Assembly: GCA_028818755.1 (NCBI GenBank)
Contig: JAPPNF010000186.1
Coordinates: 1 to 64,000 of the forward strand
DNA length: 64,000 nucleotides
Direction: 5' to 3'
Source of the DNA: Deltaproteobacteria bacterium
Lineage (GTDB): Bacteria > Desulfobacterota > Binatia > UBA9968 > JAJDTQ01
A program made the translations under genes and the position numbers. Below are positions 1-64,000 of this stretch, piece after piece. Within the stretch, counting starts at the first letter, position 1. The number at the start of each line of letters is the position of its first letter. Below the pieces are notes generated by a model. It was given only the letters and a program-made list of their open reading frames with translations, did no database searches and had not been told where the DNA came from.

Positions 1-1
1 C

Positions 2-667
2 GGCGACACGGCGACGCTCGACGTTGCTCCCCGCTTCGCGGACCCCGACGGGGACGCGCTGACCTACGGCGCGTCGTCGTCGAACCCCTCGGTGGCCGCC
101 GTCTCGGTTTCCGGCTCGACGGTCGCCGTCGCCGCGCTCGCAACCGGCTCCGCCACGATCACGGTCTCCGCCTCCGATCCGGGAGGGCTCACGGCCGCCC
201 AGACCTTCGAGGCCACCGTCATGGCCCCTGGACCGGATCTCACGTTCACGGGCGTGTCGCCGGCCTCCGCTACGCTCGCGCCGGGCAGATCGGCGACCTT
301 CACGTTCGCCATCCGCAACCAGGGAACCATCGTGTCAGGCGCGACCACGATCCGCGCAATGAGGTCCCCGAATCCGATCATCAGCGGTCGCGACACGGAG
401 ATTGGGGCGTATCCGCTCGCGGCGTTGGGCGCGAAGCAGGAACGCGCGTTTCCGCTCACGATCTCGGTCGACGCGGGCAGTGCCGCGGGCACCGTATACA
501 TCGGCATGTGCGTCGATGCCGTCACCGAGGAATCCAACACGCGCAACAACTGCTCCGATGGCGCTCGGCTGACGATCGCCGCGCCCTCGGCCGGGCGCGG
601 GCTGGTTGCCGGCGACCAGTCGGTCATCCGCATCCGGGCGTACGCCTCGCCGACCGGCGGGTGGTGA
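2..667 (+). CDS. Ig/cadherin-like plus CARDB-like surface protein, 5' partial
   Basis: The reading frame is open from the first bases of the window, so the N-terminus is missing. About 221 residues remain. The first ~75 form an Ig/cadherin-like module with the DADGD-type calcium-binding look (ADPDGDALTY) and the end motif ASDPGGLTAAQTF. The next ~110 resemble a CARDB adhesion module (PDLTFTGVSPASATLAPG, then NQGT, ending in NTRNNCSD). The same Ig module recurs in the genes at 4812 and 5502. It is probably exported and extracellular, with a structural or adhesive role. The substrate and full length are unknown. The next gene starts 25 bases after its stop, so they are probably co-transcribed. 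Confidence 0.75.
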   Translation, partial: GDTATLDVAPRFADPDGDALTYGASSSNPSVAAVSVSGSTVAVAALATGSATITVSASDPGGLTAAQTFEATVMAPGPDLTFTGVSPASATLAPGRSATFTFAIRNQGTIVSGATTIRAMRSPNPIISGRDTEIGAYPLAALGAKQERAFPLTISVDAGSAAGTVYIGMCVDAVTEESNTRNNCSDGARLTIAAPSAGRGLVAGDQSVIRIRAYASPTGGW

Positions 668-692
668 GAAGAAAGGGCAAGGACTGGACGAG

Positions 693-3600
693 ATGAGAAG
701 CGTAACTCCCCTGCATGGCACGCGGCAACGGACGAGGTGGAGCGCGTGGCGGGCGAGCGTTCGGGCTGCCGCGCTCATGGCGGTTTCTTGGGTTGCCGCC
801 TGCGCCGACGAGCCGGTCGTCGGTCCAACGGAGGCGGCAGTTGCATCCGATGCCACACCCGGCGCGATGGCCATGGCGCGGGCCAGCGACCGCGACATCC
901 TCGTCGCGCTGTACGAGGCGACGGACGGGGCGAACTGGCGGGACAACACCAACTGGCTGACCGAGAAGCCCCTTGGGGAGTGGTACGGCGTCCTAACGGA
1001 TGCGGCTGGACGGGTGACCGCACTCATCCTCGATGAGAATCACCTGTCCGGCGCCATCCCGCCCGGCTTGGGCGGACTGGTCGAACTCGACAGTCTGTTG
1101 CTTGGGGCGAACGGGCTGACCGGACCCATCCCCGCCGAACTGGGTCGGCTGGCCAATCTCAAGTCACTGGACCTGCGAGCCAATGGTCTGACCGGTCCGA
1201 TCCCAGCGGAGCTCGGCGACTTGGCGGAATTGGACGCGATCCAACTCCACTACAACCAACTGACCGGTCCGATTCCGGCCGAACTGGGAAGGCTGTCCAA
1301 GCTCCGGGTTCTGGCCATCTATAGGAACCGGCTGTCGGGGGCGGTGCCCTCGGAACTGGGTAGGCTCGGCGGCCTCCGTCAACTCTACCTTGAACAGAAC
1401 CAACTTTCTGGCGTGATACCTTTGAGCTTCGCGGGCCTGAGCTTGGTCGTTTTTTTCTTCGAGGAAAACGCGGGTCTATGCCTTCCGCCCGGCTTGGTCG
1501 GTTGGTTCGAAGGCATCTGGGAGGGACATGGTCCCACCTGCTCCGCCGGGGACGCGGAGGTGCTCCGGGCGCTGTACGAGGCGGCGGACGGCGGCCGCTG
1601 GGCGAACTCCCAGGGCTGGCTCGGCAACGACCCCTTGAGCGAATGGTACGGGGTCGAGACTGATTCCACCGGCCGGGTTGTGGCCTTGGATCTCGCCGAC
1701 AACGGCCTTTCTGGCCGCCTGCCCGCGAGCTTGGGCAACCTTGTTTCGATGATCCGTCTCCGGATCGGCGACAATCCCGATCTGTCGGGGGGGTTGCCGA
1801 CCTTGCTCGCCCGCACGCCGCTCGAAGAGTTGCTCTACGCGAACACGGGCCTGTGCGCTCCGGTCGAGGCGTGGTTCCAAGAGTGGCTCGGCACCGTTGG
1901 GCAGCACGAGGGCACGGGGCTGCTTTGTCCCCCCCTTTCCGACCGCGAGATCCTCGCGGCGCTGTACGAGACGACCGATGGGGCCAACTGGGAGGAGTCC
2001 GGCAACTGGGTCACCGACGCTCCGCTCGGAGAGTGGCACGGCGTGGAGACCAACGCGGAGGGACGGGTTGTGAACCTGGATCTCAGGTGGAACGGGCTGC
2101 GCGGGCCGATCCCTCCCGAGTTGGGCGGGCTGTCCGAACTGGATACCCTGATCCTCTTTGCCAACCGGCTTTCAGGACCGATCCCACCGGAGTTGGGCAA
2201 CTTGGCCGAAGTCAGGCTCGTCGTCTTGGCGGCAAACGACCTGGAGGGGCCGATCCCACCGGAGTTGGGCGGGTTGGCCAGTGTGGAAGAACTGCATCTC
2301 AACGGAAACCAACTGACCTCCGCCCCCCCGGAGCTTGGTCGCCTGAGCACACTGAAGGCTCTGGCGCTCGCCAACAACCCGCTCACGTCGATTCCACGCG
2401 AGCTGGGCGACTTGACGAACTTGGAGCTACTGTTCCTCTACGCCAACCAGTTGACTTCCATCCCGCCGGAACTGGGCAATCTGGACAACCTCAGACGACT
2501 GGATCTCGACCGGAATCGGCTGACATCCATCCCGCCGGAACTGGGCCGCCTGGCCAACCTTTCGTGGCTGTTTCTGGCGGGGAATCGCCTAACCTCCCTT
2601 CCGGTGGAATTGCGTGGGCTGTCTCGGCTGTTGTTGCTGGATCTGGGATCGAACGAGTTCAAGTCGTTCCCGTCGCCGTTGGCCGAGTTGCCCATATTGC
2701 GAGAGCTGTATCTGGACCGGAACCACCTGACGCACATTCCCTCCGGACTTGGCAGCGCGACCGGTGCGACACGGCTTGACTTCTCCCAAACCGTCCAAGC
2801 ACCGGCTCAATCCGAGAGGTGGAGCGAATCGGACGATCCTTGGCGGCTGGATCCAGATGAGGACTGGTCGAGAGATAGCTTTCGGAAGCGGGACCGGCTG
2901 GTTGCCTTGCGGGCCGGGGCGGCATCCGGTGCAACCCGGTCGTCACCGGACGCGCGGACGCGTGCGGGGGCCTTTCCGAGTCTCGATGTACTCGATCTCT
3001 CGTCCAACGAACTGAGCGGCCCGCTGCCGGCGGGGCTGCTAGAATTCACGGGCATCGCGAGCCTGGGCCTTGCCGGCAACTCCGGCCTGTCCGGTCCCCT
3101 TCCCCTGGGCCTGACGGCGCTGGAGCGCCTCAATGACCTGCACACGACCGGGACCGGGCTCTGCGCCCCGGCGGACCCGGAGCTCCTCGATTGGCTCGAT
3201 GGCGTGACGCGGCAGCGGGTCGCGCTCTGCGCCGCCGCCGGAGGCGCAGCCGCCTACCTGACGCAAGCCGTCCAGTCCCTTGAGTTTCCGGTGCCGCTGG
3301 TCGCGGGCGAGCCGGCGTTGCTGCGCGTGTTCGTGACCGCCCAGCGCGCCGCCGGGGCGCGCATGCCGCCGGTTCGAGCCACCTTCTACTTGGACGGAGC
3401 CGTCATCCATAGGGCGGAGATTCCCGGAACGTCCGATCCCATTCCGGCGGCGGTCAACGAAGGCTCCCTCTCTGGCTCCGCGAACGCGGAGATCCCCGGC
3501 CGGGTGATCCAGCCCGGCCTGGAGGTCGTGATCGAGCCGGACCCGGAGGGGACGCTCGATCCGGCGCTGGGCGTGGTCAGGCGCATCCCCGCCGTGGGCC

Positions 3601-4730
3601 GCATGGCGGTGGACGTGCGCGCGATGCCGGTCTTCGAGGTGACGCTTGTGCCGTTCATTTGGGAGGAGAATCACGATCCCTCGATCATCGACACGGTTGC
3701 CGCGATGGCCGCCGACCCGGAGGGCCACGAACTGTTCGAGCGCACGCACCTGCTGTTGCCGGTCTCCGAGATCGACGCGACGGCGCACCCGCCCGTAGCG
3801 ACGTCCACCAACGACGGGTTCGAACTTCTCCGTGAGGTCGAGATGATCCGGGTCGCCGAGGGCGGACGCGGCCACTACCTGGCGGTCATGGCACCCCCGA
3901 CGACCCCGGTTGGTCTCGGCGGCGTGGCGTACGACATCGGAAGCTGGTCCAGTTTCTCGATCCTCGACTCCGAGGTCATCGCGCACGAGTTCGGGCACAA
4001 CCGCAACCTGTACCACGCGCCGTGCGGCGGAGCGGGCGGTCCGGACCGGTACTATCCCTACGGGAGGGGCAACATCGGCGCGTGGGGCTACGACTTCGGC
4101 TCCGGCGAACTCGTGCCCCCGGGCCAGCCGGACTTCATGTCCTATTGCGAGCCCACCTGGACGAGCGACTACCAGTTCACGAACGCCGTCCGCTACCGCC
4201 TCGAAACCGAGACCGGCTCCATCCTGATCGCCGCGGCCGACGCCGCCCAAGCCGCCTCCGGCCGCGCCCTGATGCTCTGGGGCGGCTTGGACGGCGAAGG
4301 CGTGCCGCGCCTCAGGCCCTCCTTCTTCATCGACGCCCCGCCCGCGCTGCCGGAGGCCGACGGGCCCTGGTCGCTCACCGGGACGGACGTCGCGGGCACG
4401 GTGCTGTTCTCGCTGTCCTTCGCCATGTCGGAGTTCACCGACACCGACGACCGGCGCGCCGGGTTCTCGTTCGCCGTGCCGGTGACATGGACGGAGGAGC
4501 TGGCGGACATCACGCTGCAAGGCCCGGATGGCTCGATTGCCCTCGACCGCGACACCGACCTGCCCAAGACCGTCCTGCGCGACCCGGCGACCGGCCGGAT
4601 CCGGGGCATCCTCGACGGAGTGCCGCAACCGGCGGCCCCGGGCACGGCCGCGGCCGTCGCGGCGGACGGCCAAGACCTCCAGATCCTCTTCAGCCGCGGG
4701 ATCCCGAACCGTGGGAGCGAACATCGATGA
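693..4730 (+). CDS. Leucine-rich-repeat lipoprotein with C-terminal metzincin-like protease domain
   Basis: This is a predicted surface lipoprotein of 1345 residues. I chose ATG 693 because it gives an arginine-rich signal sequence ending in a lipobox (VAAC, Cys37); an upstream ATG at 606 would overlap the previous gene. A module (LYEATDGANW...EWYGV) begins near residues 66, 288 and 417, each time followed by leucine-rich repeats. The first two runs are plant-type (LSGxIPxELGxL). The third shifts to LTSIPPELGRLxNL repeats. A hydrophilic stretch of about 60 residues near base 2775-2975 interrupts the LRRs. The C-terminal third has HEFGHNRNLYH near residue 1098 and a downstream DFMSYC that looks like a metzincin Met-turn. 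The third zinc ligand is present, but the usual Gly of HExxHxxGxxH is Asn. Likely an extracellular zinc protease with LRR recognition; the substrate is unknown. Confidence 0.85.
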   Translation: MRSVTPLHGTRQRTRWSAWRASVRAAALMAVSWVAACADEPVVGPTEAAVASDATPGAMAMARASDRDILVALYEATDGANWRDNTNWLTEKPLGEWYGVLTDAAGRVTALILDENHLSGAIPPGLGGLVELDSLLLGANGLTGPIPAELGRLANLKSLDLRANGLTGPIPAELGDLAELDAIQLHYNQLTGPIPAELGRLSKLRVLAIYRNRLSGAVPSELGRLGGLRQLYLEQNQLSGVIPLSFAGLSLVVFFFEENAGLCLPPGLVGWFEGIWEGHGPTCSAGDAEVLRALYEAADGGRWANSQGWLGNDPLSEWYGVETDSTGRVVALDLADNGLSGRLPASLGNLVSMIRLRIGDNPDLSGGLPTLLARTPLEELLYANTGLCAPVEAWFQEWLGTVGQHEGTGLLCPPLSDREILAALYETTDGANWEESGNWVTDAPLGEWHGVETNAEGRVVNLDLRWNGLRGPIPPELGGLSELDTLILFANRLSGPIPPELGNLAEVRLVVLAANDLEGPIPPELGGLASVEELHLNGNQLTSAPPELGRLSTLKALALANNPLTSIPRELGDLTNLELLFLYANQLTSIPPELGNLDNLRRLDLDRNRLTSIPPELGRLANLSWLFLAGNRLTSLPVELRGLSRLLLLDLGSNEFKSFPSPLAELPILRELYLDRNHLTHIPSGLGSATGATRLDFSQTVQAPAQSERWSESDDPWRLDPDEDWSRDSFRKRDRLVALRAGAASGATRSSPDARTRAGAFPSLDVLDLSSNELSGPLPAGLLEFTGIASLGLAGNSGLSGPLPLGLTALERLNDLHTTGTGLCAPADPELLDWLDGVTRQRVALCAAAGGAAAYLTQAVQSLEFPVPLVAGEPALLRVFVTAQRAAGARMPPVRATFYLDGAVIHRAEIPGTSDPIPAAVNEGSLSGSANAEIPGRVIQPGLEVVIEPDPEGTLDPALGVVRRIPAVGRMAVDVRAMPVFEVTLVPFIWEENHDPSIIDTVAAMAADPEGHELFERTHLLLPVSEIDATAHPPVATSTNDGFELLREVEMIRVAEGGRGHYLAVMAPPTTPVGLGGVAYDIGSWSSFSILDSEVIAHEFGHNRNLYHAPCGGAGGPDRYYPYGRGNIGAWGYDFGSGELVPPGQPDFMSYCEPTWTSDYQFTNAVRYRLETETGSILIAAADAAQAASGRALMLWGGLDGEGVPRLRPSFFIDAPPALPEADGPWSLTGTDVAGTVLFSLSFAMSEFTDTDDRRAGFSFAVPVTWTEELADITLQGPDGSIALDRDTDLPKTVLRDPATGRIRGILDGVPQPAAPGTAAAVAADGQDLQILFSRGIPNRGSEHR

Positions 4731-4811
4731 ACGCCCGTCCCGCGCCCGACATTCATCGCGTGCCGCATTTGCCGGCGACGCGCACTGCTCTTTCGTGAAA
4801 GAACCGAGCCG

Positions 4812-5465
4812 ATGAAGAAACTGACTCCCCTCGCATGTCTTGTGCTCCTGACCGGTTGCGAGGATCCGCTTCCGCCGGCGGCGTGCGGAGCCTCCGCGTC
4901 GATGGAGACCGTCATCGAAAGGACCGAGACGGCGAGCGTGTGCTTCGAGGACCCGAACATGGACATGCTGACCCTGACAGCGCAGTCCGCGAATCCCGGC
5001 GTCGCCACCGCTTCGCTAGTCGGCGACCAGTTGTCCGTGACCGGGGTCGACGAGGGATCCACGACGGTCACGGTCACCGCCACCGATCCCGGTGGCCTTA
5101 CGGGGACTTCGGTCTTCCCGGTGACCGTCAAGCGCGCCATTGACGTTGTCGTGGCGAGCTGCGAAGGCGAGCGGCAGGGGAGCAGGTTCTCGGTGGAGAT
5201 TCGCGGAAGGGCCACCGCCAACACGGCCGTCGAAGATCTCGTTTTCGTAGGTTACGTCGACAACTCGATCGTTGGAAGAGACTTTCTGGGTCGAATGAGC
5301 AAGAATGAGACCGAGTCCATTCGAATCACGGGCACAATCGGGTCCATCGGTTCAGGAGTTTGCCGGCTGCGTTGGGCATGGAACTGGGGAGACGCCGGCG
5401 GCGACATCGCAACCCACCGCTCTCTCGACCTCGGCTCGACCGTGATCACGATCCGCGACCGCTGA
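4812..5465 (+). CDS. Small Ig-like domain lipoprotein
   Basis: The product is 217 residues with a short signal and lipobox (LLTGC, Cys near residue 17). Residues ~30-105 form a single Ig/cadherin-like module ending TATDPGGLTGTSVF, related to those in the flanking genes. The remainder is a beta-rich domain with two cysteines (VVASCEGERQ and GVCRLRW) that resembles no family I know. It lies 81 bases after the LRR-protease gene and 36 before the next Ig gene, all in the same direction, so a surface-protein operon is likely. Function unknown. Confidence 0.7.
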   Translation: MKKLTPLACLVLLTGCEDPLPPAACGASASMETVIERTETASVCFEDPNMDMLTLTAQSANPGVATASLVGDQLSVTGVDEGSTTVTVTATDPGGLTGTSVFPVTVKRAIDVVVASCEGERQGSRFSVEIRGRATANTAVEDLVFVGYVDNSIVGRDFLGRMSKNETESIRITGTIGSIGSGVCRLRWAWNWGDAGGDIATHRSLDLGSTVITIRDR

Positions 5466-5501
5466 TGCCGACAGTTAGTAGTTAAGCCAAAGGAAGATGT
5501 C

Positions 5502-6677
5502 ATGAACGAACCAGCCGTATTCCGCAAACCCCATCCCGCAAGAGGTATCCGCACCGCAGCCGTCGTCGTGCTCGTGACCGTGTGGCCATGGGCGCTGGAA
5601 GCTGCCCAGAATCCCCGGGCGCCCGAGGCGGTAGGCTCCATTCCCGCACGGACGATCGCGGCCGGCCAGTCCGCGCGCTTCGACCTGGCGCCGTACTTCA
5701 ACGACGCCGACGGGGATGCGCTGGCGTACGCGGCCACAGTCTCGGACGCCGCGGTCGCCACGGTTTCCGTGTCGGACGACATCCTCACCGTCGCGGGCGT
5801 GGCGCCCGGGACGGTGGTCGTGACGGTTTTCGCCAGCGATCCCGGCGGTCTTTCGGCCACCCAGCGGACCGAAGTCACGATCGAAGCGCCCAACCGGGCA
5901 CCGGAGCCCGTCGGGTCGATCCCCGGCCAGTTCCTTGCTCCGGGTCAGTGGGTATCGATCGGTGTGTCCTCCTATTTCAACGACCCGGAGGGGGATGTCC
6001 TCAGTTTTTCCGCGACGACATCCGACGCATCCGTGGCCGGCGTCGAGGTTTCCGGCGACATCGTCACCATCACGCAAACGGGTTCGGGAACAGCGATCGT
6101 CAACGCGGTCGCGCGTGATCCGGGCGGTCTCTCAGCCCAGCAGAGCATTCCGGTATCTGCGGGTTCGGACCGGCCGATGCCCGACCCGGAACGTTCCGAA
6201 ACCGAGCCGCCCGAAACCGTGCAACCCGAGCCAACCCAACTCCAGCGTACACAACCCGGCACGGCCGCCACATCCGAAATGCTGCTCCGGTACCAGAGCG
6301 AGAAGCGCAACCAAGCCGTGGCGTTGCTCATCGAGTGGTTCATTCCCGTAGTGGGGCATGCATATGCCGGGGACGCAAGTGCGGGCTTGCTGCCGGCCGG
6401 CGTTTCCGTCGGCGGTCTCGCCCTGGCGGTCGGCGGAGCCGTTAGCTGCATCGATTTCAACTCCTGTGAGGGAGGCGCTGCGGCAGCAGTCGCCACAGGC
6501 CTGGTCGCTGCAGTTGGTGGCAGAATTTGGGGCATGGTCTCTGCATACGGGACCGCGGGGAGGACCAACCGGGAATTACGGCAACGACTCGGCCTGGGAG
6601 ATGTCGTCAGCTCGCTGATCGTCATGCCCGACCCGACGCAAGGACGCTACCGGGTGGGTATGGCCCTTCGCTTCTGA
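5502..6677 (+). CDS. Exported protein with two Ig/cadherin-like repeats and hydrophobic C-terminal domain
   Basis: The product is 391 residues. A signal peptide (about residues 1-35, cleavage near LEA-AQN) is followed by two similar ~85-residue modules, each opening with (A/E)PVGSIP and containing YFND(A/P)(D/E)GD and ASDPGG/ARDPGG. A Glu/Pro/Gln-rich linker (about 220-255) leads to a C-terminal region with small-residue hydrophobic stretches (about 275-345), a CysX5Cys pair, and an end (YRVGMALRF) that looks like an outer-membrane beta-strand. I infer an envelope-anchored surface protein. An AGGAAG ribosome-binding site precedes ATG 5502. No enzymatic motif is visible. Confidence 0.7.
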   Translation: MNEPAVFRKPHPARGIRTAAVVVLVTVWPWALEAAQNPRAPEAVGSIPARTIAAGQSARFDLAPYFNDADGDALAYAATVSDAAVATVSVSDDILTVAGVAPGTVVVTVFASDPGGLSATQRTEVTIEAPNRAPEPVGSIPGQFLAPGQWVSIGVSSYFNDPEGDVLSFSATTSDASVAGVEVSGDIVTITQTGSGTAIVNAVARDPGGLSAQQSIPVSAGSDRPMPDPERSETEPPETVQPEPTQLQRTQPGTAATSEMLLRYQSEKRNQAVALLIEWFIPVVGHAYAGDASAGLLPAGVSVGGLALAVGGAVSCIDFNSCEGGAAAAVATGLVAAVGGRIWGMVSAYGTAGRTNRELRQRLGLGDVVSSLIVMPDPTQGRYRVGMALRF

Positions 6678-7033
6678 CGTTGTGTTCGGTTACGAATTCT
6701 CCCCGCCCCCGTCACCACGGTGCTCCCACGGCGCTACAGCGCTAGGCTCGTGAATCTGGTTCCCTCTTCCTAGTAGGGTCGGGGACCATGTCCCGAGTCG
6801 CAGGAGGATGTCCAGCGAGCCGACGTGGGTTGGTTGCGCCAATGAACTGGCTGAGCGTGTCGAGAGAGACGGCGAGCCAGCGGGCAGCCGAAAGAGGAAG
6901 GAGCGCCGGAGACGCCCAGGCGTCTCGGAGGCGGAGACCCGCTCGGGTTTGGTCGGCGGCCACGGCAAGGGGAGCCGGCCGAGCCCAGTGTCGAACGCGA
7001 AAGGGCGGTGCACGAACAATCGCGTTCGCCGTG
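6678..7033. other. Non-coding or degenerate stretch upstream of broken propeller gene
   Basis: About 356 bases lie between the Ig protein and the first plausible start of the frameshifted propeller gene. A plus-strand frame is open from 6788 but reads as Arg/Ser-rich low-complexity protein unlike any family I know, and no good start codon sits where the hydrophobic signal sequence begins (about 7019). It may hold the promoter and leader, or a further decayed 5' end of the propeller gene. Confidence 0.5.
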
Positions 7034-8126
7034 ATGATCCTGATCCACGGGTGCTGCCCAGAACCCGGCGAAACCGCCGCCGCAGACGCGGCGGGGCCGA
7101 CTCTCACTCCCGTCGACAGCATTCTGCTGCCAGAAGCCGATACGCTGTACATCGGCAATCCGTACTCGCCGGTCATCGACCCATTCGACGGGTCCTTCTA
7201 CATACCGGACATCTTCTCGGGAAGGCTCCTCAGGTTCCCGCGGGGACGGCAGCCTGATGCTTGTGTACGGACGGCCGGGAGAGGGACCGGGAGAGTTTCG
7301 CGGCGGCCCAAAGGTTCCGATGGTGCTCGACGATTCGACCGTAGCCGCACAGACCACAAGGTCGCGGCGAGTGAACATCTTCGACCGAGATACTGGCGAG
7401 GTCAGGCGGGTTGTGAACTTTCCCGCGCTGGGCGGAATCACTCCCCCGGTGGTGATCGGCGAAGATGTCTGGATGACCGATTTCGAGATTCGGCGTGAGA
7501 CATCGCTGACTCGTTGGCGACCGACCACGGACCAATTCACGAGCATGGGCGGACTCCCGGAGCAATACATCGCATCGCTCAAGAGTGACAACTGGTCGTA
7601 TGCGACTCGTTTTCGGATCGGTTCACTCGCATACGCTGGCGGACGGTTCGTGCAGGGCTGGTCGGGACTGGACGAGATGTTCGTCTTGAACCTGCGGGGC
7701 GAGGTGGTGGACACGCTGGACATCCCGGTGGCGAGGAGGAAGGGCGTTCCGGCCAACCTCCGGGAACGCATCGACATCGAGCACAGCCCGTTCCGCGAGC
7801 AGCTGGAGGAGAGTTCGCGACTCCGTCAACTATTCCCAATTCCGGGCGGCGGTTTCGCGTTCACGCACCACGATCAGACGGCCCTCCGGATGGAGCCGAT
7901 GCCCGTGCTGACCGCCAAAGTATGGGTCGGAGTCCTTTCACCAGACCTCTCACAGGCGTGCGTGGACACCCTCGTACCGTGCGACTTCGAGATTCGACCG
8001 ATGGAGACCTTCCGGGGCGATACGCTGTTTGTCCTGGACCGGCGAATCGACGATTCGGAGGAGCTTCAGACTTGGATTCTGATGTACTTGGTCTCAGACG
8101 AGGGGTGCGAGTGGCTGAGCACGTAG
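7034..8126 (+). pseudogene. Six-bladed beta-propeller protein, frameshifted
   Basis: Two overlapping frames together encode one propeller-type exported protein. The first part (hydrophobic IAFAVMILIHGCC, then SPVIDPFDGSFYIPDIFSGRLLRF) runs to about 7240. The second part continues as LMLVYGRPGEGPGEF to the stop at 8126. At 7239-7242 there is a run of four G. With three G the frame joins as FPRDGSLMLVYGRPGEG, the hallmark of this family, as also seen in the genes at 40702 and 48324. So a one-base insertion in a homopolymer breaks the gene, either genuinely or as a sequencing error. The true start is unclear because no good start codon precedes the signal sequence. Confidence 0.65.
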
Positions 8127-8280
8127 CCCGGAAGCTCTAAGTGCGGCCCCCGGCAGCGGTTGTTTGTCCCCTTCTTTTCTTGAACAGTGTCCCGCTTGAC
8201 GTGCAGGATCGCGACACTGGGAGACCGCGCGGTTGGATGCCTGAGGAGGAGGTCGGAGCAGTCAAGGCTGGTGCCTCAAA

Positions 8281-8375
8281 CGAGGTGCGGGACCTCCCCG
8301 CCAATCTACTCCGGCTTTCCCGCTTTCGCGGCTCGGTCCAGCAAGGTCCAGTACAGCCGATTCCCCGCCGGGATT
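8281..8375. repeat. Diverged repeat, copy 1
   Basis: This shares blocks with 9057-9140: CGCCAATC, TTTCCCGCTTT and TCCAGCAAGGTCCAGT occur in the same order and near-identical spacing. It ends immediately upstream of the IS110 transposase scrap. On the plus strand both copies translate to PPI-SGFPA---RSSKVQ. Whether that peptide is real is unknown. Confidence 0.55.
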
Positions 8376-8390
8376 CAGCCCCTTTCCATT

Positions 8391-8495
8391 CCGCCGAAGA
8401 AGCTGGTGGCGGTGGCGCTTGCCAAAAAGATGGCGCGGAGGGTCTGGGCACTGACGACGACGAAGGAGACCTACCGGGTTCGAACTGCCGCCTGA
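8391..8495 (+). mobile_element. Remnant of IS110/IS902-family transposase C-terminus
   Basis: The last ~34 codons of a plus-strand frame read KKLVAVALAKKMARRVWAL followed by TTTKETYR. This closely resembles the conserved tail of one IS110-type transposase subgroup (A-VALANKMAR--WALL---ETYR). Nothing upstream in this frame matches the RuvC-like or serine-containing parts of the enzyme, so only the 3' end of an element survives. The family assignment is from memory. Confidence 0.5.
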
Positions 8496-9056
8496 CCGAG
8501 CGGAGGAAGGAGAAGAAGCGAAAAGCAAAGAAGCTGTCGGGGAGGTGTGGGCAGCAGGAGGCAGGAACGGGCAAACGGTCGACAAGACGGGATCGGAAAA
8601 ACCAGTGTATGCTGATGGGCCTCTGAGCCCGCCAAGCCGATTTGGATCCGATCTCACGAACACCATACGGGCCCGCAGCCAAACAGCGCTGCATCAAGAG
8701 GACATACGACAATACTTGGCCAACTGCCACCAACTCGGTTCTGAATCCACGCTTGCCCAATCCGGGGGCGTCCACATACGATCTGAGTCGATCCTACGAC
8801 CCGTAGATTTCCCGAAAAGCTCCCGGAATGTCCCGAAACCGGCCTTTGAGCCCTTTGTGGAGTGTCGGCAGGTCGGCGACGGGCCCGTCGCTACGTGACG
8901 AGGCGGCCCCGCGCCCGATGGATTCCGTCAGTGCGGTCTGCGCACCCTTCGATCCCACGGTAGAGCCGGAAGTCAGGCAGGTCAGATCGCCGACGACTTG
9001 GCTTCCAGGACGAAGACAGGGAGGGCTTCCGGGAACATTGGCGAAGAGGCGGCGCG

Positions 9057-9140
9057 CGGTGCGAAAGTCCCGCCAATCAGGTCCGGGTTTCCCGCTTTGG
9101 GTGTACGATCCAGCAAGGTCCAGTCCATTGGCAGGAAACG
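9057..9140. repeat. Diverged repeat, copy 2
   Basis: This is the partner of 8281-8375, at roughly 70% identity over ~75 bases by eye, in the same orientation and about 780 bases apart. It ends just upstream of the BNR-protein start at 9169, so it may overlap that gene's promoter or leader region. Confidence 0.55.
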
Positions 9141-9168
9141 CAGATCGTGCAGCCCTGATTGAACTTAC

Positions 9169-12100
9169 ATGATTCCCTGCCGTGATTCTGTCCTTCTGTG
9201 TTCCGCCGTAACGTCAGGGTTAGCGGAAACGAAGTTCGGATTCCGCGGCGTCGGCAAGAGGGTGCCACGGCTCCGCACATTGCTGCCGGCTATGCTCGCC
9301 TTGTGCCAGTTGGCGACCCCGGTTCCGACCTCGGCACAGTCCGCCGGAGCCTCGCCGCGGACCACCCCGGCCTCGCCGCAATCCGCCCCCCGCCCCGCCC
9401 TCGACCCATCCGACCCGGCGCGCTGGCAGGTGCCGCCGGCCGAACTCCAGGCGCTGCGCTTCCGCGAGTTGGGCCCGTTCCGGGGCGGCCGCGTCACGAC
9501 GGTGGCCGGCGTCCGCTCCAGGCCTCACACCTTCTACTTCGGCGCGACGGGCGGAGGTGTCTGGAAGACCGAGAGCGCGGGTCAGGCGTGGACGAACATC
9601 TCGGACCACGGCATCCCGATCGGGTCCATTGGGGCGGTCGCGGTTGCGCCCTCCAACCCGGATGTCCTCTACGTGGGCACCGGCTCGGACGCCATCCGTG
9701 GCAACGTCTCTACGGGACGCGGCGTGTACCGCTCCGACGACGACGGCGCCACCTGGCGCTACCTGGGCCTGCGCGAAGCCGGCCAGATCGGGCGCATCCG
9801 CATCCACCCGGACGACCCGGACATCGCGTATCTCGCCGCGACCGGGCACCCCTTCGGCCCGAACCCGGAGCGGGGCGTCTACCGTACCCGGGACGGCGGC
9901 GAGTCCTGGGAGAACGTCCTCTTCGTCTCGGATTCGACCGGCGCGATCGAGCTGCTGATGAACGAGCACGACCCCGACGAGCTCTTCGCCGCCATGTGGC
10001 GCGCCGAACGCAAGCCCTGGACGATGATCTCGGGCGCCCGCGAAGGCGGCATCTACCGCAGTCGCGACGGGGGGGAAAGCTGGGAGAAGCTGGGCGGAGG
10101 GCTCCCGTCCGGACTGATCGGCAAGATCGGGATCGCTCAAGCGCGCGCCGACCCCGGCAGACTCTACGCGATCATCGAGGCCGAGCCGGGGTCCGGCATC
10201 TATCGCTCGCTCAACGGGGGCGACGACTGGACGCTGGTCAATGACGAGCCGCGCTTGCTGGGCCGCCCCTGGTACTTCCACAACATCTTCGCCGATCCGA
10301 CCGACGCGGACGTCGTGTACGTGGCCGGCGGGGGCTTCCACCGGTCCACCGACGGTGGCATGACCTTTTCAACCATTGCCATGCCCCACTCGGATCATCA
10401 TGACCTGTGGATTTCGCCCGACAACCCGGACGTCATGGTGCAGGGGAACGACGGGGGTGCGGTGGTGACGGTGGATGGCGGGCGGACGTGGTCGACGCAG
10501 CTCAACCAGCCCACCGCCGAGATGTATTCGGTGACCGTCGACGACCAGTTCCCCTACCGCGTGTACGGGTCGCAGCAGGACAACTCGACGCTGTCGCTGC
10601 CGAGTTCGGCGACGGGGACGGGGATCAGCCTGCAGCACTGGGAGTCGCACGGGGGCTGCGAGACGGGCCCGGTGACGGTGCATCCGACCGATCCAGCCAT
10701 TGTCGTGTCCGGGTGCTTCGGAGGCCGGCTCGCGCGCTACAACCGGCGGACCGAGCAGTTCCGCCAGATCCGGCCGTACCCCGAGCGGCAGGACGGGGCG
10801 CCGGAGCGGGAACTGCGCTACCGGATCCAGTGGAACGCGCCGGTGCTCTTCTCGCGCCACGACCCGGATGTGCTCTACCACGGCTCGCAGTACGTGGCGG
10901 TGAGCCGCGACCAGGGCGGGAGCTGGGCGGTCATTTCGCCCGACCTGACCGGCAACGACACCACGAAGTTCGGGCAGGCGGGCGGGCCGATCACCGCCGA
11001 CGTGACGGGCGTGGAGATCTATTCGTCGCTGCTGCAGATCGCCGAGTCGCCGCACGACGCGCGCGTGCTGTGGACGGGCTCGAACGACGGGCGGGTGCAC
11101 ATCACGCGCGATGGCGGGGGCACCTGGACCGATGTCACGCCGCCGTCGATGCCCCAACCGGCCACGGTGAACCGCATTGACGTGTCGCCGCATGCGCCCG
11201 GCACCGCCTACCTGGCCGCCTATCGCTACCGCCTGGACGACTTCCGGCCGTTCATCTACGGCACGCGCGACTTTGGCGCGACCTGGACCCTGCTGACCGA
11301 CGGTACCAACGGGTTGCCGGCCGACCATCCGACCCGCGTCGTGCGCGAGGATCGGGAGCGGGCCGGACTGCTGTTTGCGGGCACCGAGTTCGGCCTTTTT
11401 GCTTCGTTCGACGCGGGCGCCAACTGGCAGCCCCTGCAGCTCAACCTGCCGCCCTCGCCCGTGACCGACCTTGTGGTGCACCGCGGTGATCTGGTGGTGG
11501 CGACTCAGGGCCGGGGCTTCTGGATCCTCGACGACATCACGCCGCTCCGCCATGTGGCCGCCGGCGAGCCTGCGGGAGACCTGGTCCTCTACCCGGTGCG
11601 GCCCGCGTACCGCACCGCCGCCCAGGAGCGGGACGGTCATTACGTGCGCGATCACGTCTACGGCGCCATGATCCCGCGCTACATGAAGGCCATGAACCCC
11701 CCTGAGGGCACGACGGTCTACTTCAATAGACCTGAAAGCGCATTTGGGACAATTGAAGTACACATCATGGAGGGCGACGGCGACCCCGTGCGCACCTTCG
11801 AGGACGTCACCGCCGGGTCCGGGCTTAACCGCTTCAACTGGAACCTGGACTACCCGTCAGGCTCGGCGGCGGTAGCCGCGCGGGCGGTGCCGGGGCGCTA
11901 CACGGTGCGGATCGAGGCGCCCGAAGGGGATGCTTCGGCCAACTTCGATGTCCTCATGGACCCGCGCCTGGAAGAGGAGATCACGGTCGCGGACCTGCAG
12001 GCGCAGTTCGACTACCTGATCCGGGCGCGGGACCGGCTGGATGCGCTTGAGGAGGCGGTGGCGGGACTGCGGCAGGTGAGGGGCGACGCCGAGCGCGCCG

Positions 12101-12468
12101 TTAGCGGGCCCGACGCCAACGACGCGATCCGGGGCGCGGCCGAGCGGGCGTCTTCCGCCCTGACCGCGGTGGAGGAGGTGCTCCTGCAGCCTCGTGGCGC
12201 CGGCTTCGCGAACCCGTCGCGGATTCGCAGCCATCTGAGGTTCGTGATGACGGCTGCGAGCTCCCAGCGCGGCGAAGATCTGGACGCGCGGCCGACCGAG
12301 CAGTTGATCGAGCGCCTGGTGGATCTCGAGACCGAGCTGGAGGGCGCGCTGACCCGGCTGCGCGGCGTGTACACGGACGAGGTCGAGGAGCTGAACGCGG
12401 AACTCGAATCCGCGGGGCTTGAGCGGATCCGGATCCCGGCGGTGCCGGGGCGGCGAGCGGTCAGTTGA
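9169..12468 (+). CDS. Exported sortilin/VPS10-like BNR-repeat protein
   Basis: The product is up to 1099 residues. A hydrophobic segment LLPAMLALCQLA followed by a TSAQS cleavage site marks export; GTG 9262 is an equally plausible start giving a normal-length signal. Residues ~85-800 form beta-propeller BNR/Asp-box repeats (GGVWKTESAGQAWTN, YRSDDDGATW, YRTRDGGESWE, YRSRDGGESWE, YRSLNGGDDWT, HRSTDGGMTF, ITRDGGGTWTD). A C-terminal region contains an FnIII-like strand domain and then long helices (about 930-1090). Such proteins are abundant in Gemmatimonadota and Acidobacteriota, and they resemble the sortilin N-terminal domain rather than proven glycosidases. A peptide- or glycan-binding role is inferred. 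The stop overlaps the next start. Confidence 0.85.
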   Translation: MIPCRDSVLLCSAVTSGLAETKFGFRGVGKRVPRLRTLLPAMLALCQLATPVPTSAQSAGASPRTTPASPQSAPRPALDPSDPARWQVPPAELQALRFRELGPFRGGRVTTVAGVRSRPHTFYFGATGGGVWKTESAGQAWTNISDHGIPIGSIGAVAVAPSNPDVLYVGTGSDAIRGNVSTGRGVYRSDDDGATWRYLGLREAGQIGRIRIHPDDPDIAYLAATGHPFGPNPERGVYRTRDGGESWENVLFVSDSTGAIELLMNEHDPDELFAAMWRAERKPWTMISGAREGGIYRSRDGGESWEKLGGGLPSGLIGKIGIAQARADPGRLYAIIEAEPGSGIYRSLNGGDDWTLVNDEPRLLGRPWYFHNIFADPTDADVVYVAGGGFHRSTDGGMTFSTIAMPHSDHHDLWISPDNPDVMVQGNDGGAVVTVDGGRTWSTQLNQPTAEMYSVTVDDQFPYRVYGSQQDNSTLSLPSSATGTGISLQHWESHGGCETGPVTVHPTDPAIVVSGCFGGRLARYNRRTEQFRQIRPYPERQDGAPERELRYRIQWNAPVLFSRHDPDVLYHGSQYVAVSRDQGGSWAVISPDLTGNDTTKFGQAGGPITADVTGVEIYSSLLQIAESPHDARVLWTGSNDGRVHITRDGGGTWTDVTPPSMPQPATVNRIDVSPHAPGTAYLAAYRYRLDDFRPFIYGTRDFGATWTLLTDGTNGLPADHPTRVVREDRERAGLLFAGTEFGLFASFDAGANWQPLQLNLPPSPVTDLVVHRGDLVVATQGRGFWILDDITPLRHVAAGEPAGDLVLYPVRPAYRTAAQERDGHYVRDHVYGAMIPRYMKAMNPPEGTTVYFNRPESAFGTIEVHIMEGDGDPVRTFEDVTAGSGLNRFNWNLDYPSGSAAVAARAVPGRYTVRIEAPEGDASANFDVLMDPRLEEEITVADLQAQFDYLIRARDRLDALEEAVAGLRQVRGDAERAVSGPDANDAIRGAAERASSALTAVEEVLLQPRGAGFANPSRIRSHLRFVMTAASSQRGEDLDARPTEQLIERLVDLETELEGALTRLRGVYTDEVEELNAELESAGLERIRIPAVPGRRAVS

Positions 12469-12962
12469 GCAGCTCACGCCCTCCCGCGGGCGGTGCGCAA
12501 CCGCTGTCGAGCCCGGGCCGCCCTGCCCGCGCGTCCGGTCCTTCCAACGCCGCCAACCGGTGCTTCGTCTGCGGCCCGGACAACCCGATCGGGCTGCACC
12601 TCACCTTCCGGCTCGAAGACGGCGCTTGCGTCTCCGAATTCACGCCGGGCGAGAACCACCAAGGCTACCCGGGCGTGGTCCACGGCGGGATGATCTACAG
12701 CGCCCTGGACGACGTCATGGCCAACTGGCTCTACCTGCGCGGCGCGCGTGCCTACACCGCCCGCTGCGAGATCCGCTACCGCAAGCCGGCCCGCGAGGGC
12801 GAGGAGCTGTTGCTGGTGGGGCGCCAGACGGCGCGGAAGCGGAAGCTCGTCGAGATGGAGGGCACCGCGACGCGGGCCTCGGACGGTGAGGTTGTCGCCA
12901 CCGCGACGGCGACCTTTGTAGTGATCGACGAGGAGGAGTTTGCGGGGGTGGGGTCGGAGTAG
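12465..12962 (+). CDS. PaaI-type hotdog acyl-CoA thioesterase
   Basis: The 165-residue product begins with a TTG codon that overlaps the TGA stop of the BNR gene (TTGA), implying translational coupling. After a short variable N-terminus it shows the single hotdog fold of 4HBT/PaaI thioesterases. CFVCGPDNPIGLHL is the typical start of this subgroup. PGVVHGGMIYSALDDVMANW contains the conserved HGG and the acidic residue of the catalytic helix. It likely hydrolyses acyl-CoA thioesters in the cytoplasm; chain length and specificity cannot be read from the sequence. The function has no evident link to the upstream exported protein. Confidence 0.85.
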   Translation: MSSSRPPAGGAQPLSSPGRPARASGPSNAANRCFVCGPDNPIGLHLTFRLEDGACVSEFTPGENHQGYPGVVHGGMIYSALDDVMANWLYLRGARAYTARCEIRYRKPAREGEELLLVGRQTARKRKLVEMEGTATRASDGEVVATATATFVVIDEEEFAGVGSE

Positions 12963-12981
12963 CGTCCTGGGCGGCGGCTCG

Positions 12982-14010
12982 TCACGAAGCCGGATCCGCC
13001 GGTCCGCAGAGCGGCGGCATCCCGGAGCCGTCCGGACCCGCAATGACATTCAGCTGGCGCTGGGTCGCGGTACCGAAGAAGCCTGTCCCATCTCCGAAAA
13101 CGGAAGGGATGCGGATGAGTCCCGACGGGTTGAAGTTGCCCCCCCGGGCCCAGTTCACCCAGTTGCGGTCGGTCGCGGCGAAAGCGACCTCTCCCCAGGC
13201 TCCGCCGGGGAGGCCGTCGTCGAGGATGCGGAGGAGATCGGCATCTGCCTGCTCACCAAGGTCGAACAGCCCGTATTCCCCGGGAAAGAGGACATCGGTG
13301 TCCTTCTCTCCGATCGCGAACCCGGTGAGGTACAGTGAGTCGGGCACTTCGATGTCGCGCCCGGCCAGGGCTTCCGGCAACCCCTCGATCCAGGTGTCGG
13401 AGATATACGACCAGGTACCCGCCGCCTCCGTCCAGCGGAACCGGTAATTGGTGTCGGGCTCGATGCGGCAGTGTCCATCCTCGTGCGTGAGCCCGATGAA
13501 CTCGAAGGCGTCGGGCACCTGGCTGACCCCGGTCAGCGTGCCGCCTTCCGGAAGGACGACCTCGAGTTCGAGGACCTCACCCGGAGAGAAGGGGGACGGG
13601 GCAACGCTGGCGCGGTAGCACGAGCCGACATCCACTTCGAGAACCTCCTCGTCTTCCTCGTCCTCCCAGGGATCCAGGCAAACACCCCCACTGTCTGCCG
13701 CCGCCAGATGCACGACCGCCGATGTCCCCGAAACGCGGATGGCGGCTCCCTCCACCTCGTCAGCGCGCTGGCCGCTCAGCGTACGGTGCAGATAGGTGTA
13801 CACGTCGAGGGACGTGCTGCCGTCGCCGTGCAGGTTGATGGTCAGCTGCGCCTCCGCGATCACCACGTCCTCCGACTCGGTGACCGTCACCTCGGTCAGG
13901 GCGCATCCACCGAGAATCGAGCCCCCCGCAAGGACGACCAGCGTCGCCGCGCCGGCGTTCGGCCGGCACTCCCGCGCCCGCACGGACGGCACAATCGGTG
14001 AATCCATCAT
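12982..14010 (-). CDS. DUF4249-like lipoprotein paired with TonB receptor
   Basis: The product is 342 residues with a lipobox (ILGGC, Cys36). The ATG overlaps the TGA stop of the upstream TonB-dependent receptor (TGATG), so the two are translationally coupled. Features after the lipobox (AEAQLTINLHGDG, LHRTLSGQRADEVEGAAIRV, a Cys-containing Ig-like strand region) fit the DUF4249 family, whose members are usually partnered with TonB receptors in Bacteroidota and Gemmatimonadota. An acidic loop (DPWEDEEDEEVLEVD) may bind metal. Probable role: outer-membrane accessory lipoprotein for import. The family call rests on pattern and context. Confidence 0.7.
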   Translation of the reverse strand: MMDSPIVPSVRARECRPNAGAATLVVLAGGSILGGCALTEVTVTESEDVVIAEAQLTINLHGDGSTSLDVYTYLHRTLSGQRADEVEGAAIRVSGTSAVVHLAAADSGGVCLDPWEDEEDEEVLEVDVGSCYRASVAPSPFSPGEVLELEVVLPEGGTLTGVSQVPDAFEFIGLTHEDGHCRIEPDTNYRFRWTEAAGTWSYISDTWIEGLPEALAGRDIEVPDSLYLTGFAIGEKDTDVLFPGEYGLFDLGEQADADLLRILDDGLPGGAWGEVAFAATDRNWVNWARGGNFNPSGLIRIPSVFGDGTGFFGTATQRQLNVIAGPDGSGMPPLCGPADPAS

Positions 14011-16352
14011 CAGAACGAGACCTCGACGCCGAAGGTGGGAAGGAACGGGATCATGGACACGCCCTCTCGCTTCGGGGGCGAGGACTGGTAGTCGAAGAAG
14101 TAGAACAGCACGTTCTTCTGGTTGTAGACGTTGATGATGCTCAGGTAGGGTGTGATTGTGCCCCAGCTCTTCGTGGCGGTCTTCCTGAGCGAGAGATCGA
14201 GCCGGTGCCGCGCCGGATAGCGTGCGCCGTTGCGCGGCCCGAGCACCACAGCATTCCCGTCGTCGACTCCAAGAAGCCCCGATACGAACTGCGTCCGGTA
14301 GATCTGATAGGTGCCGAGCGGTTTCGTGTATGGCAGGCCGGTCCCGAAGTTTGCCCTGACTCCTGTGTCCAATCCCCACCAGCCGAGGGCCCGGCGCAGC
14401 GAGACGTCGACCTCGAAGCGGCGGTCGAAGACGGGCGGATAGGTGACCCACGGCTGGGGCTGAACCCCGACGCGCGTGTCCGGGAAGGACCGGACGGTCT
14501 TCAGGAACGAGATGGAGACCCAGCCGGTGGTGTTGCCCCGGTCCCGCTTCAGGAAGAGGTCCACGCCGTAGGCGTTGCCGTTGCCGGCCACGAGCGCGTC
14601 GGTTTCGTCGTTGGGATCCTCGGCCGAATTGAGGGCGGCCACACCATCGAAGTTGCGGTAGTAGCCCTCGAGCGAGGCGAACCACTCGTCATCGTCGCCA
14701 AAGAAGCTCTCGGCCCCCAGCTGTACCTGGTCCGAGACGACGCGGGGGGCCTCGGCGCCCGCCAGGATCCATGTGTCGAGCCCGAAGGGAAACTCTTCGT
14801 CCCGCGTGGAGTGGATGAACTGGCTGTACCGGCCCGCCGCCAGGCGCACCGCCGAGTTCCTGTCCCGAAGAAAACGTCTCACGGCAAAGCGGGGCGACAG
14901 GGTCGCTTCCGTCGTCCCGGCGTTCGGCTGCCAATAGTCGACGCGCACGCCGCCCTCCACCAGCCAGTTCGGGCTGGGGTTCCAGTGAGCCTGGCTGTAG
15001 CCGGCAATCTCCAGGCCGCTGCCCTGTTGGTCCAGGAAGGTCGATCCTCCTCCCAGCAGCCCGTTATTGTAGGCAACGCGCTTCACCGACACGCCCGACT
15101 TCCAGTTCGTGGCCCACGCAGGACGATGCTCCGTGTCGGCCCTGAACGTCGCCTCCTCGACCCCGGTCTGGAACTCCGTGTCGACCTCCGGAAACGTCAG
15201 GTCGGATCCGAAACGCGAGAATGAGGCGCGTACGGCCATTGACGAGCCCCCGCCCAGCGAATGCGTCCACGAACCCCCGATCGCGTCGTTCCCCCACCAC
15301 CACCGGATGGGAATGGGCGTGTCGGAGATCCCCGAGAGGTCGACGATGTCCCGGCCGCTGTAGCCGACGAACCGGAGCCGGCTCCCGCCCACCGTCCAGG
15401 CCTCGAAGACGCCCTGCAGGTCCGTCAGGTGGTATGGGAAGTCTGCCCATGGCTTAATGAGCACGTCCACGTAGGATCGGCGGGCGGAGGCGCGCCAGCG
15501 GGTTGCGGTGAACCCGAGCTTCTCGGCAGCGCTTTCAGGGAGGCCCCCCTTTACCGCAACGCGGGTCGCCAGAAGGCTGATGCCCGCGTCGACTCCGAAC
15601 AGCCCGTCGCCCGGGTCGCTGGCAATCGTCAGCACCGAAGATACGCGGCCGCCGTATTTTGCCGGAAAGCCCCCGGACTGCAGTTCGACGCGGTCCACCA
15701 TGTCCGCGTTGAATACGGAGAAGATGTTGCCCAGGTGAAACGGATTGAAGATCGGAACTTCGTCGAGCAGAATGAGATTCTGGTCGGCGGAACCGCCCCG
15801 GACATTGTAGGATCCGGAGAAGTCCGACACGGTTGTCACACCCGGGAGCACCTCGACGGCGCGCAGCGGGTCCGCCTCGATCAATACCGGGATCGACTTC
15901 AGGTCGCTGGCCTCGATCTCCTGGACCGTGATCCCCGCCGACTCTTCGAAACGTGTCTTGGCGCGGCTGCGCTCGGCCTCGACCGTCACCCCCTGGAGCG
16001 CGATCGCCTCGCCCGCCATGATGACTTCGACCTCGGTCGTGCCCGTCGTGACACTCACCTCCTCCCGGTGTTCCTCGAAGCCGATCCGGGTCACCATCAA
16101 AGCGTAGGTGCCCGGCTGCAGATCGCGGAACGAGAAAAAGCCCAGCTCGTTCGTCAGCGTGTACACCGCCAGGGTCGAGTCCGCCACCGGATGCAGCTCC
16201 GCCACGGCGCCCTCGATGGGACGACCGTCGTCGGACCAGGCCCGGCCGCTGAGTTGATTGGCCTGAGCCTCCGCGGCCGATGGCATGCAGAGGAGGACGA
16301 GTGCCCCACACACAGTTGCGAGACGCCCTGTTGGCGATAGTCGCTGGTTCAT
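14010..16352 (-). CDS. TonB-dependent receptor with carboxypeptidase-regulatory-like N-domain
   Basis: The product is 780 residues. A signal peptide (residues 1-30, ending AEAQA) is followed by a carboxypeptidase-regulatory-like beta-sandwich (LSGRAWSDDGRPIEGA to about residue 115). Then come the plug domain (VLPGVTTVSDFSGSYNVRGG, NLILLDEVPIFNPFH, VELQSGGFPAKYGGRVSSVL) and the 22-strand barrel with a C-terminal aromatic residue (GVEVSF). It imports an unknown ligand across the outer membrane using TonB energy. It is divergent from the S9D peptidase gene (91 bases between starts), which could point to a peptide ligand. It is coupled to the DUF4249-like lipoprotein downstream. Confidence 0.9.
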   Translation of the reverse strand: MNQRLSPTGRLATVCGALVLLCMPSAAEAQANQLSGRAWSDDGRPIEGAVAELHPVADSTLAVYTLTNELGFFSFRDLQPGTYALMVTRIGFEEHREEVSVTTGTTEVEVIMAGEAIALQGVTVEAERSRAKTRFEESAGITVQEIEASDLKSIPVLIEADPLRAVEVLPGVTTVSDFSGSYNVRGGSADQNLILLDEVPIFNPFHLGNIFSVFNADMVDRVELQSGGFPAKYGGRVSSVLTIASDPGDGLFGVDAGISLLATRVAVKGGLPESAAEKLGFTATRWRASARRSYVDVLIKPWADFPYHLTDLQGVFEAWTVGGSRLRFVGYSGRDIVDLSGISDTPIPIRWWWGNDAIGGSWTHSLGGGSSMAVRASFSRFGSDLTFPEVDTEFQTGVEEATFRADTEHRPAWATNWKSGVSVKRVAYNNGLLGGGSTFLDQQGSGLEIAGYSQAHWNPSPNWLVEGGVRVDYWQPNAGTTEATLSPRFAVRRFLRDRNSAVRLAAGRYSQFIHSTRDEEFPFGLDTWILAGAEAPRVVSDQVQLGAESFFGDDDEWFASLEGYYRNFDGVAALNSAEDPNDETDALVAGNGNAYGVDLFLKRDRGNTTGWVSISFLKTVRSFPDTRVGVQPQPWVTYPPVFDRRFEVDVSLRRALGWWGLDTGVRANFGTGLPYTKPLGTYQIYRTQFVSGLLGVDDGNAVVLGPRNGARYPARHRLDLSLRKTATKSWGTITPYLSIINVYNQKNVLFYFFDYQSSPPKREGVSMIPFLPTFGVEVSF

Positions 16353-16443
16353 GAGCCCCCCGCGTCCTCCATGTCACCAATCGTTGTGCGCACCTAAGAT
16401 AAGGGAACTCAAACGGAACCCGGCCGTCCAAAAGGGGCTGAAC

Positions 16444-18900
16444 ATGAGCATCCGTGCCTTTACCGCGTCTATCCTTCCGCTCGCCCTGCTGCTGCCTCTG
16501 CCATCCCCACTAGCCGCGCAGGACGCCTACCGCATACCGCCAGCGGACATCGTCGACATCCTTGAAGCGGCCCCCTTCCCCCAGGCGGTGGTCAGCCCCT
16601 CCGGCGACTGGATGATCCTCGCGCACAGCGAGAGCATGCCCGGGATCGAGGACCTGGCCGCGCCCATGCTGCGGCTGGCCGGGCGCAGGATCAGCCCGGT
16701 CACCAACGGGATGCACGCTGCGCCGCCCTTCTTTCGCTTCTCGGTCGTGGACCTGGAACGCGATGACACGCGGGTCGTGACCGGCGCCGAAGACGGTCTG
16801 GGCGCGCCCATGTGGTCGCCGTCCGGCGACGGCTTCGCCTTCACGCGAACCGACTCCGACGGCGTCGCGCTCTGGCTGGCCGACCCCGAGACCGGCACGG
16901 CCCGCGCACTGACCGGCCCCTCGCTGAACGGCGCCCGGGGCGAACCCTGCTCCTGGATGCCCGACGGCGCCGCACTTCTCTGCCATTTCGTCCCCGAGGA
17001 CCGAGGCGCGCCGCCCGAGCCTTCGGCGGTCCCCGTCGGCCCGGTCATCCAGGAATCGGGGGGCGAAGCAGCCCCGTCCTGGACTTTTCAGGACCTGTTG
17101 GAAGACGCCCATGACGAGGCGCTGTTCGACTACTACCTGACGTCGCAGCCGGCCGTCGTCGAAGTTGCCACGGGAGCCGCGCAGCCGGTTGGCGCCGCGG
17201 CGGTGTACGAGTCGCTCGAACCCTCGCCCAGCGGGGAGTACTTCCTCTCGGTCCGCACGGTACGTCCCTACTCGTACCTGGTGCCGGATTCGCGCTTCGC
17301 GAAGCAGGTGGAGGTCCTGGGCAGCAACGGCCGGCCCATCCGCACCCTGGCGACCCTGCCCCTGGACGAGGGCGGTCCCGAACACCTGGGCTTTCGCCGC
17401 GCCGGCTTGCGCCAATTCTCGTGGCGGGCCGGTGCGCCCGCGGTCCTGACCTATATCGAGGCCCTCGACGGCGGCGATCCAGGCCGGGACGTGCCCTATC
17501 GCGATCGTGTCCTGACCCTGGCGGCGCCCTTCGACGCGGAGGGCGAGGAACTGATCCGCACCGAGGACCGGCTGGGCTCGGGCGCCTTCGGGTTCGGCTA
17601 CCCGGTCCTGTGGGGCGGGGACGGCGAGACGGCCCTGGTCTACGAATTCGATTGGCCGACGCGGCGGAGCCGTGCATGGATCGTGCAGGCTTCGTCCACC
17701 GGCGCCGAGCCGGCGCTCCTCTGGGACCGCAGCACCGACGACTGGTACGGCAATCCCGGCGACCCGGTGATGACACAGGACGGTGCCGGGAAGCCCGTCG
17801 TCCGCATGGACGGGACAAGCATCTTCCTGGCAGGACCCGGCGGATCGCCCGAGGGGGACCGGCCCTTCCTGGATCGGCTGAACCTGGAGACCGCCGAGTT
17901 GCGGCGTCTCTTCCACTCGGGCCCGGAGAGCTACGAGACCGTGGTGGGCTTGGCGGATGCAGCTGCCGACCGGATCGTCATCCGGCACGAGACGAGCGAG
18001 GAGCCGCCGAACTATCACCTGGTCGCGACCGGCGATGGCGAGCGCACGGCGCTTACGTCCTTCCCCAACCCCCAGCCCCAGCTCGCAGGAATCACCAAGA
18101 GCAAGGTCTACTACGAGCGCGACGACGGCATCCCCCTTTCGGCCGAGCTGTACCTTCCCGCTGGCTACGAGCCGGGCGAGCGCCTTCCGGTTCTGGTGTG
18201 GGCATACCCGCGCGAGTACGCGGACGAGGACGGAGCGGGACAGGTCCGCGGATCCGCCCACCGCTTCACGACCATTTCCGGCGCTTCGCACCTGCTGCTT
18301 CTGACGCAGGGCTATGCCGTGCTAAACGACGCCGCGATGCCGATCGTCGGAGGCTTCACCGCGAACGACACCTACGTGGAGCAGCTGGTGGCGAACGGCA
18401 GGGCCGCGGTGGACAAGCTCGTCGAGCTGGGTGTAGCCGACCGCGACCGGGTCGGGATCGCCGGCCACAGCTACGGGGCCTTCATGACCGCCAACATGCT
18501 GGCCCACTCCGACGACTTCGCCGCCGGGATCGCGCGCAGCGGTGCCTTCAACAGGAGCCTGACGCCGTTCGGCTTCCAGTACGAGCGGCGGACGTTCTGG
18601 GAGGCTCCCGAAGTCTACTTCGGCATGTCGGCCTTCATGCACGCGGAGAAGATCAACGAGCCGCTGCTCCTGACGCACGGCGTGATCGACAACAACTCGG
18701 GGACCTTCCCCGTGCAGTCGGAGCGGATGTACCACGCCGTCAAGGGCCTGGGCGGCACGGTCCGCCTGGTGATGCTGCCGCACGAGAGCCACGGCTACAG
18801 GGCGCGGGAGTCGGTGTTGCACACGGTGTGGGAGATGTTCGACTGGATGCGCCGTCACGTCAGGGAGCGGGATCGGCAGCTGATCCCCGACGGGGGGTAG
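16444..18900 (+). CDS. S9D prolyl-oligopeptidase-family glutamyl endopeptidase-like protein
   Basis: The 818-residue exported serine peptidase starts at ATG 16444, which gives a clean signal peptide ending PLAAQD. The N-terminal propeller is followed by an alpha/beta-hydrolase domain. The catalytic triad is visible: Ser676 in GHSYGAF, Asp749 in GVIDNNSGT and His783 in LPHESHGY. The stretch GIARSGAFNRSLTPFGFQ and the RxxWEAPE-like context closely match the S9D glutamyl endopeptidases (known from chloroplasts and bacteria), which cleave after Glu in short peptides. The location is probably periplasmic, and it sits next to a TonB receptor and a metalloprotease, consistent with peptide use. Usual S9D length is 800-950 residues. 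Confidence 0.88.
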   Translation: MSIRAFTASILPLALLLPLPSPLAAQDAYRIPPADIVDILEAAPFPQAVVSPSGDWMILAHSESMPGIEDLAAPMLRLAGRRISPVTNGMHAAPPFFRFSVVDLERDDTRVVTGAEDGLGAPMWSPSGDGFAFTRTDSDGVALWLADPETGTARALTGPSLNGARGEPCSWMPDGAALLCHFVPEDRGAPPEPSAVPVGPVIQESGGEAAPSWTFQDLLEDAHDEALFDYYLTSQPAVVEVATGAAQPVGAAAVYESLEPSPSGEYFLSVRTVRPYSYLVPDSRFAKQVEVLGSNGRPIRTLATLPLDEGGPEHLGFRRAGLRQFSWRAGAPAVLTYIEALDGGDPGRDVPYRDRVLTLAAPFDAEGEELIRTEDRLGSGAFGFGYPVLWGGDGETALVYEFDWPTRRSRAWIVQASSTGAEPALLWDRSTDDWYGNPGDPVMTQDGAGKPVVRMDGTSIFLAGPGGSPEGDRPFLDRLNLETAELRRLFHSGPESYETVVGLADAAADRIVIRHETSEEPPNYHLVATGDGERTALTSFPNPQPQLAGITKSKVYYERDDGIPLSAELYLPAGYEPGERLPVLVWAYPREYADEDGAGQVRGSAHRFTTISGASHLLLLTQGYAVLNDAAMPIVGGFTANDTYVEQLVANGRAAVDKLVELGVADRDRVGIAGHSYGAFMTANMLAHSDDFAAGIARSGAFNRSLTPFGFQYERRTFWEAPEVYFGMSAFMHAEKINEPLLLTHGVIDNNSGTFPVQSERMYHAVKGLGGTVRLVMLPHESHGYRARESVLHTVWEMFDWMRRHVRERDRQLIPDGG

Positions 18901-19050
18901 GGGGGCGGAGAGGGACCCGCGGAGCGGACAGGAAAAGCGAGGCGGGCGCGGGACGGCCGGGGCGGAAGCTCGGCGGCCGGGCTATTGTGGGGTAAACCAT
19001 GAGGTGGCCATGTGCCACTGCCTCCGCCACTCTGCCAAGGACGTCCTCCC

Positions 19051-21585
19051 ATGCGCCCAGCGAAAACCGCCTGCCCGCCTTTGTCCGGTCGCGCCGCCGC
19101 GGCGGCCGGGTCGATCCTCCTCTCCCTCCAATCAGTCCTGCTTTTCCAGCCGACGCCGATAGCCTCGCAGACCCCTGCCGCGGACGGTGGTCTTCCGACC
19201 ATTGCCGACTACACCCGTGGGATGGATGGGCAGCCCGGGTATTTCCCGCTGTACTGGGATGATGCCGGGGGCCGGCTCCTGCTTGAGGTCGGACGCTGGG
19301 ACGAGCAGTTCCTCTACCTGACGTCGCTCGCAACCGGGGTCGGCTCAAATGCGCTGGGGCTCGACCGGGGCAACATACAGAACGCGTACCTGGCGCACTT
19401 CGAGCGGGTCGGTCCGAAGGTGCTGCTCATCCTCGACAACCCCGGCTTCCGCGCCGAGACCAATCCGACGGACGCGCTCGAGCGGTCCGTGGAGGAATCG
19501 TTCCTGACCTCGACGGTTGGCGGCTTTGCCGTGGTCGCCGAGGAGGATGGGCGGGCGCTGGTGGACGGGACCTCGTTCTTCCTGCGCGACGTCGTCGGTG
19601 TTGCGGCCCGGCTGCAGGGGGCGAACCAGGGCGCCTACCGGCTGGATGCGAACCGTAGTGCCATCTTTCTCCCGCGGACGAAGGCGTTCCCGGAGAACAC
19701 CGAGGTGGAGGCCTCGCTCACCTTTGAGAGCGAGCGGCCGGGGGGCGAGATCCAGCGGCACGCGCCGGACGGGCGGGCGATGACACTGCGGCAGCACCAC
19801 TCGCTGGTGATGCTCCCCGACGACGGATACACGCCCCGGCGCTTCGACCCCCGGATCGGGGTCTTCGCGATCGGCTACTTCGACTTCGGCAAGCCCTTCG
19901 ACGACGACTACCAGACCGCGCTTGCGAGGCGTCATCGACTGGTGAAAGCCGACCCGTCGGCGGCGATGAGTGAGCCGGTCGAGCCGATCGTCTACTACCT
20001 CGATCCTGCCGTGCCCGAGCCCTACCGGACGGCTTTCAAGATCGGCGGTGTGTGGTGGAACCAGGTTTTCGAGGCCGCCGGGTTCATCGACGCTTTCCGC
20101 ATCGAGGACATGCCGGCGGACATGGATCCGATGGACGCCCGCTACCATGTGATCCAGTGGGTCCACCGTACCGAGGCGGGCTCGTCGATCGGGCCGTCGT
20201 TCGTCGATCCCCGCACGGGAGAAATCATCAAGGCGGCCGTGCGCATGGACTCGTACCGGTCGCTGGCCAACTACAATACCTTCGCGGGCGCGGCAGGAGT
20301 GGACGGCGACTGGTACGCCGGCGAGCCACCGGGCGTCGACGGCGAAGAGTTCGTGATGATGCGCCGCCGGCAGCACTCGGCGCACGAAATCGGGCACACG
20401 CTGGGACTCGCGCACAACTTTATCTCGATCAGCGACGGGCATGCGTCCGTCATGGACTATCCGGCTCCGGTAATCGAGTTGCGGGAGGGGCGGCTGGATC
20501 TGTCCGGAGCCTATCGGGCCGGGCCCGGTGCGTACGATACGCTCGCAATCCGGTACGCCTACGCTTCCCCCGCTGCCGGTGAGAGTGAGGAGGACTTCCT
20601 GAACGGCCTGCTCCTCGAAGCCCAGGAGCGTGGCTGGCGCTTCATTACGAACCCGGACGCAGGGGCCGACAACTCCCACCCGGACGCGACGTGGTGGATC
20701 AACGGGAGCGACGTGCTCGACGAGTTCGAGCGCGTGAGCGAGGTCCGGCGCTTCATGATCGATTCGTTCGACGAGCGCGCGATCGAGCCGGGCGAGCCGA
20801 TGCACAAGCTGCGCGAGCGCTTCGCGCCGGTCTACTTCCATCACCGCGCAACCTACGAGGCCGCGATCAAGACGGTCGGCGGGATGGAGTACCGGTACGG
20901 TGTGCGCGGCGACATCTTGCCGGCGACCGAGCTGGTCTCGGCGGATCGGGTGCGTCGCGCGATGGATCTGCTGAGCGACGCGCTGGCGCCGGAGCAGCTC
21001 GCGATTCCGGAGTCGGTGTTGGCGATTCTGGCGCCGCGCTCGTTCGGGTGGGTGGGGGGAGGTCCTGCCTGGTCGAATCGGGCCGGTCCTGCATTCGATC
21101 AGATCGGGGCGGCTACTACGGTCGCGAGCGAGATTGTCGGCGGGGTGCTCGCGCCCGCCCGCACTGCCCGTGTGGTCGCTTTCCACGCTCGCGACCCGGC
21201 GCTTCCGAGTCTCGAGGAGGTGGTGGGGCGGTTGGTGGACGACACTTGGGAGCGGCCCGCGAGCGGGTCGGCGGCGGCGCTGGTGCGCGTTGTCCAGAAC
21301 GTCGTCGTGGACGAGTTGCTGGTGCTTGCGGCGAACGAGGATGCGACCACCGAGGCGCGCGCGGCTGCCGAGTGGGGGCTCCGCCGGGCTCAGGCCCGGG
21401 CGGCGGCGGTTGCTTCCGGCGCGGGTGGGGCCAGTGATCTGGACCTGGCCACGCCGGTCGCGCACGCGGAGCGGGTTGTCGGCACGATCGATCGCTTCTT
21501 CGAGCGTCCGTGGGCCACGGGGGAGCGTACCGGGGCGCCGCAGGGTCCTGGGTGGGCGCGGGACCGGCCGGAGGGCCATCGGTAG
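19051..21585 (+). CDS. Exported zinc metalloprotease (DUF5117/DUF4953 type)
   Basis: This is an 844-residue protein if started at ATG 19051, which gives the signal peptide; ATG 19012 would add 13 residues. The order is: signal peptide (~1-37), an N-terminal beta-rich domain like DUF5117/5118 (YFPLYWDDAGGRLLLEV), then a protease domain with HEIGHTLGLAHNF (first His about 445) followed by SVMDYP. That is the complete metzincin-type HExxHxxGxxH plus Met-turn. A helical C-terminal domain follows. These large secreted zinc proteases are frequent in Gemmatimonadota and Bacteroidota. Substrate unknown. Together with the upstream S9D enzyme it suggests extracellular protein digestion. Confidence 0.85.
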   Translation: MRPAKTACPPLSGRAAAAAGSILLSLQSVLLFQPTPIASQTPAADGGLPTIADYTRGMDGQPGYFPLYWDDAGGRLLLEVGRWDEQFLYLTSLATGVGSNALGLDRGNIQNAYLAHFERVGPKVLLILDNPGFRAETNPTDALERSVEESFLTSTVGGFAVVAEEDGRALVDGTSFFLRDVVGVAARLQGANQGAYRLDANRSAIFLPRTKAFPENTEVEASLTFESERPGGEIQRHAPDGRAMTLRQHHSLVMLPDDGYTPRRFDPRIGVFAIGYFDFGKPFDDDYQTALARRHRLVKADPSAAMSEPVEPIVYYLDPAVPEPYRTAFKIGGVWWNQVFEAAGFIDAFRIEDMPADMDPMDARYHVIQWVHRTEAGSSIGPSFVDPRTGEIIKAAVRMDSYRSLANYNTFAGAAGVDGDWYAGEPPGVDGEEFVMMRRRQHSAHEIGHTLGLAHNFISISDGHASVMDYPAPVIELREGRLDLSGAYRAGPGAYDTLAIRYAYASPAAGESEEDFLNGLLLEAQERGWRFITNPDAGADNSHPDATWWINGSDVLDEFERVSEVRRFMIDSFDERAIEPGEPMHKLRERFAPVYFHHRATYEAAIKTVGGMEYRYGVRGDILPATELVSADRVRRAMDLLSDALAPEQLAIPESVLAILAPRSFGWVGGGPAWSNRAGPAFDQIGAATTVASEIVGGVLAPARTARVVAFHARDPALPSLEEVVGRLVDDTWERPASGSAAALVRVVQNVVVDELLVLAANEDATTEARAAAEWGLRRAQARAAAVASGAGGASDLDLATPVAHAERVVGTIDRFFERPWATGERTGAPQGPGWARDRPEGHR

Positions 21586-21688
21586 CTGACCCGAGCCGCT
21601 AGTCAGGGGTCGGCCCAAACTACTCGGGACCGGCCCCAGGGCCCCGTTCAACCAAACCTCCGAAACCGGCGCGAAGGCACCGTCCGCC

Positions 21689-21717
21689 TTGCGGTAGGTA
21701 TCCCGTACACATATTAG
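21689..21717 (+). promoter_or_regulatory. Predicted sigma-70-type promoter of first SusC gene
   Basis: TTGCGG (21689-21694) is separated by exactly 17 bases from TATTAG (21712-21717). The identical arrangement occurs before the second SusC gene (28478-28506), where the last bases of the spacer (GTACACA) are also conserved. This duplication is the main support. Confidence 0.7.
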
Positions 21718-21957
21718 TAAGCCTCAGCAGGTGAGCAGGCAGTCCGTGGAGGCCCGATGTTCCGCCCCTCACGGTTTCTGTGCTCGTTCTCTCGGGCACC
21801 GGCATGCACCTCGACGTTCGAAATGGACGTTTTTCGGGGTGTTCGACTTCGTGCGGCCTATAGCGCGCTTCGACTTCCAGTCCGGTATCCCCAGCCTCTT
21901 CGAATCCACCCTCTGCCCCAGATGCGGAGGGTAAGCGTCCCGTTCCGGAGGTGTGTT
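21718..21957 (+). promoter_or_regulatory. Conserved structured leader of first SusC gene
   Basis: This predicted untranslated leader of ~235 bases is homologous to 28507-28793. Shared blocks are CCTCAGYAGGTGAG, TGGAGGCCCGATGTTC and GCACCTCGACG. Stem-loops: CTCA/TGAG (21723-21726 with 21732-21735); GTGCTCG/CGGGCAC (21780-21786 with 21793-21799); GCACCTCGA/TCGGGGTGT (21806-21814 with 21834-21842), fully paired with two G-U pairs. The region also covers most of the 372-base gap after the protease gene. It ends in GGAGG (21947-21951) six bases before ATG 21958. A cis-acting RNA is inferred; no known riboswitch class is recognised. Confidence 0.65.
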
Positions 21958-24900
21958 ATGCGAAGTGATCTGTCTCTCCATCCCAGCCGAGCCGGGCGCC
22001 ACCGTCACAGGCGGTTGTGGGCCACGCTCGCAGCAGTGCTCCTGCTCTGCGCCGCCGCCGCGCCCACGGACGCCCAGCAGCCGGTGGGTGGTACGGTTGT
22101 GGATGCGGCGACCCAGCGGCCCATCGCCGGTGCCCAGGTCGGCATCCAGGGTACCCAGCTCGGCACACTCACCGACAACCGGGGGCGCTTCCTGATCCTT
22201 AACGTGCCGGGTCAGCAGATCACCGTGGAGGTGGTCATGATCGGCTACCGGGCCTTTACCCAGGCTGTGCAGACGGGGCAGGTCGACGTGACCCTCGCTC
22301 TCACGGAGACGGCCATCTCGCTCGACGAGATCGTCGTCACGGGGACCGCCGGTGGCCAGCAGACTCGAGCCGTCGGCAACGCCGTGGGCAAGATCACCGC
22401 GGTCGAGCTGGAGGAGATCGCTCCGGCCATGACCATTCAGAACATGCTCGGGTCGCAGGTGACGGGTGTGCGAGTGATGAGTTCGGGCGGCGAGATCGGT
22501 GCCGGCGGCGTGATGCGGATCAGGGGCGCGAGTTCCATCTCCCTCGCCGGAACCCCGCTCGTCTACGTGGATGGGGTGCGGGTCAACGGCGCGGACAACA
22601 CCTCCCTCTTCGGCGGCATCGGCTTCGACAGCGGGGGCCAGCCCTCCAGGATCAACGACTTCAACCCCGACGACATCGAGTCCATCGAGATCATCAAGGG
22701 ACCCGCGGCCGCCACACTGTACGGGACGGAGGCCACGAACGGGGTCATCCAGATCATCACGAAGCGGGGCAACCAGGGCGCTCCGAGGGTCAACGTAACC
22801 GTGAAGCAGGGCGCGAACTGGATGCCCGATCCCGAGCAGACGTTTCCCAGTACCTGGTACACCTGCTCGGGCGTGTCCCAGACCGCGCCGGTCCCCGAGG
22901 GAGCGGACCCCGCCGCCTTTGACAGGTACCGCTGCAACGCGGGCGAGATCACCGAGTTCAACGTCCTCCAGTACGACCGGGAGGTGTTCGGCAACGAGTG
23001 GTTCACCACGGGCCATTCCCAGTCCTACGGGGCGGACGTGAGCGGCGGGTCCGAGCAGGTCACTTACTACATGTCGGCGGACTGGGACAGGGACGAGGGG
23101 TTCCTGCCCTACAACTGGAGAAACCACCTCTCAGGCCGGGCCAATGTCACCTACACCCCGAGCGACAGGTACCGCTTCGACTTCGGTCTTTCACAGAACA
23201 GGATCAGGGCCCAGGCCGCGTCGGCCCAACAGCCGCTGAGCACCGCGGTGATCTGGGCGTGTCCGGACCCGGGCTGCGAGGCGGGAAGCGGCTTCGGATC
23301 CGACATAGCCGGACCGTACCGCGGCTACATCGCGTACCTGCCTGAGGCCTACGCCAACGAGATCGAGGGCTTCCAGGACGTGGATCGCACCACGTTCAGC
23401 CTCCAGGGCCGCCACGATCCCTTCGACTGGCTGACTCACAGCCTCATCGTGGGTGGAGACTTCTCCAACATTCGCAACTCGGAGCTCTACAAGGCCACGG
23501 GGAACATCGGACAGTTCCAGTCCCACGGTCGGAAGTGGATCATCAATCTCCGGAGTACGTTCGTCTCGGTGGACTACGGCGCGAATGCGGCCTTCCAGCT
23601 GAGTGACGATCTGGGCTTCACCACTTCCGGAGGGGTCCAGTTCTACCGGCGCCAGGATGAGTCCAGCCAGTCTGTCGGCGAGTTCTTCCCCATCGAAGCC
23701 CTCACGACGGTGAGCTCGGGATCGGTCCGCCGGGGCGAGGAGGGTTTCCTGGAGAACCGCACGTTCGGCGTCTTCGTGCAGGAGCAGCTCAACTGGCGGG
23801 ACCGGGTCTACATAACGGGAGCCATCCGAGGCGATGACAACAGCGCCTTCGGGAAAAACTTCGACTTTGTGGTGTACCCGAAGTTCTCGGTATCGTGGGT
23901 GCCGACCGACGAGGACTTCCTGACCGACGTCGGCTGGCTCAGCACCTTGAAGCTCCGGGGCGCCTGGGGGAAGGCCGGGAAGCAGCCCGACGTCTTCGAC
24001 GCGCTGCGGACGTATGAGCCCGTGGTCGGTGCGAACTCCGAGGGAGTGCTCACGCCGGAGAACATCGGGAATCCGGACCTCAAGCCCGAGGTGGGACAGG
24101 AGTTGGAGCTCGGCTTCGACGCGGGCCTCCTGGACGACCGTGTCGGCATCGAGTTCACCTACTACAATCAGAGGACGAAGGACGCCATCATCCGCGTGCC
24201 GGCGCTGCCTTCCCTGGGGTTCCCCGGGGTCCAGTTCCGGAACCTCGGGGAGGTCAGGAACAACGGCCTCGAAATGGGTCTGGATTTCGTGGCCTTCCGA
24301 AGCGACAACGTGGGGCTGGACCTGCGTTTCACCCTTTCGAAGAACAACAACGAGATCCTGAGCCTGGGCGGGGAGCCGTTCATCGATCACAACTCCAGGT
24401 TCGGCCAGTACCATGTGGCGGGCTTCCCGCTGGCGGGCGTGTTCAGAAAGCGCGTGGTTAGCGCCGACCTGGTCAACATGAATGGCCGGAACGAGCCCAC
24501 GAACGTGATGTGCGAGAGTGGTCCCCTCGTGCCCGGGGGCAACTTCTCAGAGGGCGGTGGCCCTCCGGTGCCCTGCGCGGACGCACCAGAGGTGTACTGG
24601 GGTCAGCCACTGCCCATCTGGGAGGGCGGCCTCGGCGCCAACCTGACTCTGAACCGCAACCTGCAGATCTATGCCCTGGTGGACTTCATTGGCGGACGCA
24701 CGTTCGAGAACGGCGATGTCATGCACGCGCATCTGACGTTCCGCCAGACCCGCGCCATGCAGGAGCGGACCGACCCCATCCTCCTGGGCTATCAGAGCCT
24801 GGGCACGGCGGGCCGAAGGCAGGCAGGGATCATCGACGGCGACTTCGCAAAGCTCAGGACGATCTCCGCCAACTACACGCTTCCCCGGAGCTTCGCCGAT

Positions 24901-25113
24901 ATGGTGCGGGCTTCCCGGGTCACCATGACCGTGACGGGACAGAACCTGTTGACGCTCTGGACGGCGGCGCCGGACGAGTGGTACGGCCACAAGCTCATGG
25001 ACCCCGAGAGGACGAATCAGGCGGGGGGCGCCACTCCCGGGCTGGAGGTGTTCCTCCAGGAAAGCTGGCCGCAGGCGAAGCGGATCATCACCACCCTTCG
25101 GTTCTCCTTCTGA
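21958..25113 (+). CDS. SusC/RagA-family TonB-linked outer-membrane protein
   Basis: The product is 1051 residues. ATG 21958 is preceded by GGAGG and gives the signal peptide ending TDAQQ; a longer in-frame reading from 21757 would swallow the conserved leader. The carboxypeptidase-regulatory-like domain (GGTVVDAATQRPIAGAQVG) is followed by SLDEIVVTGTAGG, a plug domain (MRIRGASSISLAGTPLVYVDGVRV, IEIIKGPAAATLYGTEATNGVI) and the large barrel ending in Phe. The family imports oligosaccharides or peptides together with a SusD lipoprotein, which is the next gene, 15 bases on. It is a close paralogue of the protein at 28794. Ligand unknown. Confidence 0.93.
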   Translation: MRSDLSLHPSRAGRHRHRRLWATLAAVLLLCAAAAPTDAQQPVGGTVVDAATQRPIAGAQVGIQGTQLGTLTDNRGRFLILNVPGQQITVEVVMIGYRAFTQAVQTGQVDVTLALTETAISLDEIVVTGTAGGQQTRAVGNAVGKITAVELEEIAPAMTIQNMLGSQVTGVRVMSSGGEIGAGGVMRIRGASSISLAGTPLVYVDGVRVNGADNTSLFGGIGFDSGGQPSRINDFNPDDIESIEIIKGPAAATLYGTEATNGVIQIITKRGNQGAPRVNVTVKQGANWMPDPEQTFPSTWYTCSGVSQTAPVPEGADPAAFDRYRCNAGEITEFNVLQYDREVFGNEWFTTGHSQSYGADVSGGSEQVTYYMSADWDRDEGFLPYNWRNHLSGRANVTYTPSDRYRFDFGLSQNRIRAQAASAQQPLSTAVIWACPDPGCEAGSGFGSDIAGPYRGYIAYLPEAYANEIEGFQDVDRTTFSLQGRHDPFDWLTHSLIVGGDFSNIRNSELYKATGNIGQFQSHGRKWIINLRSTFVSVDYGANAAFQLSDDLGFTTSGGVQFYRRQDESSQSVGEFFPIEALTTVSSGSVRRGEEGFLENRTFGVFVQEQLNWRDRVYITGAIRGDDNSAFGKNFDFVVYPKFSVSWVPTDEDFLTDVGWLSTLKLRGAWGKAGKQPDVFDALRTYEPVVGANSEGVLTPENIGNPDLKPEVGQELELGFDAGLLDDRVGIEFTYYNQRTKDAIIRVPALPSLGFPGVQFRNLGEVRNNGLEMGLDFVAFRSDNVGLDLRFTLSKNNNEILSLGGEPFIDHNSRFGQYHVAGFPLAGVFRKRVVSADLVNMNGRNEPTNVMCESGPLVPGGNFSEGGGPPVPCADAPEVYWGQPLPIWEGGLGANLTLNRNLQIYALVDFIGGRTFENGDVMHAHLTFRQTRAMQERTDPILLGYQSLGTAGRRQAGIIDGDFAKLRTISANYTLPRSFADMVRASRVTMTVTGQNLLTLWTAAPDEWYGHKLMDPERTNQAGGATPGLEVFLQESWPQAKRIITTLRFSF

Positions 25114-25128
25114 CCACGGAGGCTTGAG

Positions 25129-26565
25129 ATGAGAAACATGACTCCGGTGAGGCCGACAATGGATACGCAGGAGAAGCGAACGATGAACATGAAGAAGAAG
25201 CGATTGAAGCTGCCCCCGGCGCGGGGCGCCGCCGTTTGGACGGTGGTGTTGTCCGTGCCTCTGCTTGCCGCGTGCGACATCCAGGCGATCCTGGAGGTCG
25301 ACATCCCGGGCAGGGTCGAGGAAGGCGCGTTGGACAACCCGAAGCTGGCGTCGACGCTGGTAACGGGCGTGGTCTCCGACGTGGAGTGCTCGTGGAACCA
25401 GTTCACCGCCGGCATGGCCCACCACTCGGACGAGTACATCCCCACATCCGGGAATCTTGACTTGATTCGATGGGGAGAGCGGCGGATCGAGAACGTCGAC
25501 GTCCAGTTCAGCCAGGGACTGTGCGGAGGGGGCACATACCCGACCTACACACCGCTGCAGACTGCGCGCTTCCAGGGGGAGGACGTGCTGGCACGCCTTG
25601 GCGGCGAGACGTTTTCAGGCCTGGACGGTTTGGCCGACCTTCAGGCCGTCACCCGGACCTGGGGCACCTTTCCCCTCATCGCCCTGGGCGAAGGCTTCTG
25701 CGAGATGACGATTCCGACCGTGGAGGGCGAGCCTGGCCCGCTCATGACCAAACAGGAGGTCCTCACGGTCGCCGAGAACAAGTTCTCCGAGGCGATCAGC
25801 ATGGCCCAGGCGGCGGGCAACACGGCCATGGTCAACACGGCGCTTGTCGGACGTGCCCGCGTGAGGATCGGCCTGGAGAACTACTCGGGTGCCATGGCCG
25901 ACGCGGCCCAGGTCCCGGCCGGGTTCGAGACCATCGTGACCCGGGACGCATCCGAGTCCCGGCGCTGGAACTACTATTACGAGCGGCTGAATGCCCTTAC
26001 CGGGTTCCGGCAGCACGGCTCGGTTTCGGACCACTACCGGCACCTGACGATCGACGCGGAGGGACGGCCGACCCAGGACGACGGGGTGCCGGACACGAGG
26101 GTGAACGTCATGACCAACGGCGAGCCCGGCTCCGATTTCGTCACGGAGAACTGGTTCCACGACAAGTACAACTCCCGGGCGGACCCGCTGCCGCTGGTCA
26201 CGTACAGGGAAGCGCGCATGTACATGGCGGAGGCGGCGGCGCGGACGGGCGACATCGCAATGGCGACGGACGTGATCAATGAGCGTCGCATGGCGGCGGG
26301 CCTGCCCGCGATGTCGGCCCCGGCGTCCCAGAGCGAGATGGTCGAGCTCGTGATCGAGGAGAGGCGGCGGGAGCTGTTTGTGGAGGGCGCACACCGCTTC
26401 AACGACATGATCCGCTTCCGCGGCACGCAGTTCGAGATCCCGTTCCTGGGCGAGCCCGGCTCGATCCACCCGAACGGAATCAGCCAGAAGGGGGACGTGT
26501 ATGGTACGACCACGTGCCTGCCGCTTCCGCTGGTCGAGAAGAACGGCAACCCGAACATCCCGTGA
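25129..26565 (+). CDS. SusD/RagB-family substrate-binding lipoprotein
   Basis: The product is up to 478 residues. ATG 25129 follows GGAGG, but ATG 25183 also has an AGGAG site and is plausible. The lipobox is PLLAAC in the signal sequence. TPR-like helices run through the centre (YPTYTPLQTARFQGED, ALVGRARVRIGLENYSGAMADA), and the typical SusD C-terminus is present (EERRRELFVEGAHRFNDMIRF, ending LPLVEKNGNPNIP). It is the surface lid for the SusC barrel encoded immediately upstream. Its C-terminus matches that of the second SusD (33151), so both loci derive from one duplicated SusCD pair. Confidence 0.92.
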   Translation: MRNMTPVRPTMDTQEKRTMNMKKKRLKLPPARGAAVWTVVLSVPLLAACDIQAILEVDIPGRVEEGALDNPKLASTLVTGVVSDVECSWNQFTAGMAHHSDEYIPTSGNLDLIRWGERRIENVDVQFSQGLCGGGTYPTYTPLQTARFQGEDVLARLGGETFSGLDGLADLQAVTRTWGTFPLIALGEGFCEMTIPTVEGEPGPLMTKQEVLTVAENKFSEAISMAQAAGNTAMVNTALVGRARVRIGLENYSGAMADAAQVPAGFETIVTRDASESRRWNYYYERLNALTGFRQHGSVSDHYRHLTIDAEGRPTQDDGVPDTRVNVMTNGEPGSDFVTENWFHDKYNSRADPLPLVTYREARMYMAEAAARTGDIAMATDVINERRMAAGLPAMSAPASQSEMVELVIEERRRELFVEGAHRFNDMIRFRGTQFEIPFLGEPGSIHPNGISQKGDVYGTTTCLPLPLVEKNGNPNIP

Positions 26566-26578
26566 CAATCAGCGAGAA

Positions 26579-26607
26579 GCCGGCCACCCGCGACCGGGGT
26601 GGCCGGC
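26579..26607 (+). terminator. Strong stem-loop between SusD and CocE genes
   Basis: An 11-base perfect inverted repeat, GCCGGCCACCC (26579-26589) and GGGTGGCCGGC (26597-26607), encloses a 7-base loop. There is no T-run after it, so it may be a weak terminator or an mRNA-stabilising hairpin that lowers expression of the hydrolase relative to SusCD. Confidence 0.45.
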
Positions 26608-26624
26608 CTGGCGGGTGAGGTGCC

Positions 26625-28463
26625 ATGGGTCGATCAGGCTGGATGTCCGCCCTTGCCGTAGCTGTCGGCCTCGTCGTGCCGGCGGCGGGAGCCGGCCAGC
26701 GGCCTGAGCCGGGCGACTATTCGGAAGCCCGCTACCGGCTCGAGGAGTTGCGCGGGGTGATGGTTCCCATGCGGGACGGCGTCCGGCTCTCCGTGGACAT
26801 CTACCGGCCCGACGCGCCCGGGCCCTTTCCGGGAATCCTTGCCCTCACTCCCTATGACAACACCCGGATCGGGCAACGGGAGGCGGCCCGCTGGTACGGC
26901 AGCCGCGGCTACGTCGTAGTCCTGGCCGACGACCGGGGACGCTTCGACTCGGAGGGAGTGTGGGATCCCTTCGGCGACCTCCACCAGGAGGACGGCTACG
27001 ACCTCGTGGAGTGGATTGCCGCCCAGCCCTGGTGCAACGGGCGGATCGGGATGATCGGTGGATCCTACCTGGGCTGGACCCAGTGGTGGACGGCCAGTGC
27101 CGCGCCGCCGTCCCTCAAGGCCATCGCGCCAGAGGTGGCTCCGCCGGACCACTTCGAGAACGCCCCGTATCAGAACGGGGTGCTGGCCGGGTGGATCATG
27201 GACTGGGGCGCCCGGATGTCCGGGCGCACCTTTCAGACGGTCGACGACGGTCCCTACACCGGGTGGACCAACACCCGTGCTGAGGACTTCAAGCACACAC
27301 CGTACGTCACGCTCAACGAGTCCCGCGGCCTCCGCAGCGCCCCCTGGTTCGAGACGTGGATCCGGCAGAACCGCTCGAGCGACCCCTACTGGAAGGGGAT
27401 CGCGTACCAGGGGACCGAGAACTGGTCCCGGATGACCGTTCCGTCCCTGGCAATCACGGGCTGGTTCGACGCAAACTATCCGGGCTCTCCCATGAACTAC
27501 ATGGGGATGAAGGAGCACGGCGCGACCCCCGAGGCCCGGCGGCCTACGCTCATCATCGGCCCGTGGACCCATGGGCGCTACGTGGCGGAGGCAGCTGGGA
27601 TCGACTACGGCCCCGAAGCCGACTTCGACTTCAAGGAGTACGCCGCTCGCTGGTTCGACCACTTTCTGAAGGGCGTGGACAATGGCGTCGAGGGCGACCC
27701 GCCGGTCTACGTGTTCGTGATGGGGGAGAACGCGTGGCACGCGGAGGACGACTGGCCGCTGCCGGCGACGCGCTGGACCAGGTACTACCTGAGTTCCGGG
27801 GGAGGTGCCAACTCGCTCAAGGGCGACGGGGTGTTGGGTACATCGCCGCCCACGGCTGAGGGGTACGACACCTACCTGTACGATCCCTTGAGTCCCACCC
27901 GGGATCCCTTCTTCGGCCGACCCGGCCACAACGGCCACATCGACGGAGCCGTGGATGCGCGGCTGCCGGCTCTGGGGGACGAGGTCCTCGTGTACGAGAC
28001 GCCGCCCCTGGAGGAGGCGGTGGAGGTGACCGGCCCCATCGAGGCCAGGCTGTATGCCTCGACCTCGGCGAGAGACACTGACTGGATGGTCCGTTTGGTG
28101 GATGTCCATCCCGACGGCTACGCCGCTTTCCTCGCTGACGGCGTGATGCGGGCCCGGAACCGGGACCCGGAGGATGAGGGGCGCTTCAACCCGGCCAGGC
28201 TCAGCACCATCGAGCCCGGCCAGGTCCATCAGTACACAATTCGCTTCTGGCGTGGGACAGGAAATATGTTCCGGGCCGGTCACCGGATCAGGATCGAGAT
28301 CTCATCGAGCTACTATCCCTACTATCTGCCCAACCTGAATACCGGACATGACAACGTAGGCCTGGCTCGGGCGGAGGATGCGGTGGTGGCGGTGCAGCGA
28401 GTGTACCACGGAGGGGAATACACGTCCCATGTGGTGCTGCCGGTGATCCCGAGGAGGCGCTGA
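26625..28463 (+). CDS. Exported CocE/NonD-family (X-Pro dipeptidyl-peptidase S15-like) hydrolase
   Basis: The product is 612 residues with a signal peptide ending about AAGAGQ. The alpha/beta-hydrolase domain carries the family hallmark MVPMRDGVRLSVDIYRP at its start and nucleophile Ser147 in GGSYLGW. ITGWFDANYPG (Asp region) and GPWTHGRY (His) supply the rest of the triad. The C-terminal jelly-roll domain is typical (EEAVEVTGPIEARLY, YTIRFWRGTGNMFRAGHRIRIEISSS). Members hydrolyse esters or amides, such as cocaine esterase, acylases and X-Pro peptidases. It lies after the first SusCD pair and probably processes the imported compound. A paralogue lies at 37399. Confidence 0.88.
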   Translation: MGRSGWMSALAVAVGLVVPAAGAGQRPEPGDYSEARYRLEELRGVMVPMRDGVRLSVDIYRPDAPGPFPGILALTPYDNTRIGQREAARWYGSRGYVVVLADDRGRFDSEGVWDPFGDLHQEDGYDLVEWIAAQPWCNGRIGMIGGSYLGWTQWWTASAAPPSLKAIAPEVAPPDHFENAPYQNGVLAGWIMDWGARMSGRTFQTVDDGPYTGWTNTRAEDFKHTPYVTLNESRGLRSAPWFETWIRQNRSSDPYWKGIAYQGTENWSRMTVPSLAITGWFDANYPGSPMNYMGMKEHGATPEARRPTLIIGPWTHGRYVAEAAGIDYGPEADFDFKEYAARWFDHFLKGVDNGVEGDPPVYVFVMGENAWHAEDDWPLPATRWTRYYLSSGGGANSLKGDGVLGTSPPTAEGYDTYLYDPLSPTRDPFFGRPGHNGHIDGAVDARLPALGDEVLVYETPPLEEAVEVTGPIEARLYASTSARDTDWMVRLVDVHPDGYAAFLADGVMRARNRDPEDEGRFNPARLSTIEPGQVHQYTIRFWRGTGNMFRAGHRIRIEISSSYYPYYLPNLNTGHDNVGLARAEDAVVAVQRVYHGGEYTSHVVLPVIPRRR

Positions 28464-28477
28464 GGCAGGACCCCGTC

Positions 28478-28506
28478 TTGCGGCCGGTCGCCGGTACACA
28501 TATTAG
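28478..28506 (+). promoter_or_regulatory. Predicted sigma-70-type promoter of second SusC gene
   Basis: TTGCGG (28478-28483), a 17-base spacer, then TATTAG (28501-28506). It is identical in both hexamers and spacing to the promoter at 21689-21717, with a shared spacer end GTACACA. It begins 15 bases after the CocE stop codon. Confidence 0.7.
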
Positions 28507-28793
28507 TATACCTCAGTAGGTGAGGTAGCATTGCCTGGAGGCCCGATGTTCCCCCCTCCGGGAACCCATGCTGTGCCCGCTCTTCAGGGCACTAGACCGC
28601 ACCTCGACGATCGACATAAGACGTGTCTACTCGAGGTGCCGGCTCTTCTGCGGCCCGTTTCTCTCCAAACCCTACCGTTCCGGCTCGTCTTTTCCTCGGC
28701 GGAGTCATGCGCCCGGGGCCTTCAAGGTCTCGCGCCCGTGTCCTGTTGCCGCCTCACGGGCCGGACACCCGCATCCCCACAAGGAGGTAGATC
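28507..28793 (+). promoter_or_regulatory. Conserved structured leader of second SusC gene
   Basis: This leader of ~280 bases is homologous to 21718-21957. Stem-loops: CCTCA/TGAGG (28511-28515 with 28521-28525); GGAGG/CCTCC (28537-28541 with 28555-28559); GTGCCC/GGGCAC (28573-28578 with 28587-28592); GCACCTCGA/TCGAGGTGC (28599-28607 with 28631-28639, nine perfect pairs). Where bases differ from the first leader, pairing is kept (U-G to C-G, and G-U to Watson-Crick pairs). The distal ~150 bases are not conserved. AGGAGG (28782-28787) lies six bases before ATG 28794. Confidence 0.65.
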
Positions 28794-31700
28794 ATGTGGC
28801 ACGCTCGTCCGACACACACTCAATCCGGCATGTCAACAGCCCGAATCCGGGGCCCGACTCCGGGGCCTGGAGGGTTCGTTCCTCTCATCGTTCCGCTGCT
28901 TGCCCTCTTGGCCGTTGCCCTTCCTGCGCGGGCCCAGGTGGTAGGGGGGACGGTCGTCAGCGCGAATACGGCGCAACCCCTCGTTGGAGCGGAAGTCCTG
29001 GTGGAAGGGACCCGGGGCGGCACTGTGACCGATGGCGGTGGCCGATTCCGACTGGAGAACCTCCAGGGGACGGAAGTAACCCTGCGGGTGCAAATGCTCG
29101 GGTTTGGGACCATCACGCAAACCGTACAGGTGGGAGATACGGGCATTCGGCTGGAACTCGCTCCGCAGGCGATCAGTCTCGACGAGATCGTGGTCACGGG
29201 CCAGGCACGCGAAGTCGAGAAGCGCGCCATCGGGACCGTAGTGGCGTCGCTGTCCGTGCCCGAACGGTTGAATCAGCAGGCGCCGGTGAATATCAACCAG
29301 TTCATGGCCACCGCCGTTCCGGGCGTCAGGATCAGGAACTCGGGTGGCGAGATCGGGGCGGGTCAGAGATTGAAGATCCGAGGGGCCGGAAGCCTTTCGC
29401 TGGGTTCCGAGCCCATCTTCTTTGTAGATGGCGTCCGGATCGATTCCCGCGAAAACGCGCCTGCCGCGAACCGGCAGCAACGCACTCCGCCGTCCCGCCT
29501 CAATGATCTGCCGATCGACGACATCGAGAGGATTGAAATCATCAAGGGGCCTGCGGCCGCGACGCTCTATGGCACCGAGGCGGGAAACGGCGTCGTCAAC
29601 ATCATTACCAAGCGTGGGACAACGGGGGCGCCTCGGTTCAACGTTCAGGTTAGGACCGGAGGCAACTTCCTTCGAAATCCGGAGAACGTCTTCCCGGTCG
29701 TGTGGGCCAGGGATCCGAATACAGACCAGCTCATTTCCCTCAACATCGTCAGGAGCGAACAGGAAAGGGGAACGCCCATCTTCCGTACAGGCCGGCCGAT
29801 GTCGCTCTACGCGAGCGCCAGCGGATCGACGCGCGACGGCATTCGCTACTACCTCTCCGGCTCGGCCGACCGAGACGAGGGGATCGTCTCGTACCACTGG
29901 CTGAACCGGCTTACCGGAAGATCCAACCTCTCCTATACCGCCGGTCCCTTCGAGGTGGGCCTGCGGCTGGGCATCATCCATCAGACGACACACAACGAAG
30001 GCGTACAGCAACCGATAACCGGCGACATCATCTACGGGGATCCCCGGAAGCTCGATACGCGCTCACGGGGATTGTACCGCGAGGCTCCCGAGGACATGGA
30101 GACGATCGCGGGCGAGGAAACGATTGATCGGATCAATCTCAGCCTCAACCTCACACACTCGCCCGTCACCTGGTTCAGCCACAGGCTCACCGCCGGATTC
30201 GATTCGAACAACGGCCGTTCATTCAGCTTCTGGCCCCGCACGGCCCAGCAGCCCGGCCCGTTCAGAAGCTCGAGTCTGGGCCGGAAAGAGGTCCTGGAAG
30301 ACCACTTCCGCACATTGACGGTCGATTATGCTGGAAGCGTTTCGAGCGACTTCACCGACGAGCTGTCGGGGGAGACATCGCTCGGAGCTCAATACTACCT
30401 CAGGGAAAACACCATCACCACGGCTTCGGGGAGGGAGTTCCCCGTGCCGGGCCTGGAAACCATCAGTTCCGCAGCTGTCCGGTTCGCAGGTGAAGACTTC
30501 ATCGAGAACAAGACCCTGGGCGTCTACGTGCAGCAACGGGTTGGATGGAGGAACCGAGTATTCCTCACCGGTGCCGTGCGGGCAGACGACAACAGTGCCT
30601 TCGGAGAGAACTTCGACTTCGTCGTCTACCCCAAGGCAAGTGCTACGTGGATCGTCAACGAGGAGCCGTTCTGGACCCTCGATTTCGTCAATACGCTGAA
30701 GCTGCGCGGCGCTTGGGGCAAGGCAGGACAGCAGCCCGACGTTTTCGCCGCCACTCGCCTCTACGCGCCCATCACCGGCCCCGACGGCTCGGCGGCCCTG
30801 ACGCGATCGAACATAGGGAATCCCGATCTCGAGCCCGAGGTGGGCGAAGAGATCGAGCTGGGCTTCGACGCAAGCATGTGGGATGAGCGGGTGGCCATGG
30901 AGTTCACCTACTACAACCAGACCCGGAGCAAGGCGATCGTGGCCCAGGCTGCGCTGCCATCACTCGGCTTTCCCGGGGTGGAATTCGTCAACGTAGGCAC
31001 GATCAAGAACCAGGGATTCGAGATCGGAGTGGGAGCAGATCCGATCCGACGCGCGGATTGGAATTGGAATGTCGGAGCGACCTTCTCCACCACCGACAAC
31101 AAGGTGGTGGATCTTGGTGGCATCACGCCCCCACAGTTTGGAGCTCCCTGGGCGGGCCAGAGACACGTCGAGGGCTTTCCGGTCGGCAGTCTGTTCATGA
31201 AGCACGTTCTTTCCGCCGAATGGGACGCGAACGGCAACCTCGTCAACCTGATGTGCGAGGGAGGGGATCCGATCTCCGGTGGAGGAGGACCCGTGCCGTG
31301 CGATCAGGCGGGCACTGCGTACCGGGGACAGCCATTCCCGGGTTGGGAGGCCGGGATGAACACCTCGCTCCGGTACAGGAAGCTGACGCTCAGTGCGACC
31401 GCCGATGCGGTGGGTGGATACGTGAAGTGCGACACGCGAGTGGGGTGGACCCACATGTTCTTCCGGAATACGCGGCAAATGAATGTTCCGCCTCCAGAGC
31501 GGGATCCGATCCTCGCCGCCTATGACCAGTTTGGGGGCGGAACCTGTCAGATCGGCCTTGTGGACGCCGGATTCGCGAAGTTGCGCGATCTGTCGATGCG
31601 CTTCGATGTCCCGGTCGAGTGGTCCGAGAAGTTCGGGGCCTCGACGGCATCGGTAACGCTGTCCGGGCAGAACCTCGTGACGCTGTGGATCGCCGAGGAC

Positions 31701-31862
31701 GAAAGGTTCGGGCATCCGGTCATCGATCCCGAGGTGCATGCGACCCAGGGAAGGCCCACTTACGCGAACGTGAACGCGGCTACCCATGGCATGGTGGCCT
31801 ACATCCAGGATCAGTGGCCCACCTACCAGCGGATCATCCTGACGGTCCGCACATCCTTCTGA
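28794..31862 (+). CDS. SusC/RagA-family TonB-linked outer-membrane protein, second copy
   Basis: The product is 1022 residues, with its start fixed by AGGAGG six bases upstream and a signal peptide ending PARAQV. It has a carboxypeptidase-regulatory-like domain (GGTVVSANTAQPLVGAEV), SLDEIVVTGQAREVE, a plug (LKIRGAGSLSLGSEPIFFVDGVRI, IEIIKGPAAATLYGTEAGNGVV) and a barrel ending in TSF. It is paralogous to the protein at 21958, with near-identical blocks such as LKLRGAWGKAGQQPDVF. It forms an import complex with the SusD encoded 11 bases later. The two SusCs probably take different but related ligands, given the different hydrolases that follow each. Confidence 0.93.
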   Translation: MWHARPTHTQSGMSTARIRGPTPGPGGFVPLIVPLLALLAVALPARAQVVGGTVVSANTAQPLVGAEVLVEGTRGGTVTDGGGRFRLENLQGTEVTLRVQMLGFGTITQTVQVGDTGIRLELAPQAISLDEIVVTGQAREVEKRAIGTVVASLSVPERLNQQAPVNINQFMATAVPGVRIRNSGGEIGAGQRLKIRGAGSLSLGSEPIFFVDGVRIDSRENAPAANRQQRTPPSRLNDLPIDDIERIEIIKGPAAATLYGTEAGNGVVNIITKRGTTGAPRFNVQVRTGGNFLRNPENVFPVVWARDPNTDQLISLNIVRSEQERGTPIFRTGRPMSLYASASGSTRDGIRYYLSGSADRDEGIVSYHWLNRLTGRSNLSYTAGPFEVGLRLGIIHQTTHNEGVQQPITGDIIYGDPRKLDTRSRGLYREAPEDMETIAGEETIDRINLSLNLTHSPVTWFSHRLTAGFDSNNGRSFSFWPRTAQQPGPFRSSSLGRKEVLEDHFRTLTVDYAGSVSSDFTDELSGETSLGAQYYLRENTITTASGREFPVPGLETISSAAVRFAGEDFIENKTLGVYVQQRVGWRNRVFLTGAVRADDNSAFGENFDFVVYPKASATWIVNEEPFWTLDFVNTLKLRGAWGKAGQQPDVFAATRLYAPITGPDGSAALTRSNIGNPDLEPEVGEEIELGFDASMWDERVAMEFTYYNQTRSKAIVAQAALPSLGFPGVEFVNVGTIKNQGFEIGVGADPIRRADWNWNVGATFSTTDNKVVDLGGITPPQFGAPWAGQRHVEGFPVGSLFMKHVLSAEWDANGNLVNLMCEGGDPISGGGGPVPCDQAGTAYRGQPFPGWEAGMNTSLRYRKLTLSATADAVGGYVKCDTRVGWTHMFFRNTRQMNVPPPERDPILAAYDQFGGGTCQIGLVDAGFAKLRDLSMRFDVPVEWSEKFGASTASVTLSGQNLVTLWIAEDERFGHPVIDPEVHATQGRPTYANVNAATHGMVAYIQDQWPTYQRIILTVRTSF

Positions 31863-31873
31863 GGTACAGACCA

Positions 31874-33151
31874 ATGAAATACGGTAATCGAAGGAAACAG
31901 GGGAAGGGTGAGGTTGGGACTCTAACGACGGCTGCCAGCCTGGTCCTGATGTTGGGAGGGTTGACCGGCTGCGACGATCTGCTTGAAGTGGAGCTTCCGG
32001 GCGTGGTGGACGAGAGCGCTCTCGAGGATCCGGCCATCTCCGGCCTTCTGGTCAATAGCGCGATCGCCGACTTCGAGTGCGCCTACAACAACTACACGTT
32101 CGGGAGCTCGGCATTCAGCGACGAGATGTGGCACTCCAGCGGCGCCCAGATCGATCGCGAGTGGGGCGGGCGGATCATCGACGCGAATCACCAGAACATG
32201 GCCCAGGCGCCGTGCCAGGGCACGGGGTTTGGCCAGTACACACCAATTCAGACGGCCAGAACCGAGGCCGAGGATGCCATCCGGCGGATTACGGAGTTTC
32301 CGGACGCTGACGTCCCGAACAAGGCCTCGCTCATCGCCACCGCCCATGCATATGCCGGATACAACTACGTAATGCTCGGCGAGGCCTTTTGCGAGATGGC
32401 CGTTGACGGCGGTTCCCTGCTCACGCCGGAACAGGTGCTGCGAATGGCCGAGGAACACTTCACGCAGGCGTTGTCCGGCGGCACAACCGAGATTGTGAAC
32501 ATGGCCCGGGTAGGAAGGGCGAGGGTCCGCCTGGATCTCGGGGATGGCCCGGGCGCACTGTCGGATGCCCAGGCGGTTCCGGAGGGGTTCATGAAGGTGG
32601 CGTCTCGCGGAGACGACCACCCGCGCCGGTACAACAAGGGCTACGACCGGTATACGCGCGCTACGGCGTTCACCGTATCCCCCCGGTTCAGAGACCTTGA
32701 ATGGAAGGGCGTTGCGGATCCCAGGGTGGCGGTCGAGTTCACCGCCGTGCTCCCGACTGCCCCCCCGCTCGACCACTTCAAGCAGACAAAGTACACCTCC
32801 CTCGGCTCACCCATACCGTTGGCAACCTGGGAGGAAGCCCAGTTGATCATTGCGGAGGTGAGCGGTGGGCAAACCGCTGTGGATATCATCAACGCGCTGC
32901 ATGCACGAGCCGGACTGCCTCCGTTCGACCCGGCAACGGACGGCGATATCCTTGCGCAGGTCCTGCAGGAACGGAGCCGGGAACTCTTTTTGGAAGGTGG
33001 GCACCGGCTGAACGACCATCTCCGCTACATGGGCACCCCGCACGAGATCCCCTTCTTTACCGGTGTCGACCATCTGGGACGGCAGTACGGCAACGCGACC
33101 TGCTGGCCGTTGCCGAACGTCGAGCGCCACGGCAACCCGAACATCCCCTGA
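31874..33151 (+). CDS. SusD/RagB-family lipoprotein, second copy
   Basis: The product is 425 residues. ATG 31874 lies 11 bases after the SusC stop and gives a lipoprotein signal ending LTGC. SusD hallmarks are a TPR-like helical core (TARTEAEDAIRRI, ARVGRARVRLDLGDGPGALSDAQ) and the C-terminal QERSRELFLEGGHRLNDHLRY followed by LPNVERHGNPNIP. It is shorter than the first SusD (478), mainly in the middle. It acts at the cell surface as the binding lid of the SusC transporter. The adjacent amidohydrolase genes suggest an amide- or ester-bearing ligand. Confidence 0.9.
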   Translation: MKYGNRRKQGKGEVGTLTTAASLVLMLGGLTGCDDLLEVELPGVVDESALEDPAISGLLVNSAIADFECAYNNYTFGSSAFSDEMWHSSGAQIDREWGGRIIDANHQNMAQAPCQGTGFGQYTPIQTARTEAEDAIRRITEFPDADVPNKASLIATAHAYAGYNYVMLGEAFCEMAVDGGSLLTPEQVLRMAEEHFTQALSGGTTEIVNMARVGRARVRLDLGDGPGALSDAQAVPEGFMKVASRGDDHPRRYNKGYDRYTRATAFTVSPRFRDLEWKGVADPRVAVEFTAVLPTAPPLDHFKQTKYTSLGSPIPLATWEEAQLIIAEVSGGQTAVDIINALHARAGLPPFDPATDGDILAQVLQERSRELFLEGGHRLNDHLRYMGTPHEIPFFTGVDHLGRQYGNATCWPLPNVERHGNPNIP

Positions 33152-33166
33152 TCGAGAGGCACAACC

Positions 33167-34729
33167 GTGAAGCACCTCCGCATTTGCACCAGCGCCGCCC
33201 GACTTGTCCTTCCGTGCGTCGGTCTTGGCCTCGCTTCGGCAGATCCCGCCACCGCCTTCCAGGCAAACGACGGCATGATGGCGATCGTGGGAGCCACGGT
33301 AATCGACGGGAATGGAGGACCAGCACTCCCCGACGCGACCATCCTGATCCAGGGTGCAAGGATCGCCGAGATCGGACCCCGAGCCTCGGTCGCCGTGCCC
33401 GCAGGGGCCCGCGTCTTCGACGGTGCCGGGAAGTTTGTGACGCCCGGCATCGTCGACACAAATGTCCACATGGGGCCCATAACGGGCGGAGCGACGGGCG
33501 AATACACCTTCGCCCGCTACTGGGACCGACTGGAGGACCTGATCCTGCAGGGGGTGCAGGGTCAGCTCAAATACGGGGTCACCACGGTTCGGGACAGCTA
33601 CGGCCCTCCAGAGGCATTGATGGCCGTTCGCGACTCGATTGCCGCTGGTGTATGGGTCGGTCCGCGCATGTACGTGGCGGGGAACATTCTCGGTTGGGAG
33701 GGGCCCTCGACCCGCCGGGCCCCTCCCAGGTCCGAACTCACGTTCTTCCAGGAACAGCTCGACGATCTGTTCACCCTGGGCACCGCGGAAGAGTTTCTCA
33801 ACATGACACCCGAGGAGATGCGGGTGGCGATGAACATCTATCTGGACAGAGGACCGGACTTCATCAAGTACAACGGCACCTCACACACGACTCCCGCCCT
33901 GATCTCCTTCTCACCACGAGTGCAGAGAGTGATTGTCGAGGAGACGCACAAGCGCGGTCTGGTCGCCGAAACCCACTCTACGTCCCTGGAAGGCCTGCGG
34001 CTCTCGCTGCTCGCGGGAATCGACGTCGTTCAGCATCCCGAGAATGTGGGGCTGAGGGTGATCACCGACGAGCTTGTGGACCTTATCGTCGAGCGGGGGG
34101 TCATCTGCTCGCTACTGCCCAACAAGTACACCGGGAGAATCTGGCGACAGCGACTCGAGCAGCGCGAGGCAGCTCGGGAGGCTCAGGCCGTGGCGCAGGC
34201 GCCAGGTGCGCCCCAACGTCGCATACCCAGGACGTCATTCGAGATCAGGCGCGATGTGCAGGCTACGGGGCTGAGGGACCCCGGCACCATCTACTGGAGC
34301 AATCTCGAGGCGCGCTGGGCCAATGGACAAAAGCTCATCCAGGCAGGGTGCATCGTCTCCGTCGGGGCCGACAACCTGCTCTTCGGGCGTCCGGGGGTGG
34401 CCCCGGAGTTCCTGCGCAAAGATCACCCGGTGCCGGAGCACCTCGAGCCCGGCATCGGAACGATCGTCGCGATCGAGGGCCTGGTGGAACTTGGCATGAC
34501 GCCGTCGGAGGCGATCGTGGCGGCGACGAAGCATGGTGCCATGGCCTGTCGGGCCCTCGACGACTTCGGAACGCTGGAGGTGGGCAAGCTGGCCGACATT
34601 CTCGTTCTCGGGGGCGACCCTCTGGCCGACATCTCCAACATCCGCAAACTCGAAGTCGTGATGAAGGACGGAGTGATCATTGACATCGACAACCTGCCAA
34701 CCAATCCGATCACCGGCGTATGGCAGTGA
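33167..34729 (+). CDS. Exported amidohydrolase, copy 1 (HxH changed to NxH)
   Basis: The 520-residue amidohydrolase-superfamily protein has a signal peptide ending TAFQA. The N-terminal and C-terminal strands form the urease-like composite beta-domain (IVGATVIDGNGGPALPDATI; GTLEVGKLADILVLGGDP). Barrel motifs: VDTNVHM where the family normally has DTHVH, so the first metal-binding His is Asn; then DFIKYNG, AETHSTSLEGLRL, QHPEN and SVGADN. The other expected ligands (His, Lys, His, His, Asp) appear present. Canonical relatives are imidazolonepropionase-like hydrolases and Xaa-Pro prolidases. It is 15 bases after SusD and probably acts on the imported compound in the periplasm. Confidence 0.82.
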   Translation: MKHLRICTSAARLVLPCVGLGLASADPATAFQANDGMMAIVGATVIDGNGGPALPDATILIQGARIAEIGPRASVAVPAGARVFDGAGKFVTPGIVDTNVHMGPITGGATGEYTFARYWDRLEDLILQGVQGQLKYGVTTVRDSYGPPEALMAVRDSIAAGVWVGPRMYVAGNILGWEGPSTRRAPPRSELTFFQEQLDDLFTLGTAEEFLNMTPEEMRVAMNIYLDRGPDFIKYNGTSHTTPALISFSPRVQRVIVEETHKRGLVAETHSTSLEGLRLSLLAGIDVVQHPENVGLRVITDELVDLIVERGVICSLLPNKYTGRIWRQRLEQREAAREAQAVAQAPGAPQRRIPRTSFEIRRDVQATGLRDPGTIYWSNLEARWANGQKLIQAGCIVSVGADNLLFGRPGVAPEFLRKDHPVPEHLEPGIGTIVAIEGLVELGMTPSEAIVAATKHGAMACRALDDFGTLEVGKLADILVLGGDPLADISNIRKLEVVMKDGVIIDIDNLPTNPITGVWQ

Positions 34730-34790
34730 TCCGCCGGTGGCGCGGCCTGCGTCCGTTTGGGCCGCCGACGCTGAAGGGAGTGTCATCACC

Positions 34791-36347
34791 ATGAAAAGAC
34801 TCAACAACGGCCCCAGAGCACTGCGAGCCGCATTGTTCTCTGTCGGCGTTGTCCTCCTGGCCGCCGTGGTCCCGGCGCGTGCATTGCAGACACCTCAGGG
34901 CACGACCGCGATCGTGGGGGCCACCGTGATCGATGGCGACGGCGGACCGCCCTTGGCGGACGCGACCATCGTGGTCGAGGGCAGGCGCATTGCCGCGATC
35001 GGTCCCCGGGACGCGGTTCAGGTGCCGGCGGGGGCGCGCGTCATTGACGGCGCCGGCAAGTTCGTGACCCCCGGGTTCGTCGACACCAACGTGCACATGT
35101 CGCTCTCCTTCGGCAGGCGCTGGAGCGAGACCAACGCCCGCTACTGGGATCGGAACGCCGACCTGAACCTCCAGGGGGCCCAGCTTCACCTGAAGCACGG
35201 AGTCACGACGATCCGCGACAGCTACGGGGCCCTTCTCCCCGGGATGCAGGTGCGGGACGCCATCGCGCGCGGCGAGGTCGTGGGCCCGCGCATGTACGTC
35301 GCCGGCAACATCGTGGGGTGGGGTGGTCCCTTCTCCGAGACGTTCTCGGGCGACCGCGAGTCAGAGCTCACACTTTTCGAGGAGCAGATCAACGACTCGA
35401 TCACCCTGGGGAGTGGCGAGGAGTTGATGCACATGACGCCGGAAGAGCTCCGGGTTGCCATCAACGCCTACCTGGATCTCGGACCCGACTTCATCAAGTA
35501 CGGAGGCACGCACCACTTCAACTATCCGACCACTATAGGCTTCTCTCCGCGGGCCCAGCGAGTCATCGTCGAGGAGACCCAGAAACGCGGCCTGGTGGCG
35601 GAGACCCACTCGACCACTCTGGAGGGGCTTCGTCTCTCCATCCTCGCCGGGATCGACCTGATTCAGCACCCCGAGGTCACTGCCATGCGGGAGATCACCG
35701 ACGAACTCGTCGAAATGATCGTCGAGCGGGGCATCATCTGCTCGCTCCTCCCGAACAAGTACACCGGTGAAGTGTGGAGGCTGCACCTCGAAGAGCGGGA
35801 GAAGGCGGGGGAGCGGTGGGCGACGCTGGAGAGAGAGCGCGGCGCTCCGCTGACCACGGCCGAGGTGAGACGCAAGATCCAGGAGACGGGCATCCCCGAC
35901 CCCAGATCAGTGACGATCGGGAATCTGGAGATGCGTCAGATGAATGGCCGCAAGCTCATCGAAGCAGGGTGCATCGTGTCGGTCGGGCCCGACAACCTGC
36001 TCTTCGGCGCCGGGGGTGTCGCACCGGAGTTCACGCGGGAGGAGCGGCCGGCCGCGGAACACCTGAAGCCCGGTATCGGGACGATCATCGCCATCGAGGG
36101 GCTGGTTGAACTCGGCATGACCCCTTCGGAGGCGATCGTCGCGGCGACGAAACACGGCGCGATGGCCTGCAAGGCCCTCGACGAGTTCGGGACGCTCGAA
36201 GTCGGGAAGCTGGCCGACATACTCGTTCTCGGGGCCGATCCCCTCGCCGATATCTCCAACATCCGCCAACTCGAAGTCGTGATGAAGGAGGGAGACATCA
36301 TCGACATCGAGAGCCTTCCGACCCATCCGGTGACGGGGGAGTGGTAG
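34791..36347 (+). CDS. Exported amidohydrolase, copy 2 (HxH changed to NxH)
   Basis: The product is 518 residues. ATG 34791 gives the signal peptide ending ARALQ. It is a tandem paralogue of the preceding protein along its full length, with the same VDTNVHM substitution and the same FIKYGGTHH, AETHSTTLEGLRL, QHPEV and SVGPDN motifs. Note that the last Asp region reads GPDN rather than GADN. The retained duplication and shared substitution argue against random decay. Two enzymes with slightly different specificity for the same imported compound class are inferred. It lies 61 bases after copy 1 and is convergent with the FabH-like gene, with only two bases between the stops. Confidence 0.82.
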   Translation: MKRLNNGPRALRAALFSVGVVLLAAVVPARALQTPQGTTAIVGATVIDGDGGPPLADATIVVEGRRIAAIGPRDAVQVPAGARVIDGAGKFVTPGFVDTNVHMSLSFGRRWSETNARYWDRNADLNLQGAQLHLKHGVTTIRDSYGALLPGMQVRDAIARGEVVGPRMYVAGNIVGWGGPFSETFSGDRESELTLFEEQINDSITLGSGEELMHMTPEELRVAINAYLDLGPDFIKYGGTHHFNYPTTIGFSPRAQRVIVEETQKRGLVAETHSTTLEGLRLSILAGIDLIQHPEVTAMREITDELVEMIVERGIICSLLPNKYTGEVWRLHLEEREKAGERWATLERERGAPLTTAEVRRKIQETGIPDPRSVTIGNLEMRQMNGRKLIEAGCIVSVGPDNLLFGAGGVAPEFTREERPAAEHLKPGIGTIIAIEGLVELGMTPSEAIVAATKHGAMACKALDEFGTLEVGKLADILVLGADPLADISNIRQLEVVMKEGDIIDIESLPTHPVTGEW

Positions 36348-36349
36348 GA

Positions 36350-37387
36350 TCAGCAGCCGGAGTCCATGCCAGGGGACTCCTGAAAGCGCAGCAACATCGC
36401 CGCCCAGTGGAACCCGGCCCCGAATGCTGTCAGGAGGACCAGGTCGCCCGGCTTGATTCTCCCTTGATCCCGTGCCTCCCATAGCGCTACCGGGACGGAC
36501 GCGGAGCCCGTGTTGCCGTACTGCTGGACGTTGATGAAGACGCGCTCCTCCGAGAGGCCCAGGCGTGCCGCCACGGCGTTCAGGATGCGCAGGTTCGCCT
36601 GATGGGGCACGACGAGCGCTACGTCGTCCATGGAAACACCAGCCTTGACGAGCACCCGCAGCGACGCCTCGCTCATCCGGCGGACGGCCTCGCGGAAGAC
36701 CTCGCGCCCATCCATCACGAGGTTCTTGTGGAGCCCTTGCCGCACCCGCTCCATGGTAACGGGCTGACGCGTGCCTCCTGTCTCCAGCCCCAGGATGTCG
36801 CTCCTTGTGCCATCGGTGCCCGCCGTAGCGGCCAGGATCTCGATTGCGCCTGCGCCCGACCCGACCACGGCCGCGCCGGCAGCATCGCCGAAGAGCACGC
36901 AAGTGTTGCGGTCCTTCCAGTTCATGAGCCGCGTGATCAGCTCGACGCCGATTACCAGCACCCTGCGCCCGTCAGCGAGTGCCCGTGACCGCGCAACGTC
37001 CAGCGCCAGGACGAACCCCGCGCAACCGCTGCCCGCGAGGTCGTAACACGGGATCTGGCCGACACCGAGGCGGGCCTGGACGTAGGCCGCAGTATCCGGC
37101 GCGAAGACTTCGGGCGTGTCGGTTGCCAGAACGATCTCGTCGATGTCCGCAGGCTCGAAGCCACCGTCGGCGAGGGCCGCCCCGGCCGCGGCCAGCGCCA
37201 AGTCGGCCGTGCTCTCGTCGTCCGCCGCGATGCGCCGCGTGTGGATGCCCGTGCGGGCCACGATCCACTCGTCCGACGTGTCCACGTATTCCGCCCATTC
37301 GTCGTTGGTCATCACGCGGTCGGGCAGGTAGATGCCCAGGCCGAGCAGACCTATCGGCTGCCCGTCGAGGGGGGCTGGCCGGTGCAT
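36350..37387 (-). CDS. fabH: Beta-ketoacyl-ACP synthase III (FabH-like)
   Basis: The product is 345 residues starting at ATG 37387; the frame stays open upstream but that part is a shadow of the CocE gene. Thiolase-fold Cys-His-Asn triad: Cys122 in GSGCAGF, His262 in PHQANLR, Asn292 in YGNTGSAS. These match FabH, which condenses acetyl-CoA (or another acyl-CoA) with malonyl-ACP to start fatty-acid synthesis. The context is unusual: it is an isolated copy beside hydrolases rather than in a fab cluster. A specialised role with another starter or acceptor is therefore possible. It lies 11 bases after the CocE stop, same strand. Confidence 0.85.
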   Translation of the reverse strand: MHRPAPLDGQPIGLLGLGIYLPDRVMTNDEWAEYVDTSDEWIVARTGIHTRRIAADDESTADLALAAAGAALADGGFEPADIDEIVLATDTPEVFAPDTAAYVQARLGVGQIPCYDLAGSGCAGFVLALDVARSRALADGRRVLVIGVELITRLMNWKDRNTCVLFGDAAGAAVVGSGAGAIEILAATAGTDGTRSDILGLETGGTRQPVTMERVRQGLHKNLVMDGREVFREAVRRMSEASLRVLVKAGVSMDDVALVVPHQANLRILNAVAARLGLSEERVFINVQQYGNTGSASVPVALWEARDQGRIKPGDLVLLTAFGAGFHWAAMLLRFQESPGMDSGC

Positions 37388-37398
37388 CCGGGCCCCAC

Positions 37399-39192
37399 CT
37401 ACGGAATCACGCGCCTGGGCATCACCGGGAGGACTAGGCGCGACGGTCGCGCGGCGTCGTGGAATACGGTCTGCTGAGCAACGCGCCACTCCGTGTCCGT
37501 GGCCACGGGATTTCCGGTGTTCGGATTGGGGGCGAAGAACGGGTAGGCGCTGCTCGACACCTCCAGTCGAATTCGATGACCCGGCAGGAACGTGTGCCCG
37601 ATGTGCCCGAGCTTGATACGGTATTCTTCCTCCTGCCCCGGGGTCAGCAGCTCCTCCGCTTCGAAGCCGTTCCGGTAGCGGGCGCGAATCGCGGCGGCGT
37701 CCCACCAGCCGAGCTTGAGGGCGCGGCCGTCCGGTTGGACATCCACGAGCTTTGCCGTGAAGTCCGTGTCGAGCCCGTCGGTAGCGGCATGGATGATTGC
37801 TTCCACCGCTCCGATGATTTCGACGGGAGAATCGAGTACGTCGCTCGTGTAGACGAGGACGTCGTGGCGTCTTTCGATCGGCCGCTGGTCGATTCCCTGG
37901 GCGGCCCCGCCGATGTCTGACGGCACCGGATTCTGCGGATCGTAGGTATACTGGTCCGGTGGCTCTTCTCCGGGTGGGCCCCAGGCCAGGCGTCCGTCCC
38001 CGGCCAGCGAGTTCGCTCCGCCGCGGCTCGACAGATAAAGGCTCTGCGGCTCCATCTCGGCGGGGGGATACGCGTCGAACTCCCGCCACTCGTTCGAGCC
38101 CGTGAGGTACACGCGCGCTGTGGGCAGGTCGGCAGTCGATCGCTTGCCTCCTAGGCAGTAATCGAAGAAGTCCATGTGGGTGGCCTGCACGTCCACGACG
38201 GACTCTGGCGTAAAGCGGAATTCGCCCAGGCTCAGCGCGCCGCCGCTGATGGCTTGCCCGTGGTCCCAGGGGCCGATGATGATGTGCTGCTTGTCAGCTC
38301 CTGGCGAGTGGTCCCGCATTCCCTCCCAGTAGCGCATGGTGCCCGGCTGATCGGCGTCGAACCAACCGGTGAAGACGAGGATGGGCAGGTCGATCCCCGC
38401 GAAGTCTTCGTCCTCAAAGAGGATCCGATCCCAGTAGGCGTCCCTGGTGGGGTGATTCAGAAAGTCGTTGTAGAGGGGCATGTCGCGCCCCATCGCGTCG
38501 TCCATGGTGATGAGTGGACGGTGGGCGTACACTGCGTCCCAGTCGGTGACTCCCATGACGGGCCCCTGAGCCGTCCTTCCGGAGGTGCCGTTGATCCAGT
38601 CCAGCGACCACTTCATCAGCCAGGCGCCCCCGATGTAGGGAAGCTCGTCGAAGTAGTCTCCGCCCGGCGCCTGGGGGATCATGCAGACCAGATTTCGCGC
38701 GCCCTCGCGGGCTGCCAGCCACTGCACCGTCGCCAGGTAGGAGCCGCCGACCATGCCGACCCGTCCGTTCGACCAGGGCTGGCGCGCGATCCATTCGATC
38801 GTGTCGTATCCGTCCTCCCCATCGGCGAAGAAGAAGTCGAAACTCCCGTCCGAGTCCCCGCGTCCGCGCGCGTCCTGGACGATGAAGGCGTAGCCCCGCT
38901 CTGCGTACTGCTTCCCGAGTTGCGGGTACCGCTCGTTGGCCTTGATGTAGGGCGTTCGCACGAGGACCGTTGGGTGGGGCCCGGAGCCGTTCGGAAGCCA
39001 GAGGTTGGCGGACAGCTCGACGCCGTCGCGCATGGGGACACGGAGGTCGAGGTGCTGCTGGATTTGTGCGGAGGCGTCGGCCGGAATGACCAGCAAGCCG
39101 AGTAGGGCAGCGAGGCGCGCGCGCCGAGCGAAAACAAACGCACGACCCCGGAGACCGCGGACGCAGGTTGGACGGAAATGGGTAGTTGGCAT
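37399..39192 (-). CDS. Exported CocE/NonD-family hydrolase, second copy
   Basis: The product is 597 residues. ATG 39192 is preceded by AAGGAGG at good spacing and gives a signal peptide ending ADASAQ; an upstream in-frame ATG at 39246 is less likely. The family start motif is RVPMRDGVELSANLWLP, with nucleophile Ser151 in GGSYLAT, GWFDADQPG and GPWDHGQ for the triad, and a C-terminal jelly-roll (SPVEIIGAVEAIIHA, GHTFLPGHRIRLEVSSS). It is related to 26625-28463 but clearly diverged. A secreted esterase, amidase or X-Pro peptidase is inferred. It is transcribed toward fabH and downstream of the racemase homologue. Confidence 0.87.
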   Translation of the reverse strand: MPTTHFRPTCVRGLRGRAFVFARRARLAALLGLLVIPADASAQIQQHLDLRVPMRDGVELSANLWLPNGSGPHPTVLVRTPYIKANERYPQLGKQYAERGYAFIVQDARGRGDSDGSFDFFFADGEDGYDTIEWIARQPWSNGRVGMVGGSYLATVQWLAAREGARNLVCMIPQAPGGDYFDELPYIGGAWLMKWSLDWINGTSGRTAQGPVMGVTDWDAVYAHRPLITMDDAMGRDMPLYNDFLNHPTRDAYWDRILFEDEDFAGIDLPILVFTGWFDADQPGTMRYWEGMRDHSPGADKQHIIIGPWDHGQAISGGALSLGEFRFTPESVVDVQATHMDFFDYCLGGKRSTADLPTARVYLTGSNEWREFDAYPPAEMEPQSLYLSSRGGANSLAGDGRLAWGPPGEEPPDQYTYDPQNPVPSDIGGAAQGIDQRPIERRHDVLVYTSDVLDSPVEIIGAVEAIIHAATDGLDTDFTAKLVDVQPDGRALKLGWWDAAAIRARYRNGFEAEELLTPGQEEEYRIKLGHIGHTFLPGHRIRLEVSSSAYPFFAPNPNTGNPVATDTEWRVAQQTVFHDAARPSRLVLPVMPRRVIP

Positions 39193-39270
39193 CGATGCCT
39201 CCTTGTGCGTCGCTATGCGTTCTGTCGACAGCTCGCCTATGGTCAAGTCTCTTCTCGTGTGGACCCGCCG

Positions 39271-40548
39271 CTACACCACCCGTCTAGGAAGCCGCGGGTT
39301 CATGCTCTGGATGATCCGCAGGAAGCCGAGTTCCGTGCGCTCGGCCACGGTGTGGGGTAGCACGGCCGGGTGGTCCGGCCCGATGAGCGTGGCCACATCG
39401 CCCACCTCGACGGTCTTGTCCGGACCGATGTCGAGGATGGTGTGGGCGGAGTTGACCCCGCCCGCGACCGGGTACACACGACCGTTGATCAGCACTTCGC
39501 AGGTCCCGTTCGCCTGTGATGGATACCCGTCGGTACGCCCGATCGGCAGAAGCGCGACCCAGGTGGCACGGTCGGGCATGAACGTGCGGTTGAAGCCCGC
39601 GCTGTCGCCCGGCTCGAGGTGCTCGACCCGCACGACCCGCGTCTTCAGGCTGAACACGGGCCTGAGGTCGGCCATTTCCCTGGCCTCCTCGCCGGGGGGA
39701 TTCCCGAACAGGGCATTGCCGGGCCGCACCATGTCGTAGTGCGCCTCGGGCAGGTGGAAGAGCTCATAGGTGGGGGCGGCGTGGAGGGTGCCGAGGGGCA
39801 GGTTCTTCCCGCGGGCCCAGCCCAGCAGCTCTTCGAAGCGAGCGTGCTGCTCCCGGTCGAAGTCCAGGTCGTGGGTGAACATGGTGTAGGTGCCGTTCAC
39901 GTCGACGTGCTGGCTTTGGACGAGTTCCTCTATCCACGACCGGGCGCGTGTGTAGGGCATGCCCTCGCGGTTCATCCCCGTGTCGATGAAGAGCTGGACG
40001 GGAACGGGCCTGCCCAGCCGCCTGGATACGTTGCGCAGGCGCCCCGGGGCGTCGTCCAGCCAGACCGACGGCAGTACGTCGTGCCTCACCATCTCCTCGA
40101 TCTCATCCTCGGACCCCTCGGCCATGACCACGATCGGCTTCGTGACGCCCTCTTCGCGCATGGCAAGAGCCTCTTCGACGCGCACGGCAGCGAGGCCGCC
40201 CACCTGGGACATGCCGGCAAGCATCGGCCCGACCGCGCGGTCGCCCAGGCCGTACGCGTTGTTCTTCACGACGGCGAGGATCGGCCGCCCGCCTGCCAGC
40301 CGCGCGGCCTCGCGGACGTTGTGGGCCCAGGCCGCGCGGTCGAGTTCGATCCACGGGTCGAAGCGGGTGGGCTTGTAGGTGCGGTCGACCGTCAATGGGA
40401 CACCTGGGCCGCTGATGCCTGAGGCGCCGCGGGCGCCTGGGCCGTTCGACCGGGCGGCGGATGCGCAGGCGGACGTGGCGGCGAGGCCCACGGTCGTGCC
40501 GGCCAGGTGCAGGAAGCGGCGGCGGGGGAGGTCGGGCGGGCGATCCAT
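39271..40548 (-). CDS. Tat-exported alanine-racemase-family protein with altered catalytic Tyr
   Basis: The product is 425 residues from ATG 40548. The twin-arginine signal (RRRFLHLAG, residues 9-17) implies folded export to the periplasm. The fold-III PLP barrel follows: Lys95 in AVVKNNAYGLG is the PLP lysine. LPIGRTDGYPS matches the usual PIGYADGY region. The opposite catalytic base normally sits in VSYG(R)T; here the aligned stretch is AGFNRTF, so the Tyr appears to be Phe (residue 319). Normal alanine racemases are cytoplasmic; periplasmic broad-spectrum racemases exist. The protein may have another activity on amino acids, such as aldolase- or lyase-type, or reduced racemisation. Confidence 0.75.
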   Translation of the reverse strand: MDRPPDLPRRRFLHLAGTTVGLAATSACASAARSNGPGARGASGISGPGVPLTVDRTYKPTRFDPWIELDRAAWAHNVREAARLAGGRPILAVVKNNAYGLGDRAVGPMLAGMSQVGGLAAVRVEEALAMREEGVTKPIVVMAEGSEDEIEEMVRHDVLPSVWLDDAPGRLRNVSRRLGRPVPVQLFIDTGMNREGMPYTRARSWIEELVQSQHVDVNGTYTMFTHDLDFDREQHARFEELLGWARGKNLPLGTLHAAPTYELFHLPEAHYDMVRPGNALFGNPPGEEAREMADLRPVFSLKTRVVRVEHLEPGDSAGFNRTFMPDRATWVALLPIGRTDGYPSQANGTCEVLINGRVYPVAGGVNSAHTILDIGPDKTVEVGDVATLIGPDHPAVLPHTVAERTELGFLRIIQSMNPRLPRRVV

Positions 40549-40701
40549 GGGCCCTCCTGGCTTGACGGGCGGTGTGTGGAATGGGGCGAATGTACCGGTC
40601 GGCCAGGAGGCGGGCCAGAGACCCGCGTGCCGACGTGACACCGATAAACGAAAAGATTAGTTTTTGGGTGACTATCCGATCCCTCCGCAGAGGAGACTAC
40701 T

Positions 40702-41934
40702 GTGCGGACGAAAGCCCCGATCCTGATCACGACAGCAGCGGCTGCCGCCCTCGGGTGCGGCGACTCGGCGCCCGGTCCCGGCGACGGTGGTCCACCCGGC
40801 ACCCTGGAGGGCCCGGACGTCATGCTGGCCGCGGCGACCGAGCACGTCTACACGGTCGGCGCGTACATGGGGGAGGACTGGGAGAGCTTCGGTTCGATCG
40901 CGGGCGTTGCATTCGACGGTGCGGGCAACGCGCACATTCTCGATAGGCAGGAGGACCGAATCGTGGTGTTGGACCCGAACGGGACCTTTGTGCGCTTTGT
41001 GGGAGGATCGGGCGAGGGACCCGGGGAATTGCAGTCGCCTTTTACGCTCCACGTATATCGAGACGGCGGGTACGTGGTTGGTAGCGTGCGCGGTATTGAT
41101 GTCCTCGGCTCCGACGGGGAACAGCTGCGCAGGATGCCGATGAGCGTTGCGACCGGTAGCCCGATCTGGAATGCCAGGGCATTGCCCGACGGAAGTCTGG
41201 TGTCGACCGTCTTCCGGTTCGATATCGAGAGGTTTCGCGAAGGCTTGGAGCAACTGGAGCCCCCCGGCCGACCCATCGAAATCTTCCCCATCGAGCACGG
41301 CAAGCCGGAAGTCCTCTACACCGCCTGGGAGCTGCCCGATCCAGAGGATGAGAGGAGGAATGCCAGGCGCTCCTCCTCCTCCGATGGCGTTTCCAGGATG
41401 TCCGCGGGCCGCTCCTTCGAGCCGCGCCTTCACTTCGACGTGACCTCCGACGGCCGCCTTGCGGTGGTCGACTCGATCGGATACCGGGTCAAACTGGTCG
41501 CGCGTGATGGCAGCGTGGTCGGCACCGTAGAGCGCCCGGTCGCGCCCCTCGCGGTCACCGAAGCCATGAAGGAAGCCGCGCGGGACCGCTATCGCGCCCG
41601 CGAAGTTCCGAGCAACGTGGGCATTTTCCGCATCGAGCGGGAGAGTGTAGACGAGCTGCGGTTCGCGGACGAGGTCCCAGTCATCGCCAACATGGCCGTG
41701 GACTGGGAGGATCGAATCTGGGTCGAGCGAACCGGGGCGGATGGCGTCGAACCCGGACCCATCGACATCGTGACCCCGGAAGGGGGCTACGTGGGAACGC
41801 TGCCCGCCAACGGAGTCAGGATCCCGAGCGCCTTCGGACCAAACGGACTCATGGCCTACGTCGAGGCGGACGAGGTGGGCATACCGACCGTTCGCGTGAT
41901 CCGGCTGGTTTCGCTGCAACCGCAGGGCATGTAG
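40702..41934 (+). CDS. Six-bladed beta-propeller lipoprotein
   Basis: The product is 410 residues with a GTG start at 40702. Signal and lipobox AALGC give Cys near residue 19. Propeller blades carry FDGAGNAHILDRQEDRIVVLD and the family signature FVGGSGEGPGELQSP. The same signature occurs in the genes at 7034 and 48324. These lipoproteins are common in Gemmatimonadota and Bacteroidota; their biochemical role is not established, and ligand binding or scaffolding at the outer membrane is inferred. It is divergent from the racemase homologue across a 153-base gap that presumably holds both promoters. Confidence 0.82.
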   Translation: MRTKAPILITTAAAAALGCGDSAPGPGDGGPPGTLEGPDVMLAAATEHVYTVGAYMGEDWESFGSIAGVAFDGAGNAHILDRQEDRIVVLDPNGTFVRFVGGSGEGPGELQSPFTLHVYRDGGYVVGSVRGIDVLGSDGEQLRRMPMSVATGSPIWNARALPDGSLVSTVFRFDIERFREGLEQLEPPGRPIEIFPIEHGKPEVLYTAWELPDPEDERRNARRSSSSDGVSRMSAGRSFEPRLHFDVTSDGRLAVVDSIGYRVKLVARDGSVVGTVERPVAPLAVTEAMKEAARDRYRAREVPSNVGIFRIERESVDELRFADEVPVIANMAVDWEDRIWVERTGADGVEPGPIDIVTPEGGYVGTLPANGVRIPSAFGPNGLMAYVEADEVGIPTVRVIRLVSLQPQGM

Positions 41935-41979
41935 GGCCCGTCCGCGGCCCTCAGCCGACGGACTTGAACGGCGGCTGCC

Positions 41980-42561
41980 TCAGGCGGGCGGACCGTCGGG
42001 GTGCAACTCACACTCGGGCGGCTGGAGCCGGGTCCACGACAGTGCGACGATCGTCCACGACTCGTCCTCGTTCCGGGTGAGCAGCAACGCATCGGCGCCG
42101 CAGTGGCTCAGGTCGTCCCCCACGTAGAAGTCGTACGGCGTCCAGACCATGGCCAGATCGCCGCTGACGCGTACCTCCGGATCCCACATGCGCTCGATGA
42201 GGACCTCCTCGCCGCCCTCCAGCCGCGCGATCAGCTGATCCCGCGTCGAGGTGGAACTGGATCGCGTGCCGTCGTCCGCCCGCTCCACCGAGTGCATCAG
42301 CACATCCGGATGCATGATCTCGCGGAGGATCTCGCCGTCACCCGCGGCCAACGCGTCGAAGATGCCCTGCACTGCAGCCAGGATGGCCTCGCGCTCGGCG
42401 TCGGTGGGCATGTGTGGGGCCTGACTGGCCATCGTTTCGGTCGCCCCGGCTGTGGCATCGGCCGGATCCGACGCAGCGTCCGCGACGGCGTTGTCGCCTG
42501 TCTGCGTGCAGGACGCGAGCATGAGCACGGTCAGCAGGGAAGGCAAGGGGATGCGTTTCAT
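41980..42561 (-). CDS. DUF4440/SnoaL-like (NTF2 fold) lipoprotein
   Basis: The product is 193 residues from ATG 42561, which gives the lipobox LMLASC. The C-terminal 120 residues have the NTF2-like pattern (AILAAVQGIFDALAAGDGEILREIMHPDVLMHS, then DLAMVWTPYDFYVGDDLSHCGADALLLTR and the closing W-I-V-A-L-S-W strand). Proteins of this fold are enzymes or binding proteins; no catalytic residues can be assigned. It is convergent with the upstream propeller gene and divergent from the aminotransferase, with 207 bases between starts. That interval holds no clear gene. Confidence 0.72.
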   Translation of the reverse strand: MKRIPLPSLLTVLMLASCTQTGDNAVADAASDPADATAGATETMASQAPHMPTDAEREAILAAVQGIFDALAAGDGEILREIMHPDVLMHSVERADDGTRSSSTSTRDQLIARLEGGEEVLIERMWDPEVRVSGDLAMVWTPYDFYVGDDLSHCGADALLLTRNEDESWTIVALSWTRLQPPECELHPDGPPA

Positions 42562-42768
42562 GATTCGGACCCTCATATGGACGGGGGTTGTCGGATGGGA
42601 CCACAGATGAATCATGTCGGGCGCCCGGGACGCCCGCAACGCGAGGGGTTGCGCCAGGGATTCGGGAAGCTCGACCATAGGCGGGATGTCCGCGCCGACG
42701 GGCAAACCCGTGACACACAACCATCGCGGGTCCCGGTCGTGTCACTGAAGAGGATGGGAGACCTTCCG

Positions 42769-43680
42769 ATGCTCCAGACTTTCGACGAGCGCAACCGGGA
42801 CATTCTCGTGAACATCAACGGCGAGCTCCAACACCGCGACCGGGCGGGTATCAGCCCGTTCGACTCGGTCGTGCAGGGGGGCGACGCGGTCTGGGAGGGA
42901 CTTCGGTTGTACGACGGAAGGATCTTCAAGCTCCGCGAGCACCTCGCGCGCCTGCGCTCGTCGGCACTCGCGCTCGCCTTCGAGGTGATACCGTCGGACG
43001 ACGAGATCATCGAGGAGATACGGCGGACCCTGGCCGCGAACCGCATGCGCGACGGCGTGCACATTCGGCTCACGCTGACGCGCGGGATCAAGGTCACGAG
43101 CGGAATGGACCCGCGGCTCAACCAGGCCGGGCCCACCCTGATCGTGGTCGCCGAGCACAAGTCTCCCGTGTACGACCGGTCGGGCCTGCGCCTCATCACG
43201 AGTTCCGTGCGGCGATTCGATCCGGACACGCTGGACCCGAAGATTCACCACGCCAACCTGCTCCAGTCGATCCTGGCGAAGATCGAGGCCAACGCGGCGG
43301 GCGCAGACGATGCCGTCATGCTGGACCGGCGGGGGTTCATCGCCGAGACGAATGCGACCCACCTCTTCTTCGTGTCCGACGGCGTCGTGATGACCAGTCG
43401 CACCGTCGCCTGCCCCGAGGGGATCACGCGCGCGACCGTTCTCGATCTTTGCGGCGAGCACGACATCCCCACCCGCGTCGCCGACCTCTCGCTGACCGAA
43501 GCGTACCGCGCGGACGAGGCGTTCTGTACCGGCACGATGGGCGAGCTGGCGAGCGTGACCGAGATCGACGGGCGGACAATCGGCGAGGGCGTTCCGGGGC
43601 CGTTGACCGAGCGCCTCGGCACGCTGTACGGGGAACTGACGGCGGCGTCCGGAACGGTGGTGGTGGAGGAGGCGCAATGA
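42769..43680 (+). CDS. Class IV PLP aminotransferase (branched-chain/D-amino-acid aminotransferase family)
   Basis: The product is 303 residues. ATG 42769 has GGGAG eight bases upstream; ATG 42754 is in frame but poorly spaced. Fold-IV landmarks: GDAVWEGLRLYDGRIFKL, PLP-binding Lys158 in DPKIHHANLLQS, and RRGFIAETNATHLFFV, where the Glu contacts the pyridine nitrogen. It transfers an amino group between branched-chain or D-amino acids and a keto acid. Exact specificity cannot be read. The stop overlaps the sigma-factor start (ATGA), so the enzyme is translationally coupled to a regulatory cassette, which is an uncommon pairing. Confidence 0.87.
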   Translation: MLQTFDERNRDILVNINGELQHRDRAGISPFDSVVQGGDAVWEGLRLYDGRIFKLREHLARLRSSALALAFEVIPSDDEIIEEIRRTLAANRMRDGVHIRLTLTRGIKVTSGMDPRLNQAGPTLIVVAEHKSPVYDRSGLRLITSSVRRFDPDTLDPKIHHANLLQSILAKIEANAAGADDAVMLDRRGFIAETNATHLFFVSDGVVMTSRTVACPEGITRATVLDLCGEHDIPTRVADLSLTEAYRADEAFCTGTMGELASVTEIDGRTIGEGVPGPLTERLGTLYGELTAASGTVVVEEAQ

Positions 43681-44339
43681 ACCCCACCCGCCCCCCGGCA
43701 CGGCACGCAACCCATCGGCACCGCGCCGGTGTCCACGAATCGGGAAAGGGAGAATCGGGAACGGGCACGCCGGCGCGCGACCGGAGACTCGGCTCGGTGA
43801 CGGAAGCGCAACTCATACAGCGGTTCAAGAACGGGGATCACAGGGTCGCGCGGTCGCTGTACGACATGCACGTCGACCGCGTCTTCCGCATCTGCTACCG
43901 GTTCGCGGGCGAGTACGACCTCGCTCAGGACTTCACGCAGGAGACGTTCGTGCGCGCATTCACCAAGATCGACACTTTCCGCGGCGAGGCGGCCTTCGGG
44001 ACCTGGATATCCACGGTTGCGACCAGCGTGTCGTTGAACGGACTGCGCAAGGTGAAGCGCATTCGGACCCGCGAAACCGAACTGGACGATCAGTTGCGGG
44101 GCGCTTCGCCGAGCCCCCGGCTGGAGCCCGACGTCCGCGCCGACCTGCACCAGGCCATCGACAATCTGCCGGACGGCTATCGCGCCGTCTTCATCCTGCA
44201 CGATCTCGAGGGCTACACCCACGCCGAAATCGGACAGATACTCGGCATTCAGACCGGCACCTCCAAGTCGCAGCTCTTTCGGGCGCGCGCCCGGTTGCGG
44301 GAGCAGCTGGCCGTGCACGCCGGGGAGTGGGCGTCATGA
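43677..44339 (+). CDS. ECF-type RNA polymerase sigma factor
   Basis: The product is 220 residues from ATG 43677 overlapping the previous stop. GTG 43797 would give a more typical 180-residue sigma and cannot be excluded. Region 2: YRFAGEYDLAQDFTQETFVRAF and TFRGEAAFGTWISTVA. Region 4: LPDGYRAVFILHDLEGYTHAEIGQILGI, then KSQLFRARARLRE, the helix-turn-helix that reads the -35 element. It directs polymerase to stress- or envelope-specific promoters. It is coupled (ATGA) to the anti-sigma gene downstream, which presumably holds it inactive at the membrane. Confidence 0.92.
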   Translation: MNPTRPPARHATHRHRAGVHESGKGESGTGTPARDRRLGSVTEAQLIQRFKNGDHRVARSLYDMHVDRVFRICYRFAGEYDLAQDFTQETFVRAFTKIDTFRGEAAFGTWISTVATSVSLNGLRKVKRIRTRETELDDQLRGASPSPRLEPDVRADLHQAIDNLPDGYRAVFILHDLEGYTHAEIGQILGIQTGTSKSQLFRARARLREQLAVHAGEWAS

Positions 44340-45436
44340 ACGACCGCGACCGCTTCGCAGCCTTCCTCCATCGCGAGGGCGCGTCCTACCACGCGCCGCC
44401 CCCGACGCCCTCCGACGCGATGTGGCCGGACGTCAGCGCGCGGATGGATGCGGACGCGTACAACGCACCGCCCCCGGCACCCCGCGAGGAAATGTGGGAG
44501 AGGATCGAGGCGGCGTGGCCCCCCGGACCATCGGTGGTCCCGGCGGCGGCGAAGCTGGCGGCAGACCACGCGCCGGCTCCGGCGATACCGGCCGAGCCAA
44601 CCGCGGATACCGCGCGCCTTCCGGCCCGGTGGACTGGGAAGCGGATCAGTTCGGGATGGGCGGCGGGACTGGCGGCGGCTGCCTCGCTGGTGTTGGGGTT
44701 GATGCTGGGCCGTAGCTACGAGGGCCCTGGGGCAGGGGTGACGGACGGACCGTCAGCCGGTCCTGCCGCCGTCGCGCCACCGGGGCCGAACGTACCAGGG
44801 ACGGTCGAACCTGCGGCACCGGTCGAGCCTGCAACGCTCGCCGAACTGGAGACCGAGCCACCCGCGGACCCGCGCGAATCCGCACCCGCTGCCGTGGTCG
44901 CGGATGCGGCGACTGCGGAATCGGCTATGGGGCGGGAGCGCGCGGAGGCCGAGACGCCCGGACGCGTGGCCTCGAACGCCACGCAAGAGACGCCCGCCGC
45001 GCAACTCGGTGTGTCCACCGCCCGTGCCACGACGCCCGCCGGGCTCGCCAACACAGCCGAAGCCCTCGCCGGCCCACCCGCCGCCTTCGCCAGGCTCGTC
45101 CAGCCCGCGGCCTACTACGAAACCACACGCCACCTGGACCGGGCCGCGACGCTGCTCACCGCGTTCCGGATCGATCAGGGCACGCCGACCTCACAGCAGG
45201 ATCTGGCCCGATGGGCCCGTGAACTGCTCGGCGATACCCGCATGTTTCTGGACATGCAAGCGCCACGCTCCCCTCTTGAAAGGGCGTTGCTTGAGGACCT
45301 GGAGCTGGTGCTGCTGCAGATCTCGCGGCTGGGGCCCGGCGCGCCCGACTTCGAACGGCAGTTGGCGCTCGAAAGCATGGAGTGGAAGGGCACCCTGACC
45401 CGCCTGAGAGCAGCGAGTACTACAGGAGAAATGTGA
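44336..45436 (+). CDS. Membrane anti-sigma factor with duplicated APPP-P-MW motif
   Basis: The product is 366 residues, start overlapping the sigma stop. The cytoplasmic N-terminus carries a motif twice: YHAPPPTPSDAMW (18-30) and YNAPPPAPREEMW (42-54). A single membrane helix lies at about 107-126. A long Pro/Ala/Glu-rich periplasmic stretch (about 130-250) precedes a helical C-terminal domain (about 262-366). No CHCC zinc motif is present. From position and topology it is the likely anti-sigma factor; the duplicated motif is the probable sigma contact. What is sensed through the C-terminal domain is unknown; the next gene, a HEAT/TPR protein, may take part. Confidence 0.75.
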   Translation: MNDRDRFAAFLHREGASYHAPPPTPSDAMWPDVSARMDADAYNAPPPAPREEMWERIEAAWPPGPSVVPAAAKLAADHAPAPAIPAEPTADTARLPARWTGKRISSGWAAGLAAAASLVLGLMLGRSYEGPGAGVTDGPSAGPAAVAPPGPNVPGTVEPAAPVEPATLAELETEPPADPRESAPAAVVADAATAESAMGRERAEAETPGRVASNATQETPAAQLGVSTARATTPAGLANTAEALAGPPAAFARLVQPAAYYETTRHLDRAATLLTAFRIDQGTPTSQQDLARWARELLGDTRMFLDMQAPRSPLERALLEDLELVLLQISRLGPGAPDFERQLALESMEWKGTLTRLRAASTTGEM

Positions 45437-45490
45437 TTCCAGGCGCTTGCGACGAAAGAGCGGGAGCGCATGGCTGATGGAGGAATACAG

Positions 45491-48190
45491 ATGACAACCC
45501 GTACGAAGAGCCTCGTCACCGTCGGTTCGGTACTCTTGATGGTCGCCGGTCCGGTATCCGGTTCACCGGGCGGACGCCTGTCCGCCCAGGCTGAGCGACA
45601 GATGGAGGAGGAGGCGTTCCTCCAGGCGCGCCGCGCGATCAATAGCGAAGAATTTGAAGAAGCTGCAAGGCTCTTCGCCGAGCTTCGCGACAGTTTCGCC
45701 CACCCGCGATACGTCGCTGACTCCTACTACTGGGAGGCGTTTGCGCGCTATCGGCAGGGCAATCTGGACGAAGCCCTGGTCCTTCTGGAGACGTTGTCGG
45801 TCTATGCCGAGGCGAAGGACGGCTACTTCGTGTCTTCGCGCGGCCATGTCCCGCCGGGCCGCCTCTACCACGAATGGCGTGATCTCCGGATTCGGATTCT
45901 CCGCCAACTCGCGGAGCGCGGCGATCCCCGAGCGGCCGAGGAGGCGTTTCGTCAGGCGGAAGCGGTGTTGCAAGCCGACACGCCCGCCGTGACGCTGGCC
46001 TCGTTGCGCGCGCGGCAGGAGTCGGCGCAGCGGGCCTATCAGAGGGCGCTGGCTTCGCAACGGGAGCGGCAGGACTCGGCGCAGCGCGTGTTTCAGGAGG
46101 CACTGACGTCGCAGCGGTCGCGGGCGGATTCGGCCCACCGGACCTACCAGAGGGTGTTGGCAACGGAACGCTCGCGGGCGGATTCCGTGCACCGGGCTTA
46201 TCAGAGGGCCCTTTATGAGCAGCGGTCGCGGGCGGATTCGGCCCAGCGGTCGTTCCAGCGGGCGGCGAGCAGGCAGCGCTCCTGGGCGGACTCGGCACAG
46301 CGGTCGTATCAGAGAACGTTGGCCAGGCAGCGGTCGCGCGCGGATTCGGCTCAGCGATCCTACCAGAGAGCGCTCTACCTGCAGCAAAGGGAGGTGGACT
46401 CGGCGCAGCGGGCCTACCAAAGAGCGTTGGGTGCGCATCGCACGCAGGCGGAAAGGGCGCGTCAGGTATATGAGAGAGCCCTGTCGCAACGTCGGATACC
46501 GCCGGACTCGGCCCAGAGAGTGTACGATGCGGCTTTGTCGGTTCAGAACGCCGGCCGGGATTCGGCGACGGCCGTGTATCTGGCAGCGCTGGAAGGGCGG
46601 CAGGCAGCGCAGGATTCGGCGTCGGCCGCTTACCGGGCCGCGCTGGAGGCCCAGAGGGTGGGGCAGGACTCGGCGGCAGCGGCGTACCGGGCGGCCCTAG
46701 CAGTATTCGAAGCGCGGCAGGACTCGGCGGCGACGGTGTACCGGGCGGCACTGGCGGCTCAGGAGACGGCGAAGGACTCGGCGGCGCGGGCATACCGGGC
46801 GGCTCTGGCCGCAAAGGAGGCGCGTGAGGACTCGGCGGCGTCTGTATACCGGGCGGCGTTGGCGGCCGAGGAGGCGGCTCGGGAGGCGGCCGCGCGCGCT
46901 TACCGGGCCGCGATCGCCGGGGAACCGCCGCAACCAGACACGGTTCAGGCAGTGCCTCCGCCAGCGCCGACGCGTCCGCGCTTGCCGGTGCTCCAGGTAC
47001 TCGGGACGCGGTTGGCGCAAGCGGACTCGGTGGCCCGAACGATAGTGCAGGAGGCTGAGGTGGTGGACCAGGAATTCGCGGCGGTTCTGTCGTCGCGGGC
47101 GGATTCGCTGGCTGCCGCCACCTATGCGTTGCGAGTCGACCCAGTGCTAATCGACGAGGCGCCAGCCGACGTGCCGCGAATCGAAGCGGACCTCCTCGTG
47201 CTGCCCGGGGTGTCGGCGACGTTTTCGGGACAACAGGTTCCCGCGCACTGTGAGGATACTTCCGTGCAGCAGGCAGCCTTGACGGCACTGTTGAGCCTGG
47301 AAACCGACCGGCTGCCGCTCATTCGCAGTGTGCTGGAGCGCCACGATGAATGCTCGCGGAGACTGCGGCAACAGGCGGTCACATTGTTGGCCGCACAACG
47401 CACGGTAGCTGCCCAACGGGAGTTGGTGGACATTGCCGCGAATCATCCGGAAGCGGACACGCGGGAAGCGGCGGTTCTGGCGCTGGCGAGCTTCAATACG
47501 ACCACTGCGGTCAGGGCACTGGCCGACTTGCTCACGGAGTCCGACGACGGGGACGTGCGTATCGGAGCCATCTGGGCGCTGATGCGCAGCGATCAGGCGG
47601 CGGCACGCCGTGCGCTGCTGGCTTTCGCCCGGGACGGTTCGCAGCCGGTTGATCTCCGCAACGCCGTCCTCCAGGCGCTTGGCCAAAGGGGCGATGTGTC
47701 GACCGAGAGTTTGATTGAACTCCATGGGACGACCGGATCCCAGGAGCTCGAAACGGTGCTTCTCATGGTGCTCGGCTGGCGCGCGGAGGCGGGGGAGGAA
47801 GCCGTCACGAACTGGTTGTTCGAACTGGCGATGGACCAGGAGAAGGACTCCGATTCCCGTCAATCAGCGCTTGAGGCCTGGTCCCGGGGACCCTCGGTCG
47901 ACCTGGAACGTGTCGGCCGATCGTACGCGCAGATGGAAGCGTCCCAAATGAAGGAGCGGATCTTCTACGCCCTCTACCGCAGGACCCAGTCCAACGGGGA
48001 AAGCGCGGAGGCGGTGGTCGGCAAGATGATCGAAATGGCTCGGGCGGAAGCCGATCCCGGAGTGCGTACCAGGGCCGTCTACTGGATTGGCCGCACGGGA
48101 TCCGAGCAGGCCATCGAGTTCCTCCTCGAAGTGATGCGTGAGCGCCCGAGACCGTCGTTGGAGAGACCGGTTCCGGCGGCATCCCGGTAA
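45491..48190 (+). CDS. Exported TPR/HEAT-repeat protein with 17 x 18-residue helical rod
   Basis: The product is 899 residues. ATG 45491 has GGAGG seven bases upstream, and the signal peptide ends LSAQA. The order is: a TPR-like region (about residues 30-170: EEAARLFAELRD, DSYYWEAFARYRQGNLDEALVLLE), then 17 consecutive 18-residue repeats (bases 46013-46930), then HEAT-type repeats (about 580-890: DTREAAVLALASF, DVRIGAIWALMRSD, GVRTRAVYWIGRTG). It is located 54 bases after the anti-sigma gene and is probably part of that operon. Likely a periplasmic scaffold or sensor. No enzymatic motif is visible. HEAT proteins beside ECF cassettes are known in related phyla, but the rod is unusual. Confidence 0.85.
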   Translation: MTTRTKSLVTVGSVLLMVAGPVSGSPGGRLSAQAERQMEEEAFLQARRAINSEEFEEAARLFAELRDSFAHPRYVADSYYWEAFARYRQGNLDEALVLLETLSVYAEAKDGYFVSSRGHVPPGRLYHEWRDLRIRILRQLAERGDPRAAEEAFRQAEAVLQADTPAVTLASLRARQESAQRAYQRALASQRERQDSAQRVFQEALTSQRSRADSAHRTYQRVLATERSRADSVHRAYQRALYEQRSRADSAQRSFQRAASRQRSWADSAQRSYQRTLARQRSRADSAQRSYQRALYLQQREVDSAQRAYQRALGAHRTQAERARQVYERALSQRRIPPDSAQRVYDAALSVQNAGRDSATAVYLAALEGRQAAQDSASAAYRAALEAQRVGQDSAAAAYRAALAVFEARQDSAATVYRAALAAQETAKDSAARAYRAALAAKEAREDSAASVYRAALAAEEAAREAAARAYRAAIAGEPPQPDTVQAVPPPAPTRPRLPVLQVLGTRLAQADSVARTIVQEAEVVDQEFAAVLSSRADSLAAATYALRVDPVLIDEAPADVPRIEADLLVLPGVSATFSGQQVPAHCEDTSVQQAALTALLSLETDRLPLIRSVLERHDECSRRLRQQAVTLLAAQRTVAAQRELVDIAANHPEADTREAAVLALASFNTTTAVRALADLLTESDDGDVRIGAIWALMRSDQAAARRALLAFARDGSQPVDLRNAVLQALGQRGDVSTESLIELHGTTGSQELETVLLMVLGWRAEAGEEAVTNWLFELAMDQEKDSDSRQSALEAWSRGPSVDLERVGRSYAQMEASQMKERIFYALYRRTQSNGESAEAVVGKMIEMARAEADPGVRTRAVYWIGRTGSEQAIEFLLEVMRERPRPSLERPVPAASR
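46013..46930 (+). repeat. 54-base tandem repeat, 17 units, coding
   Basis: Seventeen in-frame units of exactly 18 codons with no indels. Early units resemble RADSAQRSYQRALxxQRS and late units resemble xxDSAAxxYRAALAAxEA, a gradual switch near unit 11. Protein conservation (DSA, Y/F at position 9, A-L at 12-13) exceeds DNA identity, so the array is under selection at protein level rather than a fresh expansion. Confidence 0.9.
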
Positions 48191-48191
48191 C

Positions 48192-48225
48192 CCGCCTACC
48201 CCTCCGTTACGTCCGCCGACCAGCT
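48192..48225. repeat. Direct repeat matching the 3' end of the OsmC gene, copy 1
   Basis: 34 bases identical to 49592-49625 except at two positions. In reverse it reads as the OsmC C-terminus SWSADVTEG followed by a stop, so it is a displaced fragment of an OsmC-like gene end. It directly follows the HEAT gene stop. Confidence 0.75.
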
Positions 48226-48323
48226 GAGGTGGCATCCGGGTACCTTCACTGGCTGACCCGAAGCGCTACGATTGTGTATGTGGGAGGTTGATCACCACAT
48301 ACCGAAGCTGGGAGCAACAACAC

Positions 48324-49544
48324 GTGGACACACTAGCGGCATTCGATCGGCCGCGGGCCGCCCATCGTTCAACCGTGGCGGCACCCGCCGTCGCCGCACT
48401 GGCCCTTCTGGCTCTCGGCTGCGCCGAGGACGAACAACCCGCCCGCGTCTTTCCCGAAGTCCCCACCTTCGAGGGCTCGATCGATCTCGAAATCGGCGAG
48501 ATGGACGGCGACGACCCGTACCTGTTCACCAGGATCGCGTCGATTGCCGAAGACGCGCAGGGCCGAATAATCGTAGCTGACGCACGGACCAGCGAAATCC
48601 GCGTCTTCGAATTCGACGGCCGCTTCGCGTTCCGAGCCGGGGGGTATGGCGAGGGCCCAGGCGAACTCTCCGACATCTGTTGTCTGGCCATCGGGCCGGA
48701 CGGCGAACTGTGGGTGCGCGAGGGCTCCCGTTACAGCGTGTTCGCGCTGGAATCGGCGAGCGCCGAATACCTGAGAGGCATGAGAACCCTCCAACCGGGC
48801 ATCGGCTCGCGCGATCCCTTCACCTTCGACGCGGACGGCAACCTGGTCAATGTCGGGCCGGTGACGAGTCGGGACGCCACGAACCTGACCGCGCGGTTCC
48901 GCGGCCTCACTGCCCGCCTCCTTGTGAACCCCGACGGCGCGGTGGACACCGTCCTCCTCGGCGACGGAGAGCGCCAGTACACGGGTCAGGCCACGACCGA
49001 ATTCGAGCGCGAATTGGAGGGTCGCAGTATCCGCGGCATCAGCTACCTCCACCATTGGTTTGGCCCGACCTGGATCCACGCGCACGCCGATGGGGGCGCC
49101 TGGGCGGAGGCCATTACGTCGGCATACTCGATCAACTATCACCATCCGGACGGGACCGCTTCGCTGGTCGAGGGTCCGTCGTTCGAGGGGCCGGTGTTGA
49201 GCCCGGACGAACGGACTACCGCGGAGTCCAGAATCCAGCGCGATCTCGACAACTCCGACCTCGACGATCATCCGTTCGGGATTCCGGACCGCAAGCCGCC
49301 GCTCGAAGGCATGTTCTTCGACGCCGCCGGTCGGCTGTGGGTCGAAAAGTCAGCCGCCGACGGGGACGAAACCCGCGAGGCCGATGTCTGGGCCGGTACG
49401 GAACTCGTCGCCCGCTACCGGTGGCCCCGCCGTATCCAGAAATACCCGACCCCCTGGGCCACGGATTCGATGCTCTACGGTGTCACCACGGACTCGCTCG
49501 GCGTGCAGCGGGTGGCCCGGGTTCGGTTCGCGCCGGGCACCTGA
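48324..49544 (+). CDS. Six-bladed beta-propeller lipoprotein, second intact copy
   Basis: The product is 406 residues from GTG 48324, which has GGGAG nine bases upstream; TTG 48288 is too close to its Shine-Dalgarno. Lipobox LALGC. Propeller landmarks: EDAQGRIIVADARTSEIRVFEFDG and RAGGYGEGPGELSD, shared with 7034 and 40702. The C-terminal part includes FDAAGRLWVEKSA. It is flanked by two 34-base direct repeats (48192-48225 and 49592-49625) derived from an OsmC gene end, suggesting it was inserted or shuffled into this place. Function is unestablished; an outer-membrane lipoprotein is inferred. Confidence 0.82.
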   Translation: MDTLAAFDRPRAAHRSTVAAPAVAALALLALGCAEDEQPARVFPEVPTFEGSIDLEIGEMDGDDPYLFTRIASIAEDAQGRIIVADARTSEIRVFEFDGRFAFRAGGYGEGPGELSDICCLAIGPDGELWVREGSRYSVFALESASAEYLRGMRTLQPGIGSRDPFTFDADGNLVNVGPVTSRDATNLTARFRGLTARLLVNPDGAVDTVLLGDGERQYTGQATTEFERELEGRSIRGISYLHHWFGPTWIHAHADGGAWAEAITSAYSINYHHPDGTASLVEGPSFEGPVLSPDERTTAESRIQRDLDNSDLDDHPFGIPDRKPPLEGMFFDAAGRLWVEKSAADGDETREADVWAGTELVARYRWPRRIQKYPTPWATDSMLYGVTTDSLGVQRVARVRFAPGT

Positions 49545-49591
49545 TCCGGCGGGTCCCGGTTCGCGGGTGCGACAACGCACCAGGGCGTTCG

Positions 49592-49625
49592 CCGCCTACG
49601 CCTCCGTTACATCCGCCGACCAGCT
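49592..49625. repeat. Direct repeat at the OsmC gene end, copy 2
   Basis: This is the resident copy. It contains the last codons and stop of the OsmC-family gene on the minus strand (SWSADVTEA). It differs from 48192-48225 at two of 34 positions. Confidence 0.75.
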
Positions 49626-50063
49626 CACCTCGACCGCGGCCTCCAGACTGCGAGCCGTCGGGCACTTCGCAACATGCGTGTCCAGCGCGCGGTCCACCTT
49701 GTCGCGCGCGGCGCCCGCGGGCAGCCGGATCGTGTAGTGTGCATGGATCTTGGTGAGCACCACCATCCTGTCCACCACTTCGTTGACGCCTTCGGCCCGC
49801 ACGCTGATCGCGTCGTTGGCCATCGGGATCCCGCGCACCTCCAGTGCGCCGTTGAGCGTCCCGAGCAGTCAGCCGGCCGCCGCCGCGACGAGATAATCGA
49901 CCGGCAGGGGACGGTCGGGCTCCTCATTGAGGCGGTAGTGGGCCTTGATCGGCCCGTGAACGCCGAAGTCGACCTCGGTGCCGTCTTCCAGGGTCGCGCG
50001 CCGATGGATGCCGTCCACCTTGGCGACGCTGGCGCGTGCGGTATAGAAGGGTTGTTGTTTCAT
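49596..50063 (-). CDS. OsmC-family peroxiredoxin with in-frame UGA (probable selenocysteine 65)
   Basis: The product is 155 residues if the TGA at 49871-49869 is read as selenocysteine (U). Before it: VDYLVAAAAG. After it in the same frame: LLGTLNGALEVRGIPMAND, on to a normal end at 49596. OsmC proteins carry their peroxidatic Cys exactly here (AA-G-C at the start of the long central helix), and the second conserved Cys is present (Cys134 in AKCPTARS). A bSECIS-like hairpin starts 19 bases after the UGA. The product would reduce organic hydroperoxides. ATG 50063 follows GAGGTG. The alternative is a nonsense mutation of an ancestral TGC/TGT, but both halves look intact. Confidence 0.8.
49825..49862 (-). 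promoter_or_regulatory. Candidate bacterial SECIS element
   Basis: On the minus-strand mRNA, stem GCGCAC (49849-49844) pairs perfectly with GTGCGC (49838-49833) around loop UGGAG. An outer stem GGGA (49862-49859) pairs with UCCC (49828-49825). The apical loop begins 25 bases after the UGA and has G at its second position. This fits known bacterial SECIS rules (apical loop about 16-37 bases downstream, G in the first two loop bases). Confidence 0.65.
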
Positions 50064-50218
50064 GGTGGACACCTCGTCCTGACGATGGGCGTCGCCCCCT
50101 CTGCGAGTTGTCGGGCGAACGGTCGGAAAGGTATCCGGGCCGCTTGGCCGGGGAAACCCGGGCGCGTCGCCAGCTGCCCGGCGCCCGTCACGTCCCGCCA
50201 CCCCATCCCAGCCCGCCC

Positions 50219-51391
50219 TCAATCCACGATCCGCGCGTACAGTTCCGGGTCGGTCGCGCCCTCGGTGTTAAACACGAGAACGCGCGAGCCCTCATCGAGC
50301 CCGATCGCCCGGCGCCGCTCCTCATCCCGCGCGACCTCGATCAGGCCCAGCAGCCCCGCCACCCCCGACTCCCCGCCCTCGAACGGCTCCCCCAGTTCGC
50401 CCCGTGCGGCGGCGCGCATGAGCGGCGCGATTCCGTCTTCCGGCACGGTCATGAACGCGTGGGCCCCCTTGCCGACGATCTCCCACGCGAGCGGCGAGAT
50501 CTCCCGGCAGCTCAGCCCCGCCATGATCGTGTGCAGGTCGCCGCGGCTCGCGCTCGGCTTCCCCGCGAGCGCACTCTGAAGGAGGCCGTCGGCGGCGTCC
50601 GGCTCGACGATCACCGCCACGGGACGATCCGCGCCCAGACGCTCCCATGCGTGCCCGATCGCCGCGGCCGCCAACCCGCCGACCCCACCCTGGATGAAGA
50701 CATGGGTGGGATGACCAAACATATTCCGATGCATATCCGCCATGGGCAGTAATGCATCCAATGCCTCATTAGCCATGATCGTATATCCCACCATGACATG
50801 ACGCGGAATCTCCATATACCCCGGATACGAGGTGTCCGAGATCACGGTCCACCCGTTCCGCGCGGCGTCGCGTGCCGCCTGGGCGACCGCGTCGTCGTAC
50901 TCGCCGTCCACCCGGACGACCCGGGCGCCGAACGACCGGATCGCGCCGGCGCGGACCTCCGTAACGTGCACGGGCAGGTACACGACGGCGTCGCAACCGA
51001 ACATGCGCGCGCCCCACGCGACGGCGCGCCCGTGGTTCCCGTCGGAAGCGCAGGTGACGGTCTGGGTGGCCGGACGGCCCTCGCCACGGTTCCCGGCGGA
51101 GGAAGCCGCGCGCCTCGCTCGAGCCTCCATCACCCGCCGGATTCCGTACGCCCCGCCCAGCGCCTTGAAGCTGCCCAGGCCGAAACGGCCGCTCTCATCC
51201 TTCACCCACACGGACTCGACTCCGAGACTTGACGCCAGCGCCCGCGCGTTTCGAAGGGGGGTAGGGGCATACCCCGGCCAGGCCGAGATCTCGGCGCGGG
51301 CCTCGCGATGGGCGTCGCCGCCGATGATCCTTTGTAGCGCGGCCGGGTAGGGCATGGGCGGGGCCGCGTCGGGATTGAGCGTCCAGTTCAC
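50219..51391 (-). CDS. Diaminopropionate ammonia-lyase-like PLP enzyme
   Basis: The product is 390 residues with GTG start 51391; ATG 51355 is an alternative. Fold-II PLP enzyme: [22 protein letters not shown] with PLP Lys76, [34 protein letters not shown] and [11 protein letters not shown]. These blocks match diaminopropionate ammonia-lyase (DpaL/YgeX), which converts 2,3-diaminopropionate to pyruvate and ammonia and also acts on D/L-serine, better than threonine dehydratase. It is upstream of the OsmC gene on the same strand (155-base gap) and divergent from msrA, whose ATG is 22 bases away. Its link to the redox genes is unclear. Confidence 0.82.
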
Positions 51392-51413
51392 AACCTATTA
51401 CCTTGTTTGGGCA

Positions 51414-52094
51414 ATGGATTTCCGTCAAATGTTTATAGGTTCTCGGAAAGCTCGCATGCCGGCTCCGGGCGACGCGCTTGCGGGTCGCGACGAACCGTTG
51501 TCCGTACCCGAAGTGCACCATGTGAACGGCAACCGGATCAAGCCGCCGTTCCCATCGGGATTCCAGCAGGCGTACTTCGCGATGGGCTGCTTCTGGGGAG
51601 CGGAGCGGCAGTTCTGGGAGCTGCGTGGCGTGTATTCGACAGCGGTCGGCTATCAGGGCGGACTGACGCCGAACCCGACCTACCGGGAGGTGTGCACGGG
51701 CGGCACCGGGCATGCGGAGGCGGTGCTCGTCGTCTTCGATCCGGATGCGGTCGACTACCGCACGCTACTGGCGGCGTTCTGGGAGGGCCATGACCCGACA
51801 CAGGGCATGCGGCAGGGCGCGGACGTGGGCACACAGTACCGTTCGGCGGTGTACACGGTGGGTGATCATCAGCGCCACCAGGCCGAGGCGTCCCGGGACC
51901 TCTTCCAGGCCGAGCTTTCCGGCGCGGGATTCGGTGCGATCACGACCGAGATCGCGGATGCTCCCGAGTTCTACTACGCCGAGGAGTACCACCAGCAGTA
52001 CCTGGCGAAGAACCCGGGCGGATACTGCGGCCTCGGAGGCACCGGCATCTCCTGTCCGAGCGGCATCCCCGAGCCGGATCCCGACCGCGGATGA
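51414..52094 (+). CDS. msrA: Peptide-methionine (S)-S-oxide reductase MsrA
   Basis: The product is 226 residues from ATG 51414; the frame is open further upstream but would run into the divergent gene's start. Catalytic Cys59 in the hallmark AMGCFWGAE (TGC, not selenocysteine), [53 protein letters not shown] and the C-terminal resolving-cysteine region [13 protein letters not shown]. It reduces methionine-S-sulfoxide in proteins in a thioredoxin-dependent reaction. About 50 extra N-terminal residues are present relative to the shortest forms. Its stop overlaps the channel gene start (ATGA). Confidence 0.93.
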
Positions 52095-52963
52095 GTCAGA
52101 GCAACCGCCCCATCAACGGTCCGCCGTGGCGGGGGCGGCTCTACGACGTCCTCTTCGAATCGGACCAGAACGGGGCGGCGACGGCGTTCGACGTCGTGCT
52201 GATCCTCACGATCCTGTCCAGCGTCGTCGTGGTCATGCTGGATTCGGTGGAAACGGTCGTGGAGGAGCATGGTTTCCTGCTGCGCGTCCTGGAGTGGGTT
52301 TTCACGATCCTCTTCACGATCGAATACGCGGCGAGACTGGCCGCCGTGCGGTCGAAGCGGCGGTACGCGCTGAGTTTCTTTGGCATCATCGATCTGCTCG
52401 CGATCATCCCGACCTACCTCAGCCTGCTCCTGCTGGACGGGGGCTTCCTGCTCATCATCCGGGTGCTGCGGGTGCTGCGGGTGTTCCGGGTGCTCAAGCT
52501 GGTGCGCTACATGGGCGAAGCCAGGACACTGGGGCGGGCGCTGGCGGCAAGCCGCTACCGGATCATCGTCTTCCTGATCTCGGTGCTTACCCTGGTTGTG
52601 ATCCTGGGCTCGTTCATGTATCTGATAGAGGGATCGACCGCCGGCTTCACGTCGATCCCCCAGTCGGTGTACTGGGCCGTGGTCACGCTCACCACCGTGG
52701 GGTTCGGCGACATTACGCCGGTGACGGCCGTGGGGAAGTTCCTGGCGGCGATCATCATGCTGATGGGGTATGGGTTGATCGCCGTGCCCACGGGGATCGT
52801 AAGCGTGGAAATGGCGCAGGCGGCGCATATGGCCAGGAAGATGCAGGGGTCGCCGAGGGTGCGGGACCGGGTGTGCTCGGACTGCCACAGCGGCGGACAC
52901 GACTACGACGCGCAGTTCTGCAAGGGATGCGGAGGGACGGTAGTGGACGTGGGGACGGAATGA
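52091..52963 (+). CDS. Voltage-gated potassium channel with C-terminal zinc ribbon
   Basis: The product is 290 residues and belongs to the ion-transport family with six membrane helices. S4 is a regular arginine ladder ([18 protein letters not shown]). The selectivity filter is TTVGFGD (residues 201-207) between pore helix and S6 ([22 protein letters not shown]). A cytoplasmic tail carries two CxxC pairs ([21 protein letters not shown]), a zinc-ribbon-like module that could be a redox or metal-sensitive gate. It is coupled by ATGA overlaps to msrA upstream and the LiaF-like gene downstream, so the operon links K+ flux with oxidative repair. Confidence 0.9.
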
Positions 52964-53700
52964 AGAAGCCGGAGTCGCCGGGCGGGCCGGTGGCGGGAAC
53001 GGAGCGGCCCATTTCGGTGGACGAAGCCCGGGAGAAGGTGATCGACATCCTCAGCGAGAGCTTCGCGCAGGATATCGTGTCCATCGAGGAATTCGAGCGG
53101 CGCGTGACCCTGGCGCAGAAGGCGGGCACCATCCCCGAACTGGGGACGGCGATCGAGGGACTGCGAGCGGGCGGGCGCGGCTCGCAGGCGGCTCGGGGGG
53201 ACGAACTCGCGACGCTCCCCCGGATTGCGGCGGATCTGCCGGCGGGGCGAATCCGGCCCGCCGATCGCGCCGTGGCCATCTTTGGCGAGACCAACCGCAG
53301 CGGGGCCTGGATACCCGCCCGGCGCAACACCCTGGTTGCGGTCATGGGGTCGATGGAACTCGATCTGCGGGAAGCCCTCCTGGGTCCCGGCGAGACGGTC
53401 TTCACGGTGACCGCGGTAATGGGGTCGGTGGAGGTCATCGTGCCTCCGGGCCTGCACGTCGAGTGCTCGGGTTCGGCGATTCTGGGCAGCTTTGAACACC
53501 AGGAGATGCGGTCGCTGCTGGCGACGGGGGACATGCCGGTGGTACGGATCGACGGCTTCGCGGTGCTCAGCTCGGTCGACATCGAGTATCGGTACCCGGG
53601 TGAGAGCGGACGTGAGGCCCGGCGCAGGCGGCGCAGGGAGAAGCGGGAACGGCGGCGCCTCCGGCGGCGGGATCGCGCACGCCTGGATTCCGGGCAGTAG
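52960..53700 (+). CDS. DUF1707/LiaF-like envelope stress protein
   Basis: The product is 246 residues, start overlapping the channel stop (ATGA). Residues ~18-70 are DUF1707/SHOCT-like (ISVDEAREKVIDILSESFAQDIVSIEEFERRV). Residues ~100-210 form the LiaF C-terminal type beta-helix (AIFGETNRSGAW, LVAVMGSMELDLREA, VTAVMGSVEVIVPPGLHVECSGSAILGSF). The tail is very Arg-rich. LiaF relatives respond to cell-wall-active compounds, but no membrane helices are visible, so this form is probably cytoplasmic or peripheral. It is co-transcribed with the K+ channel and msrA. Confidence 0.8.
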   Translation: MKKPESPGGPVAGTERPISVDEAREKVIDILSESFAQDIVSIEEFERRVTLAQKAGTIPELGTAIEGLRAGGRGSQAARGDELATLPRIAADLPAGRIRPADRAVAIFGETNRSGAWIPARRNTLVAVMGSMELDLREALLGPGETVFTVTAVMGSVEVIVPPGLHVECSGSAILGSFEHQEMRSLLATGDMPVVRIDGFAVLSSVDIEYRYPGESGREARRRRRREKRERRRLRRRDRARLDSGQ

Positions 53701-53834
53701 CACGGGCACGCGCTGCGCCCCGGCGGTGCACTCCCCGTGCTTCCGGGATCTTTCACCCGGAGCCTCGCGCGGTTACGCTGTCCGCGTTCGCTGTCCGTAC
53801 CTACGACCCACCGCCACCAGGAGGCGATCAGTCA

Positions 53835-54239
53835 ATGTTCAAGACGGAGCATGCGGGACTCAAGGAGTTCGCTTACAACGCGCTGCGCGTGGTAGCCGGC
53901 TTCCTCTTCGCGCAGCACGGAGCCCAGAAGCTGTTCGGGGTGCTGGGCTCGGAACCCGTGGAGAGCCTGATGAGCCTCCGCGGAGCCGCCGGGGTCATCG
54001 AGTTCTTCGGCGGCCTGCTGCTGATGCTGGGCCTGTTCACGAGGCCGGTGGCCTTCATCGCCTCCGGTCAGATGGCGGTCGCGTACTTCATGGTGCACGT
54101 GCCGATGGGCTTCTGGCCGATCATGAACCGCGGCGAGCTTGCCGCCTTCTACTGCTTCACGTGGCTGTTCTTCTTCACGCACGGCGGCGGCCGGTACTCC
54201 ATGGACGGTTGGCTCGCGAGCCGCAGCGAAGGAGACTAG
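53835..54239 (+). CDS. DoxX-family membrane protein
   Basis: The product is 134 residues with a GGAGG site ten bases before ATG 53835. Four membrane helices with the DoxX pattern (NALRVVAGFLFAQHGAQKLFG; AAGVIEFFGGLLLMLGLFTRPVAFIASGQMAVAYF; FYCFTWLFFF). DoxX proteins are integral membrane partners of superoxide or thiosulfate handling complexes in some bacteria; here no partner is evident beyond the nearby bacilliredoxin and msrA. The 134-base gap upstream contains an inverted repeat (CACGGG 53701-53706 / CCCGTG 53734-53739) that could end the previous operon. Confidence 0.88.
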   Translation: MFKTEHAGLKEFAYNALRVVAGFLFAQHGAQKLFGVLGSEPVESLMSLRGAAGVIEFFGGLLLMLGLFTRPVAFIASGQMAVAYFMVHVPMGFWPIMNRGELAAFYCFTWLFFFTHGGGRYSMDGWLASRSEGD

Positions 54240-54242
54240 CGG

Positions 54243-54659
54243 CTAGCAGTGCTCGGCGAAGGCGGCCTGCAGGTCGTCGGCGATCGCGGGGGCTGACCGT
54301 CCCTCGATCTGGAAGCGCTCGAGCATGAACACGACGTCTCCGTCCTTCAGCAGCGCGATCGAGGGGGAGGACGGCGGGTAGCCGATGAGCTGCTTGCGGG
54401 CTTCCGCGGTGGCATCCAGATCCTGTCCGGCGAAGACCGTGACCTTGTGGTCCGGCTGCTTGTCTCCCTGGAGGGCCAGCATCACTGCCGGGCGAAAGAT
54501 CCCGGCGGCGCAGCCACACACGGAATTGACCGCCACGAGCACGGTGCCTTCCATGGCGTCCATCGCCTGGTTGACCTGCTCCGCGCTGCGGAGTTCCTGG
54601 AAACCGATCTGAACCAGTTCGTGCCGCATCGGGGCGACCATCATCTCTGGGTAGGGCAT
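54243..54659 (-). CDS. BrxA/BrxB-family bacilliredoxin
   Basis: The product is 138 residues from ATG 54659 (MPYPEMMV, the typical family start). Active site CGC at residues 48-50 (NSVCGCAAG). The Bacillus family (YphP/YqiW) has this CGC motif and removes bacillithiol from proteins or acts as a disulfide reductase. The rest (FAGQDLDATAEARKQLIGYPPSSPSIALLKDGDVVFMLERFQIEGR) follows the family along its full length. Whether this organism makes bacillithiol cannot be seen. It is convergent with the DoxX gene and adds to the redox cluster. Confidence 0.9.
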   Translation of the reverse strand: MPYPEMMVAPMRHELVQIGFQELRSAEQVNQAMDAMEGTVLVAVNSVCGCAAGIFRPAVMLALQGDKQPDHKVTVFAGQDLDATAEARKQLIGYPPSSPSIALLKDGDVVFMLERFQIEGRSAPAIADDLQAAFAEHC

Positions 54660-54739
54660 TTTCGTACTGGGTCCTGTCACTGGGCTCGTTGGCTGTACGG
54701 GCGCTTGTAACCGATATTATAGGCCGAAGGAGGTCCCCG

Positions 54740-55273
54740 ATGGAAGTTGTCCGCCTGCGGGTGAACGGAGACGAGCGCGTTTGCGGGGTGCCCGCGCACT
54801 ACACCCTGCTGGAGACGCTGCGCTATGGACTGGGTCTGACCGGGTCCAAGCAGGGTTGCGACAAGGGGGACTGCGGCGCCTGTACTGTGATCGTGGACGG
54901 CCGGGCCATCCTGTCGTGCATCACGCCAGTCCGGGAGGCGGAGGGGCGCGAGGTGCGCACCGTCGAGGGGCTTGCCGAAGGGACCGAGCCGCACCCGGTT
55001 CAGGACGAATTCGACCTCAACGGCGCCGCGCAGTGCGGCTTCTGCACGCCTGGGATCCTGTGCAGTTCGGTGGCGCTGCTCGATCACAACCCGGCGCCGA
55101 CGCGCGAGGAGATCCGGGCCGCGCTGGCGGGCAACCTCTGCCGCTGCACCGGTTACGCGAAGATCTACGACGCCGTGGAGGCCGCGGCGACCCGGCTGGG
55201 CGGGGAAGTGCGGGGGCCCGAGCCGGACGAGCCGGCGCCGCGGGCGACTCCCGTGGAGAGGGTGGGCGCGTGA
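54740..55273 (+). CDS. 2 x [2Fe-2S] subunit of a molybdenum hydroxylase (4-hydroxybenzoyl-CoA reductase gamma type)
   Basis: The product is 177 residues from ATG 54740 with AAGGAGG upstream. The N-terminal plant-type ferredoxin domain has four Cys (GCDKGDCGACTVIVDG, then LSC). The C-terminal four-helix domain has the second cluster (CGFCTPGILCS and CRCTGYAKI). It passes electrons between the Mo site and the FAD/[4Fe-4S] subunit. It overlaps the large subunit start by four bases (GTGA). The identity of the neighbouring FAD subunit indicates the 4-hydroxybenzoyl-CoA reductase branch (HcrC/HbaB). Confidence 0.9.
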   Translation: MEVVRLRVNGDERVCGVPAHYTLLETLRYGLGLTGSKQGCDKGDCGACTVIVDGRAILSCITPVREAEGREVRTVEGLAEGTEPHPVQDEFDLNGAAQCGFCTPGILCSSVALLDHNPAPTREEIRAALAGNLCRCTGYAKIYDAVEAAATRLGGEVRGPEPDEPAPRATPVERVGA

Positions 55274-58200
55274 GCCGGCGTGACGTCGCCGGGCGTCCCA
55301 CCGGTCGGGACGCACGCGAGGTGGACCGGCCCGGCGAGGCCCTTTCCACCATCGGCCGCCCCATGCGCAAGGTCGACGGCCTGGCGAAGGCGACCGGCAG
55401 GGCGCGCTACACCGACGACATCCGGCTGCCCGGGATGCTGCACGGGAAGATCCTCAGGAGTCCCCATCCGCACGCGCGCATCCTGGCGATCGACACGTCG
55501 CGCGCCGAAGCGCTGGAGGGTGTCCACGCGGTGGTGACCGGCCGGGACATGCCGACGCGGTACGGCATCATCCCGTGGACACCGGACGAGTATCCCCTGT
55601 GCGTGGACCGGGTGCGCTACATCGGCGACGGCGTGGCGGCGGTGGCGGCGGTGGACGAGGACACGGCGATCGCGGCGCTGGACCTGATCGACGTGGCGTA
55701 CGAGGAGCTCCCCGCGTACCTCGACCCGCACGAAGCGATCGCCGCCGACTCGGGCCCGTACATCCACGAGCCGCGCAAGCCGGGGCGGAACGGCAACGTG
55801 ACCAAGGTCGTGAGCCTCGAGTTCGGCGCCGTGGAGGCCGGGCTTGGCGACTCGCATGTTGTCGTGGAGGGCGACTACTTCTTCGAAGGGACGACTCACA
55901 CGCCCATCGAACCCCACTGCGCGATCGGGCTCGCCGAGGGGAACGGCAAACTCACCGTGTGGTCCGCGACACAGGTTCCCCACTACCTCCACCGGGAACT
56001 GGCCCGGGTCCTGGACGTGGATCCGGCGCAGGTGCGGGTCATTCAGCCCCCGGTCGGCGGTGCCTTCGGCGGCAAGTCGGAGCCATTCGACCTGGAATTC
56101 TGCGTGGCGAAGCTGTCGATGATGACGGGTCGGCCGGTCAAGATCCTGTACACGCGCGAAGAGGTCTTCTACTCGCATCGTGGGCGGCATCCGTTCCACA
56201 TGCGGTACCGGACCGGGGCCGCGCGCGACGGAACGCTCACCTCGGTCGACGCCGAGATCGTCATGGACGGCGGCGCCTACGCGTCCTTCGGGCTCGTCAC
56301 GACCTACTACGCCGGGCAGCTCCTGACGGCGCCGTACCGGATGCCCGCCTACCGCTTCCACTCCACGCGTGCGTACACGAACAAGCCGGCGTGCGGGCCG
56401 AAGCGGGGTCACGGTTCGGTGCAGCCGCGGTTTGCGTTCGAGGTTCAGCTCGACCGGATCGCCGAGCGGCTCGAGATCGACCCGATCGAACTGCGCAGGC
56501 GCAACTTCATCGGCGCGAACACGCGCACGGTGAACGATCTGCGGATCACGTCGAACGGCTTCCTGGAGTGCCTGGACGAGGTGGAGCGCGCGAGCGACTG
56601 GAAGCGGAAGCATCGCCGTCTGCCGTTCGGGCGCGGGGTGGGCGTGGCGGGATCGACCTACATCACGGGCACCAACTACCCGATCTACCCCAACGACATG
56701 CCGCAGTCGGGGATCCAGCTGCAGGTGGACCGATCGGGGCGGGTGGCGGTCTTCTCGGGCGCCTCCGAAATCGGCCAGGGCGTCGACTCCATGGTCGCGT
56801 ACATCGTGGCCGAGGAGCTGGGGGTGCCGCTGGACCATGTCCGGGTGCTGGCGGGCGACACCGACTTCACACCGGTCGACCTGGGCGCGTACTCGTCGAG
56901 GGTCACCTTCATGCTGGGCAACGCGTGCATCGACGCGGCGCGGAAGCTCAAGGCGCAGGTGCAGGAGGCGGTCGCGGCCGAGTGGGGCGTGAAGCCGCGC
57001 GAAGTGCTGCTGGCCGGAGGGCTGGCGGTGCGGGCCGGCGATACGGGCACGAGCATGCCGGTGCGGGACGCCTTCAACCTGGCAGAGTCCGCGGTCGGCA
57101 CCCTGGGCGCGACGGGGTCGTACAACACGCCCAAGGATGTGCATGGGGACTACAGGGGTGCGACGATCGGCGCTTCTCCCGCGTTCTCGTTCACCGCGCA
57201 CGTGGCCGAAGTGGAGGTGGACGTGGAGACGGGGTTCGTGACGGTCGCCAGGATCTGGATTGCGCACGACTGCGGACGGGCGCTGAATCCGGTCCTGGTC
57301 GCCGGGCAGATGGAAGGCTCGGCATACATGGGCTTCGCCGAGGCGCTGATGGAGGAACAGATCTTCAAGTCGGAGGACCAGGGGCGCGCGGGTTTGCACA
57401 ATGCGCCCTCGCTGCTGGACTACCGGATCCCGACGAGCGTGGATACGCCGGAACTGGAGTCGCTGATCGTCGAGTCGATCGATCCCGAGGGGCCGTACGG
57501 GGCCAAGGAGGCCGGTGAAGGGCCCCTGCACCCGTCCATTCCCGCCATTGCCAACGCGATCCATGATGCGGTAGGCGTGCGCATGGACTCGTTGCCATTC
57601 TCGCCGCCCCGCGTCTGGCGCGCGCTGCGGTCCGCGGGGTTGGGGCTTCTGGCCGTCCTCGGTGTGGCGGGGTGCGAGGACCGCGCCGTCGCCAACACGG
57701 GCCGTGACTGGGAGATCGCGCGCGATCACTACGAGTGGGCCGTCCCGCAGCAGCCCGATACGTTCCCGCGCTTCGGCGATCTCCTTGCGCGCATCGGCGA
57801 GCGCTTCGTCGGGACGGCCTATGAGCCGCACACCCTGGAGGTCCCCGGACCCGAGCGGCTCGTCGTCAACCTGGAGGCGCTCGACTGCGTGACCTTCGTC
57901 GAAACCGCCCTTGTACTCGCGCGGCTGGCATGGAGCGGCACGGCAGACGGCGATTTCAGGACCGCGTACCGGGACGAACTCACGCGGATCCGCTACCGCG
58001 GCGGAGCGCTGGACGGGTATCCCAGCCGCCTCCACTACTTCAGCGAGTGGATCACCGACAACGAGACGGCAGGGTTGGTCACCGCTCTGTCACGGGAGCT
58101 CGGCGGCGTGGCGGACACATCGGCTATCGACTTCATGTCCACGCACCCGGACGCATACCGGCAGCTCGCCGATCCGGATGTCCTGGCCGAAGTCGTCCGT

Positions 58201-58494
58201 GCGGAGAAGCGTATCAGCGCGACCGAGCGCTACTACATACCCCAGGAGGAGATTGCCGCGAAGGCTCACCTGATCCGGGACGGCGACATCATCGCCGCCA
58301 CGAGCACGGTCCCCGGGCTGGACATTGCGCACACGGGGATCGCCCTCTGGCAGGATGGCGAACTGCGGCTCCTCCACGCGCCCCTCGTGGGCTCGCACGT
58401 GCAGATCAGCGAAGAGACGCTGGCCGAGCGGATCCAGCGGTTCGACGGCCAGGACGGGATCATGGTCGCGCGGCCGCTCGCGCCTCAGGGGTAG
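55270..58494 (+). CDS. Molybdopterin-binding large subunit fused in frame to a DUF1460 lipoprotein domain
   Basis: The product is 1074 residues from GTG 55270. Residues 1-~785 are a complete molybdenum hydroxylase large subunit: RARYTDDIRLPGMLHGKILRSPH, QPPVGGAFGGKSEP, CGPKRGHGSVQPRFA, SEIGQGVDSM and the active-site Glu region GAKEAGEGPLHPSIPA. This matches the HcrA size (about 770). Where such subunits end (RVWRALRSAG), the frame runs on through a hydrophobic lipobox (LAVLGVAGC) into a DUF1460/amidase-like domain (LEALDCVTFVETALVLARL, DIIAATSTVPGLDIAHTGIALW). Internal ATG 57583 could start a separate 303-residue lipoprotein. So this is either a true fusion or two nested products. Confidence 0.85.
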   Translation: MSRRDVAGRPTGRDAREVDRPGEALSTIGRPMRKVDGLAKATGRARYTDDIRLPGMLHGKILRSPHPHARILAIDTSRAEALEGVHAVVTGRDMPTRYGIIPWTPDEYPLCVDRVRYIGDGVAAVAAVDEDTAIAALDLIDVAYEELPAYLDPHEAIAADSGPYIHEPRKPGRNGNVTKVVSLEFGAVEAGLGDSHVVVEGDYFFEGTTHTPIEPHCAIGLAEGNGKLTVWSATQVPHYLHRELARVLDVDPAQVRVIQPPVGGAFGGKSEPFDLEFCVAKLSMMTGRPVKILYTREEVFYSHRGRHPFHMRYRTGAARDGTLTSVDAEIVMDGGAYASFGLVTTYYAGQLLTAPYRMPAYRFHSTRAYTNKPACGPKRGHGSVQPRFAFEVQLDRIAERLEIDPIELRRRNFIGANTRTVNDLRITSNGFLECLDEVERASDWKRKHRRLPFGRGVGVAGSTYITGTNYPIYPNDMPQSGIQLQVDRSGRVAVFSGASEIGQGVDSMVAYIVAEELGVPLDHVRVLAGDTDFTPVDLGAYSSRVTFMLGNACIDAARKLKAQVQEAVAAEWGVKPREVLLAGGLAVRAGDTGTSMPVRDAFNLAESAVGTLGATGSYNTPKDVHGDYRGATIGASPAFSFTAHVAEVEVDVETGFVTVARIWIAHDCGRALNPVLVAGQMEGSAYMGFAEALMEEQIFKSEDQGRAGLHNAPSLLDYRIPTSVDTPELESLIVESIDPEGPYGAKEAGEGPLHPSIPAIANAIHDAVGVRMDSLPFSPPRVWRALRSAGLGLLAVLGVAGCEDRAVANTGRDWEIARDHYEWAVPQQPDTFPRFGDLLARIGERFVGTAYEPHTLEVPGPERLVVNLEALDCVTFVETALVLARLAWSGTADGDFRTAYRDELTRIRYRGGALDGYPSRLHYFSEWITDNETAGLVTALSRELGGVADTSAIDFMSTHPDAYRQLADPDVLAEVVRAEKRISATERYYIPQEEIAAKAHLIRDGDIIAATSTVPGLDIAHTGIALWQDGELRLLHAPLVGSHVQISEETLAERIQRFDGQDGIMVARPLAPQG

Positions 58495-58511
58495 CACGCA
58501 GGCCGCCGACG

Positions 58512-59543
58512 GTGCTTCGCCTTCCGCCCTTCCGCTACCACCGGCCCCGCACGGTCCGTGAAGCTGTCGCCCTGCTGACCCGGTTCGGCGCGGACGCCAT
58601 GCCCATCGCGGGCGGCACCGACCTCATGCCCAACATGAAGCACCGGCTCTTCACGCCGGCGCATGTGGTGTCGCTGAAGGGCATCGGCGCCATGCGCGGG
58701 ATCGAGGTTGTGGAAGGACCGGATGCCGGGACGGGCAGCCACGCCCCGGGGACGGGGACGGCGTTGCACATCGGCGCGCTCGAGACCCTGGCCGATGTCG
58801 CCGCCAATCCTCTCGTCCGACATCACTTCGCCGGTCTGGCGAACGCGGCCGGCCTGGTGGCCGGTCCCCAACTGCGCAACATGGGCACGATCGGCGGCAA
58901 TGTCTGCCTCGACACGCGGTGCACCTACTACAACCAGACGCAGTTCTGGCGAAGTGCCCTTGGATACTGCCTGAAGAAGGACGGGACCATCTGCCACGTA
59001 ACCGGAGTGGGCAAGAAGTGCGTGGCCGCCCATTCGGCGGATACGCCACCCAATCTCATCGCGCTTGGCGCCAGCCTCACCCTGGCAGGGCCGCACGGCG
59101 AAAGGGCCATGGACGCTTCAGACTTCTTCGTGACCGATGGCATCTGGAACACCCGCCGGGCTCCCGACGAAGTCGTGACGGGGATCACCATTCCGATTGC
59201 GCGCGGCCGTCGCAGTGCCTACAGAAAACTGCGCCAGCGCAATTCGATCGACTTCCCCCTGCTTTCGGTGGCGGTCGCGGGCGATTTCGGAGAAACGGGG
59301 ACCGTGAATCGGCTGACCGGCGTCGTGTCCGCCCTGGGCGCGCGTCCGCGGGTGCTGGCGGGGTGGTCGGAGTTGGCGGTCGGGGGCCGGCTCGACGGCG
59401 CTACGATCGACGCGTTGGCGGAGCGGGCACACGCGCAGTGCCGGCCCCTGGACAACCTGATTGTGGATGCCGAATGGCGGCGGGCGATGGTGCCCGTGTA
59501 CGTTCGGCGGGCCTTGGAGGAGCTGAGCGTGTATGAGGCGTGA
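58512..59543 (+). CDS. FAD/[4Fe-4S] subunit, 4-hydroxybenzoyl-CoA reductase beta type
   Basis: The product is 343 residues from GTG 58512, 17 bases after the large subunit. The FAD-binding fold is shown by DAMPIAGGTDLMPNMK and AGPQLRNMGTIGGNVCLDTRC. The insertion TYYNQTQFWRSALGYCLKK followed by DGTICHVTGVGKKCVAAHSAD supplies the cysteines that hold an additional [4Fe-4S] cluster. That insertion is the distinguishing feature of HcrB/HbaD within the xanthine oxidase family. The complex reductively removes the para-hydroxyl of 4-hydroxybenzoyl-CoA to give benzoyl-CoA. A related dehydroxylation is possible here. Confidence 0.88.
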   Translation: MLRLPPFRYHRPRTVREAVALLTRFGADAMPIAGGTDLMPNMKHRLFTPAHVVSLKGIGAMRGIEVVEGPDAGTGSHAPGTGTALHIGALETLADVAANPLVRHHFAGLANAAGLVAGPQLRNMGTIGGNVCLDTRCTYYNQTQFWRSALGYCLKKDGTICHVTGVGKKCVAAHSADTPPNLIALGASLTLAGPHGERAMDASDFFVTDGIWNTRRAPDEVVTGITIPIARGRRSAYRKLRQRNSIDFPLLSVAVAGDFGETGTVNRLTGVVSALGARPRVLAGWSELAVGGRLDGATIDALAERAHAQCRPLDNLIVDAEWRRAMVPVYVRRALEELSVYEA

Positions 59544-60024
59544 ACATGGAGTGTACCGTGAGCGGACCTGGGCTCCGGCCTGGGTGTGGGTCCTCATCTG
59601 GGGGGCGTGCCTGGCGGTGGCCGGTGCGACGATCTACGCAGCCGGTCGCGACCCCATGTCGACGACGGCGCTGGTCCTGACCCTGGGTGCCGTGCTGTTC
59701 TTTCCCCTCCTGATGAGCGCGCTCTTCCTGTGCCTCGATGTCGAGGTCCGCGCCGACCAGCTGTTCATCGCCTTCGGGCCGCTCCACTTTGTGCGCAAGC
59801 GGATCGCGTACCGGGACATGGAGTCCGCCGAGCCGGTCACGTACAGCCCGCTCCGCGAGTTCGGGGGGTGGGGAATTCGCCCCACGGGCGGCAAGACGGC
59901 GTGGACCATACGGGGCAACAGGGCCGTCCGCGTCGTGCTGCGGAGCCGCAAGCAGATCTACGTGGGGTCCCGCTTTCCGCAGAGGTTGGCCAGCCGTATC
60001 GAGCCTCGCCTGGGCCGGGGCTAG
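59533..60024 (+). CDS. Small membrane protein with PH-like domain
   Basis: The product is 163 residues whose ATG overlaps the end of the previous gene by 11 bases. Two membrane helices (VWVLIWGACLAVAGATIYAA and ALVLTLGAVLFFPLLMSALFL) are followed by a ~95-residue beta-rich domain (LDVEVRADQLFIAFGPLHFVRKRIAYRDM, RAVRVVLRSRKQIYVGSRFPQRLA) resembling bacterial PH/DUF3093-like domains. Function unknown. It is probably in the molybdoenzyme operon by overlap, and is convergent with the thiolase gene (stops overlap by four bases). Confidence 0.7.
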   Translation: MRREHGVYRERTWAPAWVWVLIWGACLAVAGATIYAAGRDPMSTTALVLTLGAVLFFPLLMSALFLCLDVEVRADQLFIAFGPLHFVRKRIAYRDMESAEPVTYSPLREFGGWGIRPTGGKTAWTIRGNRAVRVVLRSRKQIYVGSRFPQRLASRIEPRLGRG

Positions 60025-61295
60025 GCCCGCTCCAGGACCATCGCGAAGCCCATTCCGCCTGCCGCGCACACGGTCACCATGCCGAACTGGCCGTCCCGCC
60101 GCCGCAGTTCGTTGAGGAGCGTGACGGTCAGGCGCCCGCCCGTCGCGCCGAAGGGGTGACCAATCGCGATGGAGCCCCCCATCACGTTGATCGCTTCCGG
60201 GTCGGGATGGCCCAGTCTGCCTGAGCGGCCGAGTGCGTCGCGGCCGAAGGTGTCGGAGTCCCACGCCTGCAGGTTTGACAGCACCTGGGCGGCGAAGGCC
60301 TCGTGCATCTCCAGCAGGTCGATGTCCGCCATTGTGATCCCGGCCCGCTCGAGCGCGATCGGAGCGGCGTAGGCAGGTCCCTGAAGCAGCTGCGCGCCCG
60401 GATCGAGGGCTGTGAACGCGTAGCTGCGGACGTACCCCAGCGGTTCCAGCTGCAACTCGCGCGCGCGTGCCGGCGACATCAGCAGCACCGCCGACCCCCC
60501 GTCGGTCAGCGGCGACGAACTGCCCGCGGTCACGGACCCGAATCGGCGGTCGAACACGGGGCGGAGTCCGGACAGCGCCTCCATCGACGTGTCCGGCCGG
60601 ATGCCGTTGTCGCGTTCCACGATGTCCCCGTAGCGCGGGGGGACGTAGACCGGGGCGATTTCTGCGGTGAGCCGCCCGTCCTCGGTGCCGGCGTGCGCCT
60701 TGCGGTGCGACCCCAGCGCCCACCGGTCCTGGTCCTCGCGCGCGATCCCGTTCTCCTTGGCCATGCGCTCGGCGGCCGCGCCCATGGTCTCGCCGGTCGA
60801 ATACTCGGCGATCGCGGGAGCCACCGGGACGAGATCGCGCGGGCGAATCGCGGTGAAGGCGCGCAGTCGTGCACCGAGGCTCCTTGCCCTGGAGGCTGCC
60901 ACCAGCGTTCTGGCGAGGCGGTCGGACGCCAGGATGGGGATCCGCGACAGGCACTCGGCTCCACCGGCGACGACCACGTCGGCCACGCCCGCCTCGATCA
61001 GGTTCACACCGTCGCTGATCGCCTGGTTGGCCGACGCGCACGCCCGCGACACGGTCGTGGCCGGAACATCCTTCGGCAGCGTGGCCAGACCAACCTCGCG
61101 CGCGATGTTGGGCGCCTGCGCATCGTGGACGACCGTCCCGTAGATCAGCTGGTCCACAAGGTCCGGCGGAACCGGGGTGCGAGCCAGGAGTTCGGTCACC
61201 GCGTGGCGCCCCAGTTCGATTGCCGACATGCGTGCGAAATGGGTGCCGGCCCTGGCGAAGGGCGTGCGGCAGCCGGAGATGATGGCAGTCTTCAT
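60021..61295 (-). CDS. Acetyl-CoA acyltransferase (thiolase, FadI-like)
   Basis: The product is 424 residues. Thiolase residues: nucleophile Cys86 in TVSRACASANQAI, MHEAFAAQ (His), GGSIAIGHPFGATGGR (His) and CAAGGMGFAMV (second Cys). Length and the SRACAS motif resemble the FadI-type long-chain 3-ketoacyl-CoA thiolases rather than biosynthetic PhaA. It cleaves 3-ketoacyl-CoA to acetyl-CoA plus a shortened acyl-CoA. It is divergent from the dehydrogenase gene (107 bases between starts). No other beta-oxidation gene is present in the window. Confidence 0.9.
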   Translation of the reverse strand: MKTAIISGCRTPFARAGTHFARMSAIELGRHAVTELLARTPVPPDLVDQLIYGTVVHDAQAPNIAREVGLATLPKDVPATTVSRACASANQAISDGVNLIEAGVADVVVAGGAECLSRIPILASDRLARTLVAASRARSLGARLRAFTAIRPRDLVPVAPAIAEYSTGETMGAAAERMAKENGIAREDQDRWALGSHRKAHAGTEDGRLTAEIAPVYVPPRYGDIVERDNGIRPDTSMEALSGLRPVFDRRFGSVTAGSSSPLTDGGSAVLLMSPARARELQLEPLGYVRSYAFTALDPGAQLLQGPAYAAPIALERAGITMADIDLLEMHEAFAAQVLSNLQAWDSDTFGRDALGRSGRLGHPDPEAINVMGGSIAIGHPFGATGGRLTVTLLNELRRRDGQFGMVTVCAAGGMGFAMVLERA

Positions 61296-61402
61296 TGGTG
61301 ACCTCGACCCACGTCCGTTTACTTTACCACCTTCCTATAGTGGCGCACTCGCGGTGCCGACCGTGTGACGCCGGACAGATCCTTCGCCCCACGGACACAC
61401 CG

Positions 61403-62665
61403 ATGCAAGGCGTCGAATTCAAGGTAACGATCCCCGGGTTCATCCTTGCACGGAGCCTGGGCCGGCTCAGCGATGCCTTCGTCTACGGCGCCCCATCGGG
61501 CGTACGTCTGACGGATCGGCCGGTGCCGGAAGTGCCGGGTGACGACTGGGTCCGGATCGATGTCCAGCTGTGCGGGATCTGCGGCAGCGATCTGGGGAAC
61601 ATTTCCTTCAAGTCCAGTCCGGCGATGGAGCCCTTCGGGTCCTTCCCCGCGGTACTCGGGCACGAGATCCTGGGACGCGTGGCGGAGGTGGGGCCGGGAG
61701 TCTCGCATGTGGAGGTGGGCCAGCGCGTTGTCGTGGACCCCATGCTTCACTGCCAGGCCCGTGGCTGGGAGGAGGACTCCTGGTGTCCGTCGTGCGCGGT
61801 GGGTCGTCACTCCACCTGCGAGCAGTCGGGGGACGAAGGACCCCTGCAGGTGACCCCGGACGGCCTGGCTCCCGGGCTGACCATCGGGTATCATCGCGAC
61901 CTGCCCGGTGGCTGGGGCGAGCAGCTGATCGCGCACAGGCGTCAGGTCTTCCCAGTGCCTGACGACGTGCCCGACCGGGTCGCCGTGCTCGCCGAACCCT
62001 TCTCGATCGGGGTGCACGCGGTGTTGCAGGGCGGAGGACTGCGGGCGCGCGGCCCGGTCCTGGTGATCGGGAGCGGCACGATCGCGTTCGCGGCCATCTG
62101 GGCGCTGCGCACCCTGGGCTATTCCGGCCACCTCGTCGCGCAGGCGAAGCGGCCGCACGAGGTGGCGCTGGCCAGGGCGCTGGGCGCCGACGAAGTGGTC
62201 ACGCCCGGCGACGAGGCGCGCCAGGCGCTGATCGACACCGGGGCAAGCGCGTACATGCCGGTTGTGGGGGACGAGGTCTATGCGGGCGGCGGCTTTCCCC
62301 TGGTGTTCGACTGCGTGGGATCCCGGTCGAGCATGATGCAGTCGCTCCGGTACGCGTCGGCGAGCGGGCGCATTGTGCTACTCGGGTGTGCGGGCCAGTT
62401 GCGCAAGCTGGATCTGACGTTCCTGTGGGCGAAGGAGCTCCGGGTCCAGGGCTACGTCGGGTACGGCGCCGAGGAGTGGAACGGACGCCGGCTGCACACG
62501 TTCGAGGTGACGCTGGAGCGCATGGCCGCGGACCTGGCCACGCGCAAGGCGACGCTGGACGGCCTGGTCACCCACGTCTTCCCACTGGCCCAATACCGCG
62601 ACGCGCTGCGCGCCGCCTACGATCATCGCCGCAGCAACGCGGTCAAGGTGGTGCTGCAGCCGTAG
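61403..62665 (+). CDS. Zinc-dependent medium-chain alcohol dehydrogenase
   Basis: The product is 420 residues if ATG 61403 is used; an earlier in-frame start at 61295 would overlap the divergent thiolase start. Catalytic zinc ligands: Cys in LCGICGSD, LGHE His, and AEPFSIG Glu. A structural-zinc lobe is present (CQARGWEEDSWCPSCAVGRHSTCE). Rossmann motif VIGSGTIAFAAIWALRTLG. It oxidises an alcohol with NAD(P)+; the substrate is unknown. It is longer than most MDR enzymes by ~60 residues, mainly around residues 250-300. It lies between a thiolase and an acyl-CoA synthetase, which fits CoA-linked catabolism. Confidence 0.88.
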   Translation: MQGVEFKVTIPGFILARSLGRLSDAFVYGAPSGVRLTDRPVPEVPGDDWVRIDVQLCGICGSDLGNISFKSSPAMEPFGSFPAVLGHEILGRVAEVGPGVSHVEVGQRVVVDPMLHCQARGWEEDSWCPSCAVGRHSTCEQSGDEGPLQVTPDGLAPGLTIGYHRDLPGGWGEQLIAHRRQVFPVPDDVPDRVAVLAEPFSIGVHAVLQGGGLRARGPVLVIGSGTIAFAAIWALRTLGYSGHLVAQAKRPHEVALARALGADEVVTPGDEARQALIDTGASAYMPVVGDEVYAGGGFPLVFDCVGSRSSMMQSLRYASASGRIVLLGCAGQLRKLDLTFLWAKELRVQGYVGYGAEEWNGRRLHTFEVTLERMAADLATRKATLDGLVTHVFPLAQYRDALRAAYDHRRSNAVKVVLQP

Positions 62666-62705
62666 CGTCCCGGGCTGTTGTTGGCGCGTCGCGAACGCTC
62701 CGCTG

Positions 62706-64000
62706 CTATTCGGGCAAACCCGCGGCGCCCCGCTCCTTCGTCAGTACCACCCGCGCGTCGACCGGGACCACGCGGTCTTCGTAGACGAAGAGCGGGTTGA
62801 CCTCGGCTTCGGCGATGTCCTGCCATTTGAGCAGGCTTTGCGCGACGGCGCTCGCCGCGGCCATGATGGGTCCGGTGCGCACGGAAGCCTGGCCTCGCGT
62901 GCCGGTGAGCAGGACGTGCGCCTTCAGCTCGGAGAGCATCGACGCGATCTCCGAATCGTCGGCGGGCAGCACTCGGTGCGCGACGTCGCGAAAGACCTCG
63001 ACCCAGATCCCGCCGGCGCCGATGGTAAGGACGGGACCCAGCTGGGGGTCGCGGTAGGCGCCGATCAGGAACTCGGCAATCGGCTTGGGCAGCATGGGCG
63101 ACGCCAGCGCCGTGTACCGCTCCACGGGAAGACCACGCGCACGTGCGTAGCTGCGCGCATTCGCGACGATGCTCTCGAAGGCGATGCGGGCATCTTCCGG
63201 GGTGCGGATGTCGAGGACGACGCCTCGCGCGTCCGACTTGTGGGTGATGTGCCTGGAGAGGAGCTTGAGCGCGACGTTGTGGGGGGCTCGAACTGCCTTT
63301 TCCGCCGCTTCCACCCCGGATCGGATGACTTCGGCCGGTTCGAGGGCGAGCCCGCAGTCACCCAGGACCTCCCGGGCCTCGAGTTCCGTCAGGGTGGTCC
63401 GCCCGTCTGAACGCGCGGCGATGATCGCACGATGACGGGTGGAAGCTATGGATAAGGGTTTGGCTGTTGCCGACAGAGTGACCGTGAATGGGTCGGCGGA
63501 GTCCTGACGGTCGCCGCCGTGGGCCCGCCAGTCGTCCCGGTCTGCCCGCCGGTTCCCCCGGCGCTGTAACTCCGCAACCGCGCGGCACGCGACTTCGAGG
63601 GACTCGATCACCGGGACGCCCGTCTGGCGCAGCGCATCCAGCGGCTTGCTTTCCATCGCCGTGTAGAGGGACTGCACGACCAGTCCCTTGCCTGCCGCGC
63701 GCATCGTCGCCGCCATGTCGTCCGCAGCGGCGGTCTCGATGTCCGCAAGCCCCTCGGAAAAGCGGATTCCGTACCCGCCGAAGAGCCCTACCACCAGCAC
63801 GACGCCCACCGCCGGGTCGGCGGCCAGCGCCTTCATTGCGCGCGGGAAGACGCCGGGATCCGTGTCCGCGGCTCCCGCCACATCCACCGGATTCCGTACG
63901 GCGGCGGCCGGTCCGAGGTGGGTTCTCAGCGCGGACATGGTGCGTTCTTCGAGTTCGGCCAGGGGCGCTCCCATTTCGACGAGGTAGTCGACCGCGAGTG
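62706..64000 (-). CDS. ADP-forming acyl-CoA synthetase, C-terminal part (5' end beyond window)
   Basis: The frame is open through the window edge, so the N-terminal CoA-binding domain is missing. About 431 residues are visible. First is part of the succinyl-CoA-ligase-like flavodoxin domain (RNPVDVAGAADTDPGVFPRAMKALAADPAVGVVLVVGLFGG). A linker follows, then an ATP-grasp_5 domain (RTTLTELEAREVLGDCGLALEPAEVI, VALKLLSRHITHKSDARGV, GIWVEVFRDVAHRVLP, AEAEVNPLFVYEDRVVPVDARVVL). It joins a carboxylic acid to CoA with ATP to ADP conversion, or the reverse. It probably supplies or recovers the acyl-CoA used by neighbours. Confidence 0.87.
   Translation of the reverse strand, partial: LAVDYLVEMGAPLAELEERTMSALRTHLGPAAAVRNPVDVAGAADTDPGVFPRAMKALAADPAVGVVLVVGLFGGYGIRFSEGLADIETAAADDMAATMRAAGKGLVVQSLYTAMESKPLDALRQTGVPVIESLEVACRAVAELQRRGNRRADRDDWRAHGGDRQDSADPFTVTLSATAKPLSIASTRHRAIIAARSDGRTTLTELEAREVLGDCGLALEPAEVIRSGVEAAEKAVRAPHNVALKLLSRHITHKSDARGVVLDIRTPEDARIAFESIVANARSYARARGLPVERYTALASPMLPKPIAEFLIGAYRDPQLGPVLTIGAGGIWVEVFRDVAHRVLPADDSEIASMLSELKAHVLLTGTRGQASVRTGPIMAAASAVAQSLLKWQDIAEAEVNPLFVYEDRVVPVDARVVLTKERGAAGLPE

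Follow-up and report, generated by a model that had tools for sequence, protein, structure and literature searches.

OsmC-like selenoproteins are already known from marine metagenomes, and the genes described here from Gemmatimonadota differ from them as a variant. In the published descriptions, three selenocysteine (Sec) sequences with the motif UxxT come from the Sargasso Sea (PMC1088965), five Sec sequences are listed for the GOS metagenome (PMC2398784), and two reviews include the family (PMC13188914, PMC9312934). The original prediction for this locus, made from the DNA letters, had placed such proteins in environmental surveys, and the Sargasso Sea and GOS reports bear it out. Like those proteins, the ones considered here belong to COG1765/PF02566, have a (predicted) Sec in a redox motif and have a bacterial SECIS whose small apical loop contains a G. 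They are set apart from the published description by their motif, which is U-[LM]-x-G-T rather than UxxT. The marine surveys counted Cys homologues beside their three and five Sec sequences, whereas the present set comprises 108 distinct Sec genes, all of a single phylum, with a Cys form seen in neither of its two clades.

The wider family offers two further comparisons. As described for the YhfA class (PMC8945050, PMC4069020), the proteins here have two conserved redox positions and no Glu before the active-site residue; unlike that class, they have Sec in place of Cys. OsmC of Thermus thermophilus (1ukk), OsmC of E. coli and Ohr share the predicted fold and the positions of the two redox residues, at 13-23% identity in structural alignments, but they are Cys enzymes with a catalytic Glu, which is missing here. 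The parts of the literature covered hold nothing that we recognised as describing these genes in Gemmatimonadota.

Existing annotation is likely to pass over them. Among NCBIfam models, NF041052, OsmC-related (seleno)protein, matches the tested class I proteins best (class I being the kind of the present gene), but it gives our protein 30.4 bits, below its cut-off of 95. Against that cut-off three class I proteins scored 28.5-30.4 bits, and three proteins of the second kind, class II, gave 15.2 bits, 17.8 bits and no match. Since standard gene calling would also split Sec-OsmC genes, and the model misses all six proteins tested, two kinds of selenoprotein that are common in Gemmatimonadota are probably annotated wrongly.

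Reading frame and OsmC family membership

The window, by which we mean the whole stretch of 64,000 nucleotides analysed, holds the following features.

49596..50063, minus strand: OsmC-family gene, predicted selenoprotein, 155 codons with one TGA read through
49869..49871, minus strand: TGA at codon 65, predicted to encode Sec, where OsmC proteins have their active-site Cys
49662..49664, minus strand: Cys134, second conserved Cys and candidate resolving residue (selenylsulfide partner), from the alignment of relatives
49833..49849, minus strand: putative SECIS apical stem-loop, 6-bp stem GCGCAC/GUGCGC and loop UGGAG, from pairing and codon conservation
49825..49862, minus strand: outer stem GGGA/UCCC (49862-49859 with 49828-49825), conserved in part
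50219..51391, minus strand: diaminopropionate ammonia-lyase, upstream neighbour of the OsmC gene, used for contig placement

The minus-strand frame runs from an ATG (50063-50061) to a TAG (49598-49596) and contains TGA just once, at codon 65. TGA is an ordinary stop in this DNA, where it ends 15 of 27 chosen open reading frames of the window. Pfam OsmC (PF02566) matches the 155-residue read-through product at 53.3 bits (cut-off 27.5), in a match that spans the TGA, and the half downstream of the TGA still passes that cut-off by itself (29.4 bits). OsmC members have two conserved Cys positions, the first of which may be Sec, and these are U65 and C134 here. When aligned with 1ukk, the TGA column falls on what we take to be its active-site Cys, and the Cys134 column on its second Cys. 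The alignment with OsmC homologues that the original prediction had proposed as a check thus supports two of its claims, a single in-frame TGA at the active-site Cys position and an intact C-terminal half that keeps the second conserved Cys.

Both positions hold up among relatives. Cys134 is unchanged across the 32 rows of one alignment (A1), and a CP motif follows the Sec by 68 or 69 residues in 68/68 distinct class I genes. At the Sec column, Cys was read by eye in all 12 of the distantly related, ordinary OsmC proteins from Gemmatimonadota. An AlphaFold model of the product (pLDDT 86) retrieved OsmC/Ohr entries in 47 of the 50 best PDB rows, with 1ukk at the top; three rows (1ml8, 2ql8) among these 50 bear other titles. 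Because the structures superpose only loosely in Foldseek (query TM 0.46-0.58, rmsd 11-15), we assign the family mainly from sequence.

Conservation of the TGA and the hairpin

Scanning 84,980 species genomes with six exact peptide patterns, a method that reaches close relatives only, returned 44 related loci, every one in Gemmatimonadota. Forty-three are assigned to the phylum or its orders, and the remaining one, Bacterium HR33 (G027), is placed in the same phylum. Codon 65 is TGA in 44/44 of these loci and Cys in none. A profile search of 395 Gemmatimonadota genomes gave matches in 127, which fall into two score classes: class I at about 196-289 bits, and class II at about 105-137 bits among the matches listed, with two further at 92-95. 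Every match listed, down to near E 1e-29, has one in-frame TGA. This search supplied 30 class I loci, to which 40 class II genes (L130-L169), each with the TGA, and 20 more class I genes were added. Altogether, exactly one TGA stands at the same place in 136/136 homologous loci, which overlap in part and represent 107 distinct TGA-centred sequences; chance is thereby excluded.

The two classes form separate clades. In a tree of 107 proteins, from which one of the 108 distinct genes was left out as a fragment, class I and class II are split by a branch with 100/100 support. The commonest class II motif is ULTGT, and some genomes carry both classes (e.g., G018, G022, G023 and G027). That the phylum has a second clade of Sec-OsmC genes is a new finding. 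We tentatively suggest, at somewhat less than even confidence, that YhfA-type OsmC has two Sec-only branches in Gemmatimonadota, which separated long ago and are both present in some genomes.

Among the Gemmatimonadota loci examined, neither clade showed Cys or any other residue at the Sec codon, and the comparison of homologues at position 65, another check that had been proposed, returned TGA throughout the window's clade. Seventeen weak or odd profile matches in 16 genomes were considered as possible Cys orthologues of this clade and rejected: 12 are ordinary distant OsmC proteins, and the remaining 5 belong to class II, as genes or gene pieces. That neither branch showed a Cys form points to a selenium-dependent reaction, and makes these genes a test of selenium versus sulfur in the OsmC fold. 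It also suggests that the family could escape methods relying on close Cys homologues, a limit that the deep-Sep paper states for its own method, which may not identify selenoproteins without Cys homologues (PMC12013277).

Selection acts on both sides of the TGA. In the 22 closest genes dN/dS is 0.12 before and 0.16 after it, and pN/pS is 0.46 before and 0.47 after, the latter from very divergent pairs with synonymous sites near saturation.

The TGA is followed, just downstream, by a hairpin with a G in its small apical loop, the arrangement of a bacterial SECIS. Its 6-bp inner stem (49849-49844 with 49838-49833) starts 19 nt past the TGA and encloses the UGGAG loop, as originally described. 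Folded as a single sequence, the region is only moderately steadier than shuffled versions (z -1.86; 10/200 shuffles equally good), and no Rfam model matches in the window at gathering scores. Comparison of relatives is more informative: across 61 aligned class I relatives (56 distinct) the inner stem is paired in 336/336 cells, with two-sided changes at two of its pairs in 8 cells, whereas slid controls reach at most 68.5% paired. The outer GGGA/UCCC stem is weaker, with 74.6% of cells paired in the 56 distinct sequences. In class II a consensus stem is paired in 91.7% of cells; the 5 of 40 genes without it lie in one tree region and have other predicted downstream folds.

Codon choice within the stem is almost fixed. 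In the 68 distinct class I genes the entropy of codons +7 to +13 is 0 to 0.48 bits, compared with mostly 0.7 to 1.8 bits for nearby well-conserved residues, although low variation also occurs outside the stem (Pro +15, 0.40 bits; Asn +29, 0.20 bits). Two stem codons are frozen, as GGC (68/68) and CTG (68/68). Ala +8 is written GCA in 60/67 genes, against 4/67 for Ala -5. Where position +11 is Ala instead of Val (7/7 such class I genes), the last base of codon +8 is G rather than A, so that the stem pair is preserved, and one class I gene has a G-U intermediate at the changed pair. On the tree, the A-U state requires no fewer than 5 changes (bootstrap trees, 4-5), a figure to be read with the fact that well-supported branches alone force only 1.

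Host lineage and selenium machinery

Contig C134 of bin G000 contains the window, and contig C141 is a reversed copy of the same DNA (coordinates of the two sum to 101,631; 3,465 bases compared, all identical). The rpoB of the bin is 94.8% identical to that of the same-genus genome G008 and 47% to that of the Gemmatimonadota genome G012, and its SelA is 42-44% identical to SelA of six Gemmatimonadota genomes. The OsmC gene was found in 0/8 other genomes of the bin's genus. Its neighbour, the ammonia-lyase, is 86% identical in G009, while a search of six bins of the same genus gave partial matches only (27-39%). Window DNA runs colinear with the Gemmatimonadota loci L022 and L026 (78-90% in the main pieces), and its xanthine dehydrogenase-type genes follow in G012 too, at 89 and 95%. 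Based on the lineage mismatch of rpoB and SelA, the ammonia-lyase identities, the lack of an OsmC gene in the same genus and the colinearity, the contig is probably misbinned Gemmatimonadota DNA.

This changes how the selenium genes of the bin must be read. The genome search proposed with the original prediction was run and found all four of selA, selB, selD and tRNA-Sec, but the result misleads since the lineage is wrong. With rpoB and selA belonging to another lineage, we dropped the bin's selenium genes as proof of Sec decoding; they are not the host's if the contig is misbinned, and the machinery of the relatives becomes the relevant evidence. The positive search was, in this sense, right for the wrong reason, and a check for sel genes on a whole bin can mislead when the bin is mixed. 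As a separate observation, the selD of the bin's main organism (L009, G000:C9:57403-58329) has one in-frame TGA near its start and is probably itself a selenoprotein gene.

Of the carrier genomes behind the 44 loci we checked 20. A tRNA-Sec match is present in all 20 and selA in 19, so that, for these two genes, the prediction stood up in the right host lineage to the refuting condition named beforehand. ARAGORN gave the anticodon TCA in 18/20, and the other two matches begin at the first base of their contig. In control genomes the tRNA-Sec model passes its cut-off in 5/14 and selA in 1/14; the tRNA-Sec model being less than fully specific, selA is the more telling of the two. The original expectation that the host decodes UGA as Sec is thus supported for Gemmatimonadota, while the sel genes of the bin, as another lineage's, do not bear it out.

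The association extends to the 395 Gemmatimonadota genomes, where the class I gene goes with selA (85/90 versus 197/305, p=1.3e-9). Using thresholds chosen for this analysis, genomes with a match to either class at E<=1e-15 have selA in 107/114 cases; in the 7/114 with a strong match where selA at E<=1e-60 is missing, incomplete MAGs are perhaps the explanation. Of 13 genomes whose best match is weaker than 1e-15, 9 are without selA. Neither selB nor selD turned up in the sequence read on either side of selA and tRNA-Sec in genomes of this phylum.

Rival readings, active site and neighbourhood

The conserved UGA and hairpin, selection on both sides, membership of the OsmC family, and tRNA-Sec and selA in the lineage together make it very likely that codon 65 is read as Sec and that this selenoprotein gene is functional and belongs to a member of Gemmatimonadota; very probably it is part of two Sec-OsmC clades widespread in the phylum. 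In the proposed mechanism, a SelA-charged tRNA-Sec would read the UGA as selenocysteine under the direction of the SECIS hairpin; the loop of this hairpin is within the coding sequence, 25 nt after the UGA. The true host presumably has SelB and SelD as well. The full-length product would be a small protein, YhfA-like in type, that has the OsmC fold and carries the U-[LM]-x-G-T motif.

Other readings of the TGA were weighed against this one. A nonsense mutation or a misread TGC or TGT would be permitted by the evidence of a single sequence, where the z-score of the hairpin reaches only -1.86. Yet the TGA is kept in all relatives and homologous loci (44/44 and 136/136), purifying selection continues downstream of it, and the hairpin is conserved with two-sided changes; conservation thus refutes error or decay, which we consider vanishingly unlikely. 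It is extremely unlikely that the TGA ends one protein and that translation restarts at GTG 49838 to make a second: the 80-residue frame from that GTG matches Pfam OsmC alone, but its product would be without the active-site residue, the kept TGA and exact hairpin would be left without a reason, and the GTG codon is an Ala codon in 7/67 class I genes. Cys-charged tRNAs with a UCA anticodon exist, and the position does align with the Cys of ordinary OsmC proteins, so that UGA might be read as Cys, or as another amino acid by readthrough. We regard this as very unlikely, given tRNA-Sec in 20/20 hosts checked (18 confirmed by ARAGORN) and selA in 19/20, and given that simple readthrough would not need the conserved SECIS.

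The active site bears on what the protein may do. In Ohr/OsmC peroxidases a catalytic Glu sits, as we take it, ten residues before the peroxidatic Cys. Here that residue (-10 from the Sec) is Val in 68/68 class I genes and Leu or Ile in 40/40 class II genes, followed by Asp at -9 in all 108 distinct genes. An Arg and a Glu are described as important in Ohr/OsmC (PMC5962072), and YhfA proteins are described as being without them, with a role still to investigate (PMC8945050). The predicted active site accordingly fits the YhfA class rather than Ohr/OsmC proper, and the Gemmatimonadota Sec-OsmC proteins may be viewed as a way into the function of that class.

A true selenoprotein of YhfA type that is no peroxidase, and carries out another thiol or selenol reaction such as persulfide or electrophile handling, is a serious possibility that we rate slightly short of even. 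It would agree with a residue at -10 that is never Glu in 108/108 distinct genes and with the YhfA proteins that are without the Arg and Glu (PMC8945050). Set against it are the family's two conserved redox positions, the usual peroxidase pair, and an MsrA gene within 3 kb in 19/44 loci, the near relatives. We consider peroxide about as probable as not to be the physiological substrate. The original prediction of a selenocysteine OsmC peroxiredoxin is consequently sustained in its Sec part, by the conserved TGA, the SECIS and selA, while its peroxiredoxin part was a guess that Val in place of Glu speaks against. In the likeliest cycle, a (hydro)peroxide or another electrophile would oxidise the Sec65 selenolate, which would form a selenylsulfide with Cys134 and be re-reduced by a cellular thiol system.

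Additional observations come from the surroundings of the gene. A gene with a Disulph_isomer domain (PF06491, which we take to be the bacilliredoxin family) lies beside a DoxX gene at 54243-54680, about 4 kb from the OsmC gene, and makes a bacillithiol-type reductant for Sec-OsmC possible. The surroundings of ammonia-lyase, MsrA and channel genes are restricted to near relatives. Across 83 neighbourhoods (39 class I and 44 class II, one repeat dropped; Pfam run on one example each of ten clusters), no neighbour cluster occurs in more than 16. A general link with molybdenum hydroxylases was rejected: they are rare (3/39 class I and 2/44 class II neighbourhoods; 0/12 control stretches from sel and tRNA-Sec regions), and two of the three class I cases represent synteny with the window. 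In single cases a gene for a molybdenum hydroxylase subunit or of XdhC type comes immediately before the OsmC selenoprotein gene (L148:1930-5104 and L049:2648-3453). A cluster of laccase-domain genes (PF02578; example L259:1182-1958) lies just upstream on the same strand in 11/39 class I neighbourhoods. Elsewhere in the window, 45470-48190 encodes a 906-residue protein with many QRxRADSAQRxYQRAL-like units before HEAT repeats.
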